Assembly (NCBI RefSeq): GCF_024582815.1
Contig: NZ_CP102099.1
Coordinates: 2,852,001-2,916,000, forward strand
Length of the DNA stretch: 64,000 bases
Direction: 5' to 3'
Source: Acinetobacter colistiniresistens
Lineage (GTDB): Bacteria > Pseudomonadota > Gammaproteobacteria > Pseudomonadales > Moraxellaceae
Within the stretch, counting starts at the first letter, position 1; every line of letters begins with the position of its first letter. Both the position numbers and the translations under genes were made by a program. The notes below the pieces were generated by a model. It did no database searches, was not told the origin of the DNA, and saw nothing but the letters and a program-made list of their open reading frames with translations. This document shows positions 1-64,000 of this stretch, piece by piece.

Positions 1-2
1 TA

Positions 3-383
3 AATGCTCAATACGTCCAAAACATTGACAACGTACTTAAAAAATATGGTCTAGACAATTCTCGTCGTCGTATTTTAATCGCCTTACATGTCAAACCACA
101 TGCAAGTGTGTCAGAGCTTTCAGACATGGTTATTTCAAAAATGTCTACTACCACCAAAATCGTTTATCGCCTTAAAGATGAAGGCTATATCGATACCTAT
201 TCATGTAAAGAAGATGGCCGTATAACACGTGTTTTTCTGACAGAAAAAGGCCAAGAGATGATCACAAAAATCAATGATCTTACCGCCATCATCTTAGAGC
301 AATCTTTTGATGGTCTTACGCCTTTGCAAATTGAAAAGACGATGGAAATTCTGCGTCATATGTTTAAGAATCTTGCGCGTTAA
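3..383 (+). CDS. MarR-family transcriptional regulator, 5' end outside window
   Basis: The reading frame is open from the first bases of the window, so the N-terminus is missing. A downstream GTG at 108 is an internal codon rather than the likely start. The visible part is a winged helix-turn-helix: a helix with RRRILIAL, a recognition region around SKMSTTTKIVYRLKDEGY, then the wing (KEDGRITRVFLTEKG) and a C-terminal dimerisation helix. This is the standard MarR layout, with a short one-domain protein binding DNA as a dimer. The ligand and target genes cannot be told because the upstream neighbour is not visible. A strong hairpin follows the stop. Confidence 0.85.
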   Translation, partial: NAQYVQNIDNVLKKYGLDNSRRRILIALHVKPHASVSELSDMVISKMSTTTKIVYRLKDEGYIDTYSCKEDGRITRVFLTEKGQEMITKINDLTAIILEQSFDGLTPLQIEKTMEILRHMFKNLAR

Positions 384-398
384 TAAGCAGAGATAAAA

Positions 399-420
399 AA
401 GGCTTCAACATTGAAGCCTT
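399..420. terminator. Bidirectional intrinsic terminator
   Basis: An 8-bp perfect stem (GGCTTCAA/TTGAAGCC) with a 2-nt loop is flanked by an A-run on the left and a T-rich run on the right. It sits between the converging MarR gene and the SRAP gene, so it can serve both strands. Confidence 0.85.
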
Positions 421-437
421 TGTCTTTATTGTCAAAA

Positions 438-1103
438 TTACAAGTCAAACATATTGAGTTGTGGGGTTATTTTTTCGAGCCTTGCTTTCGGTACATGCGA
501 ACATTCAAATTCCTCTACGGGAAAACCATTCATAAACCCATAGAGTTGATGGGGTTGCTTCAGGCTTAACCACTCATCCAAGCGTTGATGTGGAATAACC
601 ACCACGGATCGCTTCACATTACCCGGTTCATGGAAATCTTTCATCATCGGGTGGTCTATCGCGTCCATAGTCAGCATGGTTGCTGAACGAACAGTGTGTT
701 CATTCAATTTACAAATCTCATAAAGTGCTGCAATATAAAACGCCTGCCCATCTTTACGGCGTACACCCCAGCGTTGTGGTTTATTATCGATATACTTACT
801 TTCATAGAACTCTGAAACAGGAATCACGCCAAACTTGCATTTAGATGCTGCTTCAAGAAAACTGGGTTTCTGAAAGATAGTTTCATGTCTTGCATTATAA
901 GTATGCTTAGAAATATTGGTATCTTCTGACCACTTCGGTACTAAACCAAATAATACTTCGCGCCACTCTAGCCCCTGCTCCGATTTAAACAGCAAAGATG
1001 TTTTATAGCTTGGGTAAACCTCATCCACATATTCAAACGGAATCAAAGGCAATTTTAGCTGTTTGGCTTGTTCAACCGTCAAAGGTTTATAGTTAGCACA
1101 CAT
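438..1103 (-). CDS. yedK: SRAP-domain abasic-site DNA-protein crosslink protein (YedK/HMCES family)
   Basis: SRAP proteins protect abasic sites in single-stranded DNA by forming a covalent thiazolidine crosslink through Cys2. The protein starts MCANY, so Cys2 is exposed once Met is removed. The other family signatures are present: NARHE at about residues 70-74, the catalytic Glu in SEFYE (about 101) and a His in FHEP (about 158). At 221 aa it has the usual single-domain length. The Cys2 requirement fixes the start. It appears to be a single-gene unit. Function by family is confident; local regulation is not visible. Confidence 0.93.
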   Translation of the reverse strand: MCANYKPLTVEQAKQLKLPLIPFEYVDEVYPSYKTSLLFKSEQGLEWREVLFGLVPKWSEDTNISKHTYNARHETIFQKPSFLEAASKCKFGVIPVSEFYESKYIDNKPQRWGVRRKDGQAFYIAALYEICKLNEHTVRSATMLTMDAIDHPMMKDFHEPGNVKRSVVVIPHQRLDEWLSLKQPHQLYGFMNGFPVEEFECSHVPKARLEKITPQLNMFDL

Positions 1104-1141
1104 AAGCAGATCAGTACGTATCTCTAAAAAATAAAGTTAAA

Positions 1142-1164
1142 AAAGGAGGCATCACCCCTCCTTT
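1142..1164 (-). terminator. Intrinsic terminator of the 2OG oxygenase gene
   Basis: The stem AAAGGAGG/CCTCCTTT with a 7-nt loop ends, on the minus strand, in a run of Ts. It lies just downstream of the 2OG oxygenase stop codon. Confidence 0.8.
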
Positions 1165-1180
1165 TTATTCTTAGATCAAA

Positions 1181-1801
1181 TTAACCAAATAATTTTTTCA
1201 TCTTCGCACTTAAGCCGTGGATAAAACGATGTTTCGCATTGGCTTTATCACTGGTTAAGAAGTTAATCTGGATCGATTGACGTTGCCCTTCAAAAGGTAC
1301 ATATCCATGCCAACCATTATCTGTCACCTTAAATGCAACAAGGGTTCCTGGTCCAGCATCAATCTCTGCAACATAGTCATCCATATTCTTTTCATCATTC
1401 AAGATACGTAAACGACCTGTCGGTGCATCCCAAGATTCATTTAAATAAATCAAAATGGTCAACAACTTGGTTTTCGAGTCGGAATGGATACGACCATCCT
1501 TTTGACGTGAATAACCACGTAATGTGATCATCATCGGATGTTCCATCACATCAACATCAAATTTTTCAGTCAAGATTTGACGAAATTCCTTGGTATCTAA
1601 CGACTTTAAGAAACGATCAAAATTAGGTTTAATCTCAACATCTTCGATATTATAGCTACCACCTTGCTGGATTTTTGGAAAATCCTGAATAACAGCTTTT
1701 ACTTCACTGTCCACAATTGAGTTTTCTACAACAAAGTAAGGGTATGGTGAGGTAGAAACTTGCGCTTGTTTTAAAGCATCTAATTTTAAAATTTGTGACA
1801 T
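1181..1801 (-). CDS. 2-oxoglutarate/Fe(II)-dependent oxygenase, prolyl-hydroxylase-like
   Basis: The C-terminal half has the double-stranded beta-helix iron-binding triad: H-x-D at about residues 106-108 (IHSDSK) and a distal His at about 165 (GWHGY). A basic residue about nine positions later (R174 in GQRQSIQ) could bind 2-oxoglutarate. Such enzymes hydroxylate protein or small-molecule substrates using O2. At 206 aa it matches short bacterial prolyl-4-hydroxylase-like proteins with no extra domain. It stands alone between terminators, so the context gives no clue to the substrate. Chemistry is likely; the substrate is unknown. Confidence 0.82.
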   Translation of the reverse strand: MSQILKLDALKQAQVSTSPYPYFVVENSIVDSEVKAVIQDFPKIQQGGSYNIEDVEIKPNFDRFLKSLDTKEFRQILTEKFDVDVMEHPMMITLRGYSRQKDGRIHSDSKTKLLTILIYLNESWDAPTGRLRILNDEKNMDDYVAEIDAGPGTLVAFKVTDNGWHGYVPFEGQRQSIQINFLTSDKANAKHRFIHGLSAKMKKLFG

Positions 1802-1920
1802 CGCTATGATTCGACTAAATGATCAAACTGTAGCAATTATAGCAAAAATTTGATCAAGATAATGCTTAATCCTGTTTTAGATCTATTTATCAATCAAAGC
1901 TTCCTTTAAACCACGGAAAT

Positions 1921-1947
1921 AAAAAAAGCCTCCGAAGAGGCTTTTTT
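1921..1947 (-). terminator. Intrinsic terminator of glcB
   Basis: The stem AGCCTC/GAGGCT with a CGAA tetraloop is flanked by seven As and seven Ts, immediately after the glcB stop. Confidence 0.88.
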
Positions 1948-1959
1948 TATTAGATGAGC

Positions 1960-4122
1960 TTAATCACCTGTATAACCTTTTAACTTTAAACGTGCAGCAT
2001 GTAACAATGGCTCAGTATAACCCGATGGTTGTTCTGCACCCTTGAAGATCAAGTCAGATGCTGCTTGGAATGCAATACCATCAAAGTTTGGTGCCATTGG
2101 TGTATACAGCGGATCATTGGCATTTTGTTGATCAACGATCACCGCCATACGCTTAAGTACTTCTTCAACTTGCGCACGTGTTACAATACCGTGACGTAAC
2201 CAGTTTGCAACGTGTTGCGAAGAAATACGTAAAGTTGCACGGTCTTCCATTAAGCCAACGTTATTAATGTCTGGCACTTTAGAACAACCAACACCCAAGT
2301 CAACCCAACGAACGACATAACCCAAGATTCCTTGACAGTTATTTTCAAGTTCATTGTTTAACTCTTCTGCTGTCCAGTTGGTTTCTGGTGCAAATGGCGG
2401 CGTTAACAAGTCATCTAAAGTCAACATGTCTTCAGCAGCCAATACATCTTGACGTGCTTTTACATTGATTTGATGGTAGTGCAATGCATGCAGTACTGCA
2501 CCTGTTGGTGATGGAACCCATGCACAAGTTGCACCTGCATTTGGATGTGCGGTCTTGGTCGCCAACATATCTTTCATGCTATCTGGTTTTGGCCACATGC
2601 CTTTACCAATTTGCGCTTTACCTTGTAAACCACATGCTAAACCGATTGCAACGTTACGGTTTTCGTAAGCAGCAATCCATTTTTGGGTTTTAACAGCTTC
2701 TTTACGCACAACTGGCGCAGCTTCCATAGACGTATGGATTTCATCGCCTGTACGATCCATAAAGCCCGTATTAATGAAAATGGTACGGTCTTTTGCAGCA
2801 AAGATACAGTTTTTCAAGTTCACAGACGTACGACGTTCTTCATCCATAATCCCGATTTTGAGTGATTTAGCAGGCAAACCGATGGCTTGTTCAGCACGCT
2901 CAAACAATTCAACCGCAAATGCAACTTCCTCTGGACCATGCATTTTTGGCTTAACGATATACATTGAACCTTTACGCGAGTTTTTGTTCTCGTTTTGACC
3001 GCGAATATCAGCAACTGTAAGCAAAGGTGTAACTAAAGCATCCATGATGCCTTCGAACACTTCTTCGCCCTCAACCAAGATCGCAGGGTTTGTCATTAAG
3101 TGGCCTACGTTACGAAGCAACATTAATGAACGGCCATGCAATGTTGTTGTACCACCAATCAGATTCTGTACAGTACGGTCTTTGTTTAAGGTACGCGTAA
3201 TGGTTTTACCATTTTTCTCGATTGACTCTTGTAAGTCACCTTTCATGAGACCTAACCAGTTACGGTAGCCTTCCACTTTTTCTTCAGCATCAACCGCTGC
3301 AACCGAATCTTCCAAATCTTGGATCGTAGTTACCGCAGCTTCAAGAGTTAAATCTTTAACGCCAGCAGCATCTGTTTTACCAATTGGGCTATTTGCATCA
3401 ATTTCGATAATCACATGCAAGCCATTATTTAATAAAACGATTTCAGTAGGGTTCGCCGCTTCGCCATTGAATCCGACAAACTGTGATTCGTGTGCTAAAG
3501 TCGTGGTTGAACCATCTTTGAGCGTCACAGCTAAACCATTATTCACCACTGCATATTGAGTTGCATCTGCATGCGAACCTTGTGCCAATGGGAAAGTTTG
3601 GTTTAAGAAGTCCTTTGCAAAAGCAATGACTTTATCACCACGAACTGGGTTATAGCCTTTGCCTTTCTCTGCGCCGCCCTCTTCAGAAATAACATCTGTA
3701 CCATACAGTGCGTCATACAAAGAACCCCAACGTGCATTTGCAGCGTTCAAGCTGTAACGTGCATTACGCACAGGTACAACAAGTTGTGGGCCAGCCAATA
3801 ATGCAATTTCTTCGTCAACGTTTTCAGTCGTTACCTGAAAGTCAGCAACTTCTGGCTCTAAGTAACCAATTTCAGTTAAGAATGCCTTGTAAGCATTTAA
3901 TTCAAATTTATTGTTGCGATGCCATTCGTCAATCTTTGCTTGAAGTTCATCACGCTTAGCCAATAATGCTTTGTTTTTTGGGCTAAGGTCGACAACGACT
4001 TGCTCGAAGTTTTTCCAGTAAGTTTCACTCTCTAAACCAGTACCTGGTAAAGCTTCATTTTCGATGAAATCGTAAAGTTCTTTAGCAATCGCTAGCTTGC
4101 CTTTTTGAATACGTACAGTCAT
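1960..4122 (-). CDS. glcB: Malate synthase G
   Basis: The enzyme condenses glyoxylate with acetyl-CoA to malate, the second step of the glyoxylate route used for growth on acetate, glycolate or fatty acids. The 720-aa length and single-chain architecture match the G isoform rather than the shorter A isoform. Recognisable blocks include the TIM-barrel stretch [16 protein letters not shown], the region with [14 protein letters not shown] and [16 protein letters not shown], and GKGMWPKPD. The gene is monocistronic, with its own terminator downstream and a long upstream region carrying a 22-bp palindrome about 40 bp before the start, so it is probably controlled separately. Confidence 0.97.
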
Positions 4123-4161
4123 TGTCTTTCCTGATGGTGCTAACTTTTTATAACAAGAATT

Positions 4162-4183
4162 CTAGTATACTGATTTATACTAG
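4162..4183. promoter_or_regulatory. Palindromic operator candidate upstream of glcB
   Basis: Perfect 8-bp arms CTAGTATA and TATACTAG are separated by CTGATT, 40 bp upstream of the glcB ATG, in an A+T-rich region where the promoter should lie. The arrangement fits a dimeric repressor site. The regulator is not identifiable from the window. Confidence 0.5.
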
Positions 4184-4387
4184 CCTGAATAGTAATATCA
4201 CATTCCTAAATAGTAAGCATTTTCCCCATTAGAAGTATTGACAAACATATTTTTTTATACTTACCAAAACATCAAATGATGTGTGCTTGTTTTCTAGTTA
4301 TGCAATATACTCCCTTTTTCAAACTCATCTAGTTATAACAAAATTCGACCAAGAATAAAGCCTTATCCCTATAAGTTTATAAAAAAA

Positions 4388-4403
4388 GCACTCCGAAGAG
4401 TGC
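4388..4403 (-). terminator. Intrinsic terminator of zapE
   Basis: The stem GCACTC/GAGTGC with a CGAA loop is flanked by an A-run and TTTT, directly after the zapE stop. Confidence 0.85.
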
Positions 4404-4411
4404 CTTTTCAT

Positions 4412-5557
4412 TTATGAAGTTTGTGCGATCTGAATTTGTCGGTGCTCCGAATGCAAATAATCATCAGACTGCATTTCCAATAAACGTGAACGCGTACGTT
4501 CAATTTCAAATGCCAATTTCTCACCTTCATAAAGATCAATAATAGAGTCTTCTGAAGTAAGAATCAGTTTTACACCACGGTCATAGAATTCATCGACCAA
4601 ATAAATAAAGCGGCGAGTTCCTTCGGACAGGAAATCGGTCAAATGCGGAACATTGCTCACCAAAACGGTATTATAGATGTTGGCGATTTCAATAAAGTCT
4701 GCGGGACTACGTGGCTTAAAGCATAGCTCTGAAAACTCACACCACAATACATCTTCAGTGTGACCTAAGGTTTCTACCACGCGATTATTGATCATAATCG
4801 GTAAGCTAGATTGTGCTTGGGTTTGGGTCAGTGCTTTAAAACGACCAGATAACCACACTTGCGCATCATCCGTTAATGGATATTTAAATAATTGCGCCTG
4901 TTTCAATACCCGTAAACGATAATCTACACCTGCATCAACATTTAAAACCGTACAGTTCTTCTTGACCAACTCAATCGTCGGCAGGAAACGATCACGATGA
5001 ATTCCGTTTTTATATAAACCATCTGGTGCAATATTTGATGTTGCAATCAAAGTGATGCCACGCTCAAAGAGCTTTTGGAACAGATCACTCAAAATCATGG
5101 CATCAGTTACATTTGATACGAAAAATTCGTCAAAGCAAATTACAACAGCGTCTTTATAAATCTGATCTGCAACCAAATCTAGCGGATTACGTTGACCCGA
5201 AAGTTTATTCAACTCTTTATGAACATGTTGCATAAAGTGATGGAAGTGCATCCGCATCTTACGGCGGAATGGCACAGATTCATAAAACTGATCCATCAAC
5301 CATGTTTTGCCTCGACCTACACCACCCCACATATATACGCCTTTTGGATAGGTTTGACGGCGGAAACGTCGAAACGCTTTCTTCGATGCTTTATAGCGAG
5401 TGAGTAACTCTTTCCATACTCGATCCAACTCTTGCACGGCTTGCGCTTGAGCCTCATCTGGCATGAATTGTCCTGAGTCAAGTGCTTGAGCATAGCGCTC
5501 AGCAGGTGACGTTGGGATATATGCAGTGCTATGTGAGTCTGGTTTAGAATTTGACAT
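4412..5557 (-). CDS. zapE: Cell division protein ZapE (AFG1-like ATPase)
   Basis: ZapE is an AAA-type P-loop ATPase that associates with the FtsZ ring and affects its stability under stress. Visible motifs are a Walker A loop GGVGRGKT at about residues 78-85 and a Walker B strand ending CFDEFF, followed by the sensor region TLIATSN. At 381 aa it is within the family range. The start is the first ATG of the frame. It is a single gene with its own terminator. Confidence 0.93.
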   Translation of the reverse strand: MSNSKPDSHSTAYIPTSPAERYAQALDSGQFMPDEAQAQAVQELDRVWKELLTRYKASKKAFRRFRRQTYPKGVYMWGGVGRGKTWLMDQFYESVPFRRKMRMHFHHFMQHVHKELNKLSGQRNPLDLVADQIYKDAVVICFDEFFVSNVTDAMILSDLFQKLFERGITLIATSNIAPDGLYKNGIHRDRFLPTIELVKKNCTVLNVDAGVDYRLRVLKQAQLFKYPLTDDAQVWLSGRFKALTQTQAQSSLPIMINNRVVETLGHTEDVLWCEFSELCFKPRSPADFIEIANIYNTVLVSNVPHLTDFLSEGTRRFIYLVDEFYDRGVKLILTSEDSIIDLYEGEKLAFEIERTRSRLLEMQSDDYLHSEHRQIQIAQTS

Positions 5558-5675
5558 AAGGTGTTATTGCAATTTTAATTGATGAAAATTATATCGAACA
5601 TTCTGTTCAATGGCATTAGATTTTAGGCTTAATTATCATAGAGTTTAAACATCAAAATGTACCATTTTTAATCAT

Positions 5676-6716
5676 TTAATGATTTCGATTATATTGTCTC
5701 GGACTCAATCCAAACCATCTTTTAAAAGCATGATTGAAGGCCGCTGGCTCAGAATAACCCAACATTTCGGCGACTTGTTCAATTGAATAGGAACTATTTT
5801 CAATGAACTTAATCGCCTTCTGTTTAATCAGCTGTTCACGAATTTCCTTATAGCTGGTCTGCATTTGCTGCAATTGATGTCTTAAGGTACGTTCTGGAAT
5901 ACTCAGGGCACAAGCGGTTTCTGCCATCGTGGGTATGACCCCATTTTGCATTTCCAGATAATCCTGCACATATTCAACAATCGTTAATTTGAGCGCCGCA
6001 CTTTTCTCTAAATGTTGAATATCCTGTAGGCATTTTTCTTCATAAATGCGATACGTCAAAATATCAGCAGATGGAATTTTTGTATTTAGAATTTGTGTAT
6101 TTTCCAAAATAAAAGCGGCCTGTGCACATCCAAATTTGACATCTTGACCATAATAATCTTGATAAGCAGCAAGCAACCCTAGATCTTTAGGGCGCTGAAA
6201 TGGCAGTTCAATCTGAATTTTGGGTATATCCAACCCCATCATTTTAAAGATGTCTTGTAAAAACTTATAGGTACCTGAAATTTCACACTGTGCCCTTAAT
6301 TGGCCTAAATGCATACTGAGATCAATAGGTTGATAAAACAAATAGATCAACTCATTTTCAATCTTTAACTGCAAGCTCCCAAATAGATGGGTTAACTGCT
6401 GATATTGAACACCATTGAGTAAGGCACGATGTAGGGTATCACTGGTCACCAGTAACATCAGGAACGGTCCATAGCCAGCCAATGCATAATGCTGCCCAAT
6501 GAATAGACCTTGTTCTGGTGAAATGTCCTGACTAATATGCTGCAAAATATCCCACTCGATTTCATCTGGAATAATTGAACTTGGATCTAAGGCATCGGCG
6601 TGTATCCCCATATTTGCTAAACGTGCATCCACATCAATACCGACATGACGCATGCCTTGAATCAAATACATCAACCCGAGGATAGATCTCTTCATAAGTT
6701 CGAATGCAATTCTCAA
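5676..6716 (-). CDS. AraC-family transcriptional regulator
   Basis: This 346-aa protein has the long N-terminal ligand-sensing domain (arabinose-binding-like, about residues 15-200) and a C-terminal double helix-turn-helix (about 245-343) with the signature SIEQVAEMLGYSEPAAFNHAFKRWFGLSPRQYR-like end. It is divergent from the flavin monooxygenase at 6851, with about 134 bp between the two starts. That is the usual layout for a local activator of the neighbouring catabolic gene. The inducer is unknown. The regulator assignment is firm; its target is inferred from position. Confidence 0.9.
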   Translation of the reverse strand: MRIAFELMKRSILGLMYLIQGMRHVGIDVDARLANMGIHADALDPSSIIPDEIEWDILQHISQDISPEQGLFIGQHYALAGYGPFLMLLVTSDTLHRALLNGVQYQQLTHLFGSLQLKIENELIYLFYQPIDLSMHLGQLRAQCEISGTYKFLQDIFKMMGLDIPKIQIELPFQRPKDLGLLAAYQDYYGQDVKFGCAQAAFILENTQILNTKIPSADILTYRIYEEKCLQDIQHLEKSAALKLTIVEYVQDYLEMQNGVIPTMAETACALSIPERTLRHQLQQMQTSYKEIREQLIKQKAIKFIENSSYSIEQVAEMLGYSEPAAFNHAFKRWFGLSPRQYNRNH

Positions 6717-6850
6717 AACTTTAATGTTTTACTATAAAAGCCTCAGCAAATGAATTGCCGAAATGATCAAGTTTTACGTCGATACAATCATATTTAATCT
6801 CACGAAAACCGTTAAACTTGCTCAAAACTTAGCGGTGTAGGACACAAACT

Positions 6851-8365
6851 ATGCGTGATGTAAACCAAAATGCGATTCAAAAAACAAAAGTTGCCATTAT
6901 TGGTGCAGGTTTTGGTGGCTTGGCAATGGCTATTCGCCTGTTACAAAGTCAAATTAATGATTTTGTGATCTTAGAAAAAACCAATGATGTGGGGGGTACA
7001 TGGCGAGAGAACCAATATCCTGGCGCAGCCTGTGATGTTCAATCGCATATGTACTCACTTTCATTTGCTCCCAAAACAGACTGGTCTAAGCGTTATGCTG
7101 AAGCAGATGAAATCTTTACCTATATCCAAGACATCACGGAACAACACAAATTAAAGGACTATTGCAAATTTGAACATGAAGTCACTCGTGCTGAGTTTGA
7201 TGAAAGCCGAAATATCTGGACCTTAGCCCTGAAAGATCGACCGACAGTTGAAGCACAATTTGTTATTTTTGCCTCAGGTCCACTGCACGTGCCACAAATT
7301 CCTCATGTGAAAGGCATTGAAAACTTTAAAGGTAAAGTTTTCCATTCATCACAGTGGGATCATCATTATGACCTAACTGACAAATCTGTTGCATCAATTG
7401 GAACTGGCGGCAGTGCGATTCAATATATTCCTGAAATTGCGCCAGAGGTCAAACAACTCTATGTATTGCAACGTACCGCAGCATGGGTGATTCCTCGTGA
7501 TGAACGTAAATACTCCCAACTGAGCAAATCTTTATTTAAAGCATCAAATATCTACCGTCAGATTCACCGTACCCGCCTGTATTGGACCAATGAATCTCGT
7601 GTTGTGCCAATTGTACAACCACAGATCATGAAGTATGGCCAGAAACTGGCTGAAGCCTTTATCCGCTTCCAAGTTAAAGACAAAGAACTGGCGAAAAAAC
7701 TAACACCTGATTTTGTCATGGGCTGTAAGCGTATTTTAATTTCAAATAAATATTTCCCAACCTTCAACCGTAAAAACGTTGAATTAGTGACAGATGCTAT
7801 TCAAGAAATCACCGCAAATAGTATCATCACCAAAGATGGCAAAGAACGTCAAATTGACTGTCTGATTTATGGTACAGGTTTTATTACCGACCCTCGTATA
7901 TATCTAAAACATTTCGATTGTGTTGGCCGTAACGGCATTGAACTCAAACAAGCATGGAAAGATGGCGCTGAAAGTTACTATGGGATCAGTACCAAAAACT
8001 TTCCGAATCTATTCCAGTTACTGGGGCCAAATACCATTCTTGGGCATAACTCAGTGATTTTCATGATTGAATCTCAGGTCAACTATATTCTCCAGTTAAT
8101 TCAAACTGTATATAAAACAGGGACTCAAGCAGTTGAAATTAAGCATGACGTCCAAGATCAGTTCAATCAGCGTGTACAAGATCAGCTTAAAGGAACGGTA
8201 TGGCAAGCGGGTGGCTGTAGCAGTTGGTATCAAGCTGCTGACGGTAAAAACTTTTCGTTATGGCCAACCTACACATGGCGATATTGGTTAGAAACTCGTA
8301 AAGTCAATGTCGCTGATTATAATTTTATGAGTACTTCAACTGCTGCCAAATCTAATGCTGCATAA
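6851..8365 (+). CDS. Flavin-containing monooxygenase, Baeyer-Villiger type
   Basis: Two nucleotide-binding glycine motifs are visible: GAGFGG at about residues 18-23 for FAD and GTGGSA at about 184-189 for NADPH. Between them, at about 159-170, lies the Baeyer-Villiger fingerprint FxGxxxHxxxW followed by D instead of the usual P. These enzymes insert one oxygen from O2 next to a carbonyl, turning ketones into esters or lactones. The length (504 aa) fits type I enzymes. It faces an AraC regulator and ends in a strong terminator, so it is a one-gene regulated unit. The substrate cannot be read from sequence. It does not match my recollection of the AlmA long-chain alkane oxygenase N-terminus. 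Confidence 0.88.
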   Translation: MRDVNQNAIQKTKVAIIGAGFGGLAMAIRLLQSQINDFVILEKTNDVGGTWRENQYPGAACDVQSHMYSLSFAPKTDWSKRYAEADEIFTYIQDITEQHKLKDYCKFEHEVTRAEFDESRNIWTLALKDRPTVEAQFVIFASGPLHVPQIPHVKGIENFKGKVFHSSQWDHHYDLTDKSVASIGTGGSAIQYIPEIAPEVKQLYVLQRTAAWVIPRDERKYSQLSKSLFKASNIYRQIHRTRLYWTNESRVVPIVQPQIMKYGQKLAEAFIRFQVKDKELAKKLTPDFVMGCKRILISNKYFPTFNRKNVELVTDAIQEITANSIITKDGKERQIDCLIYGTGFITDPRIYLKHFDCVGRNGIELKQAWKDGAESYYGISTKNFPNLFQLLGPNTILGHNSVIFMIESQVNYILQLIQTVYKTGTQAVEIKHDVQDQFNQRVQDQLKGTVWQAGGCSSWYQAADGKNFSLWPTYTWRYWLETRKVNVADYNFMSTSTAAKSNAA

Positions 8366-8381
8366 AGAGTAAAGCCTATTT

Positions 8382-8413
8382 AAAAAAGCCCCCGATTCTA
8401 TGGGGGCTTTTTT
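8382..8413 (+). terminator. Intrinsic terminator after the monooxygenase
   Basis: The stem GCCCCC/GGGGGC with an 8-nt loop has an A-run before it and six Ts after. Confidence 0.9.
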
Positions 8414-8520
8414 ATTTCCAAGCGATACAATAACTTATCTCTTGCACTTATCATCTTTTCATTCTTTTATCTTTTCCAACTAAAAACAGTATTGTTAATA
8501 AGCAAATACGGAAAAAACCA

Positions 8521-8553
8521 TGCTATGATTTTAACTACCTACCGTTAGGTAGT
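8521..8553 (+). promoter_or_regulatory. Extended -10 promoter overlapping a TetR-type operator
   Basis: TGCTATGAT at 8521-8529 is an extended -10 element. Immediately downstream, 8534-8553 (ACTACCTACCGTTAGGTAGT) is a palindrome matching at 18 of 20 positions. A start site about 7 nt after the -10 would fall inside it. The location, 43 bp before an efflux gene that has a TetR gene on its far side, suggests the repressor operator. Confidence 0.65.
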
Positions 8554-8596
8554 AAAACTATATCTGTTTGCTTTCTGCACTGGAGTCTAAAACCAT

Positions 8597-9823
8597 ATGC
8601 AATCTGCTGCTCCAATTTCTAAAATCAGTTGGTCTTTGTTACTACTACTCTCCTTATTCACAGCCTTAGATGCGTTGGCGATTGATATTTATTTGCCTGC
8701 GTTTCCACTGCTTGCCGAAAGCTTTGCAACCACAGCTGGACAGATTCAGTTGACACTCTCGGTATTTTTGATTGGCCTTGCAATTGGTCAAGGTATTTAT
8801 GGTCCTTTATTAGATCGCTTTGGCCGACGCAATCCCTTATTGATTGGAATCGCAATATTTATCTTGGGCTCATTATTGGCTGCCATTGCACCCAGCATTG
8901 AATGGTTGTTAGCAGCCCGGTTTTTACAAGCAATCGGTGCCTCTGCCGGTTTGGTTGTTCCAAGAGCAATTATTTCTGATGTCTGTGATGCCAAAACCAG
9001 CGCCAAAAATTTTTCTATTCTGATGCAGGTGATGATGATCATTCCAATCATTGCACCATTGTTTGGTAGCTTCATTCTCCGATTCGGATCATGGACTCTC
9101 ATTTTCTATATATTGGCAATACTCGGTACAATCTTATGGTTATGGGGCAATTACGCTATACCAGAAACCTTAAAACCTGAGTATCGTCAGCCGCTCCAAC
9201 TCAGCACAATCAGAATTAGCTATCAAACACTCACTCTCAATCAAAAATTTATGGCCTACACGCTGGCGGGCGGTTCTATCTTGGGCGGCTTTTTTGTTTA
9301 TTTAAGCCAATCCCCATTTATTTTTATTCAGCATTATCATATTCATAATGAAGGTTTTAGTACTTTATTTGCAGCCAATGCCATCGGATTAATTATTCTT
9401 GGGCAAGTTTCGATCATGTTATTAAAGCGTTGGTCTGCACAACAATTACTGATACTGGGCATGTGTATATTTAGCGGTGCCAGTTTGATCTTACTTCTCA
9501 GCGTTTCTTTATCTACCTTAAGCTTATGGCAGTATGTTGCACTGTTAGGACTAAGTATCTGGTCTACAGGTTTTATTTTTGGCAATGTAACGGCATTGAC
9601 CATGCAACAAAGCCCACAACATTTAACAGGTGCGGCTTCATCATTGATGGGTTTATTGCAATATGCCTTGGCTTCGTTGATTGGCTTGATCGTGAGCTTG
9701 TTTGAAATTAATATTAGCCTGCTCCCAGCCAGTCTATTCGTTTGCGGAATGATTGCACTCAGCTTATGTATTTATGCTGCACTTAGACAAAGTGACACTT
9801 TTTCGACGACGAAAGCAGAATAA
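8597..9823 (+). CDS. Bcr/CflA-family multidrug efflux MFS transporter
   Basis: This is a 408-aa inner-membrane protein with about 12 hydrophobic segments. The conserved MFS motif A is visible in the first cytoplasmic loop (GPLLDRFGRRNPLL), and the N-terminal LDALAIDIYLPAFP is typical of the Bcr/CflA drug:proton antiporters. The family exports drugs such as bicyclomycin or chloramphenicol; the substrate here is unknown. It is convergent with the TetR gene at 9858, and its promoter carries a palindrome. Regulation by that TetR is an inference. Confidence 0.9.
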   Translation: MQSAAPISKISWSLLLLLSLFTALDALAIDIYLPAFPLLAESFATTAGQIQLTLSVFLIGLAIGQGIYGPLLDRFGRRNPLLIGIAIFILGSLLAAIAPSIEWLLAARFLQAIGASAGLVVPRAIISDVCDAKTSAKNFSILMQVMMIIPIIAPLFGSFILRFGSWTLIFYILAILGTILWLWGNYAIPETLKPEYRQPLQLSTIRISYQTLTLNQKFMAYTLAGGSILGGFFVYLSQSPFIFIQHYHIHNEGFSTLFAANAIGLIILGQVSIMLLKRWSAQQLLILGMCIFSGASLILLLSVSLSTLSLWQYVALLGLSIWSTGFIFGNVTALTMQQSPQHLTGAASSLMGLLQYALASLIGLIVSLFEINISLLPASLFVCGMIALSLCIYAALRQSDTFSTTKAE

Positions 9824-9857
9824 TAAGTATCGTACTCAGATCAGCAATTGACTACAA

Positions 9858-10427
9858 TCAAGGGCTGATCAAAACATCTAATGTTTTTAGAATGGCATCT
9901 AGTCGAAGTCTGAACTTATCTCGTCCTCCGTAGATCAATTCACTTTGTAGTGCATCCACAAAACTCATACAGACCCGAGCCAAGATTGTACTGTCTAATT
10001 GATACTTATTTTCTTTCAACACCGACTGTTGTAGTGCCTGTAAAAACAGCTGTTCCAATTCAGCCATGAAAACATGCATTGGCTCAATCACCTGATCATA
10101 TAAGTGTACAGGTGGACTAATTAAAGCATTCATCCAGAACTGAACTCCATAAGAGAGATCAAAGCGTTGTTCAATACTCATGAAGTAAGCGTGTAATTGC
10201 TGCTGAATTCCCATACCACCTTGCAAAACTGTTTTGGCATGTCCCAGTTCTTCATCAATCATGATCGGAATCAAGCTTAGATACAGTTCATCTTTATTTT
10301 TAAAATGTGCATAAATTGAAGGCTTTTTAATTCCAACATCAGTCGCAATTTCATTTAAGGATGTTGCTGCAAAGCCTTGTTTTGCAAAACGCTCAAAGGC
10401 AAATTTTTGAATCTTCGCTGCTGTCAC
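9858..10427 (-). CDS. TetR/AcrR-family transcriptional repressor
   Basis: The N-terminal helix-turn-helix occupies about residues 10-50, with the recognition stretch GIKKPSIYAHFKNKDELY; the rest is an all-helical ligand-binding and dimerisation domain. The length of 189 aa is usual. The start is a GTG preceded by AGGT. It lies tail-to-tail with the efflux pump gene, and a TetR-like palindrome overlaps that gene's promoter. It probably represses the pump, although no copy of the palindrome is seen before its own start. Confidence 0.88.
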   Translation of the reverse strand: MTAAKIQKFAFERFAKQGFAATSLNEIATDVGIKKPSIYAHFKNKDELYLSLIPIMIDEELGHAKTVLQGGMGIQQQLHAYFMSIEQRFDLSYGVQFWMNALISPPVHLYDQVIEPMHVFMAELEQLFLQALQQSVLKENKYQLDSTILARVCMSFVDALQSELIYGGRDKFRLRLDAILKTLDVLISP

Positions 10428-10616
10428 AAATCATTTACCTCTATTTCTTAAAAAAGTATATTTCACTCCATATAATATTCATAGCGACAATGAGCATCCT
10501 GAAGTTGATCAACTGTGTTAGGGACTTCTGACGGATATAAATGCACCTTTATTGCAAAACATTCTATATCAAGTGATATATAAATCTACCCAAGTATCAG
10601 ATTTCCCTGCATAATA

Positions 10617-10641
10617 AATCAGCATTATAAACGCGCTGATT
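10617..10641 (+). promoter_or_regulatory. Inverted repeat just before the lysO start
   Basis: The arms AATCAGC and GCTGATT (7 bp, 11-nt loop) end 2 nt before the lysO ATG, where the ribosome binding site should be. No Shine-Dalgarno sequence is visible. It could be an operator or an RNA hairpin limiting translation. Confidence 0.4.
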
Positions 10642-10643
10642 GT

Positions 10644-11561
10644 ATGACCTCTTTTGTATTAATCTTCCAGATTTTTGTCTGCCTTAGCTTAGGCTATTTT
10701 GTTGCACCGCACCTATCTCAGACACTTAAACAATTTGTATTCAAAATCCTGCCTTATTTTTCTTATATTTTATTGGTTAGTGTCGCATTCGAACTGACTC
10801 AGGCCTTAAATCATATCCAAAACCCTGCAACCATTTTACCGCCAGCGCTTTTGATTGCATTTACCACTTCAATTGGTTCTTTTTTCATTTGTCTTCTCAC
10901 CTACAAACTAATAGATCGGCAAAGCATTCAAGGCAAAATTTCATCACATCTTTTTCTAAATGCACTCAAAAATATTGCCAAAGCCTTTTTAGCTTTAGGC
11001 GTTGGTATTCTGTCGGGCATCGTGATCAATACTACAGATTTAGCGATCAGCTTTAATAGTTGGTACTTATTACTGATCTTTATTTTCTTGATCGGGATCG
11101 AACTGGCCTTTACTCAATTTGATCGTAGCTGGTTAAGCTGGAAAATCCTAATGGTTCCCGTAGCTGCATTCATCGGCTCTGGTTTAGCCTCAATTCTGAA
11201 CTATATTCTTTTATCTAATCATTATAACTTTAATGAAGTCATGGCTTTAGCCCAAGGTTATGGCTGGTATTCCATGTCAGGGATTTTATTCACTGAGCTA
11301 CACTCGGCTAAACTAGGTGGAATAGCACTATTAACGGACTTATTTAGAGAGATTTTTGCGATTTTATTGATGTATTGTTTAGGCTGGCGCTTTCCACGCT
11401 CTGCGATTTCGAGTGCTGGTGCAACCTCGATGGATGTCACTCTTGCCATGGTCAAACAATCATGTGGCACGCATTACGTACCACATGCAATGATGAGTGG
11501 ATTGATTCTATCTCTCCTCGCACCATTGTTAATCAGTTTGTTTTTGAATCTAAAATTCTAA
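10644..11561 (+). CDS. lysO: LysO-type lysine exporter
   Basis: This 305-aa hydrophobic protein has about eight membrane segments. Family features include GVGILSGI in the middle, the loop AQGYGWYSMSGILF, the acidic LTDLFREIFAI, and a C-terminal SSAGATSMDVTLAMVKQSCG. These match the DUF340/LysO exporters, which excrete L-lysine and confer thialysine resistance. It is a single gene converging on pyrF, and its end lies only 16 bp from the pyrF stop. Family assignment is good; the transported amino acid is taken from the E. coli homologue. Confidence 0.85.
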   Translation: MTSFVLIFQIFVCLSLGYFVAPHLSQTLKQFVFKILPYFSYILLVSVAFELTQALNHIQNPATILPPALLIAFTTSIGSFFICLLTYKLIDRQSIQGKISSHLFLNALKNIAKAFLALGVGILSGIVINTTDLAISFNSWYLLLIFIFLIGIELAFTQFDRSWLSWKILMVPVAAFIGSGLASILNYILLSNHYNFNEVMALAQGYGWYSMSGILFTELHSAKLGGIALLTDLFREIFAILLMYCLGWRFPRSAISSAGATSMDVTLAMVKQSCGTHYVPHAMMSGLILSLLAPLLISLFLNLKF

Positions 11562-11577
11562 ATCAAGCCAAACTCAA

Positions 11578-12258
11578 TTAGATTGAAGTTAGAATTGACT
11601 TTAACATCTCAGTTGGGTTTTCAGCTTTCGTAATTGGACGACCAATCACTAAATGAGTTGAACCATCCAGCATGGCTTGTTTAGGCGTCACAATGCGCTT
11701 TTGGTCATCGGCATTTGAACCTTCTGGGCGAATCCCTGGTGTAACCAAAGCAAAATCCTGTCCTAATAGTTCACGAAGAATTTTCGCTTCTTGTGCTGAA
11801 CATACCACACCATCCAAACCACTCTCTTGAGTAAGTTTCGCCAAACGCTTTACCTGTTCAACAGGCTCGATATCTAATCCGATATCCCGTAAATCTTCAC
11901 GTCCCATAGAAGTTAAAACAGTAACTGCAATCAACTGTGTTTGATAATTGCCTGCTTTAAGACGCTCGACACAGGTTTCCATCATTTTACGGCCGCCAGA
12001 TGCATGCACGTTCACCATCCATACCCCAAGATCTGCTGCAGCACATACGGCCTGAGCCGTGGTATTTGGAATATCATGAAATTTTAAATCAAGAAAAACG
12101 TCAAAGCCTTTGTCTTGTAAGCTTTTAACAATCGATGGGCCTACATGAGTAAAGAGCTCTTTGCCTACTTTGACACGACAAAGTGACGGATCAAGCTGAT
12201 CTACGATTGTTAAGGCGTCATATTGGCTTTTTGCGTCTAGCGCAACAATAATACTCAC
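11578..12258 (-). CDS. pyrF: Orotidine 5'-phosphate decarboxylase
   Basis: This enzyme catalyses the last step of de novo UMP synthesis, the decarboxylation of OMP. The catalytic Asp-Lys-x-x-Asp block is visible as [10 protein letters not shown] at about residues 57-66, together with the N-terminal ALDAK and the C-terminal phosphate loop [10 protein letters not shown]. At 226 aa it has the usual length for the short bacterial enzyme. I see no lapB gene directly upstream here; the next gene in that direction is the XRE-cupin regulator, on the same strand but 112 bp away. Confidence 0.97.
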
Positions 12259-12370
12259 GAATCTAGTTCCATCACATAAAAATCGGCTAATTATAAATTG
12301 ATTCAGAGCATGAACAAAGCAAGAAAGTTCTCATATTGAAAAAAAGCTTTTCCACTAAGCTGAAATATAC

Positions 12371-12919
12371 CTATCTTTGTTCTGAAATTAAAATTGCTCG
12401 CGTATCTGCTTGCAGTGCCTCAAAGATATGTGGCTGATCCGCAGGGTAACAAATATAATCCCCTTCATTCAGCAATACAGGCTCTGAAATTAATCCAACC
12501 TTTGCTTGCCCCTTCATAATAATAATATGCTCAATACTACCAATCGGATGTGGCTGACTACAACGCGGCTCACCCGGTTGGGTTGTTAACATATACACAT
12601 CACGTCTCGCACCTGTTGGGCAATTGGCCAATAGAATAGCTTGATAATGAGCAATTTCAGAAGAAACCGATGGCCCTTCACCAAAACGAATGACCTGAGT
12701 TTGTACAATATGGCTTTCCATTAACTTTGCAAATGGAATATCCAAAGCCACACACAAAGCCCATAATGTTTCCAGGCTTGGATTTCCTTGCGCAGCTTCC
12801 AGTTGCGACAAGGTTGATTTGGCTATGCCCGCCCGACGCGCGACTTCTGCCAATGACAGCCCTGCTTTCTGTCTCTCTCTCTGCAAACCCTTTGCAACAA
12901 TTTCAATTGGCAATGCCAT
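12371..12919 (-). CDS. XRE-family regulator with C-terminal cupin domain
   Basis: The N-terminal lambda-repressor-like helix-turn-helix (LSLAEVARRAGIAKSTLSQLEAAQGNPSLETLW) is followed by a cupin beta-barrel at about residues 100-180 (HPIGSIEHIIIMKGQAKV, LNEGDYICYPADQPHIFEA), a likely effector pocket. I chose the ATG of MALPIE. An upstream ATG at 12961 would add 14 residues, but it has no ribosome site and would place the operator-like repeat inside the gene. It is divergent from azlC. This pairing is common, so it probably controls azlCD. Confidence 0.87.
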   Translation of the reverse strand: MALPIEIVAKGLQRERQKAGLSLAEVARRAGIAKSTLSQLEAAQGNPSLETLWALCVALDIPFAKLMESHIVQTQVIRFGEGPSVSSEIAHYQAILLANCPTGARRDVYMLTTQPGEPRCSQPHPIGSIEHIIIMKGQAKVGLISEPVLLNEGDYICYPADQPHIFEALQADTRAILISEQR

Positions 12920-12940
12920 AAACCACCATAAAAAACGATT

Positions 12941-12977
12941 GTTCGCTTTGACGAACGACATGAATTTAATCTATTAT
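12941..12977 (+). promoter_or_regulatory. azlC promoter with overlapping inverted repeat
   Basis: TTGACG at 12948-12953 and TATTAT at 12972-12977, 18 bp apart, form a good promoter for azlC. The -35 is embedded in the inverted repeat GTTCG-CTTTGA-CGAAC (12941-12956), and a further CGTTCGT lies at 12984-12990 after the -10. Occupancy there would block azlC and also sits before the regulator's start. Confidence 0.6.
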
Positions 12978-13008
12978 ATCGTACGTTCGTTTTATATAGA
13001 AAATAAAG

Positions 13009-13665
13009 ATGCAAAATAAAGAGCGCTATAATCTCGTCAAAGCTATCAGTCTCATTTCAATCGCCACAGGTATTGTCGGTCTTTCACTCGGTTCCGTTGC
13101 TGCGAGCTTCAATATACCGATTTGGATTCCAATGATGCTCTCTTTAACTGTATTGGCAGGTGCTGCTGAATTTACTTTTGTAGGTATGATTGCGACTGGT
13201 GCGAACCCTCTTTTCGCAGCATTGACTGGAATATTCATCAATTTACGCCATCTTCCATTCGGCTTATCTGTTGCTACCTTTATTGAAAAAAATGCATCTC
13301 GCTTTATTGCTTGCCATATCATGAATGATGAAAGTGTAATGTTTGGATTAAGCCAGCAAGAAGATGAGAACAAGAAAAAAGCGTATTGGATGTGTGGATT
13401 GGGTATTTGTATTCTTTGGCCAATCGGTGTGTTTATTGGTTACATCTTGAGCAAAAGTATTCCAGATATTTATATATTTGGCATTGACGCTGCTTTTCCT
13501 GCCATTCTTTTTGCCTTGATTTTGCCTATGCTAAGGAACAGAACTACACGGAATCGCGTGTTTCTCGGTACGACATTGTCTTTAGCTTCTATTCCTTTGC
13601 TCCCTACAGGTTTACCTGTTTTAGTTTCCATGTTCGGTTTATTACTAAAGGGTAAATCCAAATGA
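13009..13665 (+). CDS. azlC: AzlC-family branched-chain amino acid exporter, large subunit
   Basis: This 218-aa membrane protein has the AzlC signature: ISIATGIVGLSLGSVAASF at the start, AGAAEFTFVGMIATGANPL, and INLRHLPFGLS. With the small AzlD subunit it forms an exporter for branched-chain amino acids and analogues (BrnFE/AzlCD type). Its stop overlaps the azlD start by 4 bp, so the two are translationally coupled. It is expressed divergently from the XRE-cupin regulator. Substrate specificity is inferred from the family. Confidence 0.9.
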   Translation: MQNKERYNLVKAISLISIATGIVGLSLGSVAASFNIPIWIPMMLSLTVLAGAAEFTFVGMIATGANPLFAALTGIFINLRHLPFGLSVATFIEKNASRFIACHIMNDESVMFGLSQQEDENKKKAYWMCGLGICILWPIGVFIGYILSKSIPDIYIFGIDAAFPAILFALILPMLRNRTTRNRVFLGTTLSLASIPLLPTGLPVLVSMFGLLLKGKSK

Positions 13666-13988
13666 AATATAGTGAAACTTATATCTTTGCTGGTATTGTC
13701 ATACTTGCATTGGGTACCTATTTCATTCGCTATTCAGGCGTTTATTTAGCTAATCGAATGTCGTTTAAAGAGCAGCATAAGCAACTTCTTGCTGATTCTG
13801 CTTGTGTACTCCTATTTACCTTAGCTGTTTTCAACACCATTTTTACTGAAACGCATTTTAGCGGTATCAGTAAAATCATCGGGGTTGCTGTTGCCGTTAT
13901 TTTTGCCTGGAAGAAATACTCACTGATCGTGGTCATCCTTGTCGCAATGCTAATTACCGCAGTCTTGAGATATCTCGGTCTTCCATAA
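13662..13988 (+). CDS. azlD: AzlD-family branched-chain amino acid exporter, small subunit
   Basis: This 108-aa protein has about four hydrophobic helices. It contains FIRYSGVYLANR in the first loop and the typical repeat of Val/Ile-rich helices towards the C-terminus. It overlaps azlC by 4 bp and ends at a strong terminator, closing a two-gene operon. It is the usual partner of AzlC in the inner membrane. Confidence 0.88.
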   Translation: MKYSETYIFAGIVILALGTYFIRYSGVYLANRMSFKEQHKQLLADSACVLLFTLAVFNTIFTETHFSGISKIIGVAVAVIFAWKKYSLIVVILVAMLITAVLRYLGLP

Positions 13989-13995
13989 AGCAAAA

Positions 13996-14028
13996 AAATA
14001 GCCCTTTAATCAAAATAAAGGGCTATTT
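13996..14028. terminator. Bidirectional terminator between azlD and lapA
   Basis: A 13-bp perfect stem (AAATAGCCCTTTA/TAAAGGGCTATTT) with a 7-nt loop lies between converging genes. Confidence 0.9.
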
Positions 14029-14078
14029 CCTATCCAGTAATCAAATCTTCAAGGATTGATTACTAAAAATATTCTCAA

Positions 14079-14444
14079 TTACAGTGGAGTACGTGTTTGA
14101 CTCTCAGGATTGATATCCAACACTGTTTTTTCATGTCGTACACTTGCAGCAGCTTCTGCGGCAGCTTGCTGTGCAAGTTGAATTTGCTCTTTACGAAGAT
14201 GATCAATATCTTTGCGCAATCTCTTGATTTCCCAACTGGTTTGGAAAACGCGGAAAACCTGTACGCCTAGAAGCAAACCAACAACAACACCTAAGACTAA
14301 CGTCAATAAAAGTAATAACCCCAAACGCATCGCTGGAACTTGAGTAAATAACAAGTCTACTTGTAGCTCAGCCGGGTTTTGAAGTACCAAAGCAAGTGAA
14401 TAACCAAAAATGGCAACGAGTAATGCAATTAAAACATAACGCAT
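14079..14444 (-). CDS. lapA: LapA-family inner-membrane protein (DUF1049)
   Basis: This 121-aa protein has two N-terminal membrane helices (about residues 3-20 and 42-66) and a cytoplasmic coiled-coil tail rich in Glu, Lys and Ala (about 75-105). This is the DUF1049/LapA layout; LapA helps regulate LPS assembly through LpxC turnover, usually with LapB. It lies 14 bp after ihfB, an order (ihfB-lapA) common in gammaproteobacteria. No lapB gene is visible next to it in this window. Confidence 0.85.
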   Translation of the reverse strand: MRYVLIALLVAIFGYSLALVLQNPAELQVDLLFTQVPAMRLGLLLLLTLVLGVVVGLLLGVQVFRVFQTSWEIKRLRKDIDHLRKEQIQLAQQAAAEAAASVRHEKTVLDINPESQTRTPL

Positions 14445-14458
14445 AAATACCTCAATAC

Positions 14459-14761
14459 TTATTCAGCAGATTCGTTTACTGCATCACGAAGTGCCTTACC
14501 AGGTTTAAAATGTGGAACTGCTTTTGCGGCAACATCAACTGATTTACCTGTTTTAGGGTTACGACCTAAACGTGGCTCACGGTGATGTAATGCAAAACTA
14601 CCAAAACCACGAATTTCAATACGATCGCCACTCGAAAGTGCTTCAATCATCTGATCGATCATGATCTTAACTGCGTCTTCAACCAAAGGCTCAGCCAAGT
14701 GTGGGTTTTTTAGTGCAATCCGTTCAATTAAATCAGATTTATTAAGTGCTTCAGTAGTCAT
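14459..14761 (-). CDS. ihfB: Integration host factor subunit beta
   Basis: This is a DNA-bending protein of the HU/IHF family that works as a heterodimer with IhfA. At 100 aa it shows the N-terminal [15 protein letters not shown], the core [20 protein letters not shown], and the beta-arm tip with the intercalating Pro in [10 protein letters not shown]. It lies downstream of rpsA beyond a long hairpin, the conserved rpsA-ihfB order. IHF is relevant here because a good IHF site lies before the sigma-54 promoter of rtcB. Confidence 0.96.
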
Positions 14762-14822
14762 TGATGACCTCTTTAATTATTGCTACTTTCCAATGTTTTT
14801 AATAATAACCTGTTTAAATACA

Positions 14823-14860
14823 AAACGGTAGCGCAGTACATGATTACTACGCTACCGTTT
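14823..14860 (-). terminator. Long hairpin between rpsA and ihfB
   Basis: The outer arms AAACGGTAGCG and CGCTACCGTTT (11 bp) enclose an inner AGTA/TACT stem across one mismatch. The flanks are A-rich and T-rich but not strong U-runs. It may be a partial terminator or an RNA-processing site that separates rpsA from ihfB expression. Confidence 0.6.
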
Positions 14861-14918
14861 ACAGTATTTTTGTATAAAAAACTACGTCTCAGTTACAAGA
14901 AACGTACTTTTTAACAAA

Positions 14919-16601
14919 TTACTTCATTTGAGCTTTAATTAAGTCACCAATAGTCTTAGGACCATTGCTTTCTGCAGCTTGAGTCGCAGCAGCTTGGCGA
15001 GCATTGTTCACAGCTTCTTTCTCTTCAGCTTCGTCTTTCGCTTTGATAGACAAGTTGATAGAGCGAGATTTGCGATCAACGTTGATGATCTTCGCTTCAA
15101 CTTCTTGACCAACTTCTAAGAATTTAGTCGCATCTTCAACGCGGTCACGGTTGATTTCAGAAGCTTTAAGTGTTGCTTCGATGTCATCAGCTAATTTAAC
15201 TGTAGCACCTTTAGCGTCAACAGCAGTTACAGTACCTTTAACCATAGCACCGCGTTCATTCGCAGCCAAGAAGTCATTGAATGGGTCGCTGTTTAATTGC
15301 TTGATACCAAGGCTGATACGGTTGCCTTCAGCGTCAACAGATAAGATAACTGCTTCAACTGTGTCGCCTTTCTTGTAACGACGAATCGCTTCTTCGCCTT
15401 GTTCGTTCCAAGAAATATCAGACAAATGTACTAAACCGTCGATACCACCAGATAAACCGATGAAGATACCGAAGTCAGTGATTGACTTGATCGTACCAGA
15501 AACTTTTTCGCCTTTTTCATTTGCTTTAGCAAACTCTTCCCATGGGTTAGCACGAGTTTGTTTGATACCCAATGAAATACGACGACGTTCTTCGTCAACT
15601 TCAAGAACCATAACATCAACTTCATCACCGATCTGAACAACTTTAGATGGGTGGATGTTTTTGTTAGTGTGGTCCATTTCTGAAACGTGTACTAAACCTT
15701 CAACGCCTTCAGCGATTTCAGCGAAGCAACCGTAGTCAGTTAAGTTAGTTACACGTGCTTTAACGATAGAACCTTTAGGGTAACGGCTCATGATCGCTAA
15801 CCATGGATCTTCGCCTAATTGCTTAAGACCTAAAGATACACGGTTACGCTCGCGGTCAAATTTAAGTACTTTAACTGTAACTTCTTGACCAACTTCAACA
15901 ACTTCTGAAGGGTGCTTGATACGCTTCCAAGCCATATCTGTGATATGTAGAAGACCATCAATACCGCCAAGATCAACGAACGCGCCGTAATCAGTAAGGT
16001 TCTTGATTGTACCAGTAACTGTTTGACCTTCTTCAAGTTGAGCAAGTAATGCTTCACGGTCAGCTGAAGATTCAGCTTCCATAACTGCACGACGAGATAC
16101 AACAACGTTGTTACGTTTAGCATCAAGTTTGATTACTTTGAACTCTAACTCTTTACCTTCAAGGTGAGTTGTGTCACGAATAGGACGAGTGTCAACTAAA
16201 GAACCTGGTAAGAATGCACGTACAGGACCGATGTCAACAGTGAAACCACCTTTAACCTTACCAGAGATAACACCAGTAACGATTTCGCCGTCTTCAAAGA
16301 TTTTCTCAAGTTTAGTCCAAGTTTCAGCACGCTTCGCTTTTTCACGTGATAAAACTGTTTGACCCATACCGTTGTCAAGCGCTTCAACAACTACGTCAAC
16401 AGTATCGCCAACTTGAACTTCAAGTTCACGTTGTTCATTTAAAAATTCAGCACGGTCAACAACGCCTTCAGATTTAAGGCCAGTGTCAACAGTAACCCAG
16501 TCAGAATCGATACTGACAACAGTACCTTGGATGACTGCACCCTTTTCAACGTTGAGGTTTAATTCACTTTCTTCAAAGAGGGCTGCAAAAGATTCGGTCA
16601 T
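14919..16601 (-). CDS. rpsA: 30S ribosomal protein S1
   Basis: S1 is an essential RNA-binding protein that brings structured mRNAs to the 30S subunit. The 560-aa protein has six S1 (OB-fold) repeats, the usual number for proteobacteria. The repeats are seen in phrases such as [43 protein letters not shown] and [21 protein letters not shown]. It follows cmk, the conserved cmk-rpsA-ihfB order, and a long hairpin separates it from ihfB. Confidence 0.98.
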
Positions 16602-16715
16602 GATATACCTGATAAAGTCCGCGGTCTTGGATCAGACAAGGCCGGTTTAGTTAAGTTGTTACATTGTCCAAAAAATCTGATCAAGCAATGCTTCAACTGA
16701 TAAAAAATTGTGTAT

Positions 16716-17396
16716 CTATTTTATACGGCTATTGATATAGTCAACCATCAGCTGAAACACTTCATTGATGCCTATTGTAGAACTATCAATGATATACGCA
16801 TCCTCAGCGGGCTTGAGCGGAGCAACTGTACGCTCCATATCTCTTTTATCTCTAGCCTGTATGTTAGATAAAATGTCGCTTATTTTAGCATCAAGCCCCA
16901 TACCCTGCAACTGTTTTACGCGCCTCTCTGCACGAGACTCAGCCGATGCTGTTAAGTAAATTTTCGCTTGAGCCTCTGGAAAGATCGATGTAGCCATGTC
17001 TCTGCCATCAGCAACCAGCCCTGGTGCTTGAATAAATGCACGTTGACGTGCGAATAATGCTTTTCTTAAAGCAGGGACAGTTGCAACTTTAGAGGCATAC
17101 TCTCCAACCTGTTCAGTACGAATGGTATTGCTCACATCCACACCATCAAGCAAGACCTGTGTCGCCGCCTCGGTCGTTTTAAATTCGATATCCAAATTTG
17201 TTGCATATTCGACACATTGGTCTAAATTCACGTCAATTTGGTCAAGCAAACCACGTTGAAACAATGACAGCCCAAGTAAACGATATAACGCACCTGAATC
17301 CAATAAATTAAATTGGTAATGTGCTGCAATTTTAGCGGCCAGCGTACCTTTACCTGAACCGCTTGGACCATCAATCGTAATAATATGAACTGTCAT
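16716..17396 (-). CDS. cmk: Cytidylate kinase
   Basis: The enzyme phosphorylates CMP and dCMP to diphosphates. The P-loop GPSGSGKGT lies near the N-terminus, and the CMP-binding region LDSGALYR and [13 protein letters not shown] are present. I prefer the second ATG ([10 protein letters not shown]): AAGAG lies 6 nt before it, whereas the first ATG two codons upstream directly abuts that sequence. It sits between the SRPBCC gene and rpsA on the same strand. Confidence 0.95.
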
Positions 17397-17405
17397 TCCC
17401 ATCTC

Positions 17406-17846
17406 TTATAAAGCAACTGATTTGGCTAATTTTGAAAAGCCTAGTGTAATGGCTGCTTTCAGTTGTGCAAGAACTAATTTACTCACCAACGGTGCTTTTG
17501 CCGTAAATTCAATCTTATATGTGACCAAAGTGATAAAAGGTGTAATTTCTTTAAACTCAATTTGACCCAGATGATGCTTCACCAACGGGTTGTTAATTAG
17601 CTTATATTCAATCCGTTTATTTTCTTCCAGTAAGGTAATTTCTTCCTGTAATGGCTTGATTGGACCAAATCCCATGCGGCGAATCGAGCCAACACCATCA
17701 GGACGTTTCGGGTCAGCTGAGTCCTTCACACGGACAACCTGCAAAGGTGCAAATGCCTTGTTATACGTGGCATGTTTTGACAGCAGGTCGAAAACTTCAG
17801 AGATCGGTGCATTAAATTCTTTTTTTACAGTAATTGCATTACGCAT
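17406..17846 (-). CDS. SRPBCC-fold (START/Bet v1-like) protein
   Basis: This 146-aa single-domain protein begins with the polyketide-cyclase/SRPBCC pattern KEFNAPISEVFDLLSKHATY and continues RPDGVGSIRRM and LEENKRIEYKLIN. The fold makes a deep hydrophobic pocket for a lipid or other small ligand, but the ligand and role are unknown. It ends a few bases before the cmk start, so it is probably co-transcribed with cmk. No signal peptide is visible. Confidence 0.75.
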   Translation of the reverse strand: MRNAITVKKEFNAPISEVFDLLSKHATYNKAFAPLQVVRVKDSADPKRPDGVGSIRRMGFGPIKPLQEEITLLEENKRIEYKLINNPLVKHHLGQIEFKEITPFITLVTYKIEFTAKAPLVSKLVLAQLKAAITLGFSKLAKSVAL

Positions 17847-17912
17847 AACATCGCCTTTTTATATGACCCAACATCTTGGGAGGCTTAGTTTGCCATACTA
17901 TAAGTGACATTT

Positions 17913-18422
17913 TTAATCATTTAGGGACGTTTTTGACAACCGGATTCTCTTCTTTTCATCCCGCCTTTGCTTAAAAAAATCACTCAACTGTTGCGAGCAT
18001 TGTGCTTGTAGACAACCCTGCTCAAAGGCAAATTTGTGATTGTAATAGCCACTATCGAGTAATGCTCTTGCACTGACTAATGAACCTGCTTTCGGTTCTG
18101 TTGTAGCAAATACCACTCGCTGCACACGTGCATGCACTAACGCCCCAACACACATGGTACAAGGTTCAAGGGTGACATAAAGCGTAGTATCGTCTGGCAA
18201 ACGATAGTTATTTAATGCCTGACAGGCTGAACGCAGTGCTTGAATTTCAGCATGTGCGGTTGGATCAGAAAGTGTAATCGGAGCATTGTATCCCGCTCCA
18301 ATCATCCGTCCATGGCTCACTAAAACGGCCCCCACAGGAATTTCACCTTGAGCTGCGGCCAATGCAGCCTGCTCATAGGCAAGCTGCATCCAGTATTCAT
18401 CATTACAATTTTCAGAACTCAT
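17913..18422 (-). CDS. tadA: tRNA(Arg) adenosine-34 deaminase
   Basis: The enzyme makes inosine at the wobble position of tRNA-Arg(ACG). The zinc and catalytic signature is complete: HAE at about residues 57-59, with the Glu as proton shuttle, and PCTMC at about 87-91. At 169 aa it is a normal single-domain cytidine deaminase-like protein. It lies 5 bp after the enoyl-CoA hydratase family gene, within a minus-strand run that includes ung. Confidence 0.95.
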   Translation of the reverse strand: MSSENCNDEYWMQLAYEQAALAAAQGEIPVGAVLVSHGRMIGAGYNAPITLSDPTAHAEIQALRSACQALNNYRLPDDTTLYVTLEPCTMCVGALVHARVQRVVFATTEPKAGSLVSARALLDSGYYNHKFAFEQGCLQAQCSQQLSDFFKQRRDEKKRIRLSKTSLND

Positions 18423-18427
18423 AAGAC

Positions 18428-19549
18428 TCAGGCAATCACACCATAGTGCTTTAATAGCGCATTCCAGCTTTCAATATTGGTCACAGGAGCACAATCCCCC
18501 AAGATACCTTTTAAGCTGAGTTGCTCTGTTGCTTGCCACTCTGGAGATAAGTCCTTATCCACTAAACGGGCACGCACCCCTTCAACAAAGTCAGGATGAC
18601 GGATTTTCCAATCAGAGATTTGCGCTTCCAGTGCAAAAACTTCATCCCAGGCATGACCTTGTTTGCCCCACTGCCATAACAACCAAGTAATCGCTGCTGT
18701 ACTCGGTGAGCCTTTCTGCAAGTTTTCACTGGCTTGACGCAACCAGTCACTACTTGCATCACTCAAACCAATAATCGACTGGTAGTCATATTCAAAGCTT
18801 TGTCCACGACATACGCTATGAATCACATCAATCGAATTTTGTAATGGACCCGATGCTACAGGACGATGCAAACTATTTAAGGTGTCGTCAATTGCTCTAA
18901 ATGCGCCTGCTGGATAATGGTTCCAGTCCACATTTAATACCTTTTGCAAGACATTATCACGTTGCGCTTCACAAATATGCGTTGCCCAACCAATGCTAAA
19001 TGCACCCGCAGCCGTCATGATTGAACCCGTCAATCCTGTAAACAAGCCAATTTGTCCTCGATCCGCCAAGAAGCGACTCGCACCGACATCCGGGTATAAA
19101 CCAATATTAATTTCTGGCATAGCCAAACGTGAATAAGGCGTGACCAAGCGGAAGGGTGCGGCCATAAACAGACCTAGCCCACCACCCATGACATAACCCT
19201 CACCCCAAACCACGATCGGTTTAGCATAATTATGTAACAGCAAATCAAGCGCATATTCTTGCTGGAAGAATTGATTGGCTGCGTCAACTTCCTGATTAAT
19301 AACTAATTGACGTAATTTACGAACATCTCCACCAGCACAAAATGCTTTAGGCGTGGTGGAATCAAACCAAATGGCTTTAACTGTTTCATCGACATGAAAA
19401 TCTTGAAAAACCTGAAGCAATGCAGTGACGATTGGTTCATCCAGTGCATGCAAAGATTTAGGGCGGTTCAGACGAATGATTCGCCAACCATTTTTTGCGT
19501 GTTCAATAACTAAATCTGGATGATAGCTATTTAAATCAGGAGAAGTCAT
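18428..19549 (-). CDS. Enoyl-CoA hydratase/isomerase family protein (3-hydroxyisobutyryl-CoA hydrolase-like)
   Basis: The crotonase fold is visible from RPKSLHALDEPIV, the oxyanion region AFCAGGDVRKL, and YVMGGGLGLFMAAPFR. The C-terminal extension after about residue 250 and the 373-aa length are characteristic of the 3-hydroxyisobutyryl-CoA hydrolase branch, which acts in valine breakdown. True hydratases in the family are nearer 260 aa. The gene overlaps the ung stop by one base, so the two are probably coupled, although their functions are unrelated. The exact substrate is not proven. Confidence 0.85.
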   Translation of the reverse strand: MTSPDLNSYHPDLVIEHAKNGWRIIRLNRPKSLHALDEPIVTALLQVFQDFHVDETVKAIWFDSTTPKAFCAGGDVRKLRQLVINQEVDAANQFFQQEYALDLLLHNYAKPIVVWGEGYVMGGGLGLFMAAPFRLVTPYSRLAMPEINIGLYPDVGASRFLADRGQIGLFTGLTGSIMTAAGAFSIGWATHICEAQRDNVLQKVLNVDWNHYPAGAFRAIDDTLNSLHRPVASGPLQNSIDVIHSVCRGQSFEYDYQSIIGLSDASSDWLRQASENLQKGSPSTAAITWLLWQWGKQGHAWDEVFALEAQISDWKIRHPDFVEGVRARLVDKDLSPEWQATEQLSLKGILGDCAPVTNIESWNALLKHYGVIA

Positions 19550-20262
19550 TATGCGTCCAATTGCCAGTCTATAGGCTCAATGCCATGTTGTTTCAAATAA
19601 TGATTAGTTTTAGAAAACACTTTACAGCCAAAAAAACCACCACGATTCGCAGCTAGGGGTGATGGATGTGCTGCGCTAAGAACCAGATGTTTATTACGAT
19701 CAATACGTTGGCCTTTACGCTGCGCATAAGCACCCCATAAAATAAACACCACATGTTCACGCTGTTCATTCAATACATCAATGACTGCATCGGTGAAATC
19801 TTCCCACCCGCGTTTCTGATGAGAAGTTGGTTGACCCGCTTCTACCGTGAGTACACTATTAAGTAATAACACACCTTGTGCCGCCCATTTACTCAAGTCA
19901 CCATGACGTGAAATCGGTACAGCCAAATCCGTATTTAATTCGTGAAAAATATTACGCAAAGATGGCGGTAATGCAACCCCTCTTTGTACAGAGAAACTTA
20001 AACCATTGGCCTGATTTGGACCGTGATACGGGTCTTGCCCTAAAATCACGACCTTTACTCCACAAAGCGGCGTTGTATTCAGTGCATTAAAAATCTGTTT
20101 ACTTGGTGGATAAATTGTTTTTTGGGCAAGCTTTTCTTGTTGTAAAAACTCACGCAAGTCATCCATCTTCTGGCTAAGTAAAAACTCTGATAATGAGATT
20201 TTCCAAGACTCGTCCAACTGAACTTTACTTAATTTGTCCTGCTGTTGTTCAGTAATTTCCAT
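19549..20262 (-). CDS. ung: Uracil-DNA glycosylase (family 1)
   Basis: The enzyme removes uracil from DNA as the first step of base-excision repair. The catalytic water-activating motif GQDPYHG is present, as are the Phe-stacking and Leu-loop region [17 protein letters not shown] chose the ATG of MEITEQ because AAGGA lies 6 nt upstream; the longer GTG start at 20286 has no such site. The resulting 237 aa is usual for the family. Confidence 0.95.
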
Positions 20263-20307
20263 CCATATTCCTTGAAAAATATTCACTCAATAAAGTGAAG
20301 AAAGCAC

Positions 20308-20904
20308 TCAAATATTAACTTGTAATTCTACGTTTGGATTTTGGAATTTGATTCCATTTTTCAGATTTTCGTACATTTGAATGTCACTCCACTCGGCTTG
20401 TACCTGTTCTGAAAATACAATTTGGTCCAGACTTAATGCACCCATTTGCGCATTGTCAATATCTTCCTGAAAGCTCTGTGCATAACCCGTATCCGTTTCA
20501 TGCACAATAACAGAATAAACCTGCACATCACCCTCACCATTCTGAGTTGTGGTTGAATTCAAGACCTGCTGAGCAAGATAGAAGAAGATACGGGAAAATT
20601 GTTCAGCTGAGGGTGAAACAGGCAACGCAATCCAACGTGCACTGAATGTTTTACATGCATCAATATATGCAGGATCATCTTTCTGCCAAAAACAGATCGC
20701 ATGATCAAAACTATCAAATAACTCTTTGATCACGCCTTTTAACAAACCGAAGTCATAGACCATTTGCCCATGATCCAACTTTGACGCTTTTAATAATAAT
20801 TCAACTTTATAGCTATGCCCATGAATCGAGCGCTTACAACGATCCGATGTACAGTTCCGTACAATATGAGCATTTTCAAACTTAAATAATTTACGAATTA
20901 ACAT
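20308..20904 (-). CDS. queD: 6-carboxy-tetrahydropterin synthase / QueD-like protein
   Basis: This 198-aa protein has the PTPS fold signatures: the zinc ligands in FENAHIV and HGHSYKVEL, the acidic DFGLLK, DHAICF, and PSAEQF near the middle. The family makes 6-carboxy-tetrahydropterin for queuosine and other 7-deazapurines. An insertion rich in Cys and Arg (NCTSDRCKRSIHGH) replaces the short loop between the first two zinc ligands, and the protein is longer than E. coli QueD (about 120 aa). It may therefore be a subfamily with a somewhat different role. Confidence 0.78.
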   Translation of the reverse strand: MLIRKLFKFENAHIVRNCTSDRCKRSIHGHSYKVELLLKASKLDHGQMVYDFGLLKGVIKELFDSFDHAICFWQKDDPAYIDACKTFSARWIALPVSPSAEQFSRIFFYLAQQVLNSTTTQNGEGDVQVYSVIVHETDTGYAQSFQEDIDNAQMGALSLDQIVFSEQVQAEWSDIQMYENLKNGIKFQNPNVELQVNI

Positions 20905-20981
20905 GCACCAAGCTAATCTTTTATCTGCAAACGGATTTTATTATAAAACAAAAAAAGCGGCATTGGGATTGATTTTAAACC

Positions 20982-21029
20982 TTGTCACCATTTGACAAAC
21001 CAATCTTTAAATTACTCAAATGGTGACAA
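20982..21029 (-). terminator. Hairpin overlapping the gspK 3' end
   Basis: There are 14-bp perfect inverted arms (TTGTCACCATTTGA/TCAAATGGTGACAA) with a 20-nt loop. One arm lies inside the last codons of gspK and the other downstream. On the minus strand it is followed by GGTTTAAAATC rather than a clean U-run, so it may stabilise the mRNA end as well as terminate the gsp operon. Confidence 0.55.
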
Positions 21030-22007
21030 ACTTCTAGAGTAAACAAATACTTGTTTGTCTTTTCTCATTAATGAACTGGTAAATTGGCGTTTTCGTTCGC
21101 TTAAAACAACTTCGATTTGTGCGGTAAAATAGTTTGACTTGCTATCTAGCAACGTAGCTGCATCTGTTTTGCTTTGTTCGTCTATGCCAGAAAATGCACT
21201 TAGCTTCCATAGATCATCGACGTTATTGAAGTAGCTTAAGTCAGCCTGCTTACGTTTCAACTCTTGCTCCACCGCTTTTACATCTACTTTTGAGTCAATA
21301 CTGGCCAGCAACAACGCAGAAGCAGTATTCATATTGACCTTGGTTCTCTCTGGCAAAGCAGTCACATAAGGCTTAATCAAATCATAATTTTTACCTTCAA
21401 AGCCTCTCACCAACTTTAATTCTTCAACACTATGAAATTTTGTATTTGGTACTAAATAAGCAGGATCTAACCCCTGATAATAACTACTCTCAGCCCCCAT
21501 TGCACCTGCTACCTCATCATTGGTATCTTGCCAATCGATTACAGCCTGACTGAGTTCCGCAGGTAAACCAACTCGTTGCAGCAACTTTTCAAACCAACGT
21601 CGAGCCGAGTCATCCACCTGATTTCCGTCTGCTTTAACCAAATTATTGAGATTAAACTTCCCCGACTCATCAGTTAAACGTCCTGACACAAAGCCATCTT
21701 CTACTGGAAATGGGGGCATGGGCTTAGCCCAATTTTCCTGTAAATGATCAATCGCACCACCATTATCACTGTCTTGAATGAGCAACTCAGAGAAGAAAGC
21801 TTCTGCACTTTTTGCATATAATAAAGATTGATTTTGACGCATCAAATACCCCGTATTTTCCGAGGTATTGGTTTGTCGTTTCGCGATAGTCGCTGCTAAA
21901 ATTGTTGCTAAAGCCACCATCACCAGAATGGTCAATAAGGCGACACCATGCTGAGGTGCCCCAAATCCATGAGACTTTTTACTGATGCGTTCTTTTATCT
22001 TAATCAT
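21012..22007 (-). CDS. gspK: Type II secretion minor pseudopilin GspK
   Basis: GspK caps the tip of the short type II secretion pseudopilus with GspI and GspJ. It has a prepilin-type N-terminus, with the hydrophobic helix GVALLTILVMVALATILAATIA after a basic leader of about 20 residues. As in known GspK, the residue after the cleavage Gly is not Phe. The large periplasmic region (about 280 residues) with VKADGNQVDDSARRWFEKLL and ALPERTKVNMNTASA matches the family. It overlaps gspJ by 4 bp. Confidence 0.92.
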   Translation of the reverse strand: MIKIKERISKKSHGFGAPQHGVALLTILVMVALATILAATIAKRQTNTSENTGYLMRQNQSLLYAKSAEAFFSELLIQDSDNGGAIDHLQENWAKPMPPFPVEDGFVSGRLTDESGKFNLNNLVKADGNQVDDSARRWFEKLLQRVGLPAELSQAVIDWQDTNDEVAGAMGAESSYYQGLDPAYLVPNTKFHSVEELKLVRGFEGKNYDLIKPYVTALPERTKVNMNTASALLLASIDSKVDVKAVEQELKRKQADLSYFNNVDDLWKLSAFSGIDEQSKTDAATLLDSKSNYFTAQIEVVLSERKRQFTSSLMRKDKQVFVYSRSLSPFE

Positions 22008-22795
22008 TGTGATGGAAGCTCTGTATGATTAGATGAATTTGATCCATCTTTATTCGGTGGGTTTACGCCCCCATTTGTATTTGAGTTCCCTAGATATTGT
22101 GAATAGACTTGCGTATTTAACAGGCTAAAGATCCATTCATAATCAGTACCAGCAACGGTCAGCTGTATTTTCAAACCCAAGGGTAATTTCTTGAGCTCGG
22201 CTATATTGTTTGGATCGCTATTTTCTGGCCATTGAGTTAGCTCTTGAGGATTCAGAACCATCACTTTAAATTGATCAACATTCTCCAATAAGGTACTTGA
22301 GACTGGCTGTACGCGATTTGGAATATTAAGATTTGAATATTTCAGTCGATATACTTTCTTTTGTGTAGAGTCATATCGATATTCAATACGTTCATAAGGT
22401 GATAGTCCTTGTTTCAATGGGTCAGAAACACCTGCTTTGCTAAAAACAAAATATTGATTATTCAACACAATAGCAGCCTGTAACTGTCGACCATCATTTG
22501 CAGTCAATGGAATAATCTGCAAGCTGTCTCTTAAAACCTGCTGATAAGCATCTTGCAAGGCAAATAAATGCATTTCATGCTCTGCATTTCTATCTTTTAC
22601 TTTTAATAGATAATCAAATACCTTCCACCCCAACATGGAAAGTACAGCAAAGATTGCGATTGCAACCAGCAATTCCACTAAGGTAAATCCTGACTGAGGT
22701 GAAGAACGATTGAAAGCAGGCCTAGATCGCTTTGCAAGAAAGCCACGCTTAGCCCGAATCCAAGTTGAAAAGCGATGCTCGAAATTATATGTCAT
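22004..22795 (-). CDS. gspJ: Type II secretion minor pseudopilin GspJ, extended leader
   Basis: The prepilin motif SGFTLVELLVAIAIF and the ~200-residue periplasmic domain (DSLQIIPLTANDGRQL, PYERIEYRYD, VQPVSSTLLENVDQFKV) identify GspJ. The leader before the cleavage Gly is about 36 residues, far longer than the usual 6-10. It includes FEHRFSTWIRAKRGFLAKR, which recalls the repeated leader of gspI. I see no internal ATG, GTG or TTG that would shorten it. It overlaps both gspI and gspK by 4 bp, so the genes are translationally coupled. Confidence 0.9.
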   Translation of the reverse strand: MTYNFEHRFSTWIRAKRGFLAKRSRPAFNRSSPQSGFTLVELLVAIAIFAVLSMLGWKVFDYLLKVKDRNAEHEMHLFALQDAYQQVLRDSLQIIPLTANDGRQLQAAIVLNNQYFVFSKAGVSDPLKQGLSPYERIEYRYDSTQKKVYRLKYSNLNIPNRVQPVSSTLLENVDQFKVMVLNPQELTQWPENSDPNNIAELKKLPLGLKIQLTVAGTDYEWIFSLLNTQVYSQYLGNSNTNGGVNPPNKDGSNSSNHTELPSQ

Positions 22796-23391
22796 TGTGT
22801 TCTAGCCTTTGCTGGATAGTTAAAGAACACAAGATTAGTAACACCCGCTTCAACCTTCCCTTGTTCATTATTAAATAAACTGACTTGTAACTCGATGCGT
22901 TGTATCTTCGGGCTAATGGTAGATTGTGCTTTTTTGTCAATTTGCCACGTTTCGCCTTGCGAAGTCACTTGCTTGGATTGTGTCCCGTCCAGCCATTCCT
23001 GATTGATTTCCATCCTTGCCACTTCATTCATTGCGACAAATTGTGCCTTTGTCCTTAAGATTGCATTTGCTGTCGATTGCGTATATTGCATCGCGACTTT
23101 CGTTAATGCGATGGCAGCCACGGCAAAAATCGCCAAAGCCACCATTACTTCGAGTAAGGTAAATCCTGAACGAGGGTTAGTGAAACAACGTTTCACCCTG
23201 AGAAGCGCAGCTTCGCAAGAAGACGAAGAGCTATGCTCGAAGTGAGCACGATTAAATCGAGCACCGCTCGACCCTGCTGCAAGGCGAGAAGCTATGCTTC
23301 GAGTATAGAGGTTGGTGAAACAACGTTTCACCCCGAGAAGCGCAGCTTCGCAAGAAGACGGAGAGCTATCATCTGAATCTTTAATTTTCAT
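22792..23391 (-). CDS. gspI: Type II secretion minor pseudopilin GspI with repeat-containing 5' end
   Basis: The conserved part begins at the prepilin cleavage site SGFTLLEVMVALAIFAVAAIALTK and continues to a short periplasmic domain (NEVARMEINQEWLDG), typical of GspI. The open frame from ATG 23391 adds about 75 residues before the cleavage Gly, including a 17-residue motif (CEAALL-VKRCFTN) repeated 45 residues apart. A GTG at 23194-23196 would instead give MKRCFTNPRSG before FTLLEV, an ordinary prepilin leader and a 134-aa protein. That GTG is part of a palindromic repeat. I cannot decide which start is used. It follows gspH with a slight overlap. Confidence 0.85.
   Translation of the reverse strand: MKIKDSDDSSPSSCEAALLGVKRCFTNLYTRSIASRLAAGSSGARFNRAHFEHSSSSSCEAALLRVKRCFTNPRSGFTLLEVMVALAIFAVAAIALTKVAMQYTQSTANAILRTKAQFVAMNEVARMEINQEWLDGTQSKQVTSQGETWQIDKKAQSTISPKIQRIELQVSLFNNEQGKVEAGVTNLVFFNYPAKARTQ
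23175..23369. repeat. Palindrome-rich element in the 5' part of gspI, with a 60-bp direct repeat
   Basis: Copies at 23175-23234 and 23310-23369 differ at 3 of 60 positions and are offset by exactly 135 bp. The block contains short palindromes, each with a 3-nt spacer: GTGAAAC-AAC-GTTTCAC (23180-23196 and 23315-23331), GAAGC-GCA-GCTTC (23202-23214 and 23337-23349), GAGC-TAT-GCTC (23228-23238), TCGAGC-ACC-GCTCGA (23257-23271) and GAAGC-TAT-GCTTC (23288-23300). Confidence 0.85.
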
Positions 23392-23929
23392 CTATTTTAC
23401 CCAAATGATCTAGCTCTAACTCATGGCCAATTGGTTGTTGCTCATAATAGAACTGAATCCGAACTGGCTTCACTTCACCATTGCCGAACCAAATTAGTTG
23501 TGGTGTTTTACCACCCAATAAATCTTCATTTTTCGCTTTGCTATAGTTTGCCGTGTCTAAGCTTTGAATACTGAAAGAAACACGATCTGGTAACTGTCGG
23601 GTTTTAAATTCTTTATAGAGCCGCCAAGTACGATCTGCCTGTTGAATCTGCTCCCGACTCTGATCGTGATATTCAAACAGGTTATAACTAAATGGGGCAA
23701 CATCTGTAGCATTTTGAGTGTTTAAGGCAAAAACTTTGGCCTGATCTGTCGCTTCTTTATTAATTTTTTTGAGATCAAGAATAAACATTTCCCTAGCTTG
23801 CATTGCTCGACGTTGATCCACTCCACCGATATTTAACACCACCAAAGATGCCATAATCGTCATAATGACAATCACCACCATGACCTCAATCAGAGTAAAG
23901 GCTTTTTGTAATCGCAGTGATGATCTCAT
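23381..23929 (-). CDS. gspH: Type II secretion minor pseudopilin GspH
   Basis: The short basic leader MRSSLRLQKA precedes the methylation and cleavage helix FTLIEVMVVIVIMTIMASLVVLNIGG, followed by a ~145-residue periplasmic domain. At 182 aa it fits GspH. It is the first gene of gspHIJK on the minus strand and comes 11 bp after the TetR gene. The leader is normal here, unlike in gspI and gspJ. Other type II secretion genes are not in the window. Confidence 0.9.
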   Translation of the reverse strand: MRSSLRLQKAFTLIEVMVVIVIMTIMASLVVLNIGGVDQRRAMQAREMFILDLKKINKEATDQAKVFALNTQNATDVAPFSYNLFEYHDQSREQIQQADRTWRLYKEFKTRQLPDRVSFSIQSLDTANYSKAKNEDLLGGKTPQLIWFGNGEVKPVRIQFYYEQQPIGHELELDHLGKIDEN

Positions 23930-23940
23930 CGTCTTTTCAA

Positions 23941-24555
23941 CTAAGGTAAAGCAGATTCAAGTAACTTAGGTAATGCGAGTGCCTGTTCAATATAAGCAAC
24001 ACGCAATGTGTCTCGCGATCCAATGTAACGTTGGTAAAAACTCGAATTCAAAATTACAGCCGCGCCATAGGTCAACGACCAAATGGAGGCGAGATAATCA
24101 CGTGTGGTCATGGTGCTATTGATGTCCAACAAGTAACTCTCAGTCATTCGAATGATGATACGTAAACGTTGCCGACGCACTTTATATAATTCACTAAACA
24201 GCAACTGAATGCCCTGACCCGTTGTTGAAAGACGTTCTTCGATTTGGTGAAATAAAGCGGTACGCTCAGGATGATGCAAATGATGCAGCATAAAAAAAGC
24301 CAAATGTTCTGGAAAAGCTTTTTCAGTATCTTGAATCATTTCAAGTAACATGCGCTCATTGCGAATAATCAGCAGCATATATAATTCGTCTTTACTTTGA
24401 AAATGTTTGTATAAGGTCCCTTTTGCAAGATCTAGTTCCGCTGCTAAGGCATCTAGTGTCATGCCCGCTTCACCATTTTCTAATAGGAGTTGCTCCGCGA
24501 TTTGAAAAATTAATACTTCTCGTGCTCTGAACTGAGCTTGCCGATCCATTTTCAC
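23941..24555 (-). CDS. TetR-family transcriptional regulator
   Basis: This 204-aa protein has an N-terminal helix-turn-helix at about residues 12-55 (MTLDALAAELDLAKGTLYKHFQSKDELYMLL) and an all-helical C-terminal domain. It lies between tatD and gspH on the same strand, with short gaps of 34 bp and 11 bp. It could share transcripts with either. No operator-like palindrome stands out, so its target is unknown. Confidence 0.87.
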   Translation of the reverse strand: MKMDRQAQFRAREVLIFQIAEQLLLENGEAGMTLDALAAELDLAKGTLYKHFQSKDELYMLLIIRNERMLLEMIQDTEKAFPEHLAFFMLHHLHHPERTALFHQIEERLSTTGQGIQLLFSELYKVRRQRLRIIIRMTESYLLDINSTMTTRDYLASIWSLTYGAAVILNSSFYQRYIGSRDTLRVAYIEQALALPKLLESALP

Positions 24556-24589
24556 GTAATAACTCTCTTTCCTAATACAACAAAACCGT

Positions 24590-25363
24590 TTATTTCAAAT
24601 TTAAGAGATTCTCAAAATTTTGTGTTGTAATCCTGCCAATCTCTTCAACCGATTTATCATATACATCACTTAATGCTTTTGCTACAAAAGGAACGTATTT
24701 CGGTTCATTGGTTTTACCACGGTATGGAACGGGTGCCAAATAAGGACTATCCGTTTCAATCAGTAACCGATCAAGTGGCACCTGTTTCGCAACATCCCGC
24801 AAGTCTTGTGCATTTTTGAATGAGACAATTCCTGAAAAGGAAATATAATAACCACAATCCAGAACAGCTTTGGCAGTTTCCCAATCTTCAGTAAAGCAGT
24901 GCAGAATACCATGTGTAGAGTGTTCCGCCCGAATAATATCGACTGTATCGTGTTTCGCTGCTCGGGTATGCACCACTACAGGCTTTTTGACAATTTTCGA
25001 CGCTTCAATATGGCGTGCGAAGCAACGTTTTTGCTCAGCCACGAAATCAGTACTATGGTAATAGTCCAACCCCGTTTCCCCCAATGCCCAGACTTTATCT
25101 GATTGTGCAAGCTTCACAAGATAGTCGGTTGTTGCACGCGCCATAATCTGCTCATCTTCACAAGGATGCACACCGACTGAGTAACCAACATCATCATGTC
25201 TTGCCGCAATGTCTGCCAATTTAACATGATCATCCAAATCGACTGAAATCCCCATGAACTTGGAAACACCTGCAAGCCGAGCTTGCTCCAGTGCCTGATC
25301 TAAATCACCGTTATAAGGTGTCAGATCCAACATGGTTAAATGGCAATGCGTATCAACAAACAC
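24590..25363 (-). CDS. tatD: TatD-family metal-dependent DNase
   Basis: This TIM-barrel hydrolase uses two divalent metals; TatD proteins act as DNases. The metal ligands are visible: THCHL at the N-terminus (His6 and His8), GETGLDYYH, a His in VVHTRAA, LHCFTEDW and the Asp in ETDSPYLAP. At 257 aa it has normal length. It follows pilZ by 24 bp, the conserved pilZ-tatD pairing that in relatives sits directly behind holB. Confidence 0.93.
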   Translation of the reverse strand: MFVDTHCHLTMLDLTPYNGDLDQALEQARLAGVSKFMGISVDLDDHVKLADIAARHDDVGYSVGVHPCEDEQIMARATTDYLVKLAQSDKVWALGETGLDYYHSTDFVAEQKRCFARHIEASKIVKKPVVVHTRAAKHDTVDIIRAEHSTHGILHCFTEDWETAKAVLDCGYYISFSGIVSFKNAQDLRDVAKQVPLDRLLIETDSPYLAPVPYRGKTNEPKYVPFVAKALSDVYDKSVEEIGRITTQNFENLLNLK

Positions 25364-25387
25364 TCTTTTTTCCTATTCTCTTAACAA

Positions 25388-25732
25388 CTACATCGTATAG
25401 CTTGGACGATCCAAGCCTTTCATACCAGCAAGAAGCTTTTCAGCTTCATTTTTATAATACACACCTTTTTCACCAACCAACTGAATTGCAAAGCCTTGTG
25501 GCTTAAAATGGGTTTGTTTATGTGAAATCCAGATCACTTTTCCTGTGAGAGGAATCTTTTGTGATTGCTCAGGCAACGTTGCCAATACAAACACTTCTTG
25601 TCCCATTTTAACTGCCTGTTTGGTCGGTACAAATAAACCCCCTCCCGATACAAAAGGCATATAGCTAGATTGCAATGTAGATTTGTCAGTAATATTAACC
25701 TGTATAATTCCGCCCATCATTTGTGGTTGCAT
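25388..25732 (-). CDS. pilZ: PilZ-domain protein (type IV pilus assembly PilZ-like)
   Basis: This 114-aa single-domain protein shows the PilZ fold of the type needed for type IV pili: MPFVSGGGLFVPT, MGQEVFVLATLPEQSQKIPLTGKVIWI and GFAIQLVGEKG. The N-terminal RxxxR motif that binds cyclic di-GMP is not apparent, as expected for true PilZ. In many gammaproteobacteria the order is holB-pilZ-tatD. Here holB is about 3.4 kb upstream, separated by accessory genes. Confidence 0.88.
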   Translation of the reverse strand: MQPQMMGGIIQVNITDKSTLQSSYMPFVSGGGLFVPTKQAVKMGQEVFVLATLPEQSQKIPLTGKVIWISHKQTHFKPQGFAIQLVGEKGVYYKNEAEKLLAGMKGLDRPSYTM

Positions 25733-26075
25733 AACATTCCCCTGTCAAACACTCAATTAATTAAAACATTAATAATTTTATACCATTGATAAATCTAAAT
25801 ATATTACAAAAGTTGTGTAGATTTATAACACACACTCTAGTGACTGGCCCGTAAAAAACCTATACTCGATTTATCACTTGATTATAGAAAACAATCGAAC
25901 AAACAACAAATAATGTTTAGGTAAAAGCAGAGTAAAGTAGACAATCCGAACTTTATTTAAACAAGCCATGTAGTCTAAAAAGAAATATTTAAGCCTAGAT
26001 GACAATTGTTCAATCCTGTTTCAATATTTTGAGCTCAATTAAAGCTGAAAATATTAAATCAAAAGGAGTTTAAAC
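25733..26075. other. Intergenic region between divergent pilZ and the 26076 gene
   Basis: The region is A+T-rich, without a supported gene or strong hairpin. It must hold the promoters of both flanking genes. A good ribosome site (AAAAGGAG) lies at its right end, before the 26076 ATG. I could not single out convincing -35/-10 pairs. Confidence 0.6.
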
Positions 26076-26552
26076 ATGAAAAGAATAAGCCTATTGGTAT
26101 TTTGTAGCTTTTACTTGCTGAGTACCTCCATGCTCTATGCTGAAAACTTGAAAAAACAACCTAAATTTACCGACTACCCTGTTCGGATGTACAAAGGACC
26201 CACGGCTCAACTGGATATGACTGATGACTATGCCCGTTTATTTAGAACACGATTATCACAAGGCCTAACAGAAAGACCAGATTATGCTGGAGAATATGTA
26301 GTAGTTGGTTGGGGCTGTGGTGCAATGTGTTATAGCCTCACCTTAATTAGCAAAAAAACTGGTAAAATTTTACAGACATTCGGAGGCGAAACCGGAGAAA
26401 AATTGATTGATACCCAACCCAACAGTTTGCTATTGATCACACATGGTTCTGTCAAAGTGAATGGAAAAGACATTTATGCCAAAAAATTCTATCTACTCAA
26501 AAACAATCAGTTGAATCTAATTTACCATACACCCATTGCAGCGAGCCTGTAA
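26076..26552 (+). CDS. Secreted hypothetical protein, C-terminus altered by IS insertion
   Basis: An N-terminal signal peptide (KRISLLVFCSFYLLSTSMLYAE, cut near residue 22) is followed by a ~135-residue exported domain with VVGWGCGAMCYSLTLISKKTG. That stretch has a pair of Cys (CGAMC) that may form a disulfide or bind metal. I do not recognise a function. The last codons (..IAASL) come from the IS256 end: removing the element and one 8-bp duplication restores an in-frame tail that reads on as ..IAAEHEDENGKFNP. The stored protein is therefore a slightly shortened allele and may still fold. Confidence 0.75.
   Translation: MKRISLLVFCSFYLLSTSMLYAENLKKQPKFTDYPVRMYKGPTAQLDMTDDYARLFRTRLSQGLTERPDYAGEYVVVGWGCGAMCYSLTLISKKTGKILQTFGGETGEKLIDTQPNSLLLITHGSVKVNGKDIYAKKFYLLKNNQLNLIYHTPIAASL
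26535..26542. repeat. Target-site duplication, left copy (ATTGCAGC)
   Basis: The same 8 bp occur at 27861-27868 immediately outside the other end of the IS256-family element. The 8-bp length is characteristic of that family. Confidence 0.85.
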
Positions 26553-27860
26553 ATTATTTTGTGTAAGTTCCATTTTTTATAAATGATCTTTTAATCGATC
26601 ATCGAACTGAATCGTAAACCAATTCATTGCTAAACGCCAATTTTGAATTGGCATCGTCCATTTCTTCGCAGCATTTGATGTTGCTAAGTAAATGACCTTC
26701 TTTACTGAGTCATCAGATGAAAAGATTTTCCTCTTCTTCGTTGAATGGCGTATTACGCTATTCAACGACTCAATCGCATTTGTTGTATAAATTGCATGAC
26801 GTATTTCGGCTGGATAGCTAAAGATCGTTCGGATATTTTCCCAATTGGCCCGCCAGGATTCTCCAATTTTGGGATACTGGTGATTCCATTGATCACAGAA
26901 GATGTCTAGGGACTTTAAAGCATTTTCCTCTGTACTTGCCTGATAAATCGCTTTCAGACCCGAGGTAACAGCCTTGTAGTCTTTCCAGCTTACAAATCTC
27001 AGGCTATTGCGTACAACATGCACGATACACAGTTGAATATCAGTATGAGGGTAAACGGAGGCTATCGCGTCAGGAAAGCCTTTTAATCCATCTACACAGG
27101 CAACAAGAATATCCTGTACTCCTCGATTTTTTAGCTCTGTCATGACTGACAGCCAGAATTTGGCACCTTCTGTCTGAGCAATCCACATACCCAGTAATTC
27201 TTTTTGTCCATCCATATTGATGCCTAAAGCAAGGTATACGGACTTGTTAATCACATTGGAGTGCTGACGGACTTTGACAACAATACAGTCAAGATAGACA
27301 ACAGGATAAAGGCTATCTAAGGCTCTATTTTGCCACTCAGTCACTTGCTCAATCACAGCATCGGTAACTTTGCTGATGAGAGATGCTGAGACATCGGCAT
27401 CGTACATTTCTTTGAAGAAGGCTACAATTTCCCTATTAGTCATTCCTTTTGCATACAGTGAGAGGATTTGGTCATCCATACTGGTGATGCGTGTTTGGTG
27501 CTTTTTGATAATTTGTGGCTCAAATGAACCTTCTCGATCACGGGGAATATCTAAAGCCAGTTGTCCATCTTGAGTTGTAATGGTTTTAGAACTAAACCCA
27601 TTACGGCTATTTGAGCCTTTCCTGGACTGATGCTTTTCATAACCGAGATGGTCTGAAAGTTCAGTATTGAGTGCAGTTTCAATCATGAATTTTTTAAAGA
27701 CTGCTGTCATTTGGTTTAAGTCTTCTGGTGTTTTTAGACCTTTAGCCAATTCGGCAGCCATACTTTTGATTGTTGCTTCATCCATGTGAAGTACCTTTTG
27801 TAATTATCCTCTGAAGGATAAATGAAAATTAAGTACTTACACAAAATTTAGAACAGTCCC
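26543..27860 (-). mobile_element. IS256-family insertion sequence, 1318 bp, intact
   Basis: The ends are imperfect inverted repeats that agree at 18 of the outer 25 positions and share the inner block ATTTTGTGTAAG; the outermost bases read G-G-CTGT on both sides. An 8-bp duplication, ATTGCAGC, flanks the element (26535-26542 and 27861-27868). It carries one full-length transposase gene on the minus strand. It has inserted in the 3' end of the 26076 gene. Confidence 0.9.
26577..27785 (-). CDS. IS256-family (mutator-type) transposase
   Basis: This 402-aa DDE transposase has the order usual for the family: an N-terminal helical region, LGYEKHQSRKGSNSRNG, the catalytic domain with VVYLDCIVVKVR (first Asp), VACVDGLKGFPDAI (second Asp), CIVHVVRNSLRFV, and the distal Glu in YTTNAIESLNSVIRH. 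The gene is uninterrupted and full length, so the element is probably mobile. It occupies nearly all of the IS. Confidence 0.95.
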   Translation of the reverse strand: MDEATIKSMAAELAKGLKTPEDLNQMTAVFKKFMIETALNTELSDHLGYEKHQSRKGSNSRNGFSSKTITTQDGQLALDIPRDREGSFEPQIIKKHQTRITSMDDQILSLYAKGMTNREIVAFFKEMYDADVSASLISKVTDAVIEQVTEWQNRALDSLYPVVYLDCIVVKVRQHSNVINKSVYLALGINMDGQKELLGMWIAQTEGAKFWLSVMTELKNRGVQDILVACVDGLKGFPDAIASVYPHTDIQLCIVHVVRNSLRFVSWKDYKAVTSGLKAIYQASTEENALKSLDIFCDQWNHQYPKIGESWRANWENIRTIFSYPAEIRHAIYTTNAIESLNSVIRHSTKKRKIFSSDDSVKKVIYLATSNAAKKWTMPIQNWRLAMNWFTIQFDDRLKDHL

Positions 27861-27868
27861 ATTGCAGC
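27861..27868. repeat. Target-site duplication, right copy (ATTGCAGC)
   Basis: Matches 26535-26542. The bases that follow continue the reading frame of the interrupted 26076 gene to a stop at about 27907. Confidence 0.85.
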
Positions 27869-27960
27869 AGAGCATGAAGATGAGAATGGAAAATTCAACC
27901 CATAAGACAATGATTTCAATGAGATATAGCAAGGCCTGCTTGCTATATCTATCACATTCA

Positions 27961-28470
27961 CTATTTTGATGCTTTAACAATTTCAGCTTTATCAAAAGAG
28001 AACCAACATTCACCTTGAGTTGCCCATTTTGATTCAGTGGTCCCCAACACACCCGTCACGGTAATTCGATCACCTACCTTTAAATTACTAATTTTATCGG
28101 TATTTACTTTTAAATCATCACGAGTCAGCCCCTGTCCTTTACATTTAGCATTACTTGGATCTTTAAAGATAATCGCAATCTGGTTTTGGGAAATCACCTC
28201 ACCTGTTTTAGTAATACGTGTAATGATTCCAGGTACTTCAAGACGCTGTGCATCCCACTTTCGCTTTGCTGTAATTTCATTCTGTTGCCAATCTCTCCAA
28301 ATTTCTGACAGAGTTGCCTTCTTAGCAGCCCCTAAGCCACGGAAGTCTCCACTCAAAATATCTCCAGTTTTATTTAAAATTCCATCCGTTGCTGACATTG
28401 CTGAATCCAAAGTCTGACAAGCACTCAATGACAGACAGCCCAAAGCGACTAAAAGTGTTTTTATTTGCAT
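27961..28470 (-). CDS. Putative lipoprotein with OB-fold (tRNA_anti-like) domain
   Basis: The N-terminus MQIKTLLVALGCLSLSACQ is a lipoprotein signal, with Cys18 as the lipidation site. The later part (about residues 75-165) resembles the tRNA_anti-like OB-fold found in exported proteins: VPGIITRITKTGEVISQNQIAI and KVGDRITVTGVLG. The function is unknown; such domains do not necessarily bind nucleic acid. It lies in the accessory patch between pilZ and holB, on the opposite strand to the disrupted secreted protein. Confidence 0.7.
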   Translation of the reverse strand: MQIKTLLVALGCLSLSACQTLDSAMSATDGILNKTGDILSGDFRGLGAAKKATLSEIWRDWQQNEITAKRKWDAQRLEVPGIITRITKTGEVISQNQIAIIFKDPSNAKCKGQGLTRDDLKVNTDKISNLKVGDRITVTGVLGTTESKWATQGECWFSFDKAEIVKASK

Positions 28471-28624
28471 ATCTCAATTCCCTAGCATATCTAGCAAAAC
28501 GCCATGTGAAAAAATAACATATTTACTTAAAAATGTGAATTTTTAACACTCGACTAAGGAGATTTTTCCAATAAAAAAGCCACCCGTATGAGCAGCTCTT
28601 TCCTAAAAATCAAAAAAGAATTTT

Positions 28625-28930
28625 CTATTTTTCGGTACATTTATAATCAAAATCCAAGGTGCTAATCATTCGATCAGTATTTCTTGAAATGACTGAAATA
28701 TTATTCACCCCAGCTTCAATATAAAATTTACCACTAAACTGATTCGCTACTGAGCCACGATCATGATTGAAAGAATAGTTATAAATACATTCATAGGCCT
28801 GAGATCCTATATTTGAAGCATTAATCACAAATGAAGAGCCATTAATATTTGATACAAATTTTGGTTCTGCCATTACAATGCTTGGTATCATTAAAAATGA
28901 TAAAGCAAACGCGATAAATGTTATTTTCAT
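28625..28930 (-). CDS. Small secreted hypothetical protein
   Basis: This 101-aa protein has a clear signal peptide (about residues 1-21, ending VMAEP) and a compact mature part with two Cys (YECIYNY and DYKCTEK) that could form a disulfide. I recognise no family. A+T-rich sequence and short size fit the accessory patch around it. Confidence 0.6.
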   Translation of the reverse strand: MKITFIAFALSFLMIPSIVMAEPKFVSNINGSSFVINASNIGSQAYECIYNYSFNHDRGSVANQFSGKFYIEAGVNNISVISRNTDRMISTLDFDYKCTEK

Positions 28931-29114
28931 CTCTATATTCCTTATTTTTTAATATTATTGTGAAGTAACTCACATTTTATATACATTTTATAAGGATTAA
29001 AGAGCGAAGAACAATTTATATACAAAGCTTACATGATCACTACAAAAGATAGCTCCGCAGATTAGAAAACAGAGCTAAGCATATAAATTTAATTAAAATA
29101 TTTTTTAAACCAAC

Positions 29115-30098
29115 TTAACCAACGTTCATTAGCTGAATAAACAACTCATCCATAACCAATTGGGTTTGTACATTTTGCTCAATCATTAACTTTTTCTTCT
29201 GTAAATCAGAATAAATCGTAAAGAGTGTCTCTAAACTATAAAATTCAGCCAGTGGCTTAAAATCCAAATCATCATTCTTTAATGATTGATTCAACTTTAA
29301 ACTAATCAAATCCCCTAACAGATATTCAAACATGGTTATCCATTCAGCGAAATTTAATTCTTTAGACCACTTATTTGAATAGTTTAAAGGCATATTCTTT
29401 TCGACAACCAACTTAAGCCAATCCTGTAGAAATAAGGCACGTTTCTGTAGCCATTCACTCTTTTCAATTTCAATAGCCGTTAAAGGCATATCATTGGCAA
29501 GGTTCAGCAATAAAGAAACTTGCTCAGCACTAATTTCAGGAATTTGCTGTTTTATAAATGCTTGTGCATCTGAGATCGTTAATCGATCTAAAGCAAAATG
29601 CTGTAATCGACTTCGAATCGTTGCTGGAAGTTTTAAGTAATGATCAGCCAATAAGATCAGTACCACTTTCTCGCCAGGTTCCTCCAGAGTTTTGAGTAGT
29701 GCATTGGCTGAGGCCGTATTTAATGCTTCAGCAGGCTCAATAACGACAACACGCCAACCCTCTCCTGTTTGCTGAACAAATGGAAGTAGATCGCGAATCT
29801 TTTCAATTTTAATTTTAGCATTTTGTTTTTTATTCTCTTCATCCGTGGTGATATGCACATAATTTGGGTGAGTGTCAGACTTTAACCATTGGCAACTCGT
29901 ACATTCACCACAAGCAGCCTGCACTTGCTTATTCAAACAAAGAACCCAAGCCACAAATCGCGCCGCAAACTCTTTTTTTGCGCAGCCTTGCTTTCCATAA
30001 AACAAAAGGCCGTGCCCAAGCTCAGGAAACCGTGTAGTTAACAATTCCCATGTTTGGGTATGCCAAGGATATTTCACCGTAGATTGAATATCGACCAT
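29115..30098 (-). CDS. holB: DNA polymerase III subunit delta'
   Basis: This clamp-loader subunit belongs to the DnaX complex. The AAA-like N-terminal domain contains the zinc cluster ACGECTSC, a degenerate P-loop (YGKQGCAKKE) as expected for delta', and the SRC-like arginine-finger region TIRSRLQHF after NALLKTLEEPGE. At 327 aa it has normal length. It starts 2 bp after the kdsB stop on the same strand, so kdsB and holB are probably co-transcribed. Confidence 0.93.
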   Translation of the reverse strand: MVDIQSTVKYPWHTQTWELLTTRFPELGHGLLFYGKQGCAKKEFAARFVAWVLCLNKQVQAACGECTSCQWLKSDTHPNYVHITTDEENKKQNAKIKIEKIRDLLPFVQQTGEGWRVVVIEPAEALNTASANALLKTLEEPGEKVVLILLADHYLKLPATIRSRLQHFALDRLTISDAQAFIKQQIPEISAEQVSLLLNLANDMPLTAIEIEKSEWLQKRALFLQDWLKLVVEKNMPLNYSNKWSKELNFAEWITMFEYLLGDLISLKLNQSLKNDDLDFKPLAEFYSLETLFTIYSDLQKKKLMIEQNVQTQLVMDELFIQLMNVG

Positions 30099-30100
30099 AA

Positions 30101-30862
30101 TTATTGAAAGGCACTCACAGGCATAGTGTTTAATCGATCCAGATCCGCTTGCGTATCAACGCCTGGTGGTAAATTGGCTTCTGCAACGGCTATGGCAATA
30201 CGATGACCATTTTCAAGTACACGCAGTTGCTCTAGACTTTCTAATTTCTCAAGATGCCCCTGTTCCCAAGTGATATACTCTTGCAGTAATTTAACACGAT
30301 AAGCATATAAACCTAAGTGACGAAAAGCTTGATCATGTAGTGTTAGCTCAGCCTGTTTCGCACCATCACGATCATATGGAATAGTGGCACGGCTAAAATA
30401 TAGCGCCTCATTACGCTTGCTCATGACCACTTTGACAATACTATCTCGCTGAAACTCATCCAGCTGATGAATCGGTTCACATAGTGTTGACATTGAGCAC
30501 TGCGGATTGTCGACCAAAAGTTGGCTAACCTGCTGAACAAGCTGTGCTGGTAGCAATGGCTCATCACCCTGTACATTGACGATAATATCATCTTGCAACC
30601 ATCCCTTCAGCCGCGCAACCTCACTTAAACGGTCTGTACCTGAAGGATGCTCTGTACTGGTGATGACCACATCAACGCCTTCTGCACGGCATACTTCAGC
30701 AATCCGCTCATCATCTGTCGCTACACAAAGGTCATCAAAGCCAGCAACTTTTTTGGCTTGATCAACCACACGCAAAATCATTGGGCGGCCATGAATAAGC
30801 AATAAGGGTTTTGCAGGCAGGCGAGAACTCGCAAAACGAGCCGGAATAACAATATGTTTCAT
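30101..30862 (-). CDS. kdsB: 3-deoxy-manno-octulosonate cytidylyltransferase
   Basis: The enzyme activates Kdo with CTP for the LPS/LOS inner core. The nucleotide-binding start [15 protein letters not shown], the substrate region VQGDEPLLP, and [10 protein letters not shown] are present. At 253 aa it is typical. It lies 9 bp after lpxK, in the msbA-lpxK-kdsB group of envelope genes. Confidence 0.96.
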
Positions 30863-30871
30863 GGTCGCTCT

Positions 30872-31879
30872 CTAAGAAAATTGAATACCAACTTGCTGTA
30901 GTTGCGACTTCAGCAAATCATAGCAATCAGATGATAAAACAGCCTCAACGGGTACAACCCAGATTGGAATATTAAATTCAGAGTTTTGCTTTAATAATGC
31001 CTTGAACTTTACCGCATCTTTCTCAGTGGTAATAATCGCATCATGATTATCGAAAGTTAGATCAGCAATCTCATAATCATGATGATCTGGAAACTCATGG
31101 GCCTGATATTGCTGCACCTTCAAGGTATTCAAAGTTTGATAAAAACGCTGTGGAAAGCCGATGCCAACAACTGCATTAAAGTACTGACTGGCATCAAACC
31201 ATTTCGTCTCTACATCAGGATTTAACAGATAAGGTTCCCCAACTGCTAAATGCATATTTCTTTGTGCTTGTGCAGTTTTAGTATGTGCAATCACGGTGCT
31301 TTTTTTTAAGCGTGATTTGGGCTCACGCAAATATCCTTCAGGTAAGAGTTTTTCATTGCCTAAACCACGATTCTGATCCAATACAATCCATTCGATTTGC
31401 CGCGCTAAAGCCCAATGTTGCAGGCCGTCGTCACTAATAATTAGATCAAGTTTTTCATTTTCAAGAAGCAACTCAATAGCAGCTTGTCGGTTTGGCCCAA
31501 CAGCCATCGCTACACCGGTCGATTGTACGATCAGACAAGGTTCATCCCCTGTAGCCTCAGGTTCTGAACCCTTCGTCACCAAAAGTGGAAATGGGCCTGT
31601 GCCACCATAACCACGGCTAATTACTCCAACTTTTAAATTATGCTGTTGTAAGTACTTAACCAACTGGATCAATAACGGTGTTTTACCACTACCACCAACT
31701 GTAATGTTTCCAATCACCATAACAGGCACTGGCGCTTGATAAACAGGCTTAATTCCATGTTGATACAGCGCCTGATTCGCACAAAAACCGAGTCGATATA
31801 ACCATGACAATGGGCGCAACAGCACTAACCACGAAGCCTGTTCATTCCAAGCATCCTGAATCCGCTGTGCCATCGACAT
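30872..31879 (-). CDS. lpxK: Tetraacyldisaccharide 4'-kinase
   Basis: LpxK phosphorylates the lipid A precursor at the 4' position on the inner face of the membrane. The P-loop VGGSGKTPLL, the catalytic region ISDDGLQHWAL, and ITTEKDAVKF are visible, with an N-terminal membrane-associated helix. At 335 aa it is normal. It starts 2 bp after the msbA stop and ends 9 bp before kdsB. Confidence 0.96.
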   Translation of the reverse strand: MSMAQRIQDAWNEQASWLVLLRPLSWLYRLGFCANQALYQHGIKPVYQAPVPVMVIGNITVGGSGKTPLLIQLVKYLQQHNLKVGVISRGYGGTGPFPLLVTKGSEPEATGDEPCLIVQSTGVAMAVGPNRQAAIELLLENEKLDLIISDDGLQHWALARQIEWIVLDQNRGLGNEKLLPEGYLREPKSRLKKSTVIAHTKTAQAQRNMHLAVGEPYLLNPDVETKWFDASQYFNAVVGIGFPQRFYQTLNTLKVQQYQAHEFPDHHDYEIADLTFDNHDAIITTEKDAVKFKALLKQNSEFNIPIWVVPVEAVLSSDCYDLLKSQLQQVGIQFS

Positions 31880-31881
31880 GC

Positions 31882-33609
31882 TTAATTTTCCTCAAAATTG
31901 CGTTGATGTAGTTGATAGTACATACCATGCTTGGCAAGCAATTCAGCATGTGTCCCTTGTTCAATAATTTGCCCTTTATCCATGACTACGATCATATCTG
32001 CATTTTCAACTGTTGAAAGACGATGTGCAATTACAATTGTAGTACGTCCTTGCATGGCTTCATCAAATGCCTGTTGGATGAAATATTCAGATTCATTATC
32101 GAGTGCACTGGTCGCTTCATCCAAAATCAAGATCGGAGAATCTTTTAAAATCGCCCTTGCAATTGCGATACGCTGACGCTGACCACCTGACAAATTCAGG
32201 CCTTGTGCCCCAAGAATCGTGTCATAACCTTGTGGCAAGTTCATGATAAAATCATGTGCAAATGCTGCTTTAGCGGCTGCAACAACCTGTTCATCAGTCG
32301 CATCTTGTAGCTGACCATAAGCAATATTATCACGCACTGAACGGTTAAAAAGTACGACCTGTTGATTCACTGTCGAAATTTGTGACCGCAAATACGACAA
32401 TTCAATATCTTGAACAGGAATATTATCAAAATAAATTTTCCCTTCGCTTAACTCTTGAAAGCGTGGCAACATATTCACCAGTGAGGTTTTTCCTGCGCCA
32501 GACCGTCCTACCAATGCAATAGTTTGTCCTGCTTTGATATCCAAAGAGAAGTCTTTAATTGCATGCGTGCCATCTTCATAACGCAAATTCGCATGCTCAA
32601 ATTTAATATTACCGTGTAAGACTGGTTTAAGCTGTCCGTTATTGACTTCTTCAGGCATATCCAGCAATTCAAATACGGAATGTGCTGCGGCTAAACCACG
32701 TTGTAGCTTTTCATTGATATCTGTTAAGTTTTTTACTGGTTTTGAAATTAAACCTGCTGCAGTAATATAAGAGACAAACTCACCTGCAGATGTATCACCC
32801 AATACCTGTGGACGTAGAGCCAACCACAAAATGATTGCCATTGCCATCGACAATAACAGTTGAATGATCGGACTATTAATATTCTGTACCACCACCATTT
32901 TCAAACCGCGGCGCAGGTTCTCCTCAGAAGACTTATAAAAACGCTTCTGTTCAAACGCTTCACCGGTAAAACTCTTTACAACAGAGTTTCCTGTAATGGT
33001 TTCTTGTACCACGTGGTTGACATCGCCCATGGTATTTTGGACCTGGATCGACAGTTTCCGCATCTTTTTCGATGCAATTCTCACCAGCAAACCAATAAAT
33101 GGCATAAAAACCACAATACATAGGGTTAAACGCCAATTGGTATAAAGTAAATAACTCAATAAACCAACAACAATCAAACCATCTTTAATCAATGTTTGCA
33201 GAGATTCGGAAGACGCTGCTGTTAACTGCTCTACGTTATACATCAGTTTCGCACTGATATGACCCGCACTGTTATCAAGATAATATTGTGATGGGAGCCT
33301 TAAAAGTTTTGCATAAACTTCCTGGCGAATGCTAAACACCAAACTGCGTGAAATCACCGCAGAAAAGTAACCACCGAGAAATAGACCAAAACCACGGAAA
33401 AACATCAATAAAACAATTAGCGCTGGAAACCAATCCAGATTTGTTCGGCTACCTTCTTGAATGGCATCAATAATGTACTTCAACAGTTTTGCCACAGAAA
33501 CTTCTGTCGCTGCATTGATTCCGAAACCAAGCAAGACTAATAAGGCAACGCCCCAATAAGATTTTAAATACGATATTAAACGGACATAAACCTTAAAATC
33601 CTGATTCAC
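31882..33609 (-). CDS. msbA: Lipid A export ATP-binding/permease protein MsbA
   Basis: This ABC half-transporter flips lipid A-core across the inner membrane. There are six N-terminal membrane helices (about residues 15-310), then the nucleotide-binding domain with Walker A GRSGAGKTS, signature LSGGQRQR, Walker B ILILDEATSAL and the switch His in IAHRLST. At 575 aa it is typical. It overlaps exbD by 4 bp. Confidence 0.96.
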   Translation of the reverse strand: MNQDFKVYVRLISYLKSYWGVALLVLLGFGINAATEVSVAKLLKYIIDAIQEGSRTNLDWFPALIVLLMFFRGFGLFLGGYFSAVISRSLVFSIRQEVYAKLLRLPSQYYLDNSAGHISAKLMYNVEQLTAASSESLQTLIKDGLIVVGLLSYLLYTNWRLTLCIVVFMPFIGLLVRIASKKMRKLSIQVQNTMGDVNHVVQETITGNSVVKSFTGEAFEQKRFYKSSEENLRRGLKMVVVQNINSPIIQLLLSMAMAIILWLALRPQVLGDTSAGEFVSYITAAGLISKPVKNLTDINEKLQRGLAAAHSVFELLDMPEEVNNGQLKPVLHGNIKFEHANLRYEDGTHAIKDFSLDIKAGQTIALVGRSGAGKTSLVNMLPRFQELSEGKIYFDNIPVQDIELSYLRSQISTVNQQVVLFNRSVRDNIAYGQLQDATDEQVVAAAKAAFAHDFIMNLPQGYDTILGAQGLNLSGGQRQRIAIARAILKDSPILILDEATSALDNESEYFIQQAFDEAMQGRTTIVIAHRLSTVENADMIVVMDKGQIIEQGTHAELLAKHGMYYQLHQRNFEEN

Positions 33610-34034
33610 TCAGTAAAACCTCTTGTTGGAACCTTGGTGCTGATATTGACGTTAACAAAACCGAGTTGACCGGCAACATCCATCACGCGAATCACGTCTT
33701 GATGCGCAGCTTTGGCATCAGCCGCAATAATGAACATAAAATCACGACGATCTTGTGCAATCTGCTTGATAGCCGTGCTTAAATCAGCAATATCCTTGCT
33801 TGATAAAGCTTGACCATTAACAGAATAATGTCCTGTGGAGTCTACCATGATTTCAATTTTGTGATCGAATTGTTTAGGCGGAACACCTTGTGCATCGGGT
33901 AATGTCAGATTTATACGACTTTGCTGACTAAATGTCGTCGATAATAATAAAAACACCAAAATAAATAACATACAGTCAATCATTGGTGTCAAATTGATAT
34001 GAATATCTTCAACTTGAGAGCGTTTAAATTTCAT
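33606..34034 (-). CDS. exbD: ExbD/TolR-family biopolymer transport protein
   Basis: This 142-aa protein has one N-terminal membrane helix (about residues 15-35) preceded by HINLTPMIDCMLFILVFLL. It carries the conserved Asp (D19) that conducts protons with the ExbB/TolQ partner, followed by a periplasmic domain. It is coupled to msbA by a 4-bp overlap and lies 14 bp after the exbB-like gene. The exbB-exbD-msbA-lpxK order suggests a role in envelope maintenance rather than iron uptake, but this is inferred. Confidence 0.9.
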   Translation of the reverse strand: MKFKRSQVEDIHINLTPMIDCMLFILVFLLLSTTFSQQSRINLTLPDAQGVPPKQFDHKIEIMVDSTGHYSVNGQALSSKDIADLSTAIKQIAQDRRDFMFIIAADAKAAHQDVIRVMDVAGQLGFVNVNISTKVPTRGFTE

Positions 34035-34048
34035 ATGAACACCTCGGC

Positions 34049-34690
34049 TTAGCTTGCACGACGATGTTCATGTGCATAAGCTGCTTTCTTATAAAAAAGT
34101 GCAGCATGAAATAGTGTTGATTGCTGTTCCAATTCGGCAACATACTCATGTACTACTCGTTGAAAATAACGATAAGCAATCATTGCAGGAATCGCAATCA
34201 GCATCCCTACAGCAGTCGTAATTAAAGCTTTGGAAATACCTGGCATCATCATACTGGCATTACCCGCTGAACCGACATCAATCACTAAAAAAGATTCAAT
34301 AATCCCGAGCACTGTTCCCAGCAAACCCAACAAAGGAGCAATCGCACTCAAAGTTCCCAAGAAGTTAATATTTTTTTCAAGATGACTAATCTCTTGAGAT
34401 GCGGTTGCTTCCATCTGAGCACGCGCAAATTGCTCACCCTGATCTTGATGGTCATAACCTGCTTTTAAAATACGACCTAACGGGCTTTTTGATGCTTCCT
34501 GTTGTTGTAAATGTTGAATCACCGACTCGGCATCAGAACCACTGATAAGCAAAACTTGCGGTAAAACTTGTGACCGTTTTAAACGAATGTATCGTTCAAG
34601 TGCAATGGCAACCGTAAAAATTGATGAGAGAATAAGGGGCAGCATTAACCAACCACCCGCTTTCACAAGTTCCCACATATTATTCCCCAA
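34049..34690 (-). CDS. exbB: MotA/TolQ/ExbB-family proton channel protein
   Basis: This 213-aa protein has three membrane helices (about residues 10-30, 110-135 and 150-175). The conserved block PLLGLLGTVLGIIESF and the Thr/Ala-rich GISKALITTAVGMLIAIPAMI form the channel helices. It pairs with the downstream ExbD-like gene to harness the proton motive force. It is the first gene of the exbB-exbD-msbA-lpxK-kdsB-holB run. Confidence 0.92.
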   Translation of the reverse strand: MGNNMWELVKAGGWLMLPLILSSIFTVAIALERYIRLKRSQVLPQVLLISGSDAESVIQHLQQQEASKSPLGRILKAGYDHQDQGEQFARAQMEATASQEISHLEKNINFLGTLSAIAPLLGLLGTVLGIIESFLVIDVGSAGNASMMMPGISKALITTAVGMLIAIPAMIAYRYFQRVVHEYVAELEQQSTLFHAALFYKKAAYAHEHRRAS

Positions 34691-34778
34691 TAATATTTAA
34701 AATATAAAAGGATGGAACAGGATTCGCTCATCATTCAATTATCTTTACAGACCCGATAAAGGAACCCAATCCTTAATA

Positions 34779-35666
34779 TTAGTTAGGTAAACAAATATTG
34801 AGGATTCCATCCAACTCATCCAATGAGTGGTAATGAATGACCATTTTCCCTTTACCTTTTTGGTTATGGTCAATTTTCACATTTGCCCCGAAACGCTCTG
34901 ACAGCTTCAGAGTCAAGTGTTCAATATCAGGAGATACCTGAACCTTTTCTTTTTCAGGTTTTGGTTCACTCCACTCACGAACTAACTGTTCAGTCTGTCG
35001 TACCGACAAACCTTTTTCAATCACGATCTGTGCAACCGCGATTTGATCTTTTGCTTTCAAAGCCAAAATAGCACGGGCATGTCCCATATCAATCTGACCT
35101 TGTTGCATCAAATCTTTAACTGGATCTGCCAAGCTGAGTAAACGTAATAAGTTACTGACTGTCGTACGCGCTTTGCCAACAGTATCTGCAATTTCTTGAT
35201 GGCTCAAACCAAACTCATCATGGAAACGTTGTAGAGCCACCGCTTGGTCAATCGGATTCAAATCTTGACGTTGAATATTTTCGATCAATGCCAAAGCAAT
35301 CGCGACTTGATCATTTAAGTCACGCACAATTGCAGGAATTTCTGTTAACCCTGCTAATTGTGCCGCACGCCAGCGTCGCTCACCTGCAATAATTTCATAG
35401 GGGTGTTGTTCATCGTCGACAGGACGAATCACAATCGGTTGCATCACGCCATGTTTTTCAATCGATGCGGCAAGCTCTTGTAAATCTTGTTCTTGAATAA
35501 AGCGACGTGGTTGGTATTCGCCACGCTTCAATAAATTGACATCAATTTGCTTGAGTTGACCATGATCCAAGGCTTGTGCTTCAAGTTGCAATTTTTCTTT
35601 TTGAATTGAACCCAATAGCGCATCTAAACCACGACCTTTAGCCAATCCGCGTTTTTTGATGCTCAT
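34779..35666 (-). CDS. parB: Chromosome-partitioning protein ParB
   Basis: This CTPase clamp loads at parS sites. The N-terminal MSIKKRGLAKGRGLDALLG start, the CTP-binding motif GERRWRAA, the parS-reading helix-turn-helix LSHQEIADTVGKARTTVSNLLRLL and the C-terminal dimerisation domain are all present. At 295 aa it has normal length. It overlaps parA by 4 bp. I found no parS site in the window. Confidence 0.95.
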   Translation of the reverse strand: MSIKKRGLAKGRGLDALLGSIQKEKLQLEAQALDHGQLKQIDVNLLKRGEYQPRRFIQEQDLQELAASIEKHGVMQPIVIRPVDDEQHPYEIIAGERRWRAAQLAGLTEIPAIVRDLNDQVAIALALIENIQRQDLNPIDQAVALQRFHDEFGLSHQEIADTVGKARTTVSNLLRLLSLADPVKDLMQQGQIDMGHARAILALKAKDQIAVAQIVIEKGLSVRQTEQLVREWSEPKPEKEKVQVSPDIEHLTLKLSERFGANVKIDHNQKGKGKMVIHYHSLDELDGILNICLPN

Positions 35667-36445
35667 ACCGCACTTCCTTTTTTCACTTTACTTTTCTTCA
35701 ACATTTCAGCGGCTAGGTTCAAATATGAAACAGCGCCTTTAGAACTTTTCTCAAAATAAATCACTGGCAACCCATGCGCGGGCGCTTCTGCCAAACGAAT
35801 ATTTCGGGGAATGACCGTTTCATATAACTTTTTACCAAAATATTGCTCCAGCTCTGCTGACACATCACGTGTCAATGCATTCCGAGCATCATACATGGTA
35901 CGTAATACCCCAACAATTTCCAAGTTTGGATTAAGGGCTTTTTGTATACGATCAATCGTTTGAGTGAGATCAGCCAAACCTTCCAAGGCATAATATTCGC
36001 ATTGCATTGGAATAATCACACCATTAACCGCAGCTAAGGCATTCACCGTAATCAGGCTTAAGCTTGGTGCACAATCCACTATAATATAGTCAAAGGCAGC
36101 ATCGACCTCTTGCAATGCATTTTTAAGAATAAACTCTCGTCCTTCCTGCTCTGCAATCGCCAACTCTACGCCAGCAAGCTCTCGGTTTGCCCCAAGTACT
36201 TTATAACCCACTTCTGCTTTTTGAATGGCAGTTTCAATCGGCACTTCACCCAACAACACATCGGTCACAGAATAAAGTAAATCATTCTTTTGAATACCAG
36301 ACCCCATGGTGGCATTCCCTTGCGAGTCCATATCAACCAGCAAGACACGTTTTTTCAAGATCGCCAAAGAAGCAGCAAGGTTGACTGCTGTCGTGGTTTT
36401 TCCGACACCACCTTTTTGGTTTGCAATCGCAATAATTTGAGCCAT
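35663..36445 (-). CDS. parA: Chromosome-partitioning ATPase ParA
   Basis: This Walker-type ATPase moves ParB-parS complexes over the nucleoid. The deviant Walker A motif KGGVGKTT lies near residue 11, the switch I DMDSQGNATMG and Walker B IIVDCAPSL follow. At 260 aa and with no N-terminal helix-turn-helix, it is the chromosomal (Soj) type. It is coupled to parB and lies 18 bp after rsmG. Confidence 0.96.
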   Translation of the reverse strand: MAQIIAIANQKGGVGKTTTAVNLAASLAILKKRVLLVDMDSQGNATMGSGIQKNDLLYSVTDVLLGEVPIETAIQKAEVGYKVLGANRELAGVELAIAEQEGREFILKNALQEVDAAFDYIIVDCAPSLSLITVNALAAVNGVIIPMQCEYYALEGLADLTQTIDRIQKALNPNLEIVGVLRTMYDARNALTRDVSAELEQYFGKKLYETVIPRNIRLAEAPAHGLPVIYFEKSSKGAVSYLNLAAEMLKKSKVKKGSAV

Positions 36446-36463
36446 GACTTCCTCTTAATATTT

Positions 36464-37099
36464 TTATTGAATGCGTTGAAGTAAAAGTAAATGACGTTGT
36501 TCATCTAATCTCGGGACACGAAGTTCAATGATCTTACATGAATACTCATCTTTCATCTGTTCAACTTCATCCGCTGGCACCAAGCCTTTCATTGCAGCAA
36601 TAATACTCTGCTCATGCATATAAGGTTGTGCCGCATCCACAAAGTCAGTCAACGAAGCAAATGCCCGGCTGGTAATCACATCAAACTGCCCCAACTCGCC
36701 AATGCTGTCTTCATTTTCAACACGTGTTTGCACAGCAATAACATTTTTCAATTTCAAATCAGCAATAAACTGCTTCAGGAAACGAATTTTTTTCCCATTT
36801 GAATCCAATAATACACAAGAACGTTCTGGCTGACACAAAGCAATGATCATGCCCGGCATTCCGCCACCTGTCCCAACATCCAGTAAACGGCCTTGTGGTA
36901 AATCATTTAAGATACTTAAACTATCCAACAAATGTTTAACCAACATTTCTTTCGGCTCACGAATCGCCGTTAAGTTGTAGGCCTTATTCCACAGCACGAG
37001 AGCATCTTGATATTTCAATAAGAGTGTTAGGCTATCCTCACTCAGGTTTAAACCTAGAGCTTGACTACCTTGCTTTAATTCTTGAAAAAAAGGATGCAT
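36464..37099 (-). CDS. rsmG: 16S rRNA (guanine-527 N7) methyltransferase
   Basis: RsmG methylates G527 of 16S rRNA; its loss gives low-level streptomycin resistance. The SAM-binding motif LLDVGTGGGMPGM is clear, as is the N-terminal QDALVLWNKAYNLTAIREP. I prefer the ATG of MHPFFQELK (about 211 aa, usual family length). A start at 37153 would add 18 residues unlike the family. It heads the rsmG-parA-parB group. Confidence 0.93.
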   Translation of the reverse strand: MHPFFQELKQGSQALGLNLSEDSLTLLLKYQDALVLWNKAYNLTAIREPKEMLVKHLLDSLSILNDLPQGRLLDVGTGGGMPGMIIALCQPERSCVLLDSNGKKIRFLKQFIADLKLKNVIAVQTRVENEDSIGELGQFDVITSRAFASLTDFVDAAQPYMHEQSIIAAMKGLVPADEVEQMKDEYSCKIIELRVPRLDEQRHLLLLQRIQ

Positions 37100-37339
37100 A
37101 ACAGTGCAACATCTCGATAAATTTGCTGTGCAGTATACCGATTTCTGATACAAGGCACAGTAGGACTTGTTGAACGATTATGCAGTTAAACATTTACAAG
37201 CATGATAAACTGCACAATCCGCTAATTTTTTGTCTGTTCTTATGCAAATCACAGATAGACAAAGCATTTTTCTTAGGGCTATTGACATTTCAGCCGTGCA
37301 TTGTGCTATCGGCTAAAATGCCATAAACAAGCCATAACC

Positions 37340-38029
37340 TTATGCAAATACACCTTGTTGGATTTGCTGATCCAGTTGTTGCAAACGCTCTGGTGTACCA
37401 ACATCCACCCAAATTGCCTGCATCTTTTCAGCTGAAACCTGCTGCTGTTGCATCGCTTGTTTCAGTAATGGTGCTAAAGGCCGTTTACCGTTTTCCAATC
37501 CATTAAACATCTGTGGATCAAATATCGCAACACCACTATAAGTTAATGCCTCACCAAACTGTTCCTGCTCAAAAGTATAAGCTAGATTATTCGCAAGAAT
37601 AAAATCACCTTTCAAATGCTGTGGTGGATTCTCCACCAGCACCAAATGTGCTTGCTTACCATCTAACTGAACACTGAGCAATGAAGAAAAGTCCATCGTG
37701 GTCCAGACATCACCATTCACCAAGATAAAAGGCTGATCACCCAGCAAAGGTAAAGCATTAATGATGCCACCTGCCGTTTCCAGCCCCTCGCCTTCATGCG
37801 ACCATAAGATCGTCACACCAAATTGCGAACCATCACCAAGCGCCGCCACGAGCTTGTCAGCCAACCAAGCCGTATTAATCACGATCTCAGTCACGCCAAT
37901 CGCTTTAAGTTTCTCGATATGCCAGACAATCAGTGGTTTCCCACCAACCTCAAGTAAAGGTTTAGGGGTATGTAATGTTAAAGGCCGCATGCGATTACCC
38001 AAGCCTGCAGCTAGAATCATGGCTTTCAT
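37340..38029 (-). CDS. murU: N-acetylmuramate alpha-1-phosphate uridylyltransferase
   Basis: The nucleotidyltransferase signature MILAAGLGNRMRPLT at the N-terminus is followed by LEVGGKPLIVWHIEKL, the metal-binding NGDVW, and the C-terminal WVDVGTPERL. In Acinetobacter and Pseudomonas the amgK-murU pair recycles peptidoglycan MurNAc to UDP-MurNAc, bypassing MurA and so affecting fosfomycin sensitivity. It overlaps the amgK stop by one base, which supports MurU over a mannose-1-phosphate enzyme. Confidence 0.9.
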   Translation of the reverse strand: MKAMILAAGLGNRMRPLTLHTPKPLLEVGGKPLIVWHIEKLKAIGVTEIVINTAWLADKLVAALGDGSQFGVTILWSHEGEGLETAGGIINALPLLGDQPFILVNGDVWTTMDFSSLLSVQLDGKQAHLVLVENPPQHLKGDFILANNLAYTFEQEQFGEALTYSGVAIFDPQMFNGLENGKRPLAPLLKQAMQQQQVSAEKMQAIWVDVGTPERLQQLDQQIQQGVFA

Positions 38030-39048
38030 TATGCTGCAACCTCGTAATCACCATATTTTGCAATAAATTTCGGCATGACTACATCACGGATAAACTGCAT
38101 GAAATCATTCAGTTCATCATAGCCTTGGCTTTCTTCAAGCAAATACCACATCACACGTGGTAAATCTTTTAAATAGCCAGATTTACCATCACGTTCAAAC
38201 AGGCGTACAAAGATACCTAAAATTTTCAAATGGCGCTGAATTGCCATCAAGTCCGCATCTCGCTTGAATTGCTCAAAACTACGGTTTTCTTTTGCTGCCG
38301 CGGGTAATAAGTTATAAAACACCTCAAACCACTCATATACACGCTCAGCATTCCACTGTACATACGCATCACGTGTAATCGAAATCAAATCATAGGTATC
38401 CGCACCAATCACGGCATCCTGAAAATCAATCACGCCAAGCTCTTGCTCATTTTCAATTTTCATCAAGTTACGACTGTGAAAATCACGATGTACAATCACT
38501 TGTGGTTGTTGAGTTGCTTCAATGGCAAGGAAATCAAATGCCTGTTCAATTGTTTCCAATTGCTGCTCTGTCGGTTGAATGTTCAGTGAAGGTAACATCC
38601 AGTCCGTTAGCAAACGCATTTCAGTCATTAACTTTTCGTATGAATAAGCTGGCAATTGCCCATGACCATCGACCTGTTGCAACGCTATTAACTGCTTAAA
38701 GCTTTGTGCGTAGTACTGATCAACCGTGTGATCTGTGAGCAGTGTCGAAAGTACAACATCACCAAAATCTTCCAGCAATAACAGACCATGTGCTAAGTCT
38801 TTCGCAATAATATGCGGAACACGCACACCATGTTTGTCAAAAAACTCATCAATACTTACAAATGGTGCACAATCTTCTTTTTCAGGAGGCGCATCCATAA
38901 GCATGTATGTTTTGTTTTGTAATCCAATTCGCGCATAACGACGAAAGCTTGCATCTCCTGCTAAAAAATTGATCTCAAATTGATCAGATTGGAGAGTGGC
39001 TTGAAGCCAAGTTTGTATCAATTGTTCACGTTGTGTATTCATTTGCAA
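38029..39048 (-). CDS. amgK: N-acetylmuramate/N-acetylglucosamine anomeric kinase
   Basis: This 339-aa protein has the aminoglycoside phosphotransferase fold: catalytic loop VIVHRDFHSRNLMK and metal-binding IDFQDAVIGADTYDL. AmgK phosphorylates recycled MurNAc at C1, giving the substrate of MurU, the next gene. It is divergent from lptD, with about 110 bp between the starts. The pairing with murU makes this more likely than an antibiotic-resistance role. Confidence 0.92.
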   Translation of the reverse strand: MQMNTQREQLIQTWLQATLQSDQFEINFLAGDASFRRYARIGLQNKTYMLMDAPPEKEDCAPFVSIDEFFDKHGVRVPHIIAKDLAHGLLLLEDFGDVVLSTLLTDHTVDQYYAQSFKQLIALQQVDGHGQLPAYSYEKLMTEMRLLTDWMLPSLNIQPTEQQLETIEQAFDFLAIEATQQPQVIVHRDFHSRNLMKIENEQELGVIDFQDAVIGADTYDLISITRDAYVQWNAERVYEWFEVFYNLLPAAAKENRSFEQFKRDADLMAIQRHLKILGIFVRLFERDGKSGYLKDLPRVMWYLLEESQGYDELNDFMQFIRDVVMPKFIAKYGDYEVAA

Positions 39049-39160
39049 TAAAATCTAAAACTAGCTGAGATTTTGAAAGCTTAAGTGTAGCCACTTATCA
39101 ACTTTTTCTCTATGATGCGACAATAATTAATTGTGAATTAGCGTACTGGTTAATGAGACA

Positions 39161-41623
39161 ATGAAACATCAGTTTAAATTTAATCCTTTAGCAACAGCTA
39201 TTTTGACACTCTTGTGTGGCGGCTCGATCCAGTCTGGTTTCGCAGCTCAAGCTGATGCTGTCTCTACGCTTGACAACAAACAGCTCAAAGCAGCAATTCG
39301 AAATCAAGGACAGCAAGATCAAGAAAGTTATCCTGGGGAAAGCTTTTTCCAGCAATATTATGTAGATAAATCTGCGCCAGAAGCACAGTTACGTGATAAT
39401 CGTTATTTAAGTTCTTCCTTTTGCCAAGGGACTTGGGTCACTCCAATTAATCCCCAAACAAAAGCAGGCAACGAAAACACCACGACTTCTGTCATTACTG
39501 CTGATTATGGACATTACAACCCTACAGGTGACTCAGTCCTACAAGGCAACGTCGTAATCGATCAAGAAGGTCGTACGATTCGTGCAGATCAAGTTACTAT
39601 TGATTCAACCCAAACCTATGCCAATGCCGAAGGTCGTGTTCAACTCGCCCAATCTGGCTTACTCAGCCAAAGTGATGAAATTAACTATAATTTAAAGACC
39701 CAGACAGGCGATTTAAATAACAGTTACTACATTTCTGAACAACAGCATGCACACGGACATGCAAGCCAGATTAAACGTGCCAATGAAAATTTAGTTATTT
39801 TAAAAGATGCGAGCTATACAGCTTGCCCACCAGAACAGAAACCAGCCTGGAAAATTCAAGCGAAACAAATTGAATTAAATCAGGATACGGGGCGCGGTGT
39901 CACTCGTGGTACAAAACTTTATGTGAAAAACGTACCTGTACTTGCAGTCCCTTATTTCAACTTCCCAATTGATGATCGCCGTACTACTGGCCTGCTCAGC
40001 CCACTTTTCGGCTATAGCAATGATGGCGGGGCTCAACTTGCCACACCAGTTTATCTCAATCTTGCACCTAACTACGATCTTACGCTAACACCAAGCTATA
40101 TGAGCAAGCGTGGCGAAAAACTAGATGCTGAATTCCGTTATATGACGGAAAACTTTGGTTCGGGCCGTATTTGGGGCGGATATATTGCTAAAGATAAGCA
40201 ATATGGTGATGAAAATCGTGATGACTTACACTTCCTTCATCACTGGAGCATTAATGATCAATGGTCAACTAATTTAGAATATAATTACGCTTCTGATAAA
40301 GACTATTTTGCGGATTTCAATCACAACCCAAATACAAGAACCGATCTCAACTTACGTCGAGCCTGGGAACTGAATTATCGCAATGGTATTCCAGGTCTAA
40401 AAGCTCAATTGAAAGTTGAAGACTTCCAGACACTCGATAAAACGATCCCTGATGCAAATAAGCCATATGCTCGATTGCCTCAATTTTTATTAAACTACGT
40501 TACAGGTGACCCACAAGGGCTACAATACGAGTTTAACAACGATACCGCTTACTTTAAAAAATCGATCAATGATGGCTCTGCGCTTGAGTCAAGTGGTACG
40601 CGTATCTATAACCAGTTTGCAGTTCGATATAATTATCTCACGCCATCTTGGTTCTATGCAGTTCCTGAAGTATCTGTTCGGAGTATTAATACCTATTACG
40701 ACCAAGATACCAAAGCAAACCTTAGATCTGACAACCAAGAAAAATCTGTTGTCGTACCTCAGTTTACTTTTGCAACAGGTCTAACATTTGAAAAAGATGG
40801 AAAATACCTTCAAAGTATTTCTCCACGCGCTTTCTATGCGTATTCACCATATAAAAACCAAGACAACAATCCAAACTTTGACTCAACGACAGCCTCGGTC
40901 AATTATGATCAACTGTTCAACCCATATCGCTTTTATGGGCATGACCGCTTAGATGACAACAATTTCCTATCGCTTGGTATTACCTATAGCTTGTTAGACA
41001 CTGAAGGTTTAGAACGAATTAAAGCCAGTATTGGTCAAAGCTATTATTTTAGTGACCGTCGTGTCAGCCTAAACGAAAAACTGGATGAGTTCGACACTCA
41101 GCGCCGTACCGGACCTATTGTAAGTCTTTCTAGTCAACTCAACCAAAATGTCACCATCAGCTCCAACTCCGCATGGACAGAAAATGGTGACAACGCACAA
41201 CGAGATTTACAAGCGTACTATACGGGTGACAAAGGTAATCTTTACAATCTGGGTTATTTCTATAGAAAAAAAATTACAGACCGACAAGATGCCTACGATC
41301 AAGTTGTTGCATCCTTTATACAACCTGTGAAGGACAATTGGCGTATCATGGGCCATGCCCAATATGATATCGACAACAATGTTATGCGTGAATATTTACT
41401 CGGTGTAAATTACGAGTCGTGTTGTTGGGCTGTATCCGTCTATGGTCGTTCTTACTACAATGATTTAGATGATCCAAACACCCCAGGCGTTCATAAAAAG
41501 AATGCTGTTATGGCTGAATTCACTCTCAAAGGCCTAGGTGCTTTAAACAACAAACTTGCTTCTCTGCTTGAGAATAGAGTTTTAGGTTTCGACAAAATTA
41601 ATCAATCTTGGACACAACGTTAA
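39161..41623 (+). CDS. lptD: LPS-assembly outer membrane protein LptD
   Basis: LptD is the outer-membrane barrel that inserts LPS/LOS on the cell surface. A signal peptide (about residues 1-29, ending GFAAQ) is followed by an N-terminal periplasmic OstA/jellyroll domain (ADYGHYNPTGDSVLQGNVVI onward) and a large beta-barrel (about residues 230-800). Paired Cys at SSFCQG, TACPPE and ESCCWAV fit the disulfides of mature LptD. Its stop codon overlaps the surA start (TAATG). Confidence 0.96.
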   Translation: MKHQFKFNPLATAILTLLCGGSIQSGFAAQADAVSTLDNKQLKAAIRNQGQQDQESYPGESFFQQYYVDKSAPEAQLRDNRYLSSSFCQGTWVTPINPQTKAGNENTTTSVITADYGHYNPTGDSVLQGNVVIDQEGRTIRADQVTIDSTQTYANAEGRVQLAQSGLLSQSDEINYNLKTQTGDLNNSYYISEQQHAHGHASQIKRANENLVILKDASYTACPPEQKPAWKIQAKQIELNQDTGRGVTRGTKLYVKNVPVLAVPYFNFPIDDRRTTGLLSPLFGYSNDGGAQLATPVYLNLAPNYDLTLTPSYMSKRGEKLDAEFRYMTENFGSGRIWGGYIAKDKQYGDENRDDLHFLHHWSINDQWSTNLEYNYASDKDYFADFNHNPNTRTDLNLRRAWELNYRNGIPGLKAQLKVEDFQTLDKTIPDANKPYARLPQFLLNYVTGDPQGLQYEFNNDTAYFKKSINDGSALESSGTRIYNQFAVRYNYLTPSWFYAVPEVSVRSINTYYDQDTKANLRSDNQEKSVVVPQFTFATGLTFEKDGKYLQSISPRAFYAYSPYKNQDNNPNFDSTTASVNYDQLFNPYRFYGHDRLDDNNFLSLGITYSLLDTEGLERIKASIGQSYYFSDRRVSLNEKLDEFDTQRRTGPIVSLSSQLNQNVTISSNSAWTENGDNAQRDLQAYYTGDKGNLYNLGYFYRKKITDRQDAYDQVVASFIQPVKDNWRIMGHAQYDIDNNVMREYLLGVNYESCCWAVSVYGRSYYNDLDDPNTPGVHKKNAVMAEFTLKGLGALNNKLASLLENRVLGFDKINQSWTQR

Positions 41624-42936
41624 TGAAGATAAAACCTTTTCAACATATCTTTAAAGCGACTGTTCTCGCTGCCCTAATTTCTTCATCAATGCACAGCTTT
41701 GCACAACCAACGGATGAGGTTGTTGCAATTGTTGATAGTAGTGTCATTCTTAAAAGTGATTTAGAACAAGGAGTTGCTGAAACAGAGCATCAGTTAAAGG
41801 CGCAAAATAAAACAATTCCGCCACAACAGTATTTACAAATGCAAGTACTGGATCAACTGATTATTCATCAAGCTCAATTAGAGCAAGTCAAACGTTATGG
41901 CATCAAACCTGACGAAAAAAGTTTAAATGCGGCTGTTTTAAAAATCGCGAATCAATCAGGTGCAAACTCACTTGAAGCATTCCAGCAAAAGCTGGATTCA
42001 ATCGCACCAGGAACTTATGAAAATTTACGTAACCGTGTTGCCGAAGACCTTGCTATAGGACGTTTACGCCAACAACAGGTTATGTCTCGTATCAAAATCA
42101 GTGATCATGATGTCGAAAACTTCTTAAAATCTCCTGAAGGTCAAGCTGCCCTTGGCACACAGGTCCACGTATTACATATGCGTATCTCTGGAGAAAATGA
42201 GAAGGACGTACAGCAAGTTGCTCAACAGGTTAAACAATCGTTAACAAATAGTGATGATACAAAAGCGATCAGCTCTAAGCTATCAACAGCTTCAGTTAAG
42301 GTCGATGGTGCAGATATGGGCTTCCGCTCACTCGCAGAAATCCCAACTGAACTTTCGGCACGTATTGCACCACTCCAAATTGGACAAACCACAGAGTTAA
42401 TCAATGTTCGTGATGGCGTACATGTATTAAAATTACTTGAACGTAAGCAAAACGATCAGAAGGCCTTGGTTCCGCAATATCAGACCCGCCATATTTTGAT
42501 TCAACCTTCTGAAGTTGTCAGTGTAGATCGTGCGAAACAAATGATCGATAGCCTTTACAACCGCGCTAAAGCAGGTGAAGACTTCGCAACACTGGCTGCA
42601 ACCTACTCAAATGATACAGGTTCGGCGCGTGATGGCGGTAGCTTAGGCTGGGTTAGCCCGGGCGTTATGGTCCCTGAATTTGAAAAAGTGATGAAAGACA
42701 CCCCTGTCGGACAAATTAGCAAACCATTCCAAAGCCAATTTGGTTGGCATATCCTGCAAGTGACGGATACACGCCAACAAGATATGACCAAAGAAGTGCA
42801 AGAACGTATGGCACGTCAGATTTTAGGTGAACGCTTATTTGATACTGAGGTGGATAGCTGGATGCGAGAGCTACGTGCAAACGCCTATGTTGAAATTAAA
42901 GATGCCAATCTAGACTCCAAAGCAAAGCAAAAATAA
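41623..42936 (+). CDS. surA: Periplasmic peptidyl-prolyl isomerase/chaperone SurA
   Basis: SurA escorts outer-membrane proteins, including LptD, across the periplasm. The start is the ATG overlapping the lptD stop; an upstream TTG in the same frame is less likely. A signal peptide ends near SFAQP, then come the SurA N-terminal chaperone domain (DEVVAIVDSSVILKSDLE) and two parvulin domains (VHVLHMRIS and YQTRHILIQP with GGSLGWVSPG). A strong terminator ends the lptD-surA operon. Confidence 0.95.
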   Translation: MKIKPFQHIFKATVLAALISSSMHSFAQPTDEVVAIVDSSVILKSDLEQGVAETEHQLKAQNKTIPPQQYLQMQVLDQLIIHQAQLEQVKRYGIKPDEKSLNAAVLKIANQSGANSLEAFQQKLDSIAPGTYENLRNRVAEDLAIGRLRQQQVMSRIKISDHDVENFLKSPEGQAALGTQVHVLHMRISGENEKDVQQVAQQVKQSLTNSDDTKAISSKLSTASVKVDGADMGFRSLAEIPTELSARIAPLQIGQTTELINVRDGVHVLKLLERKQNDQKALVPQYQTRHILIQPSEVVSVDRAKQMIDSLYNRAKAGEDFATLAATYSNDTGSARDGGSLGWVSPGVMVPEFEKVMKDTPVGQISKPFQSQFGWHILQVTDTRQQDMTKEVQERMARQILGERLFDTEVDSWMRELRANAYVEIKDANLDSKAKQK

Positions 42937-42943
42937 TTGATTT

Positions 42944-42977
42944 AAAAAAATACCAGCAAATTGCTGGTATTTTTTTA
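42944..42977 (+). terminator. Intrinsic terminator of lptD-surA
   Basis: The stem TACCAGCAA/TTGCTGGTA is flanked by seven As and seven Ts. Confidence 0.9.
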
Positions 42978-42987
42978 AATCACAAAT

Positions 42988-43016
42988 GAAAAAAGCGGCT
43001 ATGGCCGCTTTTTTCA
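42988..43016 (-). terminator. Intrinsic terminator of fba
   Basis: The stem AAAAAAGCGGC/GCCGCTTTTTT with a TATG loop lies just beyond the fba stop, back to back with the surA terminator. Confidence 0.88.
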
Positions 43017-43036
43017 TTTCACAAATAACGCTTAGA

Positions 43037-44074
43037 TTACTTGTAACGATCAACCATTTTCTCTAAAGAAATTGGGCGAATCTTACTCGCATTACCCGCT
43101 GTACCAAATGCTTCGTAACGAGCAACACAGATCTCTTTCATTGCTTCAACAGTTTCACCGAAGAATTTACGCGGATCAAACTCGCTTGGTTTCTCAGCCA
43201 TCATACGACGCATTGCGCCTGTAGACGCCAAACGCAAATCGGTATCAATATTAATCTTACGCACACCATGCTTGATCGCCTCAACAAGCTGATCGACAGG
43301 TACACCATAAGTCTCTTTAATATCACCACCATATTGGTTAATCACAGCCAACCACTCTTGTGGTACAGAGCTTGAACCATGCATAACAAGATGTGTATTT
43401 GGTAACGCGGCATGAATTTCTTTAATACGGTCAATGGCCAAGATATCGCCCGTAGGTGGACGAGTAAACTTATACGCACCATGCGAGGTACCCACTGCAA
43501 TTGCCAAGGCATCGACATTGGTATCTGCAACGAATTGAGTTGCTTCTTCTACAGAAGTTAACAACTGAGAATGGTCAAGCACACCTTCTGCACCAACACC
43601 ATCTTCTTCGCCAGCCATACCAGTTTCAAGGCTACCTAGGCAACCAATCTCACCTTCAACCGACACACCACAAGCATGCGCCATTGCCACAACACGACGA
43701 GTTACATCTACATTGTAATCGTATGTTGTTGGTGTTTTACCATCTGCACCCAATGAGCCATCCATCATCACCGAGCTAAAGCCCAATTGAATAGAACGTT
43801 GGCAAACATCTGGACTTGTACCATGATCTTGATGCATTACCACCGGAATATGTGGCCACTCTTCAATCGCAGCTAAAATAAGATGACGTAAGAAAGGTGC
43901 ACCCGCATATTTACGTGCACCCGCCGAAGCTTGCACGATCACAGGTGAGTTTGTTGCATCCGCAGCGAGCATGATTGCACGCATTTGTTCTAAGTTGTTT
44001 ACGTTAAATGCTGGTACGCCGTAGTTATGTTCTGCAGCGTGATCCAAGAGCTGGCGCATTGAGATTAGAGCCAT
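43037..44074 (-). CDS. fba: Fructose-bisphosphate aldolase, class II
   Basis: This zinc enzyme of glycolysis and gluconeogenesis interconverts fructose 1,6-bisphosphate and two triose phosphates. Zinc ligands and active-site motifs are visible: [42 protein letters not shown], and the phosphate-binding [10 protein letters not shown] and [10 protein letters not shown]. The length (345 aa) is that of the CbbA/Calvin-type subclass. It is a single-gene unit. Confidence 0.96.
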
Positions 44075-44203
44075 AATATCCTCCCAGGTAATGCGCCATA
44101 TTCTACATGCTGATGTATTTCAATTCAGCAACTAATCACAGGAATTATAAAAAAATCTTCAGTCTTTTGTGTAATTTGAGTAGCAAACCTTATGAAATAA
44201 GCA

Positions 44204-44236
44204 AAAAGACCAAATCATGTGATGATTTGGTCTTTT
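44204..44236 (-). terminator. Intrinsic terminator of the DEAD-box helicase gene
   Basis: A 15-bp stem (AAAAGACCAAATCAT/ATGATTTGGTCTTTT) with a 3-nt loop lies downstream of the helicase stop. Confidence 0.85.
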
Positions 44237-44277
44237 CAAAGAAGATCTTATCGTCTTAATCAAATACCTTATAAGAC

Positions 44278-45429
44278 TTAGCAATAACCTTCTAAACGCG
44301 TTAATGGTAATTTTTTACCAATCGCTTTTTCAATCTCAGGTAAATAGAATGCATCATCTTCAGACAGGAAACTGATACTGACACCTTGCGCTCCCGCACG
44401 ACCCGTACGGCCAATACGATGTACATAATCATCTGATTGCTCAGGTAAGGTGAAATTGATCACGTGCGAAACCCCATCGACATGGATACCACGACCTGCA
44501 ACATCGGTTGCAATCATAATATTATTCTTACCTTGCTTGAACTGATCGAGCATTTTCAGGCGTTTATCTTGTGCAATTTCACCAGATAACATCCCGACCT
44601 TATAACCATCACGCTTTAAATGATCATATAAACGACGAACCTGATCACGGCGATTCGCAAAAATCATCACCTTATCAATTGGCTCTTCACGAAGAATCTC
44701 TTGTAACAGCTTATATTTATCCTGCTTCGCAACCACATAAACACGTTGTTCAACATCGTTATTTGTTTTTTGTTCAGGTTCAATTTCTACCGTTACAGGC
44801 TCAAATAACCATTGACGTGCAAGATTCAAAACATCATAGCTAAATGTTGCAGAGAACATTAAGGTTTGACGCTGCTCTTTAAATGGTGAATAACGAACAA
44901 TTCTTTTAACAGATGGAATGAAGCCCATATCAAGTAAACGGTCTGCTTCATCGATCACCAAGAATTCAATTTTGTCTAACCACACTTCTTTTTGTTCAAC
45001 AAAATCGATCAAACGCCCTGGCGTTGCCACGATAATATCAACGAAGTTTCGATCCAACATTTTCTTTTGTTTTTCAAAATCCACACCACCCAACAGCGTT
45101 ACGAGGTGCAAATTTGAAAATTTCGTTAATGCTTGTGCATCACTTTCAATCTGTAATGCTAACTCACGTGTTGGCGCTAGAATTAACGCACGTGGTTCAC
45201 CACGGAAACGTTGTTCTTTCACTGGATTATTAAGTAGATCATTGATCACACTAATCAAAAAGGCCGCAGTTTTACCTGTACCTGTTTGCGCTCGACCAAT
45301 GGCATCATGCCCTGCCAATGTATATTTTAAAACCTTTTGTTGAATTGGGGTCATTTGTGTAAAACCCAAAGCATCAATCGCTTTCTTCAACTGCGGATGT
45401 AAATTTAAGGTTTCAAAACCAGACGTCAT
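44278..45429 (-). CDS. rhlB: DEAD-box RNA helicase, RhlB-like
   Basis: All DEAD-box motifs are in order: the Q motif FTQMTPIQQKVL, motif I AQTGTGKTAAF, Ia PTRELALQ, II VIDEADRLLDMGF, III SATF, V ATDVAGRGIHV and VI HRIGRTGRAG. The short C-terminus (about 383 aa in total) resembles RhlB, the degradosome helicase, rather than the long-tailed RhlE or CsdA. I start at MTSGFETLNLHP; nine further residues are open upstream. The paralogue identity is likely but not certain. Confidence 0.88.
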   Translation of the reverse strand: MTSGFETLNLHPQLKKAIDALGFTQMTPIQQKVLKYTLAGHDAIGRAQTGTGKTAAFLISVINDLLNNPVKEQRFRGEPRALILAPTRELALQIESDAQALTKFSNLHLVTLLGGVDFEKQKKMLDRNFVDIIVATPGRLIDFVEQKEVWLDKIEFLVIDEADRLLDMGFIPSVKRIVRYSPFKEQRQTLMFSATFSYDVLNLARQWLFEPVTVEIEPEQKTNNDVEQRVYVVAKQDKYKLLQEILREEPIDKVMIFANRRDQVRRLYDHLKRDGYKVGMLSGEIAQDKRLKMLDQFKQGKNNIMIATDVAGRGIHVDGVSHVINFTLPEQSDDYVHRIGRTGRAGAQGVSISFLSEDDAFYLPEIEKAIGKKLPLTRLEGYC

Positions 45430-45478
45430 ATATGCTCTCGAACCATCAGTGATCAAAAGAAAGTGGCTATTATAAACA

Positions 45479-45509
45479 AAAACGCCCCAAATTACATTGG
45501 AGCGTTTTT
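45479..45509 (-). terminator. Intrinsic terminator of the cold-shock gene
   Basis: The stem AACGCcCCAA/TTGGaGCGTT (one mismatch) is flanked by As and Ts, 23 bp past the csp stop. Confidence 0.75.
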
Positions 45510-45531
45510 ATATTGCGTATAAGGCAACAAA

Positions 45532-45744
45532 TTAGTCTAAAGGCTGAACGTTTTCAGCTTGGAAACCTTTTTGTCCTTGAACTACGCTGAATTCTACGCG
45601 TTGGCCGTCACGTAAAGAACGGTGACCTTCACCAACAATTGCACGGAAATGAACGAATACGTCATCACCGCCATTACGTTGAATAAAACCAAAGCCTTTA
45701 GTGTCGTTAAACCACTTTACTACGCCTTGTTCACGAGCTGTCAT
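45532..45744 (-). CDS. csp: Cold-shock-family RNA/DNA-binding protein
   Basis: This 70-aa single CSD OB-fold protein has both nucleic-acid-binding motifs, RNP1 (KGFGFIQ) and RNP2 (DVFVHF). Such proteins act as RNA chaperones. Sequence alone does not say whether it is cold-inducible or constitutive. The ATG is preceded by GAGGATTGACTT, and a 349-bp non-coding stretch lies upstream, so a long leader RNA is possible. Confidence 0.92.
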
Positions 45745-46093
45745 AAGTCAATCCTCAGATTTTGAAAGATAAGGACCTTCCGGTGTTGCAAACAGCAGAG
45801 CCAACAAGGTTTTAAAATATTTATAATTTTAAAGCTTGTAATCATTCTGTAAAACTATCAACAATTTCCGGTTACATCCATTTGTTATTAGGGTTTATTA
45901 CAATAATATTGCATTAAACTCTTCCTAAAACGCATCGAGCTTATCACGGGTTTATGACAATTAATAGAATTATTTTTAGTTATTTCCCTAGTTTCTATCT
46001 GTTTTTTCACTAATTTAGCTATTTTTTAATGAAATTTTTCTCTCAAAAATTACGCAAAAATTTGTTAATATGATTTTGAATGAAACAATTTAA
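45745..46093. other. Intergenic region between divergent csp and tusA-like genes
   Basis: The region is A+T-rich with no supported gene. The csp-proximal part contains AAGGTCCTT, a short palindrome, and room for a structured 5' leader. I did not see a convincing cold-box or a clear -35/-10 pair. Confidence 0.5.
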
Positions 46094-46339
46094 ATGCATA
46101 TGACTGATACCCCCAATTCTCCTGAAATAATTGATGCACTCGGACAGCCTTGCCCTATGCCATTACTCATGTTGAAACGCGCGTTAAAGAAAACTGAAGG
46201 TTCAAAACAATATTTACTGAAATCTTCTGATCCACACAGCGAAATTGATGTAACACGATATTGCAAAATCCAACAACTTCAATGCCAGACACAGAAAATT
46301 TCAGATCATGAATTTCACTATTTAATTGAATCTATGTAA
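46094..46339 (+). CDS. TusA-family sulfur-carrier protein
   Basis: This 81-aa protein has the SirA/TusA fold with the catalytic Cys in the CPMPLL motif (DALGQPCPMPLLMLKRAL), which carries a persulfide. TusA proteins relay sulfur for tRNA thiolation and cofactor synthesis. A second in-frame ATG two codons downstream is an equally plausible start. It lies 132 bp before rpoH, on the same strand. The exact role among TusA paralogues is not certain. Confidence 0.85.
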   Translation: MHMTDTPNSPEIIDALGQPCPMPLLMLKRALKKTEGSKQYLLKSSDPHSEIDVTRYCKIQQLQCQTQKISDHEFHYLIESM

Positions 46340-46471
46340 TTCTTTGCTAAACTCTTGGTTAAAGATAAAATTGCTTAATTTACATTTCTATACTCAAATT
46401 TCCTTAGTGATGAAGAACATTCGCATTAAGATGAAATTGTTGACTCAAATATCATCCTATAAGGAGACTCC

Positions 46472-47341
46472 ATGACTACTGACAGCAGCAATCAATTGAT
46501 GCCCCTGTCATTGTCTGCGCCAGGTGTAAACCTTGGTGCATATATCAGTACTGTCAATCAAATTCCAATCTTAACGGCCGAGCAGGAAAAAGAACTTGCT
46601 GAGCGTTATTATTATGACCAAGACCTTGATGCTGCCAAACTATTGGTAATGTCACACCTACGCTTTGTCGTACATATTGCACGTAGTTATGCAGGTTATG
46701 GATTACCACAAGGTGATCTTATTCAAGAAGGTAACCTCGGATTAATGAAAGCGGTAAAACGCTTCGATCCGAATATGGGTGTTCGCTTAGTTTCTTTTGC
46801 TGTGCACTGGATTAAAGCCGAAATACATGAATATGTGATTCGTAACTGGCGTATTGTCAAAATCGCAACGACCAAGGCACAACGTAAATTATTCTTTAAC
46901 TTACGTAGCCTTAAAAAATCAAGCAAACGACTCACTTTGGAAGAAGCGAAATCAATTGCCAATGATTTGAACGTCACACCAGAGCAAGTGCTCGAAATGG
47001 AAGGTCGTTTAACCGCTTATGATGCTGCTTTTGAAGCACAAGGTGATGATGATGACGATACACCACATACTGCTCCTGCACTTTATCTAGAAGATAATCG
47101 TTACGACCCTGCGCGCCTGATTGAAGAAGAAGATTATGAAGAGCAAAGTACCTCTGCCTTACACGAGGCAATGGAACAGCTTGATGATCGCTCTCGTAAT
47201 ATCTTACAACGCCGCTGGTTAGATGATGATAAATCGACTTTGCATGAACTGGCTGCTGAATATAACGTTTCCGCAGAACGAATTCGCCAGCTTGAAAAAA
47301 ATGCAATGGAGAAAATCAAGACTGCAATGTCTGCGAGCTAG
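46472..47341 (+). CDS. rpoH: RNA polymerase heat-shock sigma factor (sigma-32)
   Basis: Sigma-70 family regions are visible: region 2 with [38 protein letters not shown] and [21 protein letters not shown], and region 4 with helix-turn-helix [27 protein letters not shown]. The RpoH box QRKLFFNLR in the middle is diagnostic of sigma-32. At 289 aa it is normal. A good ribosome site (AAGGAG) precedes the ATG. It ends in a terminator. Confidence 0.96.
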
Positions 47342-47356
47342 AACCAATACAAACAC

Positions 47357-47380
47357 AAGGGCTTTAATGCCCTTTTGTTT
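47357..47380 (+). terminator. Intrinsic terminator of rpoH
   Basis: The stem AAGGGC/GCCCTT with a 6-nt loop is followed by TTGTTTT. Confidence 0.8.
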
Positions 47381-47448
47381 TATCTGGCTTTGTTTAAGCC
47401 CTCGAATATGTTAACTTTGTTCATCAAATTTCCAGTTCCATTATCATT

Positions 47449-47814
47449 ATGTGGATAGCTATCTCGGCGCTTAACCTTGCGCTTGCAGTTATGTTGGGTG
47501 CTTTTGGTGCTCATGGACTCAAATCTTTTGCAACCCCAGAGCAGCTCGCTTGGTGGGGTACAGCAACCCAATACTTCTTTTATCACGCGATTGGTTTGCT
47601 TATCTTGGGTGTCCTGCATAAAACCACAGTAACCTTCCCAATAAAAATTCCTTTTATTTTGATCCAAATTGGTATCATCTTTTTCTGCGGTTCGTTGTAC
47701 ATTATGGCGCTCGGCCTGCCTCGAATCTTAGGTGCAATTACCCCAATTGGCGGTGCATTTATGATTGCGGGCTGGTTGCTACTCGCATGGCAAGCAATCA
47801 AGCATGCGAAATAA
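47449..47814 (+). CDS. DUF423-family inner-membrane protein
   Basis: This 121-aa protein has four hydrophobic segments. It carries the DUF423 (YgdD) signature at the N-terminus (LGAFGAHGLK) with the following WWGTATQYFFYHAIGLL, and GAITPIGGAFMIAGWLLLAW at the end. The molecular function of the family is unknown. It lies 9 bp before thiS and may be co-transcribed with thiSG. Confidence 0.88.
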   Translation: MWIAISALNLALAVMLGAFGAHGLKSFATPEQLAWWGTATQYFFYHAIGLLILGVLHKTTVTFPIKIPFILIQIGIIFFCGSLYIMALGLPRILGAITPIGGAFMIAGWLLLAWQAIKHAK

Positions 47815-47823
47815 GGATTGATC

Positions 47824-48021
47824 ATGCACATCTATTTAAATGGCGAGTCAACAGACACGTCTTGTGAAAACCTACAGCAATTGATTCAAAGCTTAGCGCT
47901 TGAAGGCAAACGCTTCGCTGTAGAAAAGAACCAACAGATTATTCCGAAAAGTAGACTTGAGCAAACCGCAATTGCTCCTGAAGATCATATTGAAATTATT
48001 CAAGCTGTTGGTGGCGGCTAA
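47824..48021 (+). CDS. thiS: Thiamine biosynthesis sulfur carrier ThiS
   Basis: This 65-aa ubiquitin-like protein ends in the required C-terminal Gly-Gly (AVGGG with a terminal Gly), which is thiocarboxylated to supply sulfur for the thiazole ring. I start at MHIYLNGES; an upstream TTG would add two residues. It is followed 23 bp later by thiG, its enzyme partner. Confidence 0.92.
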   Translation: MHIYLNGESTDTSCENLQQLIQSLALEGKRFAVEKNQQIIPKSRLEQTAIAPEDHIEIIQAVGGG

Positions 48022-48044
48022 TTGGCTAAAAATGGAGTAAGCCC

Positions 48045-48830
48045 ATGCAAGATTCCCCTTTAATTATTGGTTCTCGTACTTTCCAATCTCGTTTATTGGT
48101 TGGGACAGGTAAATATAAAGACCTCAATGAAACTGATTTAGCCATTCAAGCCAGTGGTGCCGAAATTGTGACCGTGGCAATTCGTCGTGTAAATATCGGA
48201 CAGCATGCTGATCAGCCGAACTTGCTTTCAGTAATTCCACCAGAGAAATACACGATTTTGCCGAATACTGCAGGCTGCTTTGATGCGGATAGCGCAATTC
48301 GTACCTGTATGCTGGCACGTGAACTGCTTGATGGTCACAATCTAGTGAAGCTAGAAGTGCTCGGTGATGAAAAAACCTTATATCCGAATGTAACCGCAAC
48401 GCTTAAAGCAGCGCAAACCTTGATTGATGATGGTTTTGAGATCATGGTTTATACCTCAGATGACCCAATTGTTGCGCAAGAACTTGAGAGCATGGGTTGT
48501 GTTGCGATCATGCCATTGGGCAGTTTGATTGGCTCTGGTCTCGGCATTCTGAATCCACATACCATTTCAATTATTAAAGAAAATGCTAAAGTCCCTGTCT
48601 TGGTTGATGCTGGTGTTGGTACTGCCAGTGATGCGGCGATTGCAATGGAATTGGGTTGCGACGGCGTATTAATGAATACAGCGATTGCAGCTGCGCAAAA
48701 TCCGATTTTAATGGCTTCAGCCATGAAGAAAGCGGTTGAAGCGGGTCGTGAAGCATTTTTAGCAGGTCGTATGCCACGTAAGCGCATGGCCAATGCGAGC
48801 TCACCAGAGACTGGGTATTTCTTTAAGTAA
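48045..48830 (+). CDS. thiG: Thiazole synthase ThiG
   Basis: ThiG builds the thiamine thiazole phosphate from deoxyxylulose 5-phosphate, dehydroglycine and ThiS thiocarboxylate. The TIM-barrel motifs [12 protein letters not shown], the Schiff-base Lys region [33 protein letters not shown] and [10 protein letters not shown] are present. At 261 aa it is normal. The thiSG pair is complete, but thiE, thiF and thiO are not adjacent. Confidence 0.96.
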
Positions 48831-48957
48831 ATCAACTCAGCATGTTTTGGGCGAACATAGTTTGCCCATTACACTCATACAAATTATTTTTAAATAAGCG
48901 TTATCATAAAATTATAGATGAATACAGCTACAATAAAATTAAGAAAAGAGATGGTTT

Positions 48958-49274
48958 ATGACAGATTTTATTTTAGAATCAACATATGAAATTATTCCCG
49001 TTCAACTCGAATATGGCGCTGAAGAGTTCTTTTGGGAAACTCCTTTTGAAACGCTTACCGAGATTATAACTTGGTGGGAAAATCAGGAAGATATAGACAT
49101 TTATACAAAAATGTTATAGATATTCTTAGTGGAGGTGTAATACATCGTATTAAAACAGATCTTGAACATGATTTATTTTACAAATTATGCAGCCATTCAA
49201 TTAATTTAATGATTGATGACAATTACTCATCTTATTTATTTTATCAAGGAAAAAGTATCTTCATAAAGGGATAA
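48958..49274 (+). pseudogene. Small uncharacterised gene broken by a 1-base frameshift
   Basis: An ATG at 48958 opens a frame of 53 codons (MTDFILESTYEIIPVQLEYG.. to ..IDIYTKML, then stop). The downstream frame, read from the same run of As near 49110, continues to a stop at 49274 (..VIDILSGGVIHRIKTD.., ending ..GKSIFIKG). One extra A in the AAAAA run would join them into a single protein of about 105 aa. No family is recognised. It is either a decayed gene or a sequencing error in a homopolymer. Confidence 0.65.
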
Positions 49275-49295
49275 AATATTATCCGTAATGGAGTT

Positions 49296-49697
49296 TTATT
49301 TTTTCAAATGATATTGATCTCTCAGGTTTCTAATAAAAGGCGTTATATTCCAACTATCCTCAAATGACTCTACGCCATTTGCCCAATAAAGAACAGTTTG
49401 TGTGTGCAAATCAAGATTATTTTCAACAAGAGATAGTGTCCGATACCAACGAGAGTCTTTCTCTAAATCATTCACTTCTTCAAAAGACTGAAAAAGCATT
49501 TCAATCAACAGAAATCGCTCATCTTCTGTAATATCGTTTAGATCATAAGCATTCAAAAAATCATCTATGTGAACTGCGTCAGCAACTTCATATTCCCAAT
49601 CTTGCATATTATCGTGATAAGGTAAGTTCAACCGCTTTGCTAATGCCACCCTAGCATTAGTGTTAGGGAACTTAGGAATGTTTAAACTATTTTCCAT
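49296..49697 (-). CDS. Hypothetical acidic protein
   Basis: This 133-aa soluble protein is rich in Asp, Glu and aromatic residues (DMQDWEYEVADAVHIDDFL, EDERFLLIEMLFQSFEE). It has no signal peptide or membrane segment, and I do not recognise a family. Its start overlaps the end of the HD-domain gene by 11 bp, so the two are probably translated from one transcript. Confidence 0.7.
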   Translation of the reverse strand: MENSLNIPKFPNTNARVALAKRLNLPYHDNMQDWEYEVADAVHIDDFLNAYDLNDITEDERFLLIEMLFQSFEEVNDLEKDSRWYRTLSLVENNLDLHTQTVLYWANGVESFEDSWNITPFIRNLRDQYHLKK

Positions 49698-50316
49698 CTA
49701 ATATTCCCCTCAAATTCCCTTTCGCCCTTTGCTCAAAACTCTGTTGAAAATATTCTGTTTGATACAGCGGTTCAGTCTGATAAAAATGCGCTAGAACTTC
49801 TTTTCTTTTAATCGAATAGACATCTGGATCAACCCAAGCATTTTCCTGCTGAATCTGCTGCTCATATTCCGCAAAACGGTCTGGTGAAGCCGCTAGAATC
49901 GCCAGATCAATATCCAGTAAAAACTGTAAATCCAACTCATCTGTCGATGCATGCTTTTGCGTGGCAACAATCCACCGCTTTATCTTTTCAACAATATCGT
50001 TTGGTAAGTCTTGAGCCAGATACTGTTCAAATAGCTCAGCACTTTTAAGTTCATTGTCTTTGGCTTGTGGGTCATAAACTGCATCATGGAACCAGAGCGC
50101 CAAGACAACTGCATGTGCATCATTTAAATCAGCTCGAATCGAGTCAACTAGAACTAGACATTCATATAAATGCTGAAGCGTATGATAAGCGCGCTGCTTT
50201 TCACTATAGGCAGCAATCAATTTGTTAAAAACCTTCTGCGGCTCAGAAAAATGATAATGCTGATGCAGCTCAAACCATGATTTTTCTAATACGGTTAAAT
50301 ATTGCTGCATTGCCAA
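49687..50316 (-). CDS. HD-domain predicted metal-dependent phosphohydrolase
   Basis: This 209-aa all-helical protein has the HD-superfamily pattern: a first His in RAYHTLQHLYE, the metal-binding pair in ALWFHDAVYDP, and a distal Asp in LQFLLDIDLAILA. HD proteins hydrolyse phosphoesters, often nucleotides, but the substrate here is unknown. It overlaps the hypothetical gene at 49296 and lies 3 bp after the 87-aa gene, so it is in a small operon. Confidence 0.82.
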   Translation of the reverse strand: MAMQQYLTVLEKSWFELHQHYHFSEPQKVFNKLIAAYSEKQRAYHTLQHLYECLVLVDSIRADLNDAHAVVLALWFHDAVYDPQAKDNELKSAELFEQYLAQDLPNDIVEKIKRWIVATQKHASTDELDLQFLLDIDLAILAASPDRFAEYEQQIQQENAWVDPDVYSIKRKEVLAHFYQTEPLYQTEYFQQSFEQRAKGNLRGILDGK

Positions 50317-50319
50317 TCC

Positions 50320-50583
50320 TCACTGAATCTCTTTATTCAGCCACTTTGCTAAAGATTCCGCATCTTTACGCTCAAGAAAAAGCTGATATAAGGTACAGGA
50401 ACCAAACTCATGTTTCAGTTCCTGTTGGCGCATAGGATGATTACCAAATCGAAATCGTCGAGTACCATCCCGATCTAAAGGCAGTGCATATACCCCATAA
50501 CTCCGAGGTTCTGTCAGGTGGCCTTTAATCAGGACTTGATCAGACGATATTGCGTGTTTTAACAAATGCTCTTTGGTTAACAT
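50320..50583 (-). CDS. Hypothetical small protein
   Basis: This 87-aa soluble protein begins MLTKEHLLKHAISSDQVLIKGH and contains YGVYALPLDRDGTRRFRFGNHP. I do not recognise a family. It lies 3 bp before the HD-domain gene and 21 bp after yaaA on the same strand, so it is probably co-transcribed with them. Confidence 0.75.
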   Translation of the reverse strand: MLTKEHLLKHAISSDQVLIKGHLTEPRSYGVYALPLDRDGTRRFRFGNHPMRQQELKHEFGSCTLYQLFLERKDAESLAKWLNKEIQ

Positions 50584-50604
50584 CCCACCCTGCCCAAGGC
50601 AAAT

Positions 50605-51387
50605 CTAAGCTGCGTGCTGTTCATCTCGCTTAAAGACCAATTCTTTATCCGATGAACTTTCAGCATCAAAGTAATACCCTTCACTATCAAATGCTTTTAA
50701 TTGTTCTGCTTGGCTTAATTTATTTTCAATCAAGTATCTTGCCATCAATCCACGCGCTTTTTTCGCATAGAAACTAATGACTTTATATTTTCCGTTCTTC
50801 TGATCCAAGAATACAGGCTTAATAATTTCTGCCTGAATTTTCTTTTCATTCACAGATTTATAATATTCGTCAGAAGCCAAATTTACCAATACTTTCGCAT
50901 CAATTTCAGCTAAATCTTGGTTAATTTGATCAGTGATAATGCTGCCCCAAAATTCATATAGATTATGACCACGCTTATTTTTTAGTTTAGTCCCCATTTC
51001 CAAACGGTACGGCATCATCAAATCCAACGGACGCAATAAACCATAAAGACCAGACAACATACGCAAATGCTGTTGGGCAAAATCAATCTCTTGGTCTTTT
51101 AAGTGATAAGCATCTAAACCGGTATATACATCGCCTTTAAATGCAAACAAGGCTTGGCGTGCATTGGAAAAATCAAAATCAGCATTCCAGTCACGAAAAC
51201 GCTCTACATTTAAATTGGCAATTTTTTCGCTTACTGTCATCAAGGATGCGATTTCAGTCGCCGAAAGTTTACGGCATACATCAATCAACTGTTGAGATTG
51301 CGCCAATAAACGTGGTTGTGTATGTGTATCAGTAGGAAGTGCTGTAGTGTAATCAAGTGTTTTGGCTGGAGAAATTAAAGCAAGCAT
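50605..51387 (-). CDS. yaaA: Peroxide stress protein YaaA
   Basis: This DUF328/UPF0246 family protein lowers intracellular free iron and DNA damage during H2O2 stress in E. coli. It opens with [12 protein letters not shown] and contains [22 protein letters not shown] and [12 protein letters not shown], which are hallmarks. I start at MLALISP; two more residues are open upstream. At about 260 aa it has normal length. It heads a run with the 87-aa, HD-domain and 133-aa genes. Confidence 0.93.
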
Positions 51388-51512
51388 AATCAATCAAAAA
51401 TAAATTTATCTTGGTGAAACTATAACAGTTGATAATTTTTAATGCCAATTCGTGTTCTCGTTCAGTTTTATCGGTAAAATAGTGGATTCTTCCATTATCC
51501 ATTGCGTATCTT

Positions 51513-52142
51513 ATGTCTGAGCAATTATTCATCCAAGGTCCTGTTGGTCAAATTGAAATGTTTGTTGATCAACCCCAAGGTGAAATCACAGGTTTTGCTG
51601 TTGTCTGCCATCCACATCCCTTACAAGGTGGTACACCGCATCATAAAGTCCCTGTTTTATTGGCTCAGATTTTCAATGAAATGGGCTGTGTTGTTTACCG
51701 CCCCAGCTTCCGCGGTTTAGCTGGTAGTGAAGGCACACATGACCAAGGCCATGGCGAGACTGATGACATCATGGCTGTGATTGAATATGCCCGTGAAAAG
51801 CATGCAGGTTTAACCTTCTACGCAGGTGGTTTTAGCTTTGGTTCACATGTACTGGCAAAATGCCAAGCCCAACTCAGCAATGAGTTACGTCCTAAACAGT
51901 TAGTGTTATGTGGTTTACCTACTGGCTCAGTTGTTGATTTACGTCATTACAAAACCCCTGCAATTGACGGCGACATTCTATTTGTTCACGGTGAACAGGA
52001 TGATATTACCTTGCTCTCAGATATGATCGCTTGGGCAAAACCACAAAAACATCCGATCACGATTTTGCCAGGCGCCAATCATTTCTTCACAGGGTATCTA
52101 AAACAGTTGCGTCAAGTTATTACTCGTTTTTTAAAACTGTAG
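51513..52142 (+). CDS. Alpha/beta hydrolase
   Basis: This 209-aa cytoplasmic serine hydrolase-like protein has a His-Pro-His motif (VVCHPHPLQGGTPHHKV), the nucleophile elbow with Ser in AGGFSFGSH, a late Asp in FVHGEQDDIT and a C-terminal His in PGANHFFTGY. This is the short YfbB/CocE-like branch often annotated as an alpha/beta superfamily hydrolase. The substrate is unknown. It lies alone, upstream of the DUF2157 gene on the same strand. Confidence 0.85.
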   Translation: MSEQLFIQGPVGQIEMFVDQPQGEITGFAVVCHPHPLQGGTPHHKVPVLLAQIFNEMGCVVYRPSFRGLAGSEGTHDQGHGETDDIMAVIEYAREKHAGLTFYAGGFSFGSHVLAKCQAQLSNELRPKQLVLCGLPTGSVVDLRHYKTPAIDGDILFVHGEQDDITLLSDMIAWAKPQKHPITILPGANHFFTGYLKQLRQVITRFLKL

Positions 52143-52234
52143 GCTTAACAACAAATTACTAAGAAAAATATACTTTTTTGAATCCAATGTCTGTTATATC
52201 AATATAGATGTACAGACATTCGGGTTCTTTAATA

Positions 52235-53305
52235 ATGAAATTAAATAAAAAACAGGGACTTTTTTTAAAGCAAACCATTGAACAATGGCAACAACAAGGC
52301 ACGATTACGCCTGATGTAGCCAATGAGTTAAATCAGAGTTTTTCAATTCGGCCGTTTGACTGGGAACGGCTGGCAAAATATTCATTCTGGATTTCAATAA
52401 TTTGTGCCGTGATTGCGATTGCTGCAATTACCGCTGATCAGTTCTTGATGGAATTGATTGAAAAAATCTTTATCAATTCCAAAATCATTCCCTGTTTGAT
52501 TTTTGCTGTGGTTGCAGCAGCCTTTTATGGCTTTGCATATCATCGACGTAAAACCAAACCCTTACATCAATTTAGTAATGAGGCGATTATTTTTGCAGGC
52601 GTGCTCTCTACCGCAGCGTCTGTCGCCTATTTTGGCCAAGCGATTGATACTGGTAGTGGGCATTTTTCTTTATTATTCCTGCTCTCCACCATCATTTATG
52701 CAGCACTTGCCTTCTGGTTCCCTTCTAAACTGATCTGGGTGTTTTCGCTGCTATCACTCGGCTCATGGTTTGGGACGGAAACAGGCTATATGTCTGGCTG
52801 GGGTGCCTATTATTTAGGCATGAACTTCCCTTTACGCTTTGTCTTTTTTGGCGGTGTATTGATTGGCTTAAGCCTACTGTTTAAACGCTATGCGCATTTT
52901 AGAGACTTTGCACATTCGACTTATGTTATGGGCCTGCTGTATCTATTTATTGCCTTATGGATTCTCTCAATCTTTGGCAATTATGGAGACTTGAATAGTT
53001 GGTATAGCGTTAAACAATATGAGCTGTTGCATTGGGGTATCTTGTTTGCCTTTATTGCCATCATCGCAATTGTTTATGGTTTAAAACACGATGATGCTAC
53101 CTCACGTGGTTTTGGTATCACCTTTTTATTCATTAACCTCTACACCAAATATTTTGAGTTCTTCTGGAATGGCATGCATAAAGCCATTTTCTTTATTCTG
53201 CTGGCAGCATCTTTCTGGTGGCTTGGTCGGCATGCCGAAAAGCTCTGGAATTTAGAATTTCTACCCAACCAATCCCAAATCAAGAAAGATCATCCGATTG
53301 AATGA
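52235..53305 (+). CDS. DUF2157-family multispanning membrane protein
   Basis: A short soluble N-terminus (about residues 1-35) with KKQGLFLKQTIEQWQQQGTI is followed by about ten hydrophobic segments, the layout of DUF2157 proteins. I start at MKLNKKQ; the longer frame from 52208 adds nine residues without a ribosome site. The function is unknown. Its stop abuts the end of rtcR, which is read from the other strand. Confidence 0.85.
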   Translation: MKLNKKQGLFLKQTIEQWQQQGTITPDVANELNQSFSIRPFDWERLAKYSFWISIICAVIAIAAITADQFLMELIEKIFINSKIIPCLIFAVVAAAFYGFAYHRRKTKPLHQFSNEAIIFAGVLSTAASVAYFGQAIDTGSGHFSLLFLLSTIIYAALAFWFPSKLIWVFSLLSLGSWFGTETGYMSGWGAYYLGMNFPLRFVFFGGVLIGLSLLFKRYAHFRDFAHSTYVMGLLYLFIALWILSIFGNYGDLNSWYSVKQYELLHWGILFAFIAIIAIVYGLKHDDATSRGFGITFLFINLYTKYFEFFWNGMHKAIFFILLAASFWWLGRHAEKLWNLEFLPNQSQIKKDHPIE

Positions 53306-54901
53306 TTATTGAAAATCGCCCCAACTCAAGCCAAACCGAGCCAAATACTTTTTGACTCGGTCACTATCATTGGTGGTATTACGTTGTTGGCGTGAAGCTG
53401 CAAACAATTGACGTCCAGCATCCGCCATTGACTTGGCATTTTCACAGACTTGCAGCACCCCACGCAGTTGAATCTGATCAAACTCATCGATCTCGCTCAA
53501 CTGCGCTTGATCTAAATACTTGAGTAGAACATCCTTTTCCTTGAATTCACTTTGTGTGGTTTGAATCGACCACAACTGCTTTAAACGCTGAATCTCTTTT
53601 TCGACTGTTTCTGAACGGATCAGCTCACCACTGGATAATGTCGCTAACCGCGTCACACTGGCAGTTAAATCACGAAAATTGCCTTGCCACGATGCTTCTT
53701 TAGACTTGGCAAATTTCAAATACACATCGAGTGCATCACGTTGAAAACGTAGTTGTCGTTGATGATTTGCCGCGAAGCGTTGCAACTCAAATTCAATATT
53801 CGGGGCAATATCTTCAATTCGATCTTTAAGATTAGGTAAAAAGAAAGTCCATGTATTCAATCGCGCCCATAAATCCTCTCGGAAACGACCTGCCTGCACT
53901 TCAGTTCTTAGATCCCGATTGGTTCCTGCAATCAGTTGGAAATCTGCCTGAACCTCTTTGTCACTTCCGACAGGAAAAAAGGATTTATCCTCCAACGCCT
54001 TGAGCAGCATCGCTTGCTCATCCAGTCCAAGTTCACCAATCTCATCCAAAAACAAAATACCCTGATCGGCACTTTTTAATAGACCTGTCCGCGAAGCCGC
54101 TGCACCTGTAAATGCTCCTTTGATATGACCAAACAAACTCGACATGGCACTGTCACCACGTAAGGTCGCACAGTTGACATCAATAAAGCGACCATTCAAA
54201 TGAAACTTATCTTTCTTTAATTGAAAGATTTGTTTGGCTAAATGCGATTTTCCAACCCCTGTTGCCCCCATAATCAGGATCGGGGCACTGGAGCGTGTTG
54301 CCACCAGCTCAACCTCGGTGATCAGTTGATTAAATTCGGGGTTATAGGTTGAGATATTGGCTTTTAGTTGCTGCCAGTTTTGTTGTTGTTCATCTTCAAA
54401 ACGTTGCTTGAGAACATCATAGCGAGACAAGTCCAGATCAATGATACGATATTCACCTTCTGGTGTTTTTTGTTGATTGGGTGCACTTTGAATCAGCTTG
54501 GCAGGCAAATAATTGGCATCGACCAAAAGATACCAACAGATTTGACCAACGTGTGTGCCTGTCGTGATATGCAAAAGATAGTTATTTTTTTCAGTATCAA
54601 ATGGATAGGTTTTTACAAAGTCATACAGCGCACCATAGACCTCGGCAAAATCCCAAGGATCACAGATACTCACTCGCTGCCCGGACACGGTAGTCGATGG
54701 CGACACATCCTGCACATCTTCAGCAATAAATTTAACTAAATTATGATGTTGTCGATCATGCAATAGTACCAATTCATCCACAATCAAATCTTCATGCATC
54801 AGAAGGCTCAAAGTCGGACGCCAGCGTTGCCATCGATCAGGACGCTTTCCTTGATCTAAAGTAGAACCCACAAAGCCAATCACAACGGTTTTTTTATTCA
54901 T
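53306..54901 (-). CDS. rtcR: RtcR, sigma-54-dependent activator of the RNA-repair operon
   Basis: This 531-aa enhancer-binding protein has the RtcR N-terminal regulatory domain (about residues 1-180, CARF-like, sensing damaged RNA ends), a central AAA+ domain and a C-terminal DNA-binding region (QQRNTTNDSDRVKKYLARFGLSW). The AAA+ domain shows Walker A GATGVGKSH, the sigma-54-contacting loop GAFTGA and Walker B ILFLDEIGELG. It starts with a 4-bp overlap on a small Cys-rich gene. Its likely target, a -24/-12 promoter before rtcB, is about 2 kb away. Confidence 0.95.
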   Translation of the reverse strand: MNKKTVVIGFVGSTLDQGKRPDRWQRWRPTLSLLMHEDLIVDELVLLHDRQHHNLVKFIAEDVQDVSPSTTVSGQRVSICDPWDFAEVYGALYDFVKTYPFDTEKNNYLLHITTGTHVGQICWYLLVDANYLPAKLIQSAPNQQKTPEGEYRIIDLDLSRYDVLKQRFEDEQQQNWQQLKANISTYNPEFNQLITEVELVATRSSAPILIMGATGVGKSHLAKQIFQLKKDKFHLNGRFIDVNCATLRGDSAMSSLFGHIKGAFTGAAASRTGLLKSADQGILFLDEIGELGLDEQAMLLKALEDKSFFPVGSDKEVQADFQLIAGTNRDLRTEVQAGRFREDLWARLNTWTFFLPNLKDRIEDIAPNIEFELQRFAANHQRQLRFQRDALDVYLKFAKSKEASWQGNFRDLTASVTRLATLSSGELIRSETVEKEIQRLKQLWSIQTTQSEFKEKDVLLKYLDQAQLSEIDEFDQIQLRGVLQVCENAKSMADAGRQLFAASRQQRNTTNDSDRVKKYLARFGLSWGDFQ

Positions 54902-55221
54902 TTAAATCTATCATGTTGAATATTTAAAATAGCTTGATATTTCCCTGATTCAGGAAGAAAAGCCTTAAACTGATTATTTCCAATACCTATCCATAATCGC
55001 CCACATTGCGTACATTCATACATATCTGCAGAATATCGTATAAACCTATCTATAAACTGCTCAGAAAATGTCTGTTTATGATTTAAAGGCGTATTCATCG
55101 TGCCATCGACTGCATCATAAAAATCAAATAAATCAACATCAGTAATAAAAGAAGCTTTGTATGGAATTTGATCTGTCTGATCAACAATCACATGACCACA
55201 TACACATCCTAGTTTACTCAT
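54898..55221 (-). CDS. Small Cys-rich protein coupled to rtcR
   Basis: This 107-aa soluble protein has two Cys pairs, CVCGH near the N-terminus and CTQCGRLW near residue 74, which may bind zinc. The middle is acidic and aromatic (DVDLFDFYDAVDG). I do not recognise a family with confidence. The stop overlaps the rtcR start by 4 bp, so the two are translated together and this protein may act with RtcR; that is inference from layout. Confidence 0.7.
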   Translation of the reverse strand: MSKLGCVCGHVIVDQTDQIPYKASFITDVDLFDFYDAVDGTMNTPLNHKQTFSEQFIDRFIRYSADMYECTQCGRLWIGIGNNQFKAFLPESGKYQAILNIQHDRFK

Positions 55222-55334
55222 TTGAGGCTATGCCCTTAAATCTTTTTATTGATCTTATGATCTTTGCACATCATTTTCTATAAAATTTTATAGTTTCATA
55301 TACAATAACCTTTTCATTAAAAAATACCAACAAG

Positions 55335-56300
55335 ATGCTTCATTTTACTTTTTTAGGCACATCATCTGGTGTACCCACACTGACACGCAACGTTTCTGGT
55401 TTAGCCATCCGCAACAGCAAGAATAAAGACTGGATATTGGTCGATGCTGGTGAAGGCACACAGCATCGCATTCAACAGGCCAAACTTTCATTACAAAACT
55501 TAATCGCGATCTGCATTAGCCATGTTCACGGCGATCACTGTTATGGCCTAGTTGGCTTACTCGCAAGTGCAGGTATGAATGCCCGTACTGCACCTTTAAC
55601 CATTATCGCTCCCAAAGAAATTCAACAATGGATTGCAGTCACAGCACAACTGACCGATTTACATTTACCTTACCCACTCCACTTTATTGATGTAAATGAA
55701 GCGACTCAGATACAGCAACTGACAGATAATCTTTCAATTCAAGCTCACCCACTCAGTCATCGTGTACCCAGTTTCGCATTTAGTATGATTGCGCAATACA
55801 CTCAAAAAAAATTAGATACGCAGGCTTTAATTCAACTCGGCGTACCCAAAGGCAAAGCTTGGGGCGATTTACAACAAGGTCTGGACATTCAATTTAATGG
55901 ACAAACTTTAAAAGCAGTCGATTTTACCCAGTTACAGATACAACGCGCACATGCCATCGTCGGCGGCGATAATGACCGTCCTGAATTATTGGCACAGGCT
56001 TGCGAAGATGCTCAACTTTTGATTCACGAAAGCACCTACACGCAAGCCGGTTTAGATAAAGTCGGTTCAGGCCCAATGCATAGTTCAGCAAAGATGGTTG
56101 CAGAATTCGCTCAGCAACAAGGCCTAAGCAATCTAATCCTGACGCACTTTAGTCCAAGACATCAAGACAGTGCTGGACAGCAAGCCATTGCAGAGGAAGT
56201 GCAAGCTTTCTATCAAGGAAACTTCTATTTAGCCCATGATTTCGATCAATTTAGCTTAGATGAGACAGGTCAACTTTCAAAAATTGATAAATCACTATAG
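55335..56300 (+). CDS. rnz: Ribonuclease Z
   Basis: This metallo-beta-lactamase-fold tRNA 3' endonuclease shows the zinc motif HVHGDHCYGL, followed by distal ligands in GGDNDRPELL, the Asp/His region LLIHESTY, and LTHFSPRH. The N-terminal FLGTSSGVPTLTRNVSG is characteristic. At 321 aa it is the short form. It sits between rtcR and rtcB, so it may be part of a wider RNA-processing neighbourhood, but it has its own upstream region. Confidence 0.92.
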   Translation: MLHFTFLGTSSGVPTLTRNVSGLAIRNSKNKDWILVDAGEGTQHRIQQAKLSLQNLIAICISHVHGDHCYGLVGLLASAGMNARTAPLTIIAPKEIQQWIAVTAQLTDLHLPYPLHFIDVNEATQIQQLTDNLSIQAHPLSHRVPSFAFSMIAQYTQKKLDTQALIQLGVPKGKAWGDLQQGLDIQFNGQTLKAVDFTQLQIQRAHAIVGGDNDRPELLAQACEDAQLLIHESTYTQAGLDKVGSGPMHSSAKMVAEFAQQQGLSNLILTHFSPRHQDSAGQQAIAEEVQAFYQGNFYLAHDFDQFSLDETGQLSKIDKSL

Positions 56301-56411
56301 TTCTTGTGCAATGTGACCTATCTACAAAATTTTCGGATAGATCACATGGCATTTTAGTAATTATTCAAATCAATAAACCAATCTAATTCTTCTTAGAATC
56401 AACTTAATTAT

Positions 56412-56714
56412 TTATGGCACATCAGGATTGAAAAAATCAAATACTCTTCGTAAGAGACGAAATGGTAAGTTAATGATCAAATAAACAGCCTCAACAAACA
56501 TATCTATTGGATCAAACCAGTACCAAGCATCACTTCTACGTTCACGCTGCTCTCGCTTTGGTTTTACCCAGTAAGCAAATAAAAAACAAACGATACTTAG
56601 CGCGAAAAAAATAAGATCAAAATTCTCCCCTAGGAACTGAACAAGATAAAACACCCCAGCTGCAAATAAAAAAATTGTGATTAAATAACGAAAAATATCC
56701 ATTCGGCTTAGCAA
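56412..56714 (-). CDS. Hypothetical small membrane protein
   Basis: This 100-aa protein has two N-terminal hydrophobic helices (about residues 8-25 and 30-48), a basic linker (KPKREQRERRSD) and an aromatic tail that includes an amphipathic stretch (MFVEAVYLIINLPFRLLRRVFDFF). I recognise no family. It is on the opposite strand to rnz and rtcB. Confidence 0.6.
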   Translation of the reverse strand: MLSRMDIFRYLITIFLFAAGVFYLVQFLGENFDLIFFALSIVCFLFAYWVKPKREQRERRSDAWYWFDPIDMFVEAVYLIINLPFRLLRRVFDFFNPDVP

Positions 56715-56986
56715 TTTATTTGTATTTTGTTATGTTTATAGCATGTCCTTATGCAAAGACATACTTGAATTTCCATAAACACACCACTGCCCATCTGAAA
56801 AATATTAGCCTTGCCAATTACCCCCTTTCATAGTCATAAGAAGTGAAATTTGCTTTTCCACATAAAGACAACACCTTAAACAAAATATCTAAAAAGATAT
56901 AAACTTATATATTTTTATATTAAATTTTTAATCATAAGCTTGCCAGATTGAATAGAAAATATTTTAAAAATTAATTAAATTATGTA

Positions 56987-56999
56987 TATCAAAAACTTA
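56987..56999 (+). promoter_or_regulatory. IHF-binding-site match upstream of rtcB
   Basis: TATCAAAAACTTA agrees fully with the consensus WATCAANNNNTTR. It lies about 30 bp before the -24 element, in a strongly A+T-rich stretch. That position fits DNA bending that brings RtcR to sigma-54 polymerase. Confidence 0.6.
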
Positions 57000-57027
57000 C
57001 GTAAATTATTTTGTATTCTATAAAAAG

Positions 57028-57044
57028 TTGGCACACTCGCTGCT
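57028..57044 (+). promoter_or_regulatory. Sigma-54 (-24/-12) promoter of the RNA-repair operon
   Basis: TTGGCACACTCGCTGCT has the invariant GG (57030-57031) and GC (57042-57043) separated by exactly 10 bp, close to the consensus TGGCAC-N5-TTGC. It is the only strong match I saw, and it precedes rtcB, the classical RtcR target. Confidence 0.85.
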
Positions 57045-57086
57045 ATAGTATAAGCACACAACATCATTGGGATCTTGTGAATATCA

Positions 57087-57113
57087 CCTGCCTGCAAACG
57101 CTTGGCAGGCAGG
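57087..57113 (+). promoter_or_regulatory. 5'-leader hairpin of rtcB
   Basis: The 9-bp perfect stem CCTGCCTGC/GCAGGCAGG with a 9-nt loop would be transcribed about 30 nt downstream of the predicted start. It ends 8 nt before the ribosome binding site AGGA. It could affect mRNA stability or translation. Confidence 0.65.
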
Positions 57114-57132
57114 CTTTGAAAGGAAAATGAAA

Positions 57133-58404
57133 ATGTCTGTCGTTGAACAACTTAACCAACAAGCTCAATTTGAACAAGAACAGCAACAACGTGCTTATCA
57201 GGTTCTACAAAATGGAAAAAGTATGCCAGTAAAAATGTGGACCAATGGCGTACTGGTCGATGACAACTCAAAACAACAATTGCTGCAAACCGCACAAATG
57301 CCGTTTATTTATAAATGGATGGCCGTAATGCCAGACGTTCACTTTGGCCTAGGTGCAACCATCGGAAGTGTGATTCCAACCAAAGGGGCGATTATCCCTG
57401 CTGCGGTCGGTGTCGATATCGGGTGTGGAATGATGGCGACGCGTACCAGCTTAACCGCTTCTGATTTACCCGATAACTTATATGCTTTACGTACTGAACT
57501 GGAACGTCTGATTCCACATGGAATGACCAAAGGCCGTGGTCGAGATAAAGGTTCTTGGGAAACGCCACCTGAAATGGTAGACCAAGCTTGGGCTGATTTA
57601 GTTGCAGATTTTGACTTCATCTGTGCAAAGCATCCTCGCCTAAAAAATACCAATAACCGCAAGCAACTGGGAACTTTAGGAACAGGAAATCACTTTGTAG
57701 AAATCTGTTTGGATGAACACGACCATGTTTGGATTATGTTGCACTCAGGTTCTCGCGGTGTGGGTAATGCCATCGGTAATCATTTTATCGAGCTGGCACG
57801 TAAAGATATGCAGAAGCACTTTATTAACTTACCCAACAAAGATTTGGCTTATTTAGTCGAAGGAACTGAACATTTTGATGATTACTGGTTTGCAGTAGGT
57901 TGGGCACAACGCTTTGCCATGAAAAACCGTGAAATCATGATGCAGTCTGCGATTAAGGCCTTAGCAACGATTATTCCGAAACCGTTCCAAGCACGATTGG
58001 AAGCCGTGAATTGCCACCATAATTATGTGGAAAAGGAAGAACATTATGGCGAAGAAGTTATGGTAACCCGTAAAGGTGCTGTACGTGCACGTTTGGGAGA
58101 ATATGGAATTATCCCGGGTTCAATGGGCGCCAAGTCCTTTATTGTTCGCGGTCTTGGAAATCAGGAATCATTTTGCTCATGTTCACATGGTGCAGGCCGC
58201 GTAATGAGCCGTGCTGAAGCAAAACGACGTTTTACTGTGGAAGATCAGATTGCGCAGACTGAAGGCGTGGAATGCCGTAAAGATGCTGCGGTAATTGATG
58301 AGATTCCATCGGCCTATAAACCAATTGAAGATGTTATGAAAGCACAGCAGGATTTGGTTGAAGTGGTGTATACATTAAGACAAGTAGTATGTGTTAAGGG
58401 CTAA
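57133..58404 (+). CDS. rtcB: RNA-splicing ligase RtcB
   Basis: RtcB is a GTP- and Mn2+-dependent ligase that joins RNA 2',3'-cyclic phosphate or 3'-phosphate ends to 5'-OH ends. The metal-binding Cys in GVDIGCGMM, His clusters (GTGNHFVE, MLHSGSRGVG) and the guanylylated His in CSHGAGR are all present. At 424 aa it is normal for RtcB. Two in-frame ATGs lie close together; I prefer the second (MSVVEQ) because AGGA is about 8 nt upstream of it. It is the first gene after the sigma-54 promoter. Confidence 0.96.
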   Translation: MSVVEQLNQQAQFEQEQQQRAYQVLQNGKSMPVKMWTNGVLVDDNSKQQLLQTAQMPFIYKWMAVMPDVHFGLGATIGSVIPTKGAIIPAAVGVDIGCGMMATRTSLTASDLPDNLYALRTELERLIPHGMTKGRGRDKGSWETPPEMVDQAWADLVADFDFICAKHPRLKNTNNRKQLGTLGTGNHFVEICLDEHDHVWIMLHSGSRGVGNAIGNHFIELARKDMQKHFINLPNKDLAYLVEGTEHFDDYWFAVGWAQRFAMKNREIMMQSAIKALATIIPKPFQARLEAVNCHHNYVEKEEHYGEEVMVTRKGAVRARLGEYGIIPGSMGAKSFIVRGLGNQESFCSCSHGAGRVMSRAEAKRRFTVEDQIAQTEGVECRKDAAVIDEIPSAYKPIEDVMKAQQDLVEVVYTLRQVVCVKG

Positions 58405-58406
58405 TT

Positions 58407-58788
58407 ATGGAAAAGGATTGTTTAGATATTCGAAGCTATAGAATCAGAGCAAATGAAGCAGTTCATCTCGCTCTACCTGAGCAATCCTATTACATCATCT
58501 TGGCTGTAAATACTGATGAAATTTTACCTGAATGGCGTAATTGGATTTGTGAGCAGATTGTCTATTCAAGACTATGCATTCAAGCAATGGTGGCAGGACA
58601 TGAGTGCTCTATTTGGGATGATGCCTAGATGAAACGTATCTAGGTTTTTATAACGATCAACCACCAGTCGATCATTGCTTCATGACAACTTGGCATAAAA
58701 ATGAAACTTTAGAAGATATTACTGAATTTGCAAAATTTAGTATGGAATTGGAAAATGTTTCAAACTTAGTCATTGTACATATTGAATA
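58407..58788 (+). pseudogene. Small gene between rtcB and the DIP1984 gene, frameshifted
   Basis: The first frame codes for 73 residues (MEKDCLDIRSYRIRANEA.. to ..CSIWDDA, then stop). The second continues from about 58625 (DETYLGFYNDQPPVDHCF..) to a stop at 58788. Adding one C to the CC at 58624-58625 fuses them into a protein of about 127 aa, with nothing missing at the joint. I do not recognise the function. The gene starts 2 bp after rtcB and ends just before the DIP1984 gene, so it belongs to the RNA-repair operon. Confidence 0.7.
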
Positions 58789-58801
58789 AAAGGTAAATAA
58801 A

Positions 58802-59260
58802 ATGAAACTCGCAGAAGCACTTTTACTGCGAAGCGATCAACAAAAAAAGCTCGCTTCATTAAAACAACGGATCAACGCCAATGTATTGGTACAAGATGGT
58901 GATGAACCGAGTGAAGATCCAAATGAACTGATCAAACAGGTGTTTGCTTTGAGCCAAGAAAGCAATCAATTGATTTGTCGCATTCATTTGACCAACGCAC
59001 AAGCAAAATTAGAGGATGGCAAAATCCTGCTGTCCCTATTAAGCTTACGAGATAGTTATGCTGAGCAACACAAGATTCTCGTTGATGCGATTGCCAATAC
59101 CCATCGTGAACCTGATCGTTATAGTTCACGCGAGATCAAATGGCAGAAGGTTATCCCTGTCTCTAGCTTGCAAAAACAAGCCGATGATATCAGCGCGAAA
59201 TTACGTGATTTAAATATCAAAATTCAGGCTGCAAATTGGCAAATTGATTTAGTTGAATAG
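58802..59260 (+). CDS. DIP1984-family protein
   Basis: This 152-aa soluble, mostly helical protein has likely coiled-coil segments at about residues 5-25 and 120-150. Family landmarks are MKLAEALLLRSDQQKKLASLKQRI, the central LEDGKILLSLLSLRDSY and SSREIKWQKVIPVSSLQKQADDI. DIP1984-family proteins have no established biochemical role that I know of. It lies 13 bp after the frameshifted gene, inside the sigma-54-driven rtcB operon, followed by the structured RNA candidate and rtcA. That suggests a role in RNA repair. Confidence 0.85.
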   Translation: MKLAEALLLRSDQQKKLASLKQRINANVLVQDGDEPSEDPNELIKQVFALSQESNQLICRIHLTNAQAKLEDGKILLSLLSLRDSYAEQHKILVDAIANTHREPDRYSSREIKWQKVIPVSSLQKQADDISAKLRDLNIKIQAANWQIDLVE

Positions 59261-59300
59261 ACAACAGATTTTGTGAATTTAGTTCACAATCACAGTTTGG

Positions 59301-59488
59301 ACATACTGGGCGAGTACAAGATCCTGCGTTACTCCGATCTGAGGGATTGAAAATAATTCAGGCGGCTATGGCAGCATGCGAGCCGTGCATCAATCTTCAC
59401 TGATTAGGCTCAGCACCATGGACCTCGTAAACCTTTGCCAAAAGCAAAGTCACGCGTTACTTCGCATTACCATGTACTGACAGTATGT
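59301..59488 (+). ncRNA. Candidate structured RNA in the RNA-repair operon
   Basis: The 258-bp gap between the DIP1984 gene and rtcA carries a closed fold. The ends pair through ACATACTG (59301-59308) with CAGTATGT (59481-59488), then AGTACA (59313-59318) with TGTACT (59473-59478), then TGCG (59325-59328) with CGCA (59463-59466). Inside are CTGAG (59339-59343) with CTCAG (59409-59413), GATTGA (59345-59350) with TCAATC (59390-59395), CGGCT (59363-59367) with AGCCG (59381-59385), and the hairpin CTTTGC-CAAAA-GCAAAG (59433-59449). Its G+C is higher than neighbouring non-coding DNA and it has no open frame. The operon position resembles that of Y-like RNAs in other rtcBA operons, but no Ro gene is present here. 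Confidence 0.6.
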
Positions 59489-59518
59489 TCATTTAATTAG
59501 AAAATAAGGAAAATAGAC

Positions 59519-60111
59519 GTGAATAAGGCCTTGGCAAATATGCCAGCAACCATCCAGATTGATGGTTCACAAGGTGAAGGTGGTGGACAAATTTTAAGAA
59601 CTGCCCTTGCCCTTTCGATGATTACAGGTCAGGCATTTGAATTAATTAACATTCGGGCTAGACGGAAAAAACCAGGTTTAATGCGTCAGCATTTGGTCTG
59701 TGTACAGGCATCCCAACAGATTAGCCAAGCGTATGTTGAAGGTGCTGAACTCCATAGCCAGCGCTTGTACTTTGCACCTCAACATGTACAAAGTGGCAAA
59801 TACCAATTCCATATTGGTTCAGCAGGCAGCACAACTCTGGTTTTACAGACCCTATTGCCTGCTTTGTTATTGCAAAATCAAGCTAGTGAACTCATCATCT
59901 CAGGCGGTACTCATAATCCGCTTGCACCGACAGCAGATTTTATCGAGTATTGCTTTTTACCTACACTCACCAAGATGGGAATAGAAACCGAGTTTAAGTT
60001 AAATAAAGCAGGTTTCTTCCCGATTGGTGCAGGTGAAATTCAAATCAAGATTCAACCGTGGCAACATCGAAACAAGTTTAGCTTGTTAGAACGTGGCGCT
60101 TTACAAAATAC
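59519..60111 (+). pseudogene. rtcA: RNA 3'-terminal phosphate cyclase RtcA, 5' fragment (split by an IS)
   Basis: RtcA uses ATP to turn RNA 3'-phosphates into 2',3'-cyclic phosphates. This fragment of 197 codons has the signature IDGSQGEGGGQILRTALALS, then RARRKKPGLMRQHL and the ISGGTHNPLAPTADF region. The start is a GTG preceded by AAGGA. The frame runs into the IS at 60112. Joining it to 61423 restores one continuous frame of about 349 codons, close to the usual length, so the gene was intact before insertion. Confidence 0.93.
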
Positions 60112-60161
60112 TGAACCGTACCGGGTTTGTCGGAGACTCAATATTCTGAGAGACTATTCCG

Positions 60162-60479
60162 ATGAAAAAACCAAACTATACCCCCGAAATTAGAGAAAGA
60201 GCGGTTCAATTACTAATTGAATCTGAAAAAGATTATCCATCGAATTGGGCAGCAGTTTCCGCAATTGCTCCTAAAATTGGCTGTACTCCTGAAACACTTC
60301 GTGTTTGGTATCAAAAATACTTAGATCAACAAAATCCCGCCAAAGTACAACAGGTATCTGACCAAGAAAAAATGAAGCAAATGGAACGTGAAATTAAAGA
60401 ATTAAAACGTGCCAATGAAATTCTACGTAAAGCAGCCGCTTTTTTCGCCCAGGCGGAGCTCGACCGCCCACACAAATAA
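60162..60479 (+). CDS. IS3-family transposase OrfA
   Basis: This 105-aa protein has an N-terminal helix-turn-helix (YTPEIRERAVQLLIES.. and ..IGCTPETLRVWYQKY) and a C-terminal leucine-zipper-like coiled coil (EKMKQMEREIKELKRANEILRKAAAFFAQAELDR). Its stop overlaps the orfB ATG (TAATG) in -1 phase, as in IS3 elements that make an OrfAB fusion by frameshifting. It is full length. Confidence 0.92.
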   Translation: MKKPNYTPEIRERAVQLLIESEKDYPSNWAAVSAIAPKIGCTPETLRVWYQKYLDQQNPAKVQQVSDQEKMKQMEREIKELKRANEILRKAAAFFAQAELDRPHK

Positions 60480-61382
60480 TGGTGGATTTTATCCATAACA
60501 ATAAGGCGTTATATGGTGTTGAAGCGATTTGTAGAATTTTACCGATTGCAGCTTCGACCTATTATCGGGCTTTAGATTTCGTTGATAACCCAGAACATCG
60601 AGCGAAACGTGCTCTGCATGATTTACATCATGCAGAGCAAATCAAACGTATTTGGAAAGAAAGTTCAGGTCGATATGGTGTACGTAAAGTTTGGCAAAAA
60701 TTGAAACGTGAGGGTTATGTTATTGCATCGTTGTACAGTTGCTCGATTGATGCAAAAGCTAGGTATACAAGGTGTTTGGCGTGGTAAGAATAAACAAACC
60801 ACCCGTAGCCGAGATGATCAAAAACGAGCAGATGATTTAGTGAAACGGAATTTTAGTGCTGATCGACCTGACCAATTATGGGTCAGTGACTTTACGTATA
60901 TTCAAACACATTCAGGCTGGGTCTATACCGCCTTTATTATTGATGTGTTCTCACGAGCAATTGTTGGATGGAAAGTATCTACACGGATGAATACAGATAT
61001 GGTGCTCGATGCATTGGAGCAAGCATTGCACGATCGAGGCATGCCAAAGAATGTGATTCATCATTCCGATAGAGGTGTTCAATATCTTTCTATTCGCTAT
61101 ACCAATCGTTTAGATGCTGCAAATTTACGAGCATCAGTCGGTACGACAGGTGATTCATACGATAATGCTCTGGCTGAAACGGTGAATGGCTTATACAAAA
61201 CAGAGGTGATTGAATATTTAAAAGCAGATTGGCAAGGTTTAGCAGATGTACAACTTGCGACACTAAACTGGGTAGATTGGTTCAATAAAAAGCGTGTACA
61301 CAGTGCACTGGGTTATGTATCGCCTTTTGAGTTTGAAGCAATGTACTATGATAAGATTAACCCGTTAGGTCAGGTGGCCTAA
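60479..61382 (+). pseudogene. IS3-family transposase OrfB, frameshifted
   Basis: The first part (to about 60727) encodes FIHNNKALYGVEAICRILPIAASTYY.. and ..SSGRYGVRKVWQKLKREGYVIA. The rest, in another frame, encodes RCTVARLMQKLGIQGVWRGK and the DDE integrase core: D in WVSDFTY, D in HHSDRGVQY, E in ALAETVNGLYK. A single extra T at 60728 separates the frames; without it the protein is continuous. The element may therefore be unable to move by itself. Confidence 0.88.
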
Positions 61383-61422
61383 CTTAAATAAAAAAGTCTC
61401 CGACAAACCCGGTACGGTTCAT

Positions 61423-61881
61423 ACTGCAGCTTTTGCAGCTGTATTGAATGTTTCAAAAGAAGCGCAAATCGCAGAGCGGGAATTAACAACTTTAAGTAAA
61501 AGACTGAAATTAGATGCACAACAACAGTTCCATTTAAATGGGATTAGCCAAGGCAATACGGCGTATGTCAGAGTTGAGCATCAACACCACACTCAACTAT
61601 TTACTGCTTTAGGTGAAATGCGAAAAAGTGCAGAACAAATTGCCAATCATTTGGCTGAACAGGTGCAGCAATATATTGCTTCTCAGGCGGCTGTGGATGA
61701 ATATTTAGCAGATCAGTTGTTATTGCCTATAGCATTGGGTCAAGGCGGTGAATTTACCGCACAATGTATTAGTGAACATACCCGTACTCAAGCCACTATG
61801 ATTGAAAAATTTATTAATTGTGAAATTGAATTTATCGAGCTGGATAAAACACTGTTTCAGGTCAAAGTAAACGTAGAATAG
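61423..61881 (+). pseudogene. rtcA: RNA 3'-terminal phosphate cyclase RtcA, 3' fragment
   Basis: These 152 codons follow the IS in the frame of the 5' fragment: TAAFAAVLNVSKEAQIAEREL, then ..RVEHQHHTQLFTALGE.. and ..LADQLLLPIALGQGGEFTAQ, near the C-terminal catalytic His region (SEHTRTQATMIEKF). The last part is what RtcA needs for adenylylation, so the split removes activity unless the fragments reassociate. It ends 12 bp before kptA. Confidence 0.9.
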
Positions 61882-61893
61882 TGAATATTAAAT

Positions 61894-62463
61894 ATGAAAG
61901 AACATACTCAAATAAGCAAATTTTTAAGCCTGATCTTAAGACATAAGCCTGAACAAATTGGGCTTCAGCTTGATCAAGAAGGTTGGGCAAAAATTGCTGA
62001 GCTCATTGAAGCTGCGCAACAACACAATGTTCTTCTAGATCAAGCATTCCTCCAACTAATAGTAGAACAAAATGATAAAAAACGCTTCCAAATCTCAGAC
62101 GATGGTTTGATGATCAGAGCTGTGCAAGGCCACTCAACAAGCACTGTACAGCGGCAAATGATTGCACTAAAACCACCACAATATTTATATCATGGCACAG
62201 CGAGTCGATTTATAGATTCAATTCAGACGCAAGGCTTAATTGCAGGACAGCGTCATTATGTACATTTAAGTGAAAATAAAGAAACGGCTTTGAATGTAGG
62301 TCAACGCTATGGCAAGCCTGTGCTCTTCTTAATCAATACGGTACAAATGCATAAAGATGGCTTTGAGTTTTATCAGGCAGAAAATGGTGTTTGGCTAACA
62401 AAGCATGTACCAACACAATATTTATCACTAAATGATCAGACCAAGGCAGAATCATTGGTCTGA
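61894..62463 (+). CDS. kptA: RNA 2'-phosphotransferase KptA/Tpt1
   Basis: The enzyme transfers an internal RNA 2'-phosphate to NAD+, giving ADP-ribose 1'',2''-cyclic phosphate. The KptA family signature is clear: SKFLSLILRHKPEQIGL at the N-terminus, LYHGTASRFIDSIQTQGL, VHLSENKETALNVGQRYGKP, and the final GVWLTKHVPTQYL. At 189 aa it is normal. It lies 12 bp after the rtcA end and is the last gene of the rtcB operon. The upstream IS may reduce its expression. Confidence 0.93.
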   Translation: MKEHTQISKFLSLILRHKPEQIGLQLDQEGWAKIAELIEAAQQHNVLLDQAFLQLIVEQNDKKRFQISDDGLMIRAVQGHSTSTVQRQMIALKPPQYLYHGTASRFIDSIQTQGLIAGQRHYVHLSENKETALNVGQRYGKPVLFLINTVQMHKDGFEFYQAENGVWLTKHVPTQYLSLNDQTKAESLV

Positions 62464-62481
62464 TCTGATTCCGAGATTGAG

Positions 62482-63942
62482 TTAACGCACACTTTCCAAA
62501 GCCGTCACTAACAACGTCCAACATTTCTCGACCGTTTCTACTTTAACTCTTTCACCCGGCGCATGCGCCCCTTGAATATCAGGGCCAAACGATACCATTT
62601 GTAAATTCGGATAATGTTCAGCGATAATGCCACACTCCAAACCAGCATGAATCACTTTCAAGTTTGGTTCAATTTTAAATGCGGATTGATAAGCTTGTTG
62701 TAGACATTTCAATGCAGCCGAATCTGGATTTGGTGTCCAACCCGATACTAACGGCGTTAATTCGGATTGAATCTGGAAATTGGCAAAGTGTTGTTGAATA
62801 TTTTGTGCAAATGTCACGGCTTCTTGGTTCACCATCGAACGAACCATAATTAAGGTTTTCGCTTCATCTTTTGTCAATTTGATCACACCAATATTATTTG
62901 AGGTCTCAACCACATCGGGTAAAGCAGCACTCCACTGTGCAACGCCATAAGGGCAAGTTGCCAAGGCCTGCAACCAAGCTTGTTGCTGCTGCATTGTAAT
63001 AACTTCATGTATCTGATTGGCATTTTTTTGTATGGTAATGTGCAGTTGATCATCAATACCTTTTAGTTTTTGTTGCCATTCAGCCTGTGTAGCTGCAACT
63101 GCTTTTTCTAGAGCAGTCAATTGATCTATCTCAATTGCAATGGTTGCCACAGCTTCACGCGGGATGGCATTTCGTGCCGATCCACCGACAAACTCAACCA
63201 GTCGACCATTGAATTGTGCTAAATAGTCATTCAGGAAATTGGCTAAAATCATATTGGCATTACCACGACCTAGATGAATATCAACCCCAGAGTGACCGCC
63301 CTTTAAACCTGATACCAGTAAATCTACATAAATTAAATTTGCTGGTGCTGTTTCATATGCAAGTGGCTGCCCCACTTCCAAATCAATACTTCCTGCACAA
63401 CCAAGATACAATTCGCCCCATTCTTCAGTATCAATATTAAAGAGCCATTGTCCAGTTAAAACACCGGACTCAAGCAAACGAGCACCGCTCATTCCCGCTT
63501 CTTCATCAATGGTTAGCAGAACCTCAATCGGCCCGTGCGCAATATCATTTGACTCTAATACGGCCAACGCTAGTGCAACCCCAATGCCATTATCCGCACC
63601 TAAGGTCGTATTTTCAGCAATCAACCAGCCATCTTTTAATACAGGTTGGATTGGATCTTTAAAAAAGTCATGTTGGGTCCCGCGGTTTGCCTGAGTCACC
63701 ATGTCCAAGTGTCCCTGCAAAATCACACCTGCAACCTGTTCTTTACCCGCTGTAGCGGCTTTTCGAATGATTAAATTCCCTATGTCATCAACATAGGTTT
63801 CCAAGTTGCGCTGTTCCGCCCAATCTTTTAAATGTTGCCTTAATTGTTGTTCATGCTTGGATGGTCGAGGAATCGTACATAAGGTCTCAAAGTGTTGCCA
63901 AACCGCTTGGGGTGATAATTTAGAAAAATCGACCTGTATCAT
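62482..63942 (-). CDS. pepD: Aminoacyl-histidine dipeptidase (M20, PepD)
   Basis: This cytoplasmic two-zinc M20C peptidase cleaves Xaa-His dipeptides. Metal and catalytic motifs are visible: GHLDMV, GADNGIGVALAL with its bridging Asp, the catalytic Glu pair in IDEEAGMSGA, and IDTEEWGELYLG, with the distal His in HAGLECG. A dimerisation domain insert (KGGHSGVDIHLGRGNANMI) lies in the middle. At 486 aa it is typical of PepD. It converges on kptA. Confidence 0.95.
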   Translation of the reverse strand: MIQVDFSKLSPQAVWQHFETLCTIPRPSKHEQQLRQHLKDWAEQRNLETYVDDIGNLIIRKAATAGKEQVAGVILQGHLDMVTQANRGTQHDFFKDPIQPVLKDGWLIAENTTLGADNGIGVALALAVLESNDIAHGPIEVLLTIDEEAGMSGARLLESGVLTGQWLFNIDTEEWGELYLGCAGSIDLEVGQPLAYETAPANLIYVDLLVSGLKGGHSGVDIHLGRGNANMILANFLNDYLAQFNGRLVEFVGGSARNAIPREAVATIAIEIDQLTALEKAVAATQAEWQQKLKGIDDQLHITIQKNANQIHEVITMQQQQAWLQALATCPYGVAQWSAALPDVVETSNNIGVIKLTKDEAKTLIMVRSMVNQEAVTFAQNIQQHFANFQIQSELTPLVSGWTPNPDSAALKCLQQAYQSAFKIEPNLKVIHAGLECGIIAEHYPNLQMVSFGPDIQGAHAPGERVKVETVEKCWTLLVTALESVR

Positions 63943-64000
63943 GCACCTATATCCTCAAATAAAGCGTTTAAACCAATATACACCATACACTCAAAGGGCG

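Follow-up and report, generated by a model that had tools for sequence, protein, structure and literature searches.

An RNA-repair locus with a non-coding gap

We analyzed a 64-kb window of Acinetobacter colistiniresistens DNA; the window is the whole stretch, and feature coordinates refer to it. It carries an RNA-repair locus. On the forward strand lie rtcB (57067..58404; PF01139 over residues 71–445, with a true start that is probably later than the TTG), a gene for a DIP1984 family protein (58802..59260; PF20935 DUF6847) and rtcA. A small ORF between rtcB and DIP1984 (58407–58628) gives a borderline match to DUF7684 and recurs in many relatives with varying identity. The DIP1984 protein scored 164.5 bits against NF038048, for which the curated cut-off is 70. 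The rtcA gene is cut by an IS3-type element (about 60110–61440) into a first part (59519..60142, forward strand), to which relatives mostly align as far as residue 208, and a last part past the insertion (61444..61881, forward strand). The frameshift signal of this element matches the ALIL pseudoknot RF01497 (60437–60553); rtcA is unbroken in most of the relatives examined. The presumed regulator of the locus, rtcR (53306..54901, reverse strand; NF038308), and KptA are also found in the window. A possible sigma-54 promoter lies 5′ of rtcB (57029..57044, forward strand), with two mismatches to the consensus. This is a weak candidate that only its position favors: the window holds 10 sigma-54-like sites versus 11.1 expected by chance.

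The DIP1984 gene and rtcA are separated by a gap (59261–59518). A sequence-only reading of the window had called this gap non-coding and had proposed that it encodes a closed, multi-stem RNA. A check for reading frames agreed on the first point, finding no ORF of at least 50 aa in the gap. Single-sequence folding of the gap gave z = −2.8 (0/200 shuffles) and −3.0 (1/200). Because the opposite strand folds nearly as well (z = −2.6, 3/200 shuffles), folding energy alone is weak evidence. The case that the RNA is real rests on covariation and on recognition by an independently built model.

The gap RNA is predicted to hold two tandem pseudoknots

We used two covariance models: R1, a cross-phylum model from 38 copies with no Moraxellaceae among them, and R2, a model of gammaproteobacterial RNAs. 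R1 matched the gap at 59304–59485 (E = 3e-4), its sole match in the 64-kb window at E ≤ 1, and R2 aligned to the window RNA from end to end (167 bits). The structured RNA, of ~194 nt on the forward strand (59298..59491), is the short Moraxellaceae form, which represents the family core. Among R1-matched copies, 78/82 carry a 5′ GGUA and 76/82 a 3′ GGGYGGG..GGGG, and by eye an outer stem often encloses the whole RNA in distant copies. The window RNA is without these outer 5′ and 3′ elements, and its R1 match spans only positions 22–181 of the 214 in the model; thus, it is a shortened form.

The ends of the RNA pair with each other. P1 joins 59298..59308 to 59481..59491 by 11 bp (all parts given here are on the forward strand), and 9 of its 10 aligned pairs vary on both sides in 32 gammaproteobacterial sequences. 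P2 (59313..59318 with 59473..59478, 6 bp) has a conserved ACC directly before its 3′ strand and shows both-sided changes at 5/6 pairs in the 32 sequences and at 5/5 across phyla. Between the two stems lies an internal loop, GGCG (59309–59312) opposite GA (59479–59480). The earlier reading had closed the RNA with three helices of 8, 6 and 4 bp: pairing of the ends is borne out, as 11 bp plus 6 bp, and the 4-bp helix (taken as 59325–59328/59463–59466) is not, being fully intact in 2/32 related sequences. Across phyla (38 sequences), all 14 P1/P2 pairs vary on both sides, 96.9% of the alignment cells are paired and 161 cells are changed (versus 39.6 in shuffles and 16–35 in slid structures). Of 500 shuffles, 6 reached the count of 14 both-sided pairs, and none reached any of the four further measures.

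The conserved inner pairs form two pseudoknots. In pseudoknot 1, a short stem (GATCC, 59320..59324, with GGATT, 59344–59348) interlocks with a second helix (CCG..CTGAG, 59334..59343, with TTCAG..CGG, 59357–59365). The short stem, which reads CCC/GGG or ACCCG/CGGGT in relatives, has 92.5% of its cells paired in the 32 sequences and all pairs intact in 26 of them. The second helix has 82% of its cells paired, and 9/9 pairs vary on both sides, when scored in the register of another relative. Pseudoknot 2 is built on the hairpin ATGC-GAGCCGT-GCAT (59376..59390), whose loop GAGCC pairs with GGCTC (59407–59411), a pairing kept in 28/32 rows. The loop reads GAGC in the window and GGGC, GGGT or GGAT in relatives, with the partners GCTC, GCCC, ACCC or ATCC; the partner strand sits just 5′ of an AGCAC-like motif (GGCTC and the conserved AGCAC together span 59407..59416 in the window).

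Scored in the columns of the window, CTGAG/TTCAG of pseudoknot 1 and the ATGC/GCAT stem of pseudoknot 2 are fully intact in just 3/32 and 2/32 rows, respectively. We attribute these low scores to a sliding of strands within the alignment, given the much better pairing of pseudoknot 1 in the other register and alignment-free descriptor tests of both elements. The pseudoknot 1 descriptor scored 27.1 versus 21.3 in shuffles (61 of 82 copies); 24 of these 61 copies were reached by at most 2/40 shuffles and the remainder are individually unremarkable. The pseudoknot 2 hairpin scored 10.1 versus 4.4 with its flanks shuffled (32 rows), and in the window sequence the descriptor script favors an overlapping stem, GCATG/CGTGC, over ATGC/GCAT. 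Across phyla, the pseudoknot 2 descriptor was found in 68/82 copies and 125/410 shuffles, a result that is supportive only since the script sometimes picks pseudoknot 1.

The 40-pair structure with both pseudoknots varies on both sides at 32/40 pairs in the 32 gammaproteobacterial sequences, with 91.8% of cells paired and 156 changed cells (versus 37.7 in shuffles and 32–42 in slid structures). Covariation, the check named by the sequence-only reading, is thus found in P1/P2 and the pseudoknots. The stems with which that reading had filled the interior are poorly conserved: CTGAG/CTCAG is fully intact in 4/32 related sequences, GATTGA/TCAATC in 1/32 and CGGCT/AGCCG in 9/32, and their place is taken by GATCC/GGATT with CTGAG/TTCAG and by GAGC/GCTC. 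Its perfect 6-bp hairpin is real (59433..59449; CTTTGC/GCAAAG, 59433–59438/59444–59449) and optional, as it is gapped in 14/32.

A small hairpin between the DIP1984 stop codon and the RNA (59271..59289, forward strand) was reached by 2/50 shuffles and may be a processing element; in 23 of 44 Moraxellaceae copies the upstream hairpin was reached by at most 2/50 shuffles. A hairpin resembling the T arm of tRNA (loop letters TTCRANN, closed by G-C) was found in 37/82 copies versus 3/1640 shuffles. It was not found in the other 45 copies and none was seen in the window RNA, so mimicry of tRNA can at most be part of what the RNA does. Taken together, these sequence comparisons establish a conserved RNA family. 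Its predicted fold places a conserved internal loop between P1 and P2 and includes a tandem pair of H-type pseudoknots and, often, a T-arm-like hairpin.

The RNA lies behind DIP1984 genes in seven phyla

Using a DIP1984 alignment, we scanned a set in which each species has a single genome, and examined the best 80 of the 364 relatives obtained. The examined relatives belong to seven phyla: Pseudomonadota, Actinomycetota, Bacillota, Chloroflexota, Acidobacteriota, Planctomycetota and Poribacteria, the last two each represented by one metagenome-assembled genome. In these loci the RNA downstream of the DIP1984 gene is mostly 170–235 nt. R1 matched 82 of 83 DIP1984 sources (the 80 loci and three plasmid records), always on the DIP1984 strand; outside its training set it matched 44 of 45, the weakest being L175 (E 0.008). 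The sole miss among the 83 is L169, where by eye only the 5′ half of the RNA remains. Three Ruminococcus copies (L171, L175 and L177) have diverged so far that R1 barely matches them (17–33 bits); their interior is AT-rich and they end in a GGGCGGG tail. At 78 of the 79 genome loci measured, the R1 match starts −6 to 92 nt from the DIP1984 stop codon, mostly 0–20 nt. The exception is L139 of Oerskovia enterophila (7936–8133), in which the RNA is 3464 nt from DIP1984 with several ORFs between them.

In a set of 42 Moraxellaceae and related sources, a selection limiting redundancy, R1 matched 37 at E ≤ 1 (the weakest at E 0.01–0.2) and gave no match at this threshold in five (L033, L043, L055, L066 and L084). 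In the reverse search, R2 matched the Bacillota copies L166 (E 1e-9) and L141 (E 8e-5) and gave no match to the RNA in L107, L108 and L123. DIP1984 was over the cut-off in 3 of 299 genomes of the phylum (G000, G156 and G326); R1 found matches beside it in G156 and G326 and, under the stricter filters of this search, missed G000, the window's own genome. An R1 match away from any DIP1984 gene (L181/G377, 29.5 bits) was rejected as spurious: by eye it is antisense in a putative chromate transporter ORF, and its P2 is mismatched. Of four viral contigs that carry a DIP1984-like gene, two (L186 and L188) matched the RNA, and the R2 score of L186 equals that of the Acinetobacter plasmid form. A strict terminator script scored right after the RNA in only 2/28 Bacillota copies versus 4/560 random pieces, and we set terminators aside as evidence.

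Two tandem, diverged copies of the RNA stand behind a single DIP1984 gene at eight Acinetobacter loci (L036, L037, L040, L041, L045, L046, L047 and L049) and at L071. Such duplicates suggest that the RNA is a product rather than a signal. At the eight tandem Acinetobacter loci, a separate hairpin stands ahead of most of the copies, and its loop is in many cases UUCG.

The presence of the RNA is tied to DIP1984

Among 119 Moraxellaceae genomes, DIP1984 was over the cut-off in 29 (G083 and G171 with split frames among them), and R2 found the RNA in exactly those 29. Under strict filters, R2 found it in none of the remaining 90, a DIP1984-fragment genome (G247) included; R2 was trained on many of the 29 positives, and the informative part of the result is the 90 genomes without the RNA. 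A DNA search of the genus, covering 149 genomes with the source genome among them, matched in 58. Divergent copies escape this search: G020 and G050 went unmatched, yet R2 finds the RNA in both. We examined 58 genus loci, equal to 57 distinct places (L030 is L058), from 56 of the 58 matching genomes, and found RNA-like sequence directly behind DIP1984 at 56 of them (55 distinct places).

At two loci, L032 and L050, DIP1984 is gone and the RNA is cut down to roughly its final 45 nt, a remnant that in L032 lies between rtcB and rtcA. In G083 (L018/L087) and G171 (L086), the DIP1984 frame is split and the RNA is intact, which may reflect decay of the protein or sequencing errors. No other protein cluster recurs beside the pair. 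With ORFs overlapping the DIP1984–RNA unit set aside (these are the source of larger clusters), the largest cluster outside the unit occupies 7/80 loci by loose chaining and 3/80 by a stricter rule. Comparison of the genomes thus ties the presence of the RNA to DIP1984, and the pair travels together on chromosomes and plasmids.

The same strand, the usual start 0–20 nt past the stop codon and the tie to DIP1984 would also fit a cis element, a 3′-UTR of the DIP1984 mRNA serving stability or autoregulation, with no separate RNA. Against this stand the size and shape of the element (two tandem pseudoknots in ~200 nt), its tandem diverged duplicates, the L139 RNA 3.5 kb away beyond other ORFs, the tRNA-like arm and, unless sequencing errors are to blame, the intact RNA beside split DIP1984 genes in G083 and G171. 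We consider a cis element rather unlikely and favor a separate RNA that partners DIP1984.

The tie to RNA repair is partial

A structured RNA gene does lie in the rtcB–rtcA locus with rtcR nearby, as had been read from the sequence. We wondered how general this arrangement is. Either rtcB or rtcA lies beside DIP1984 at 44/56 genus loci (flanks mostly 1.5–2 kb on each side) and at 17/30 family loci, two samples that overlap in seven places. Neither gene was found in the examined flanks of the other 12/56 and 13/30 loci. Outside Moraxellaceae, rtcB was found in the examined flanks of 1 of 83 loci (L154, 35% identity). The tie of the RNA to the repair locus is therefore partial.

The frequency of rtcB and rtcA in the genus and the family could tie the RNA specifically to RtcB/RtcA, as a partner or substrate (close to what the sequence-only reading had suggested) or as a sensor. 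Their absence from the examined flanks of so many loci within these samples, the near absence of rtcB from those elsewhere and the fact that the RNA follows DIP1984 (29/29 versus 0/90 genomes) speak against such a tie, and we find it improbable. The same reading had made the RNA independent of Ro, and here it holds for more than the window: no TROVE-domain (PF05731) gene was found in the whole source genome, with Deinobacterium chartae positive as a control. The favored partner is still DIP1984.

DIP1984 is a predicted four-helix protein

The DIP1984 model has four helices (pLDDT 93.7). Its sole clear structural match is a relative, 3kdq, a structure from 2009 that carries the label "functionally unknown"; no known RNA-binding fold is among the structural matches listed. 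The other look-alikes were set aside as ordinary helical-bundle matches, and so was 9r1o, a designed protein matched by sequence (E 4e-5). Residues invariant in 43 DIP1984 sequences include K2, E5, R10, R23, Q31, N65, E111, D128, R135, Q142 and W146. A Pfam scan returned DUF6847 only. DIP1984 had no match in the PADLOC defence library, an incomplete list of type III toxins, and the window protein had none in PHROGs. A viral DIP1984 relative gave a weak PHROGs tail-fibre match (E 6e-4), which we disregarded.

The pair is widespread on Acinetobacter plasmids

A plasmid search with one Acinetobacter RNA copy returned 348 records (347 from Acinetobacter and one from Aeromonas), of which 342 cover at least 80% of the query. 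The DIP1984 protein was found in 373 plasmid records, 344 of them from Acinetobacter. In six accessions common to both listings, the RNA begins 28 nt past the end of the DIP1984 match. Of 40 listed among the 348 records, 39 have "none" as annotation of the RNA stretch and one record is without annotation. On pAB0057 (L190:6332–7110), the unannotated RNA (6815–7012) is flanked by DIP1984 on one side and by a pdif-like recombination site (7083) on the other; a BrnT/BrnA toxin–antitoxin pair is on the same plasmid. Plasmid copies of the RNA also occur in Enterococcus, Streptomyces and Paracoccus. The gene of Acinetobacter plasmids for which the name "septicolysin" is in use in the literature corresponds to the plasmid form, a DIP1984 gene with its RNA.

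Type III toxin–antitoxin systems pair a pseudoknotted RNA with a cognate small protein and are found on plasmids. A unit of a pseudoknotted RNA and a small protein on 348 plasmid records, on pAB0057 next to a pdif-like site and together with BrnT/BrnA, might thus be a type III-like toxin–antitoxin or plasmid-maintenance pair. In this unit, however, the gene order differs, with the RNA downstream; the RNA is not a short repeat, DIP1984 is without a defence-library match and the pair is chromosomal in many phyla. We hold a toxin–antitoxin role to have a low probability.

Comparison with known RNAs

The Rfam search named in the sequence-only reading returned no credible Rfam 15 match in the gap: at gathering threshold there was nothing at the RNA in the window, and no match was found at the RNA in 23 distinct relatives, for 8 of which the search was confined to the gathering threshold. 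An E-value setting gave, in the window, just one match, to avian hepatitis B epsilon (21.3 bits versus a cut-off of 45). We rejected it as chance, together with mir-486 matches that L097 shows outside the RNA; a T-box match in L096 is below the cut-off, upstream and on the other strand. In 31 loci, ARAGORN called neither a tRNA nor a tmRNA at the position of the RNA, and it did find real tRNAs elsewhere in L107, L126 and L148.

Y RNAs, as described in passages of PMC8394870 and PMC7790460, have a closed stem, a tRNA-like module and a dedicated protein, and sometimes lie in rtcBA operons. The DIP1984-linked RNA resembles YrlA with Rsr/Ro60 in the stem that closes its ends, the adjacent gene for a dedicated protein, the placement in rtcBA operons and the T-arm-like hairpin of 37/82 relatives, the only arm of the Y RNA tRNA-like module that we observed. 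It differs in having two pseudoknots and no Y RNA match in Rfam, in a source genome without a Ro/TROVE gene, in the size of most copies (~170–235 nt versus 90–150 for Y RNA) and in a protein that matches DUF6847 only. A bacterial Y RNA would also be expected to have D, T and acceptor arms in its tRNA-like module and to bind Ro and PNPase. We propose that the two would be analogous, not homologous.

Like tmRNA with SmpB, the RNA combines a T-arm-like element with pseudoknots (tmRNA also contains them) and has a small protein nearby; unlike tmRNA, it escapes ARAGORN and Rfam and no acceptor stem was seen. It is large, highly structured and long unexplained, as are raiA, OLE, ROOL and GOLLD. The neighbor genes of these four differ from those of the DIP1984-linked RNA, which is without an Rfam match. 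GOLLD, ROOL and OLE are named among large bacterial RNAs in a passage of PMC12286853.

In the literature searched, DIP1984 appears only as the name of a plasmid ORF, and DUF6847 and PF20935 are absent. Nothing comparable appears among the RNA discoveries listed there, and no such motif in passages of three RNA-discovery papers (PMC11109978, PMC8632094 and PMC6429828); parts of the main text of two A. baumannii RNA-interactome papers (PMC11472050 and PMC12802169) make no mention of expression of the RNA. With no Rfam match and a DIP1984 protein without described function, the RNA family is possibly a new one; a prior description may exist beyond the literature searched.

Discussion

The RNA of the rtcB–rtcA gap is part of a family that follows DIP1984. 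Chance folding of an intergenic spacer, which a single-sequence z near −3 and a similar score on the other strand might suggest, is refuted by covariation, by the recognition of the window by R1 and by the matches at 82/83 loci.

Several observations point to a partnership with DIP1984: the matches at 82/83 loci, the proximity to the stop codon, the presence of both in the same 29/119 genomes, the loss or shortening of the RNA where DIP1984 is gone or fragmentary (L032, L050 and G247) and the lack of any other recurrent protein cluster. The RNA and DIP1984 probably work together as an undescribed RNA–protein machine. We lean, by a modest degree, toward a dedicated partnership of the RNA with DIP1984, with which it would form a Ro–Y-like particle drawn into the repair loci of Moraxellaceae. 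The DIP1984 gene and the RNA would be transcribed together and the RNA would be cut out of the transcript, possibly at the small preceding hairpin. The four-helix DIP1984 may bind the RNA, holding its closing stem in a Ro–Y-like manner. The rest of the RNA, with the tRNA-like arm where present, could receive or tether RNA-handling enzymes or mimic tRNA. In Moraxellaceae, where the pair would often have been drawn into the rtcR–rtcB–rtcA locus, it may work next to RtcB/RtcA on damaged tRNA-like RNA, by acting on it, sensing it or shielding it. More tentatively, and with somewhat less than even confidence, the pair could be an undescribed pan-bacterial ribonucleoprotein, a doubly pseudoknotted RNA that partly mimics tRNA and is bound by the helical DIP1984, that senses, shields or routes damaged tRNA, has been built into the rtcR/rtcB loci of Moraxellaceae and is spread by plasmids.

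A structured RNA family present in seven phyla without an Rfam 15 match is rare, and this RNA offers a first way into the function of DIP1984/DUF6847. In Acinetobacter plasmids, the "septicolysin" region contains an RNA besides its protein gene. Passages of PMC7790460 describe the roles of the Y RNAs that accompany RNA-repair operons as still open; to such operons, the DIP1984 pair would add a protein–RNA pair that is free of Ro.
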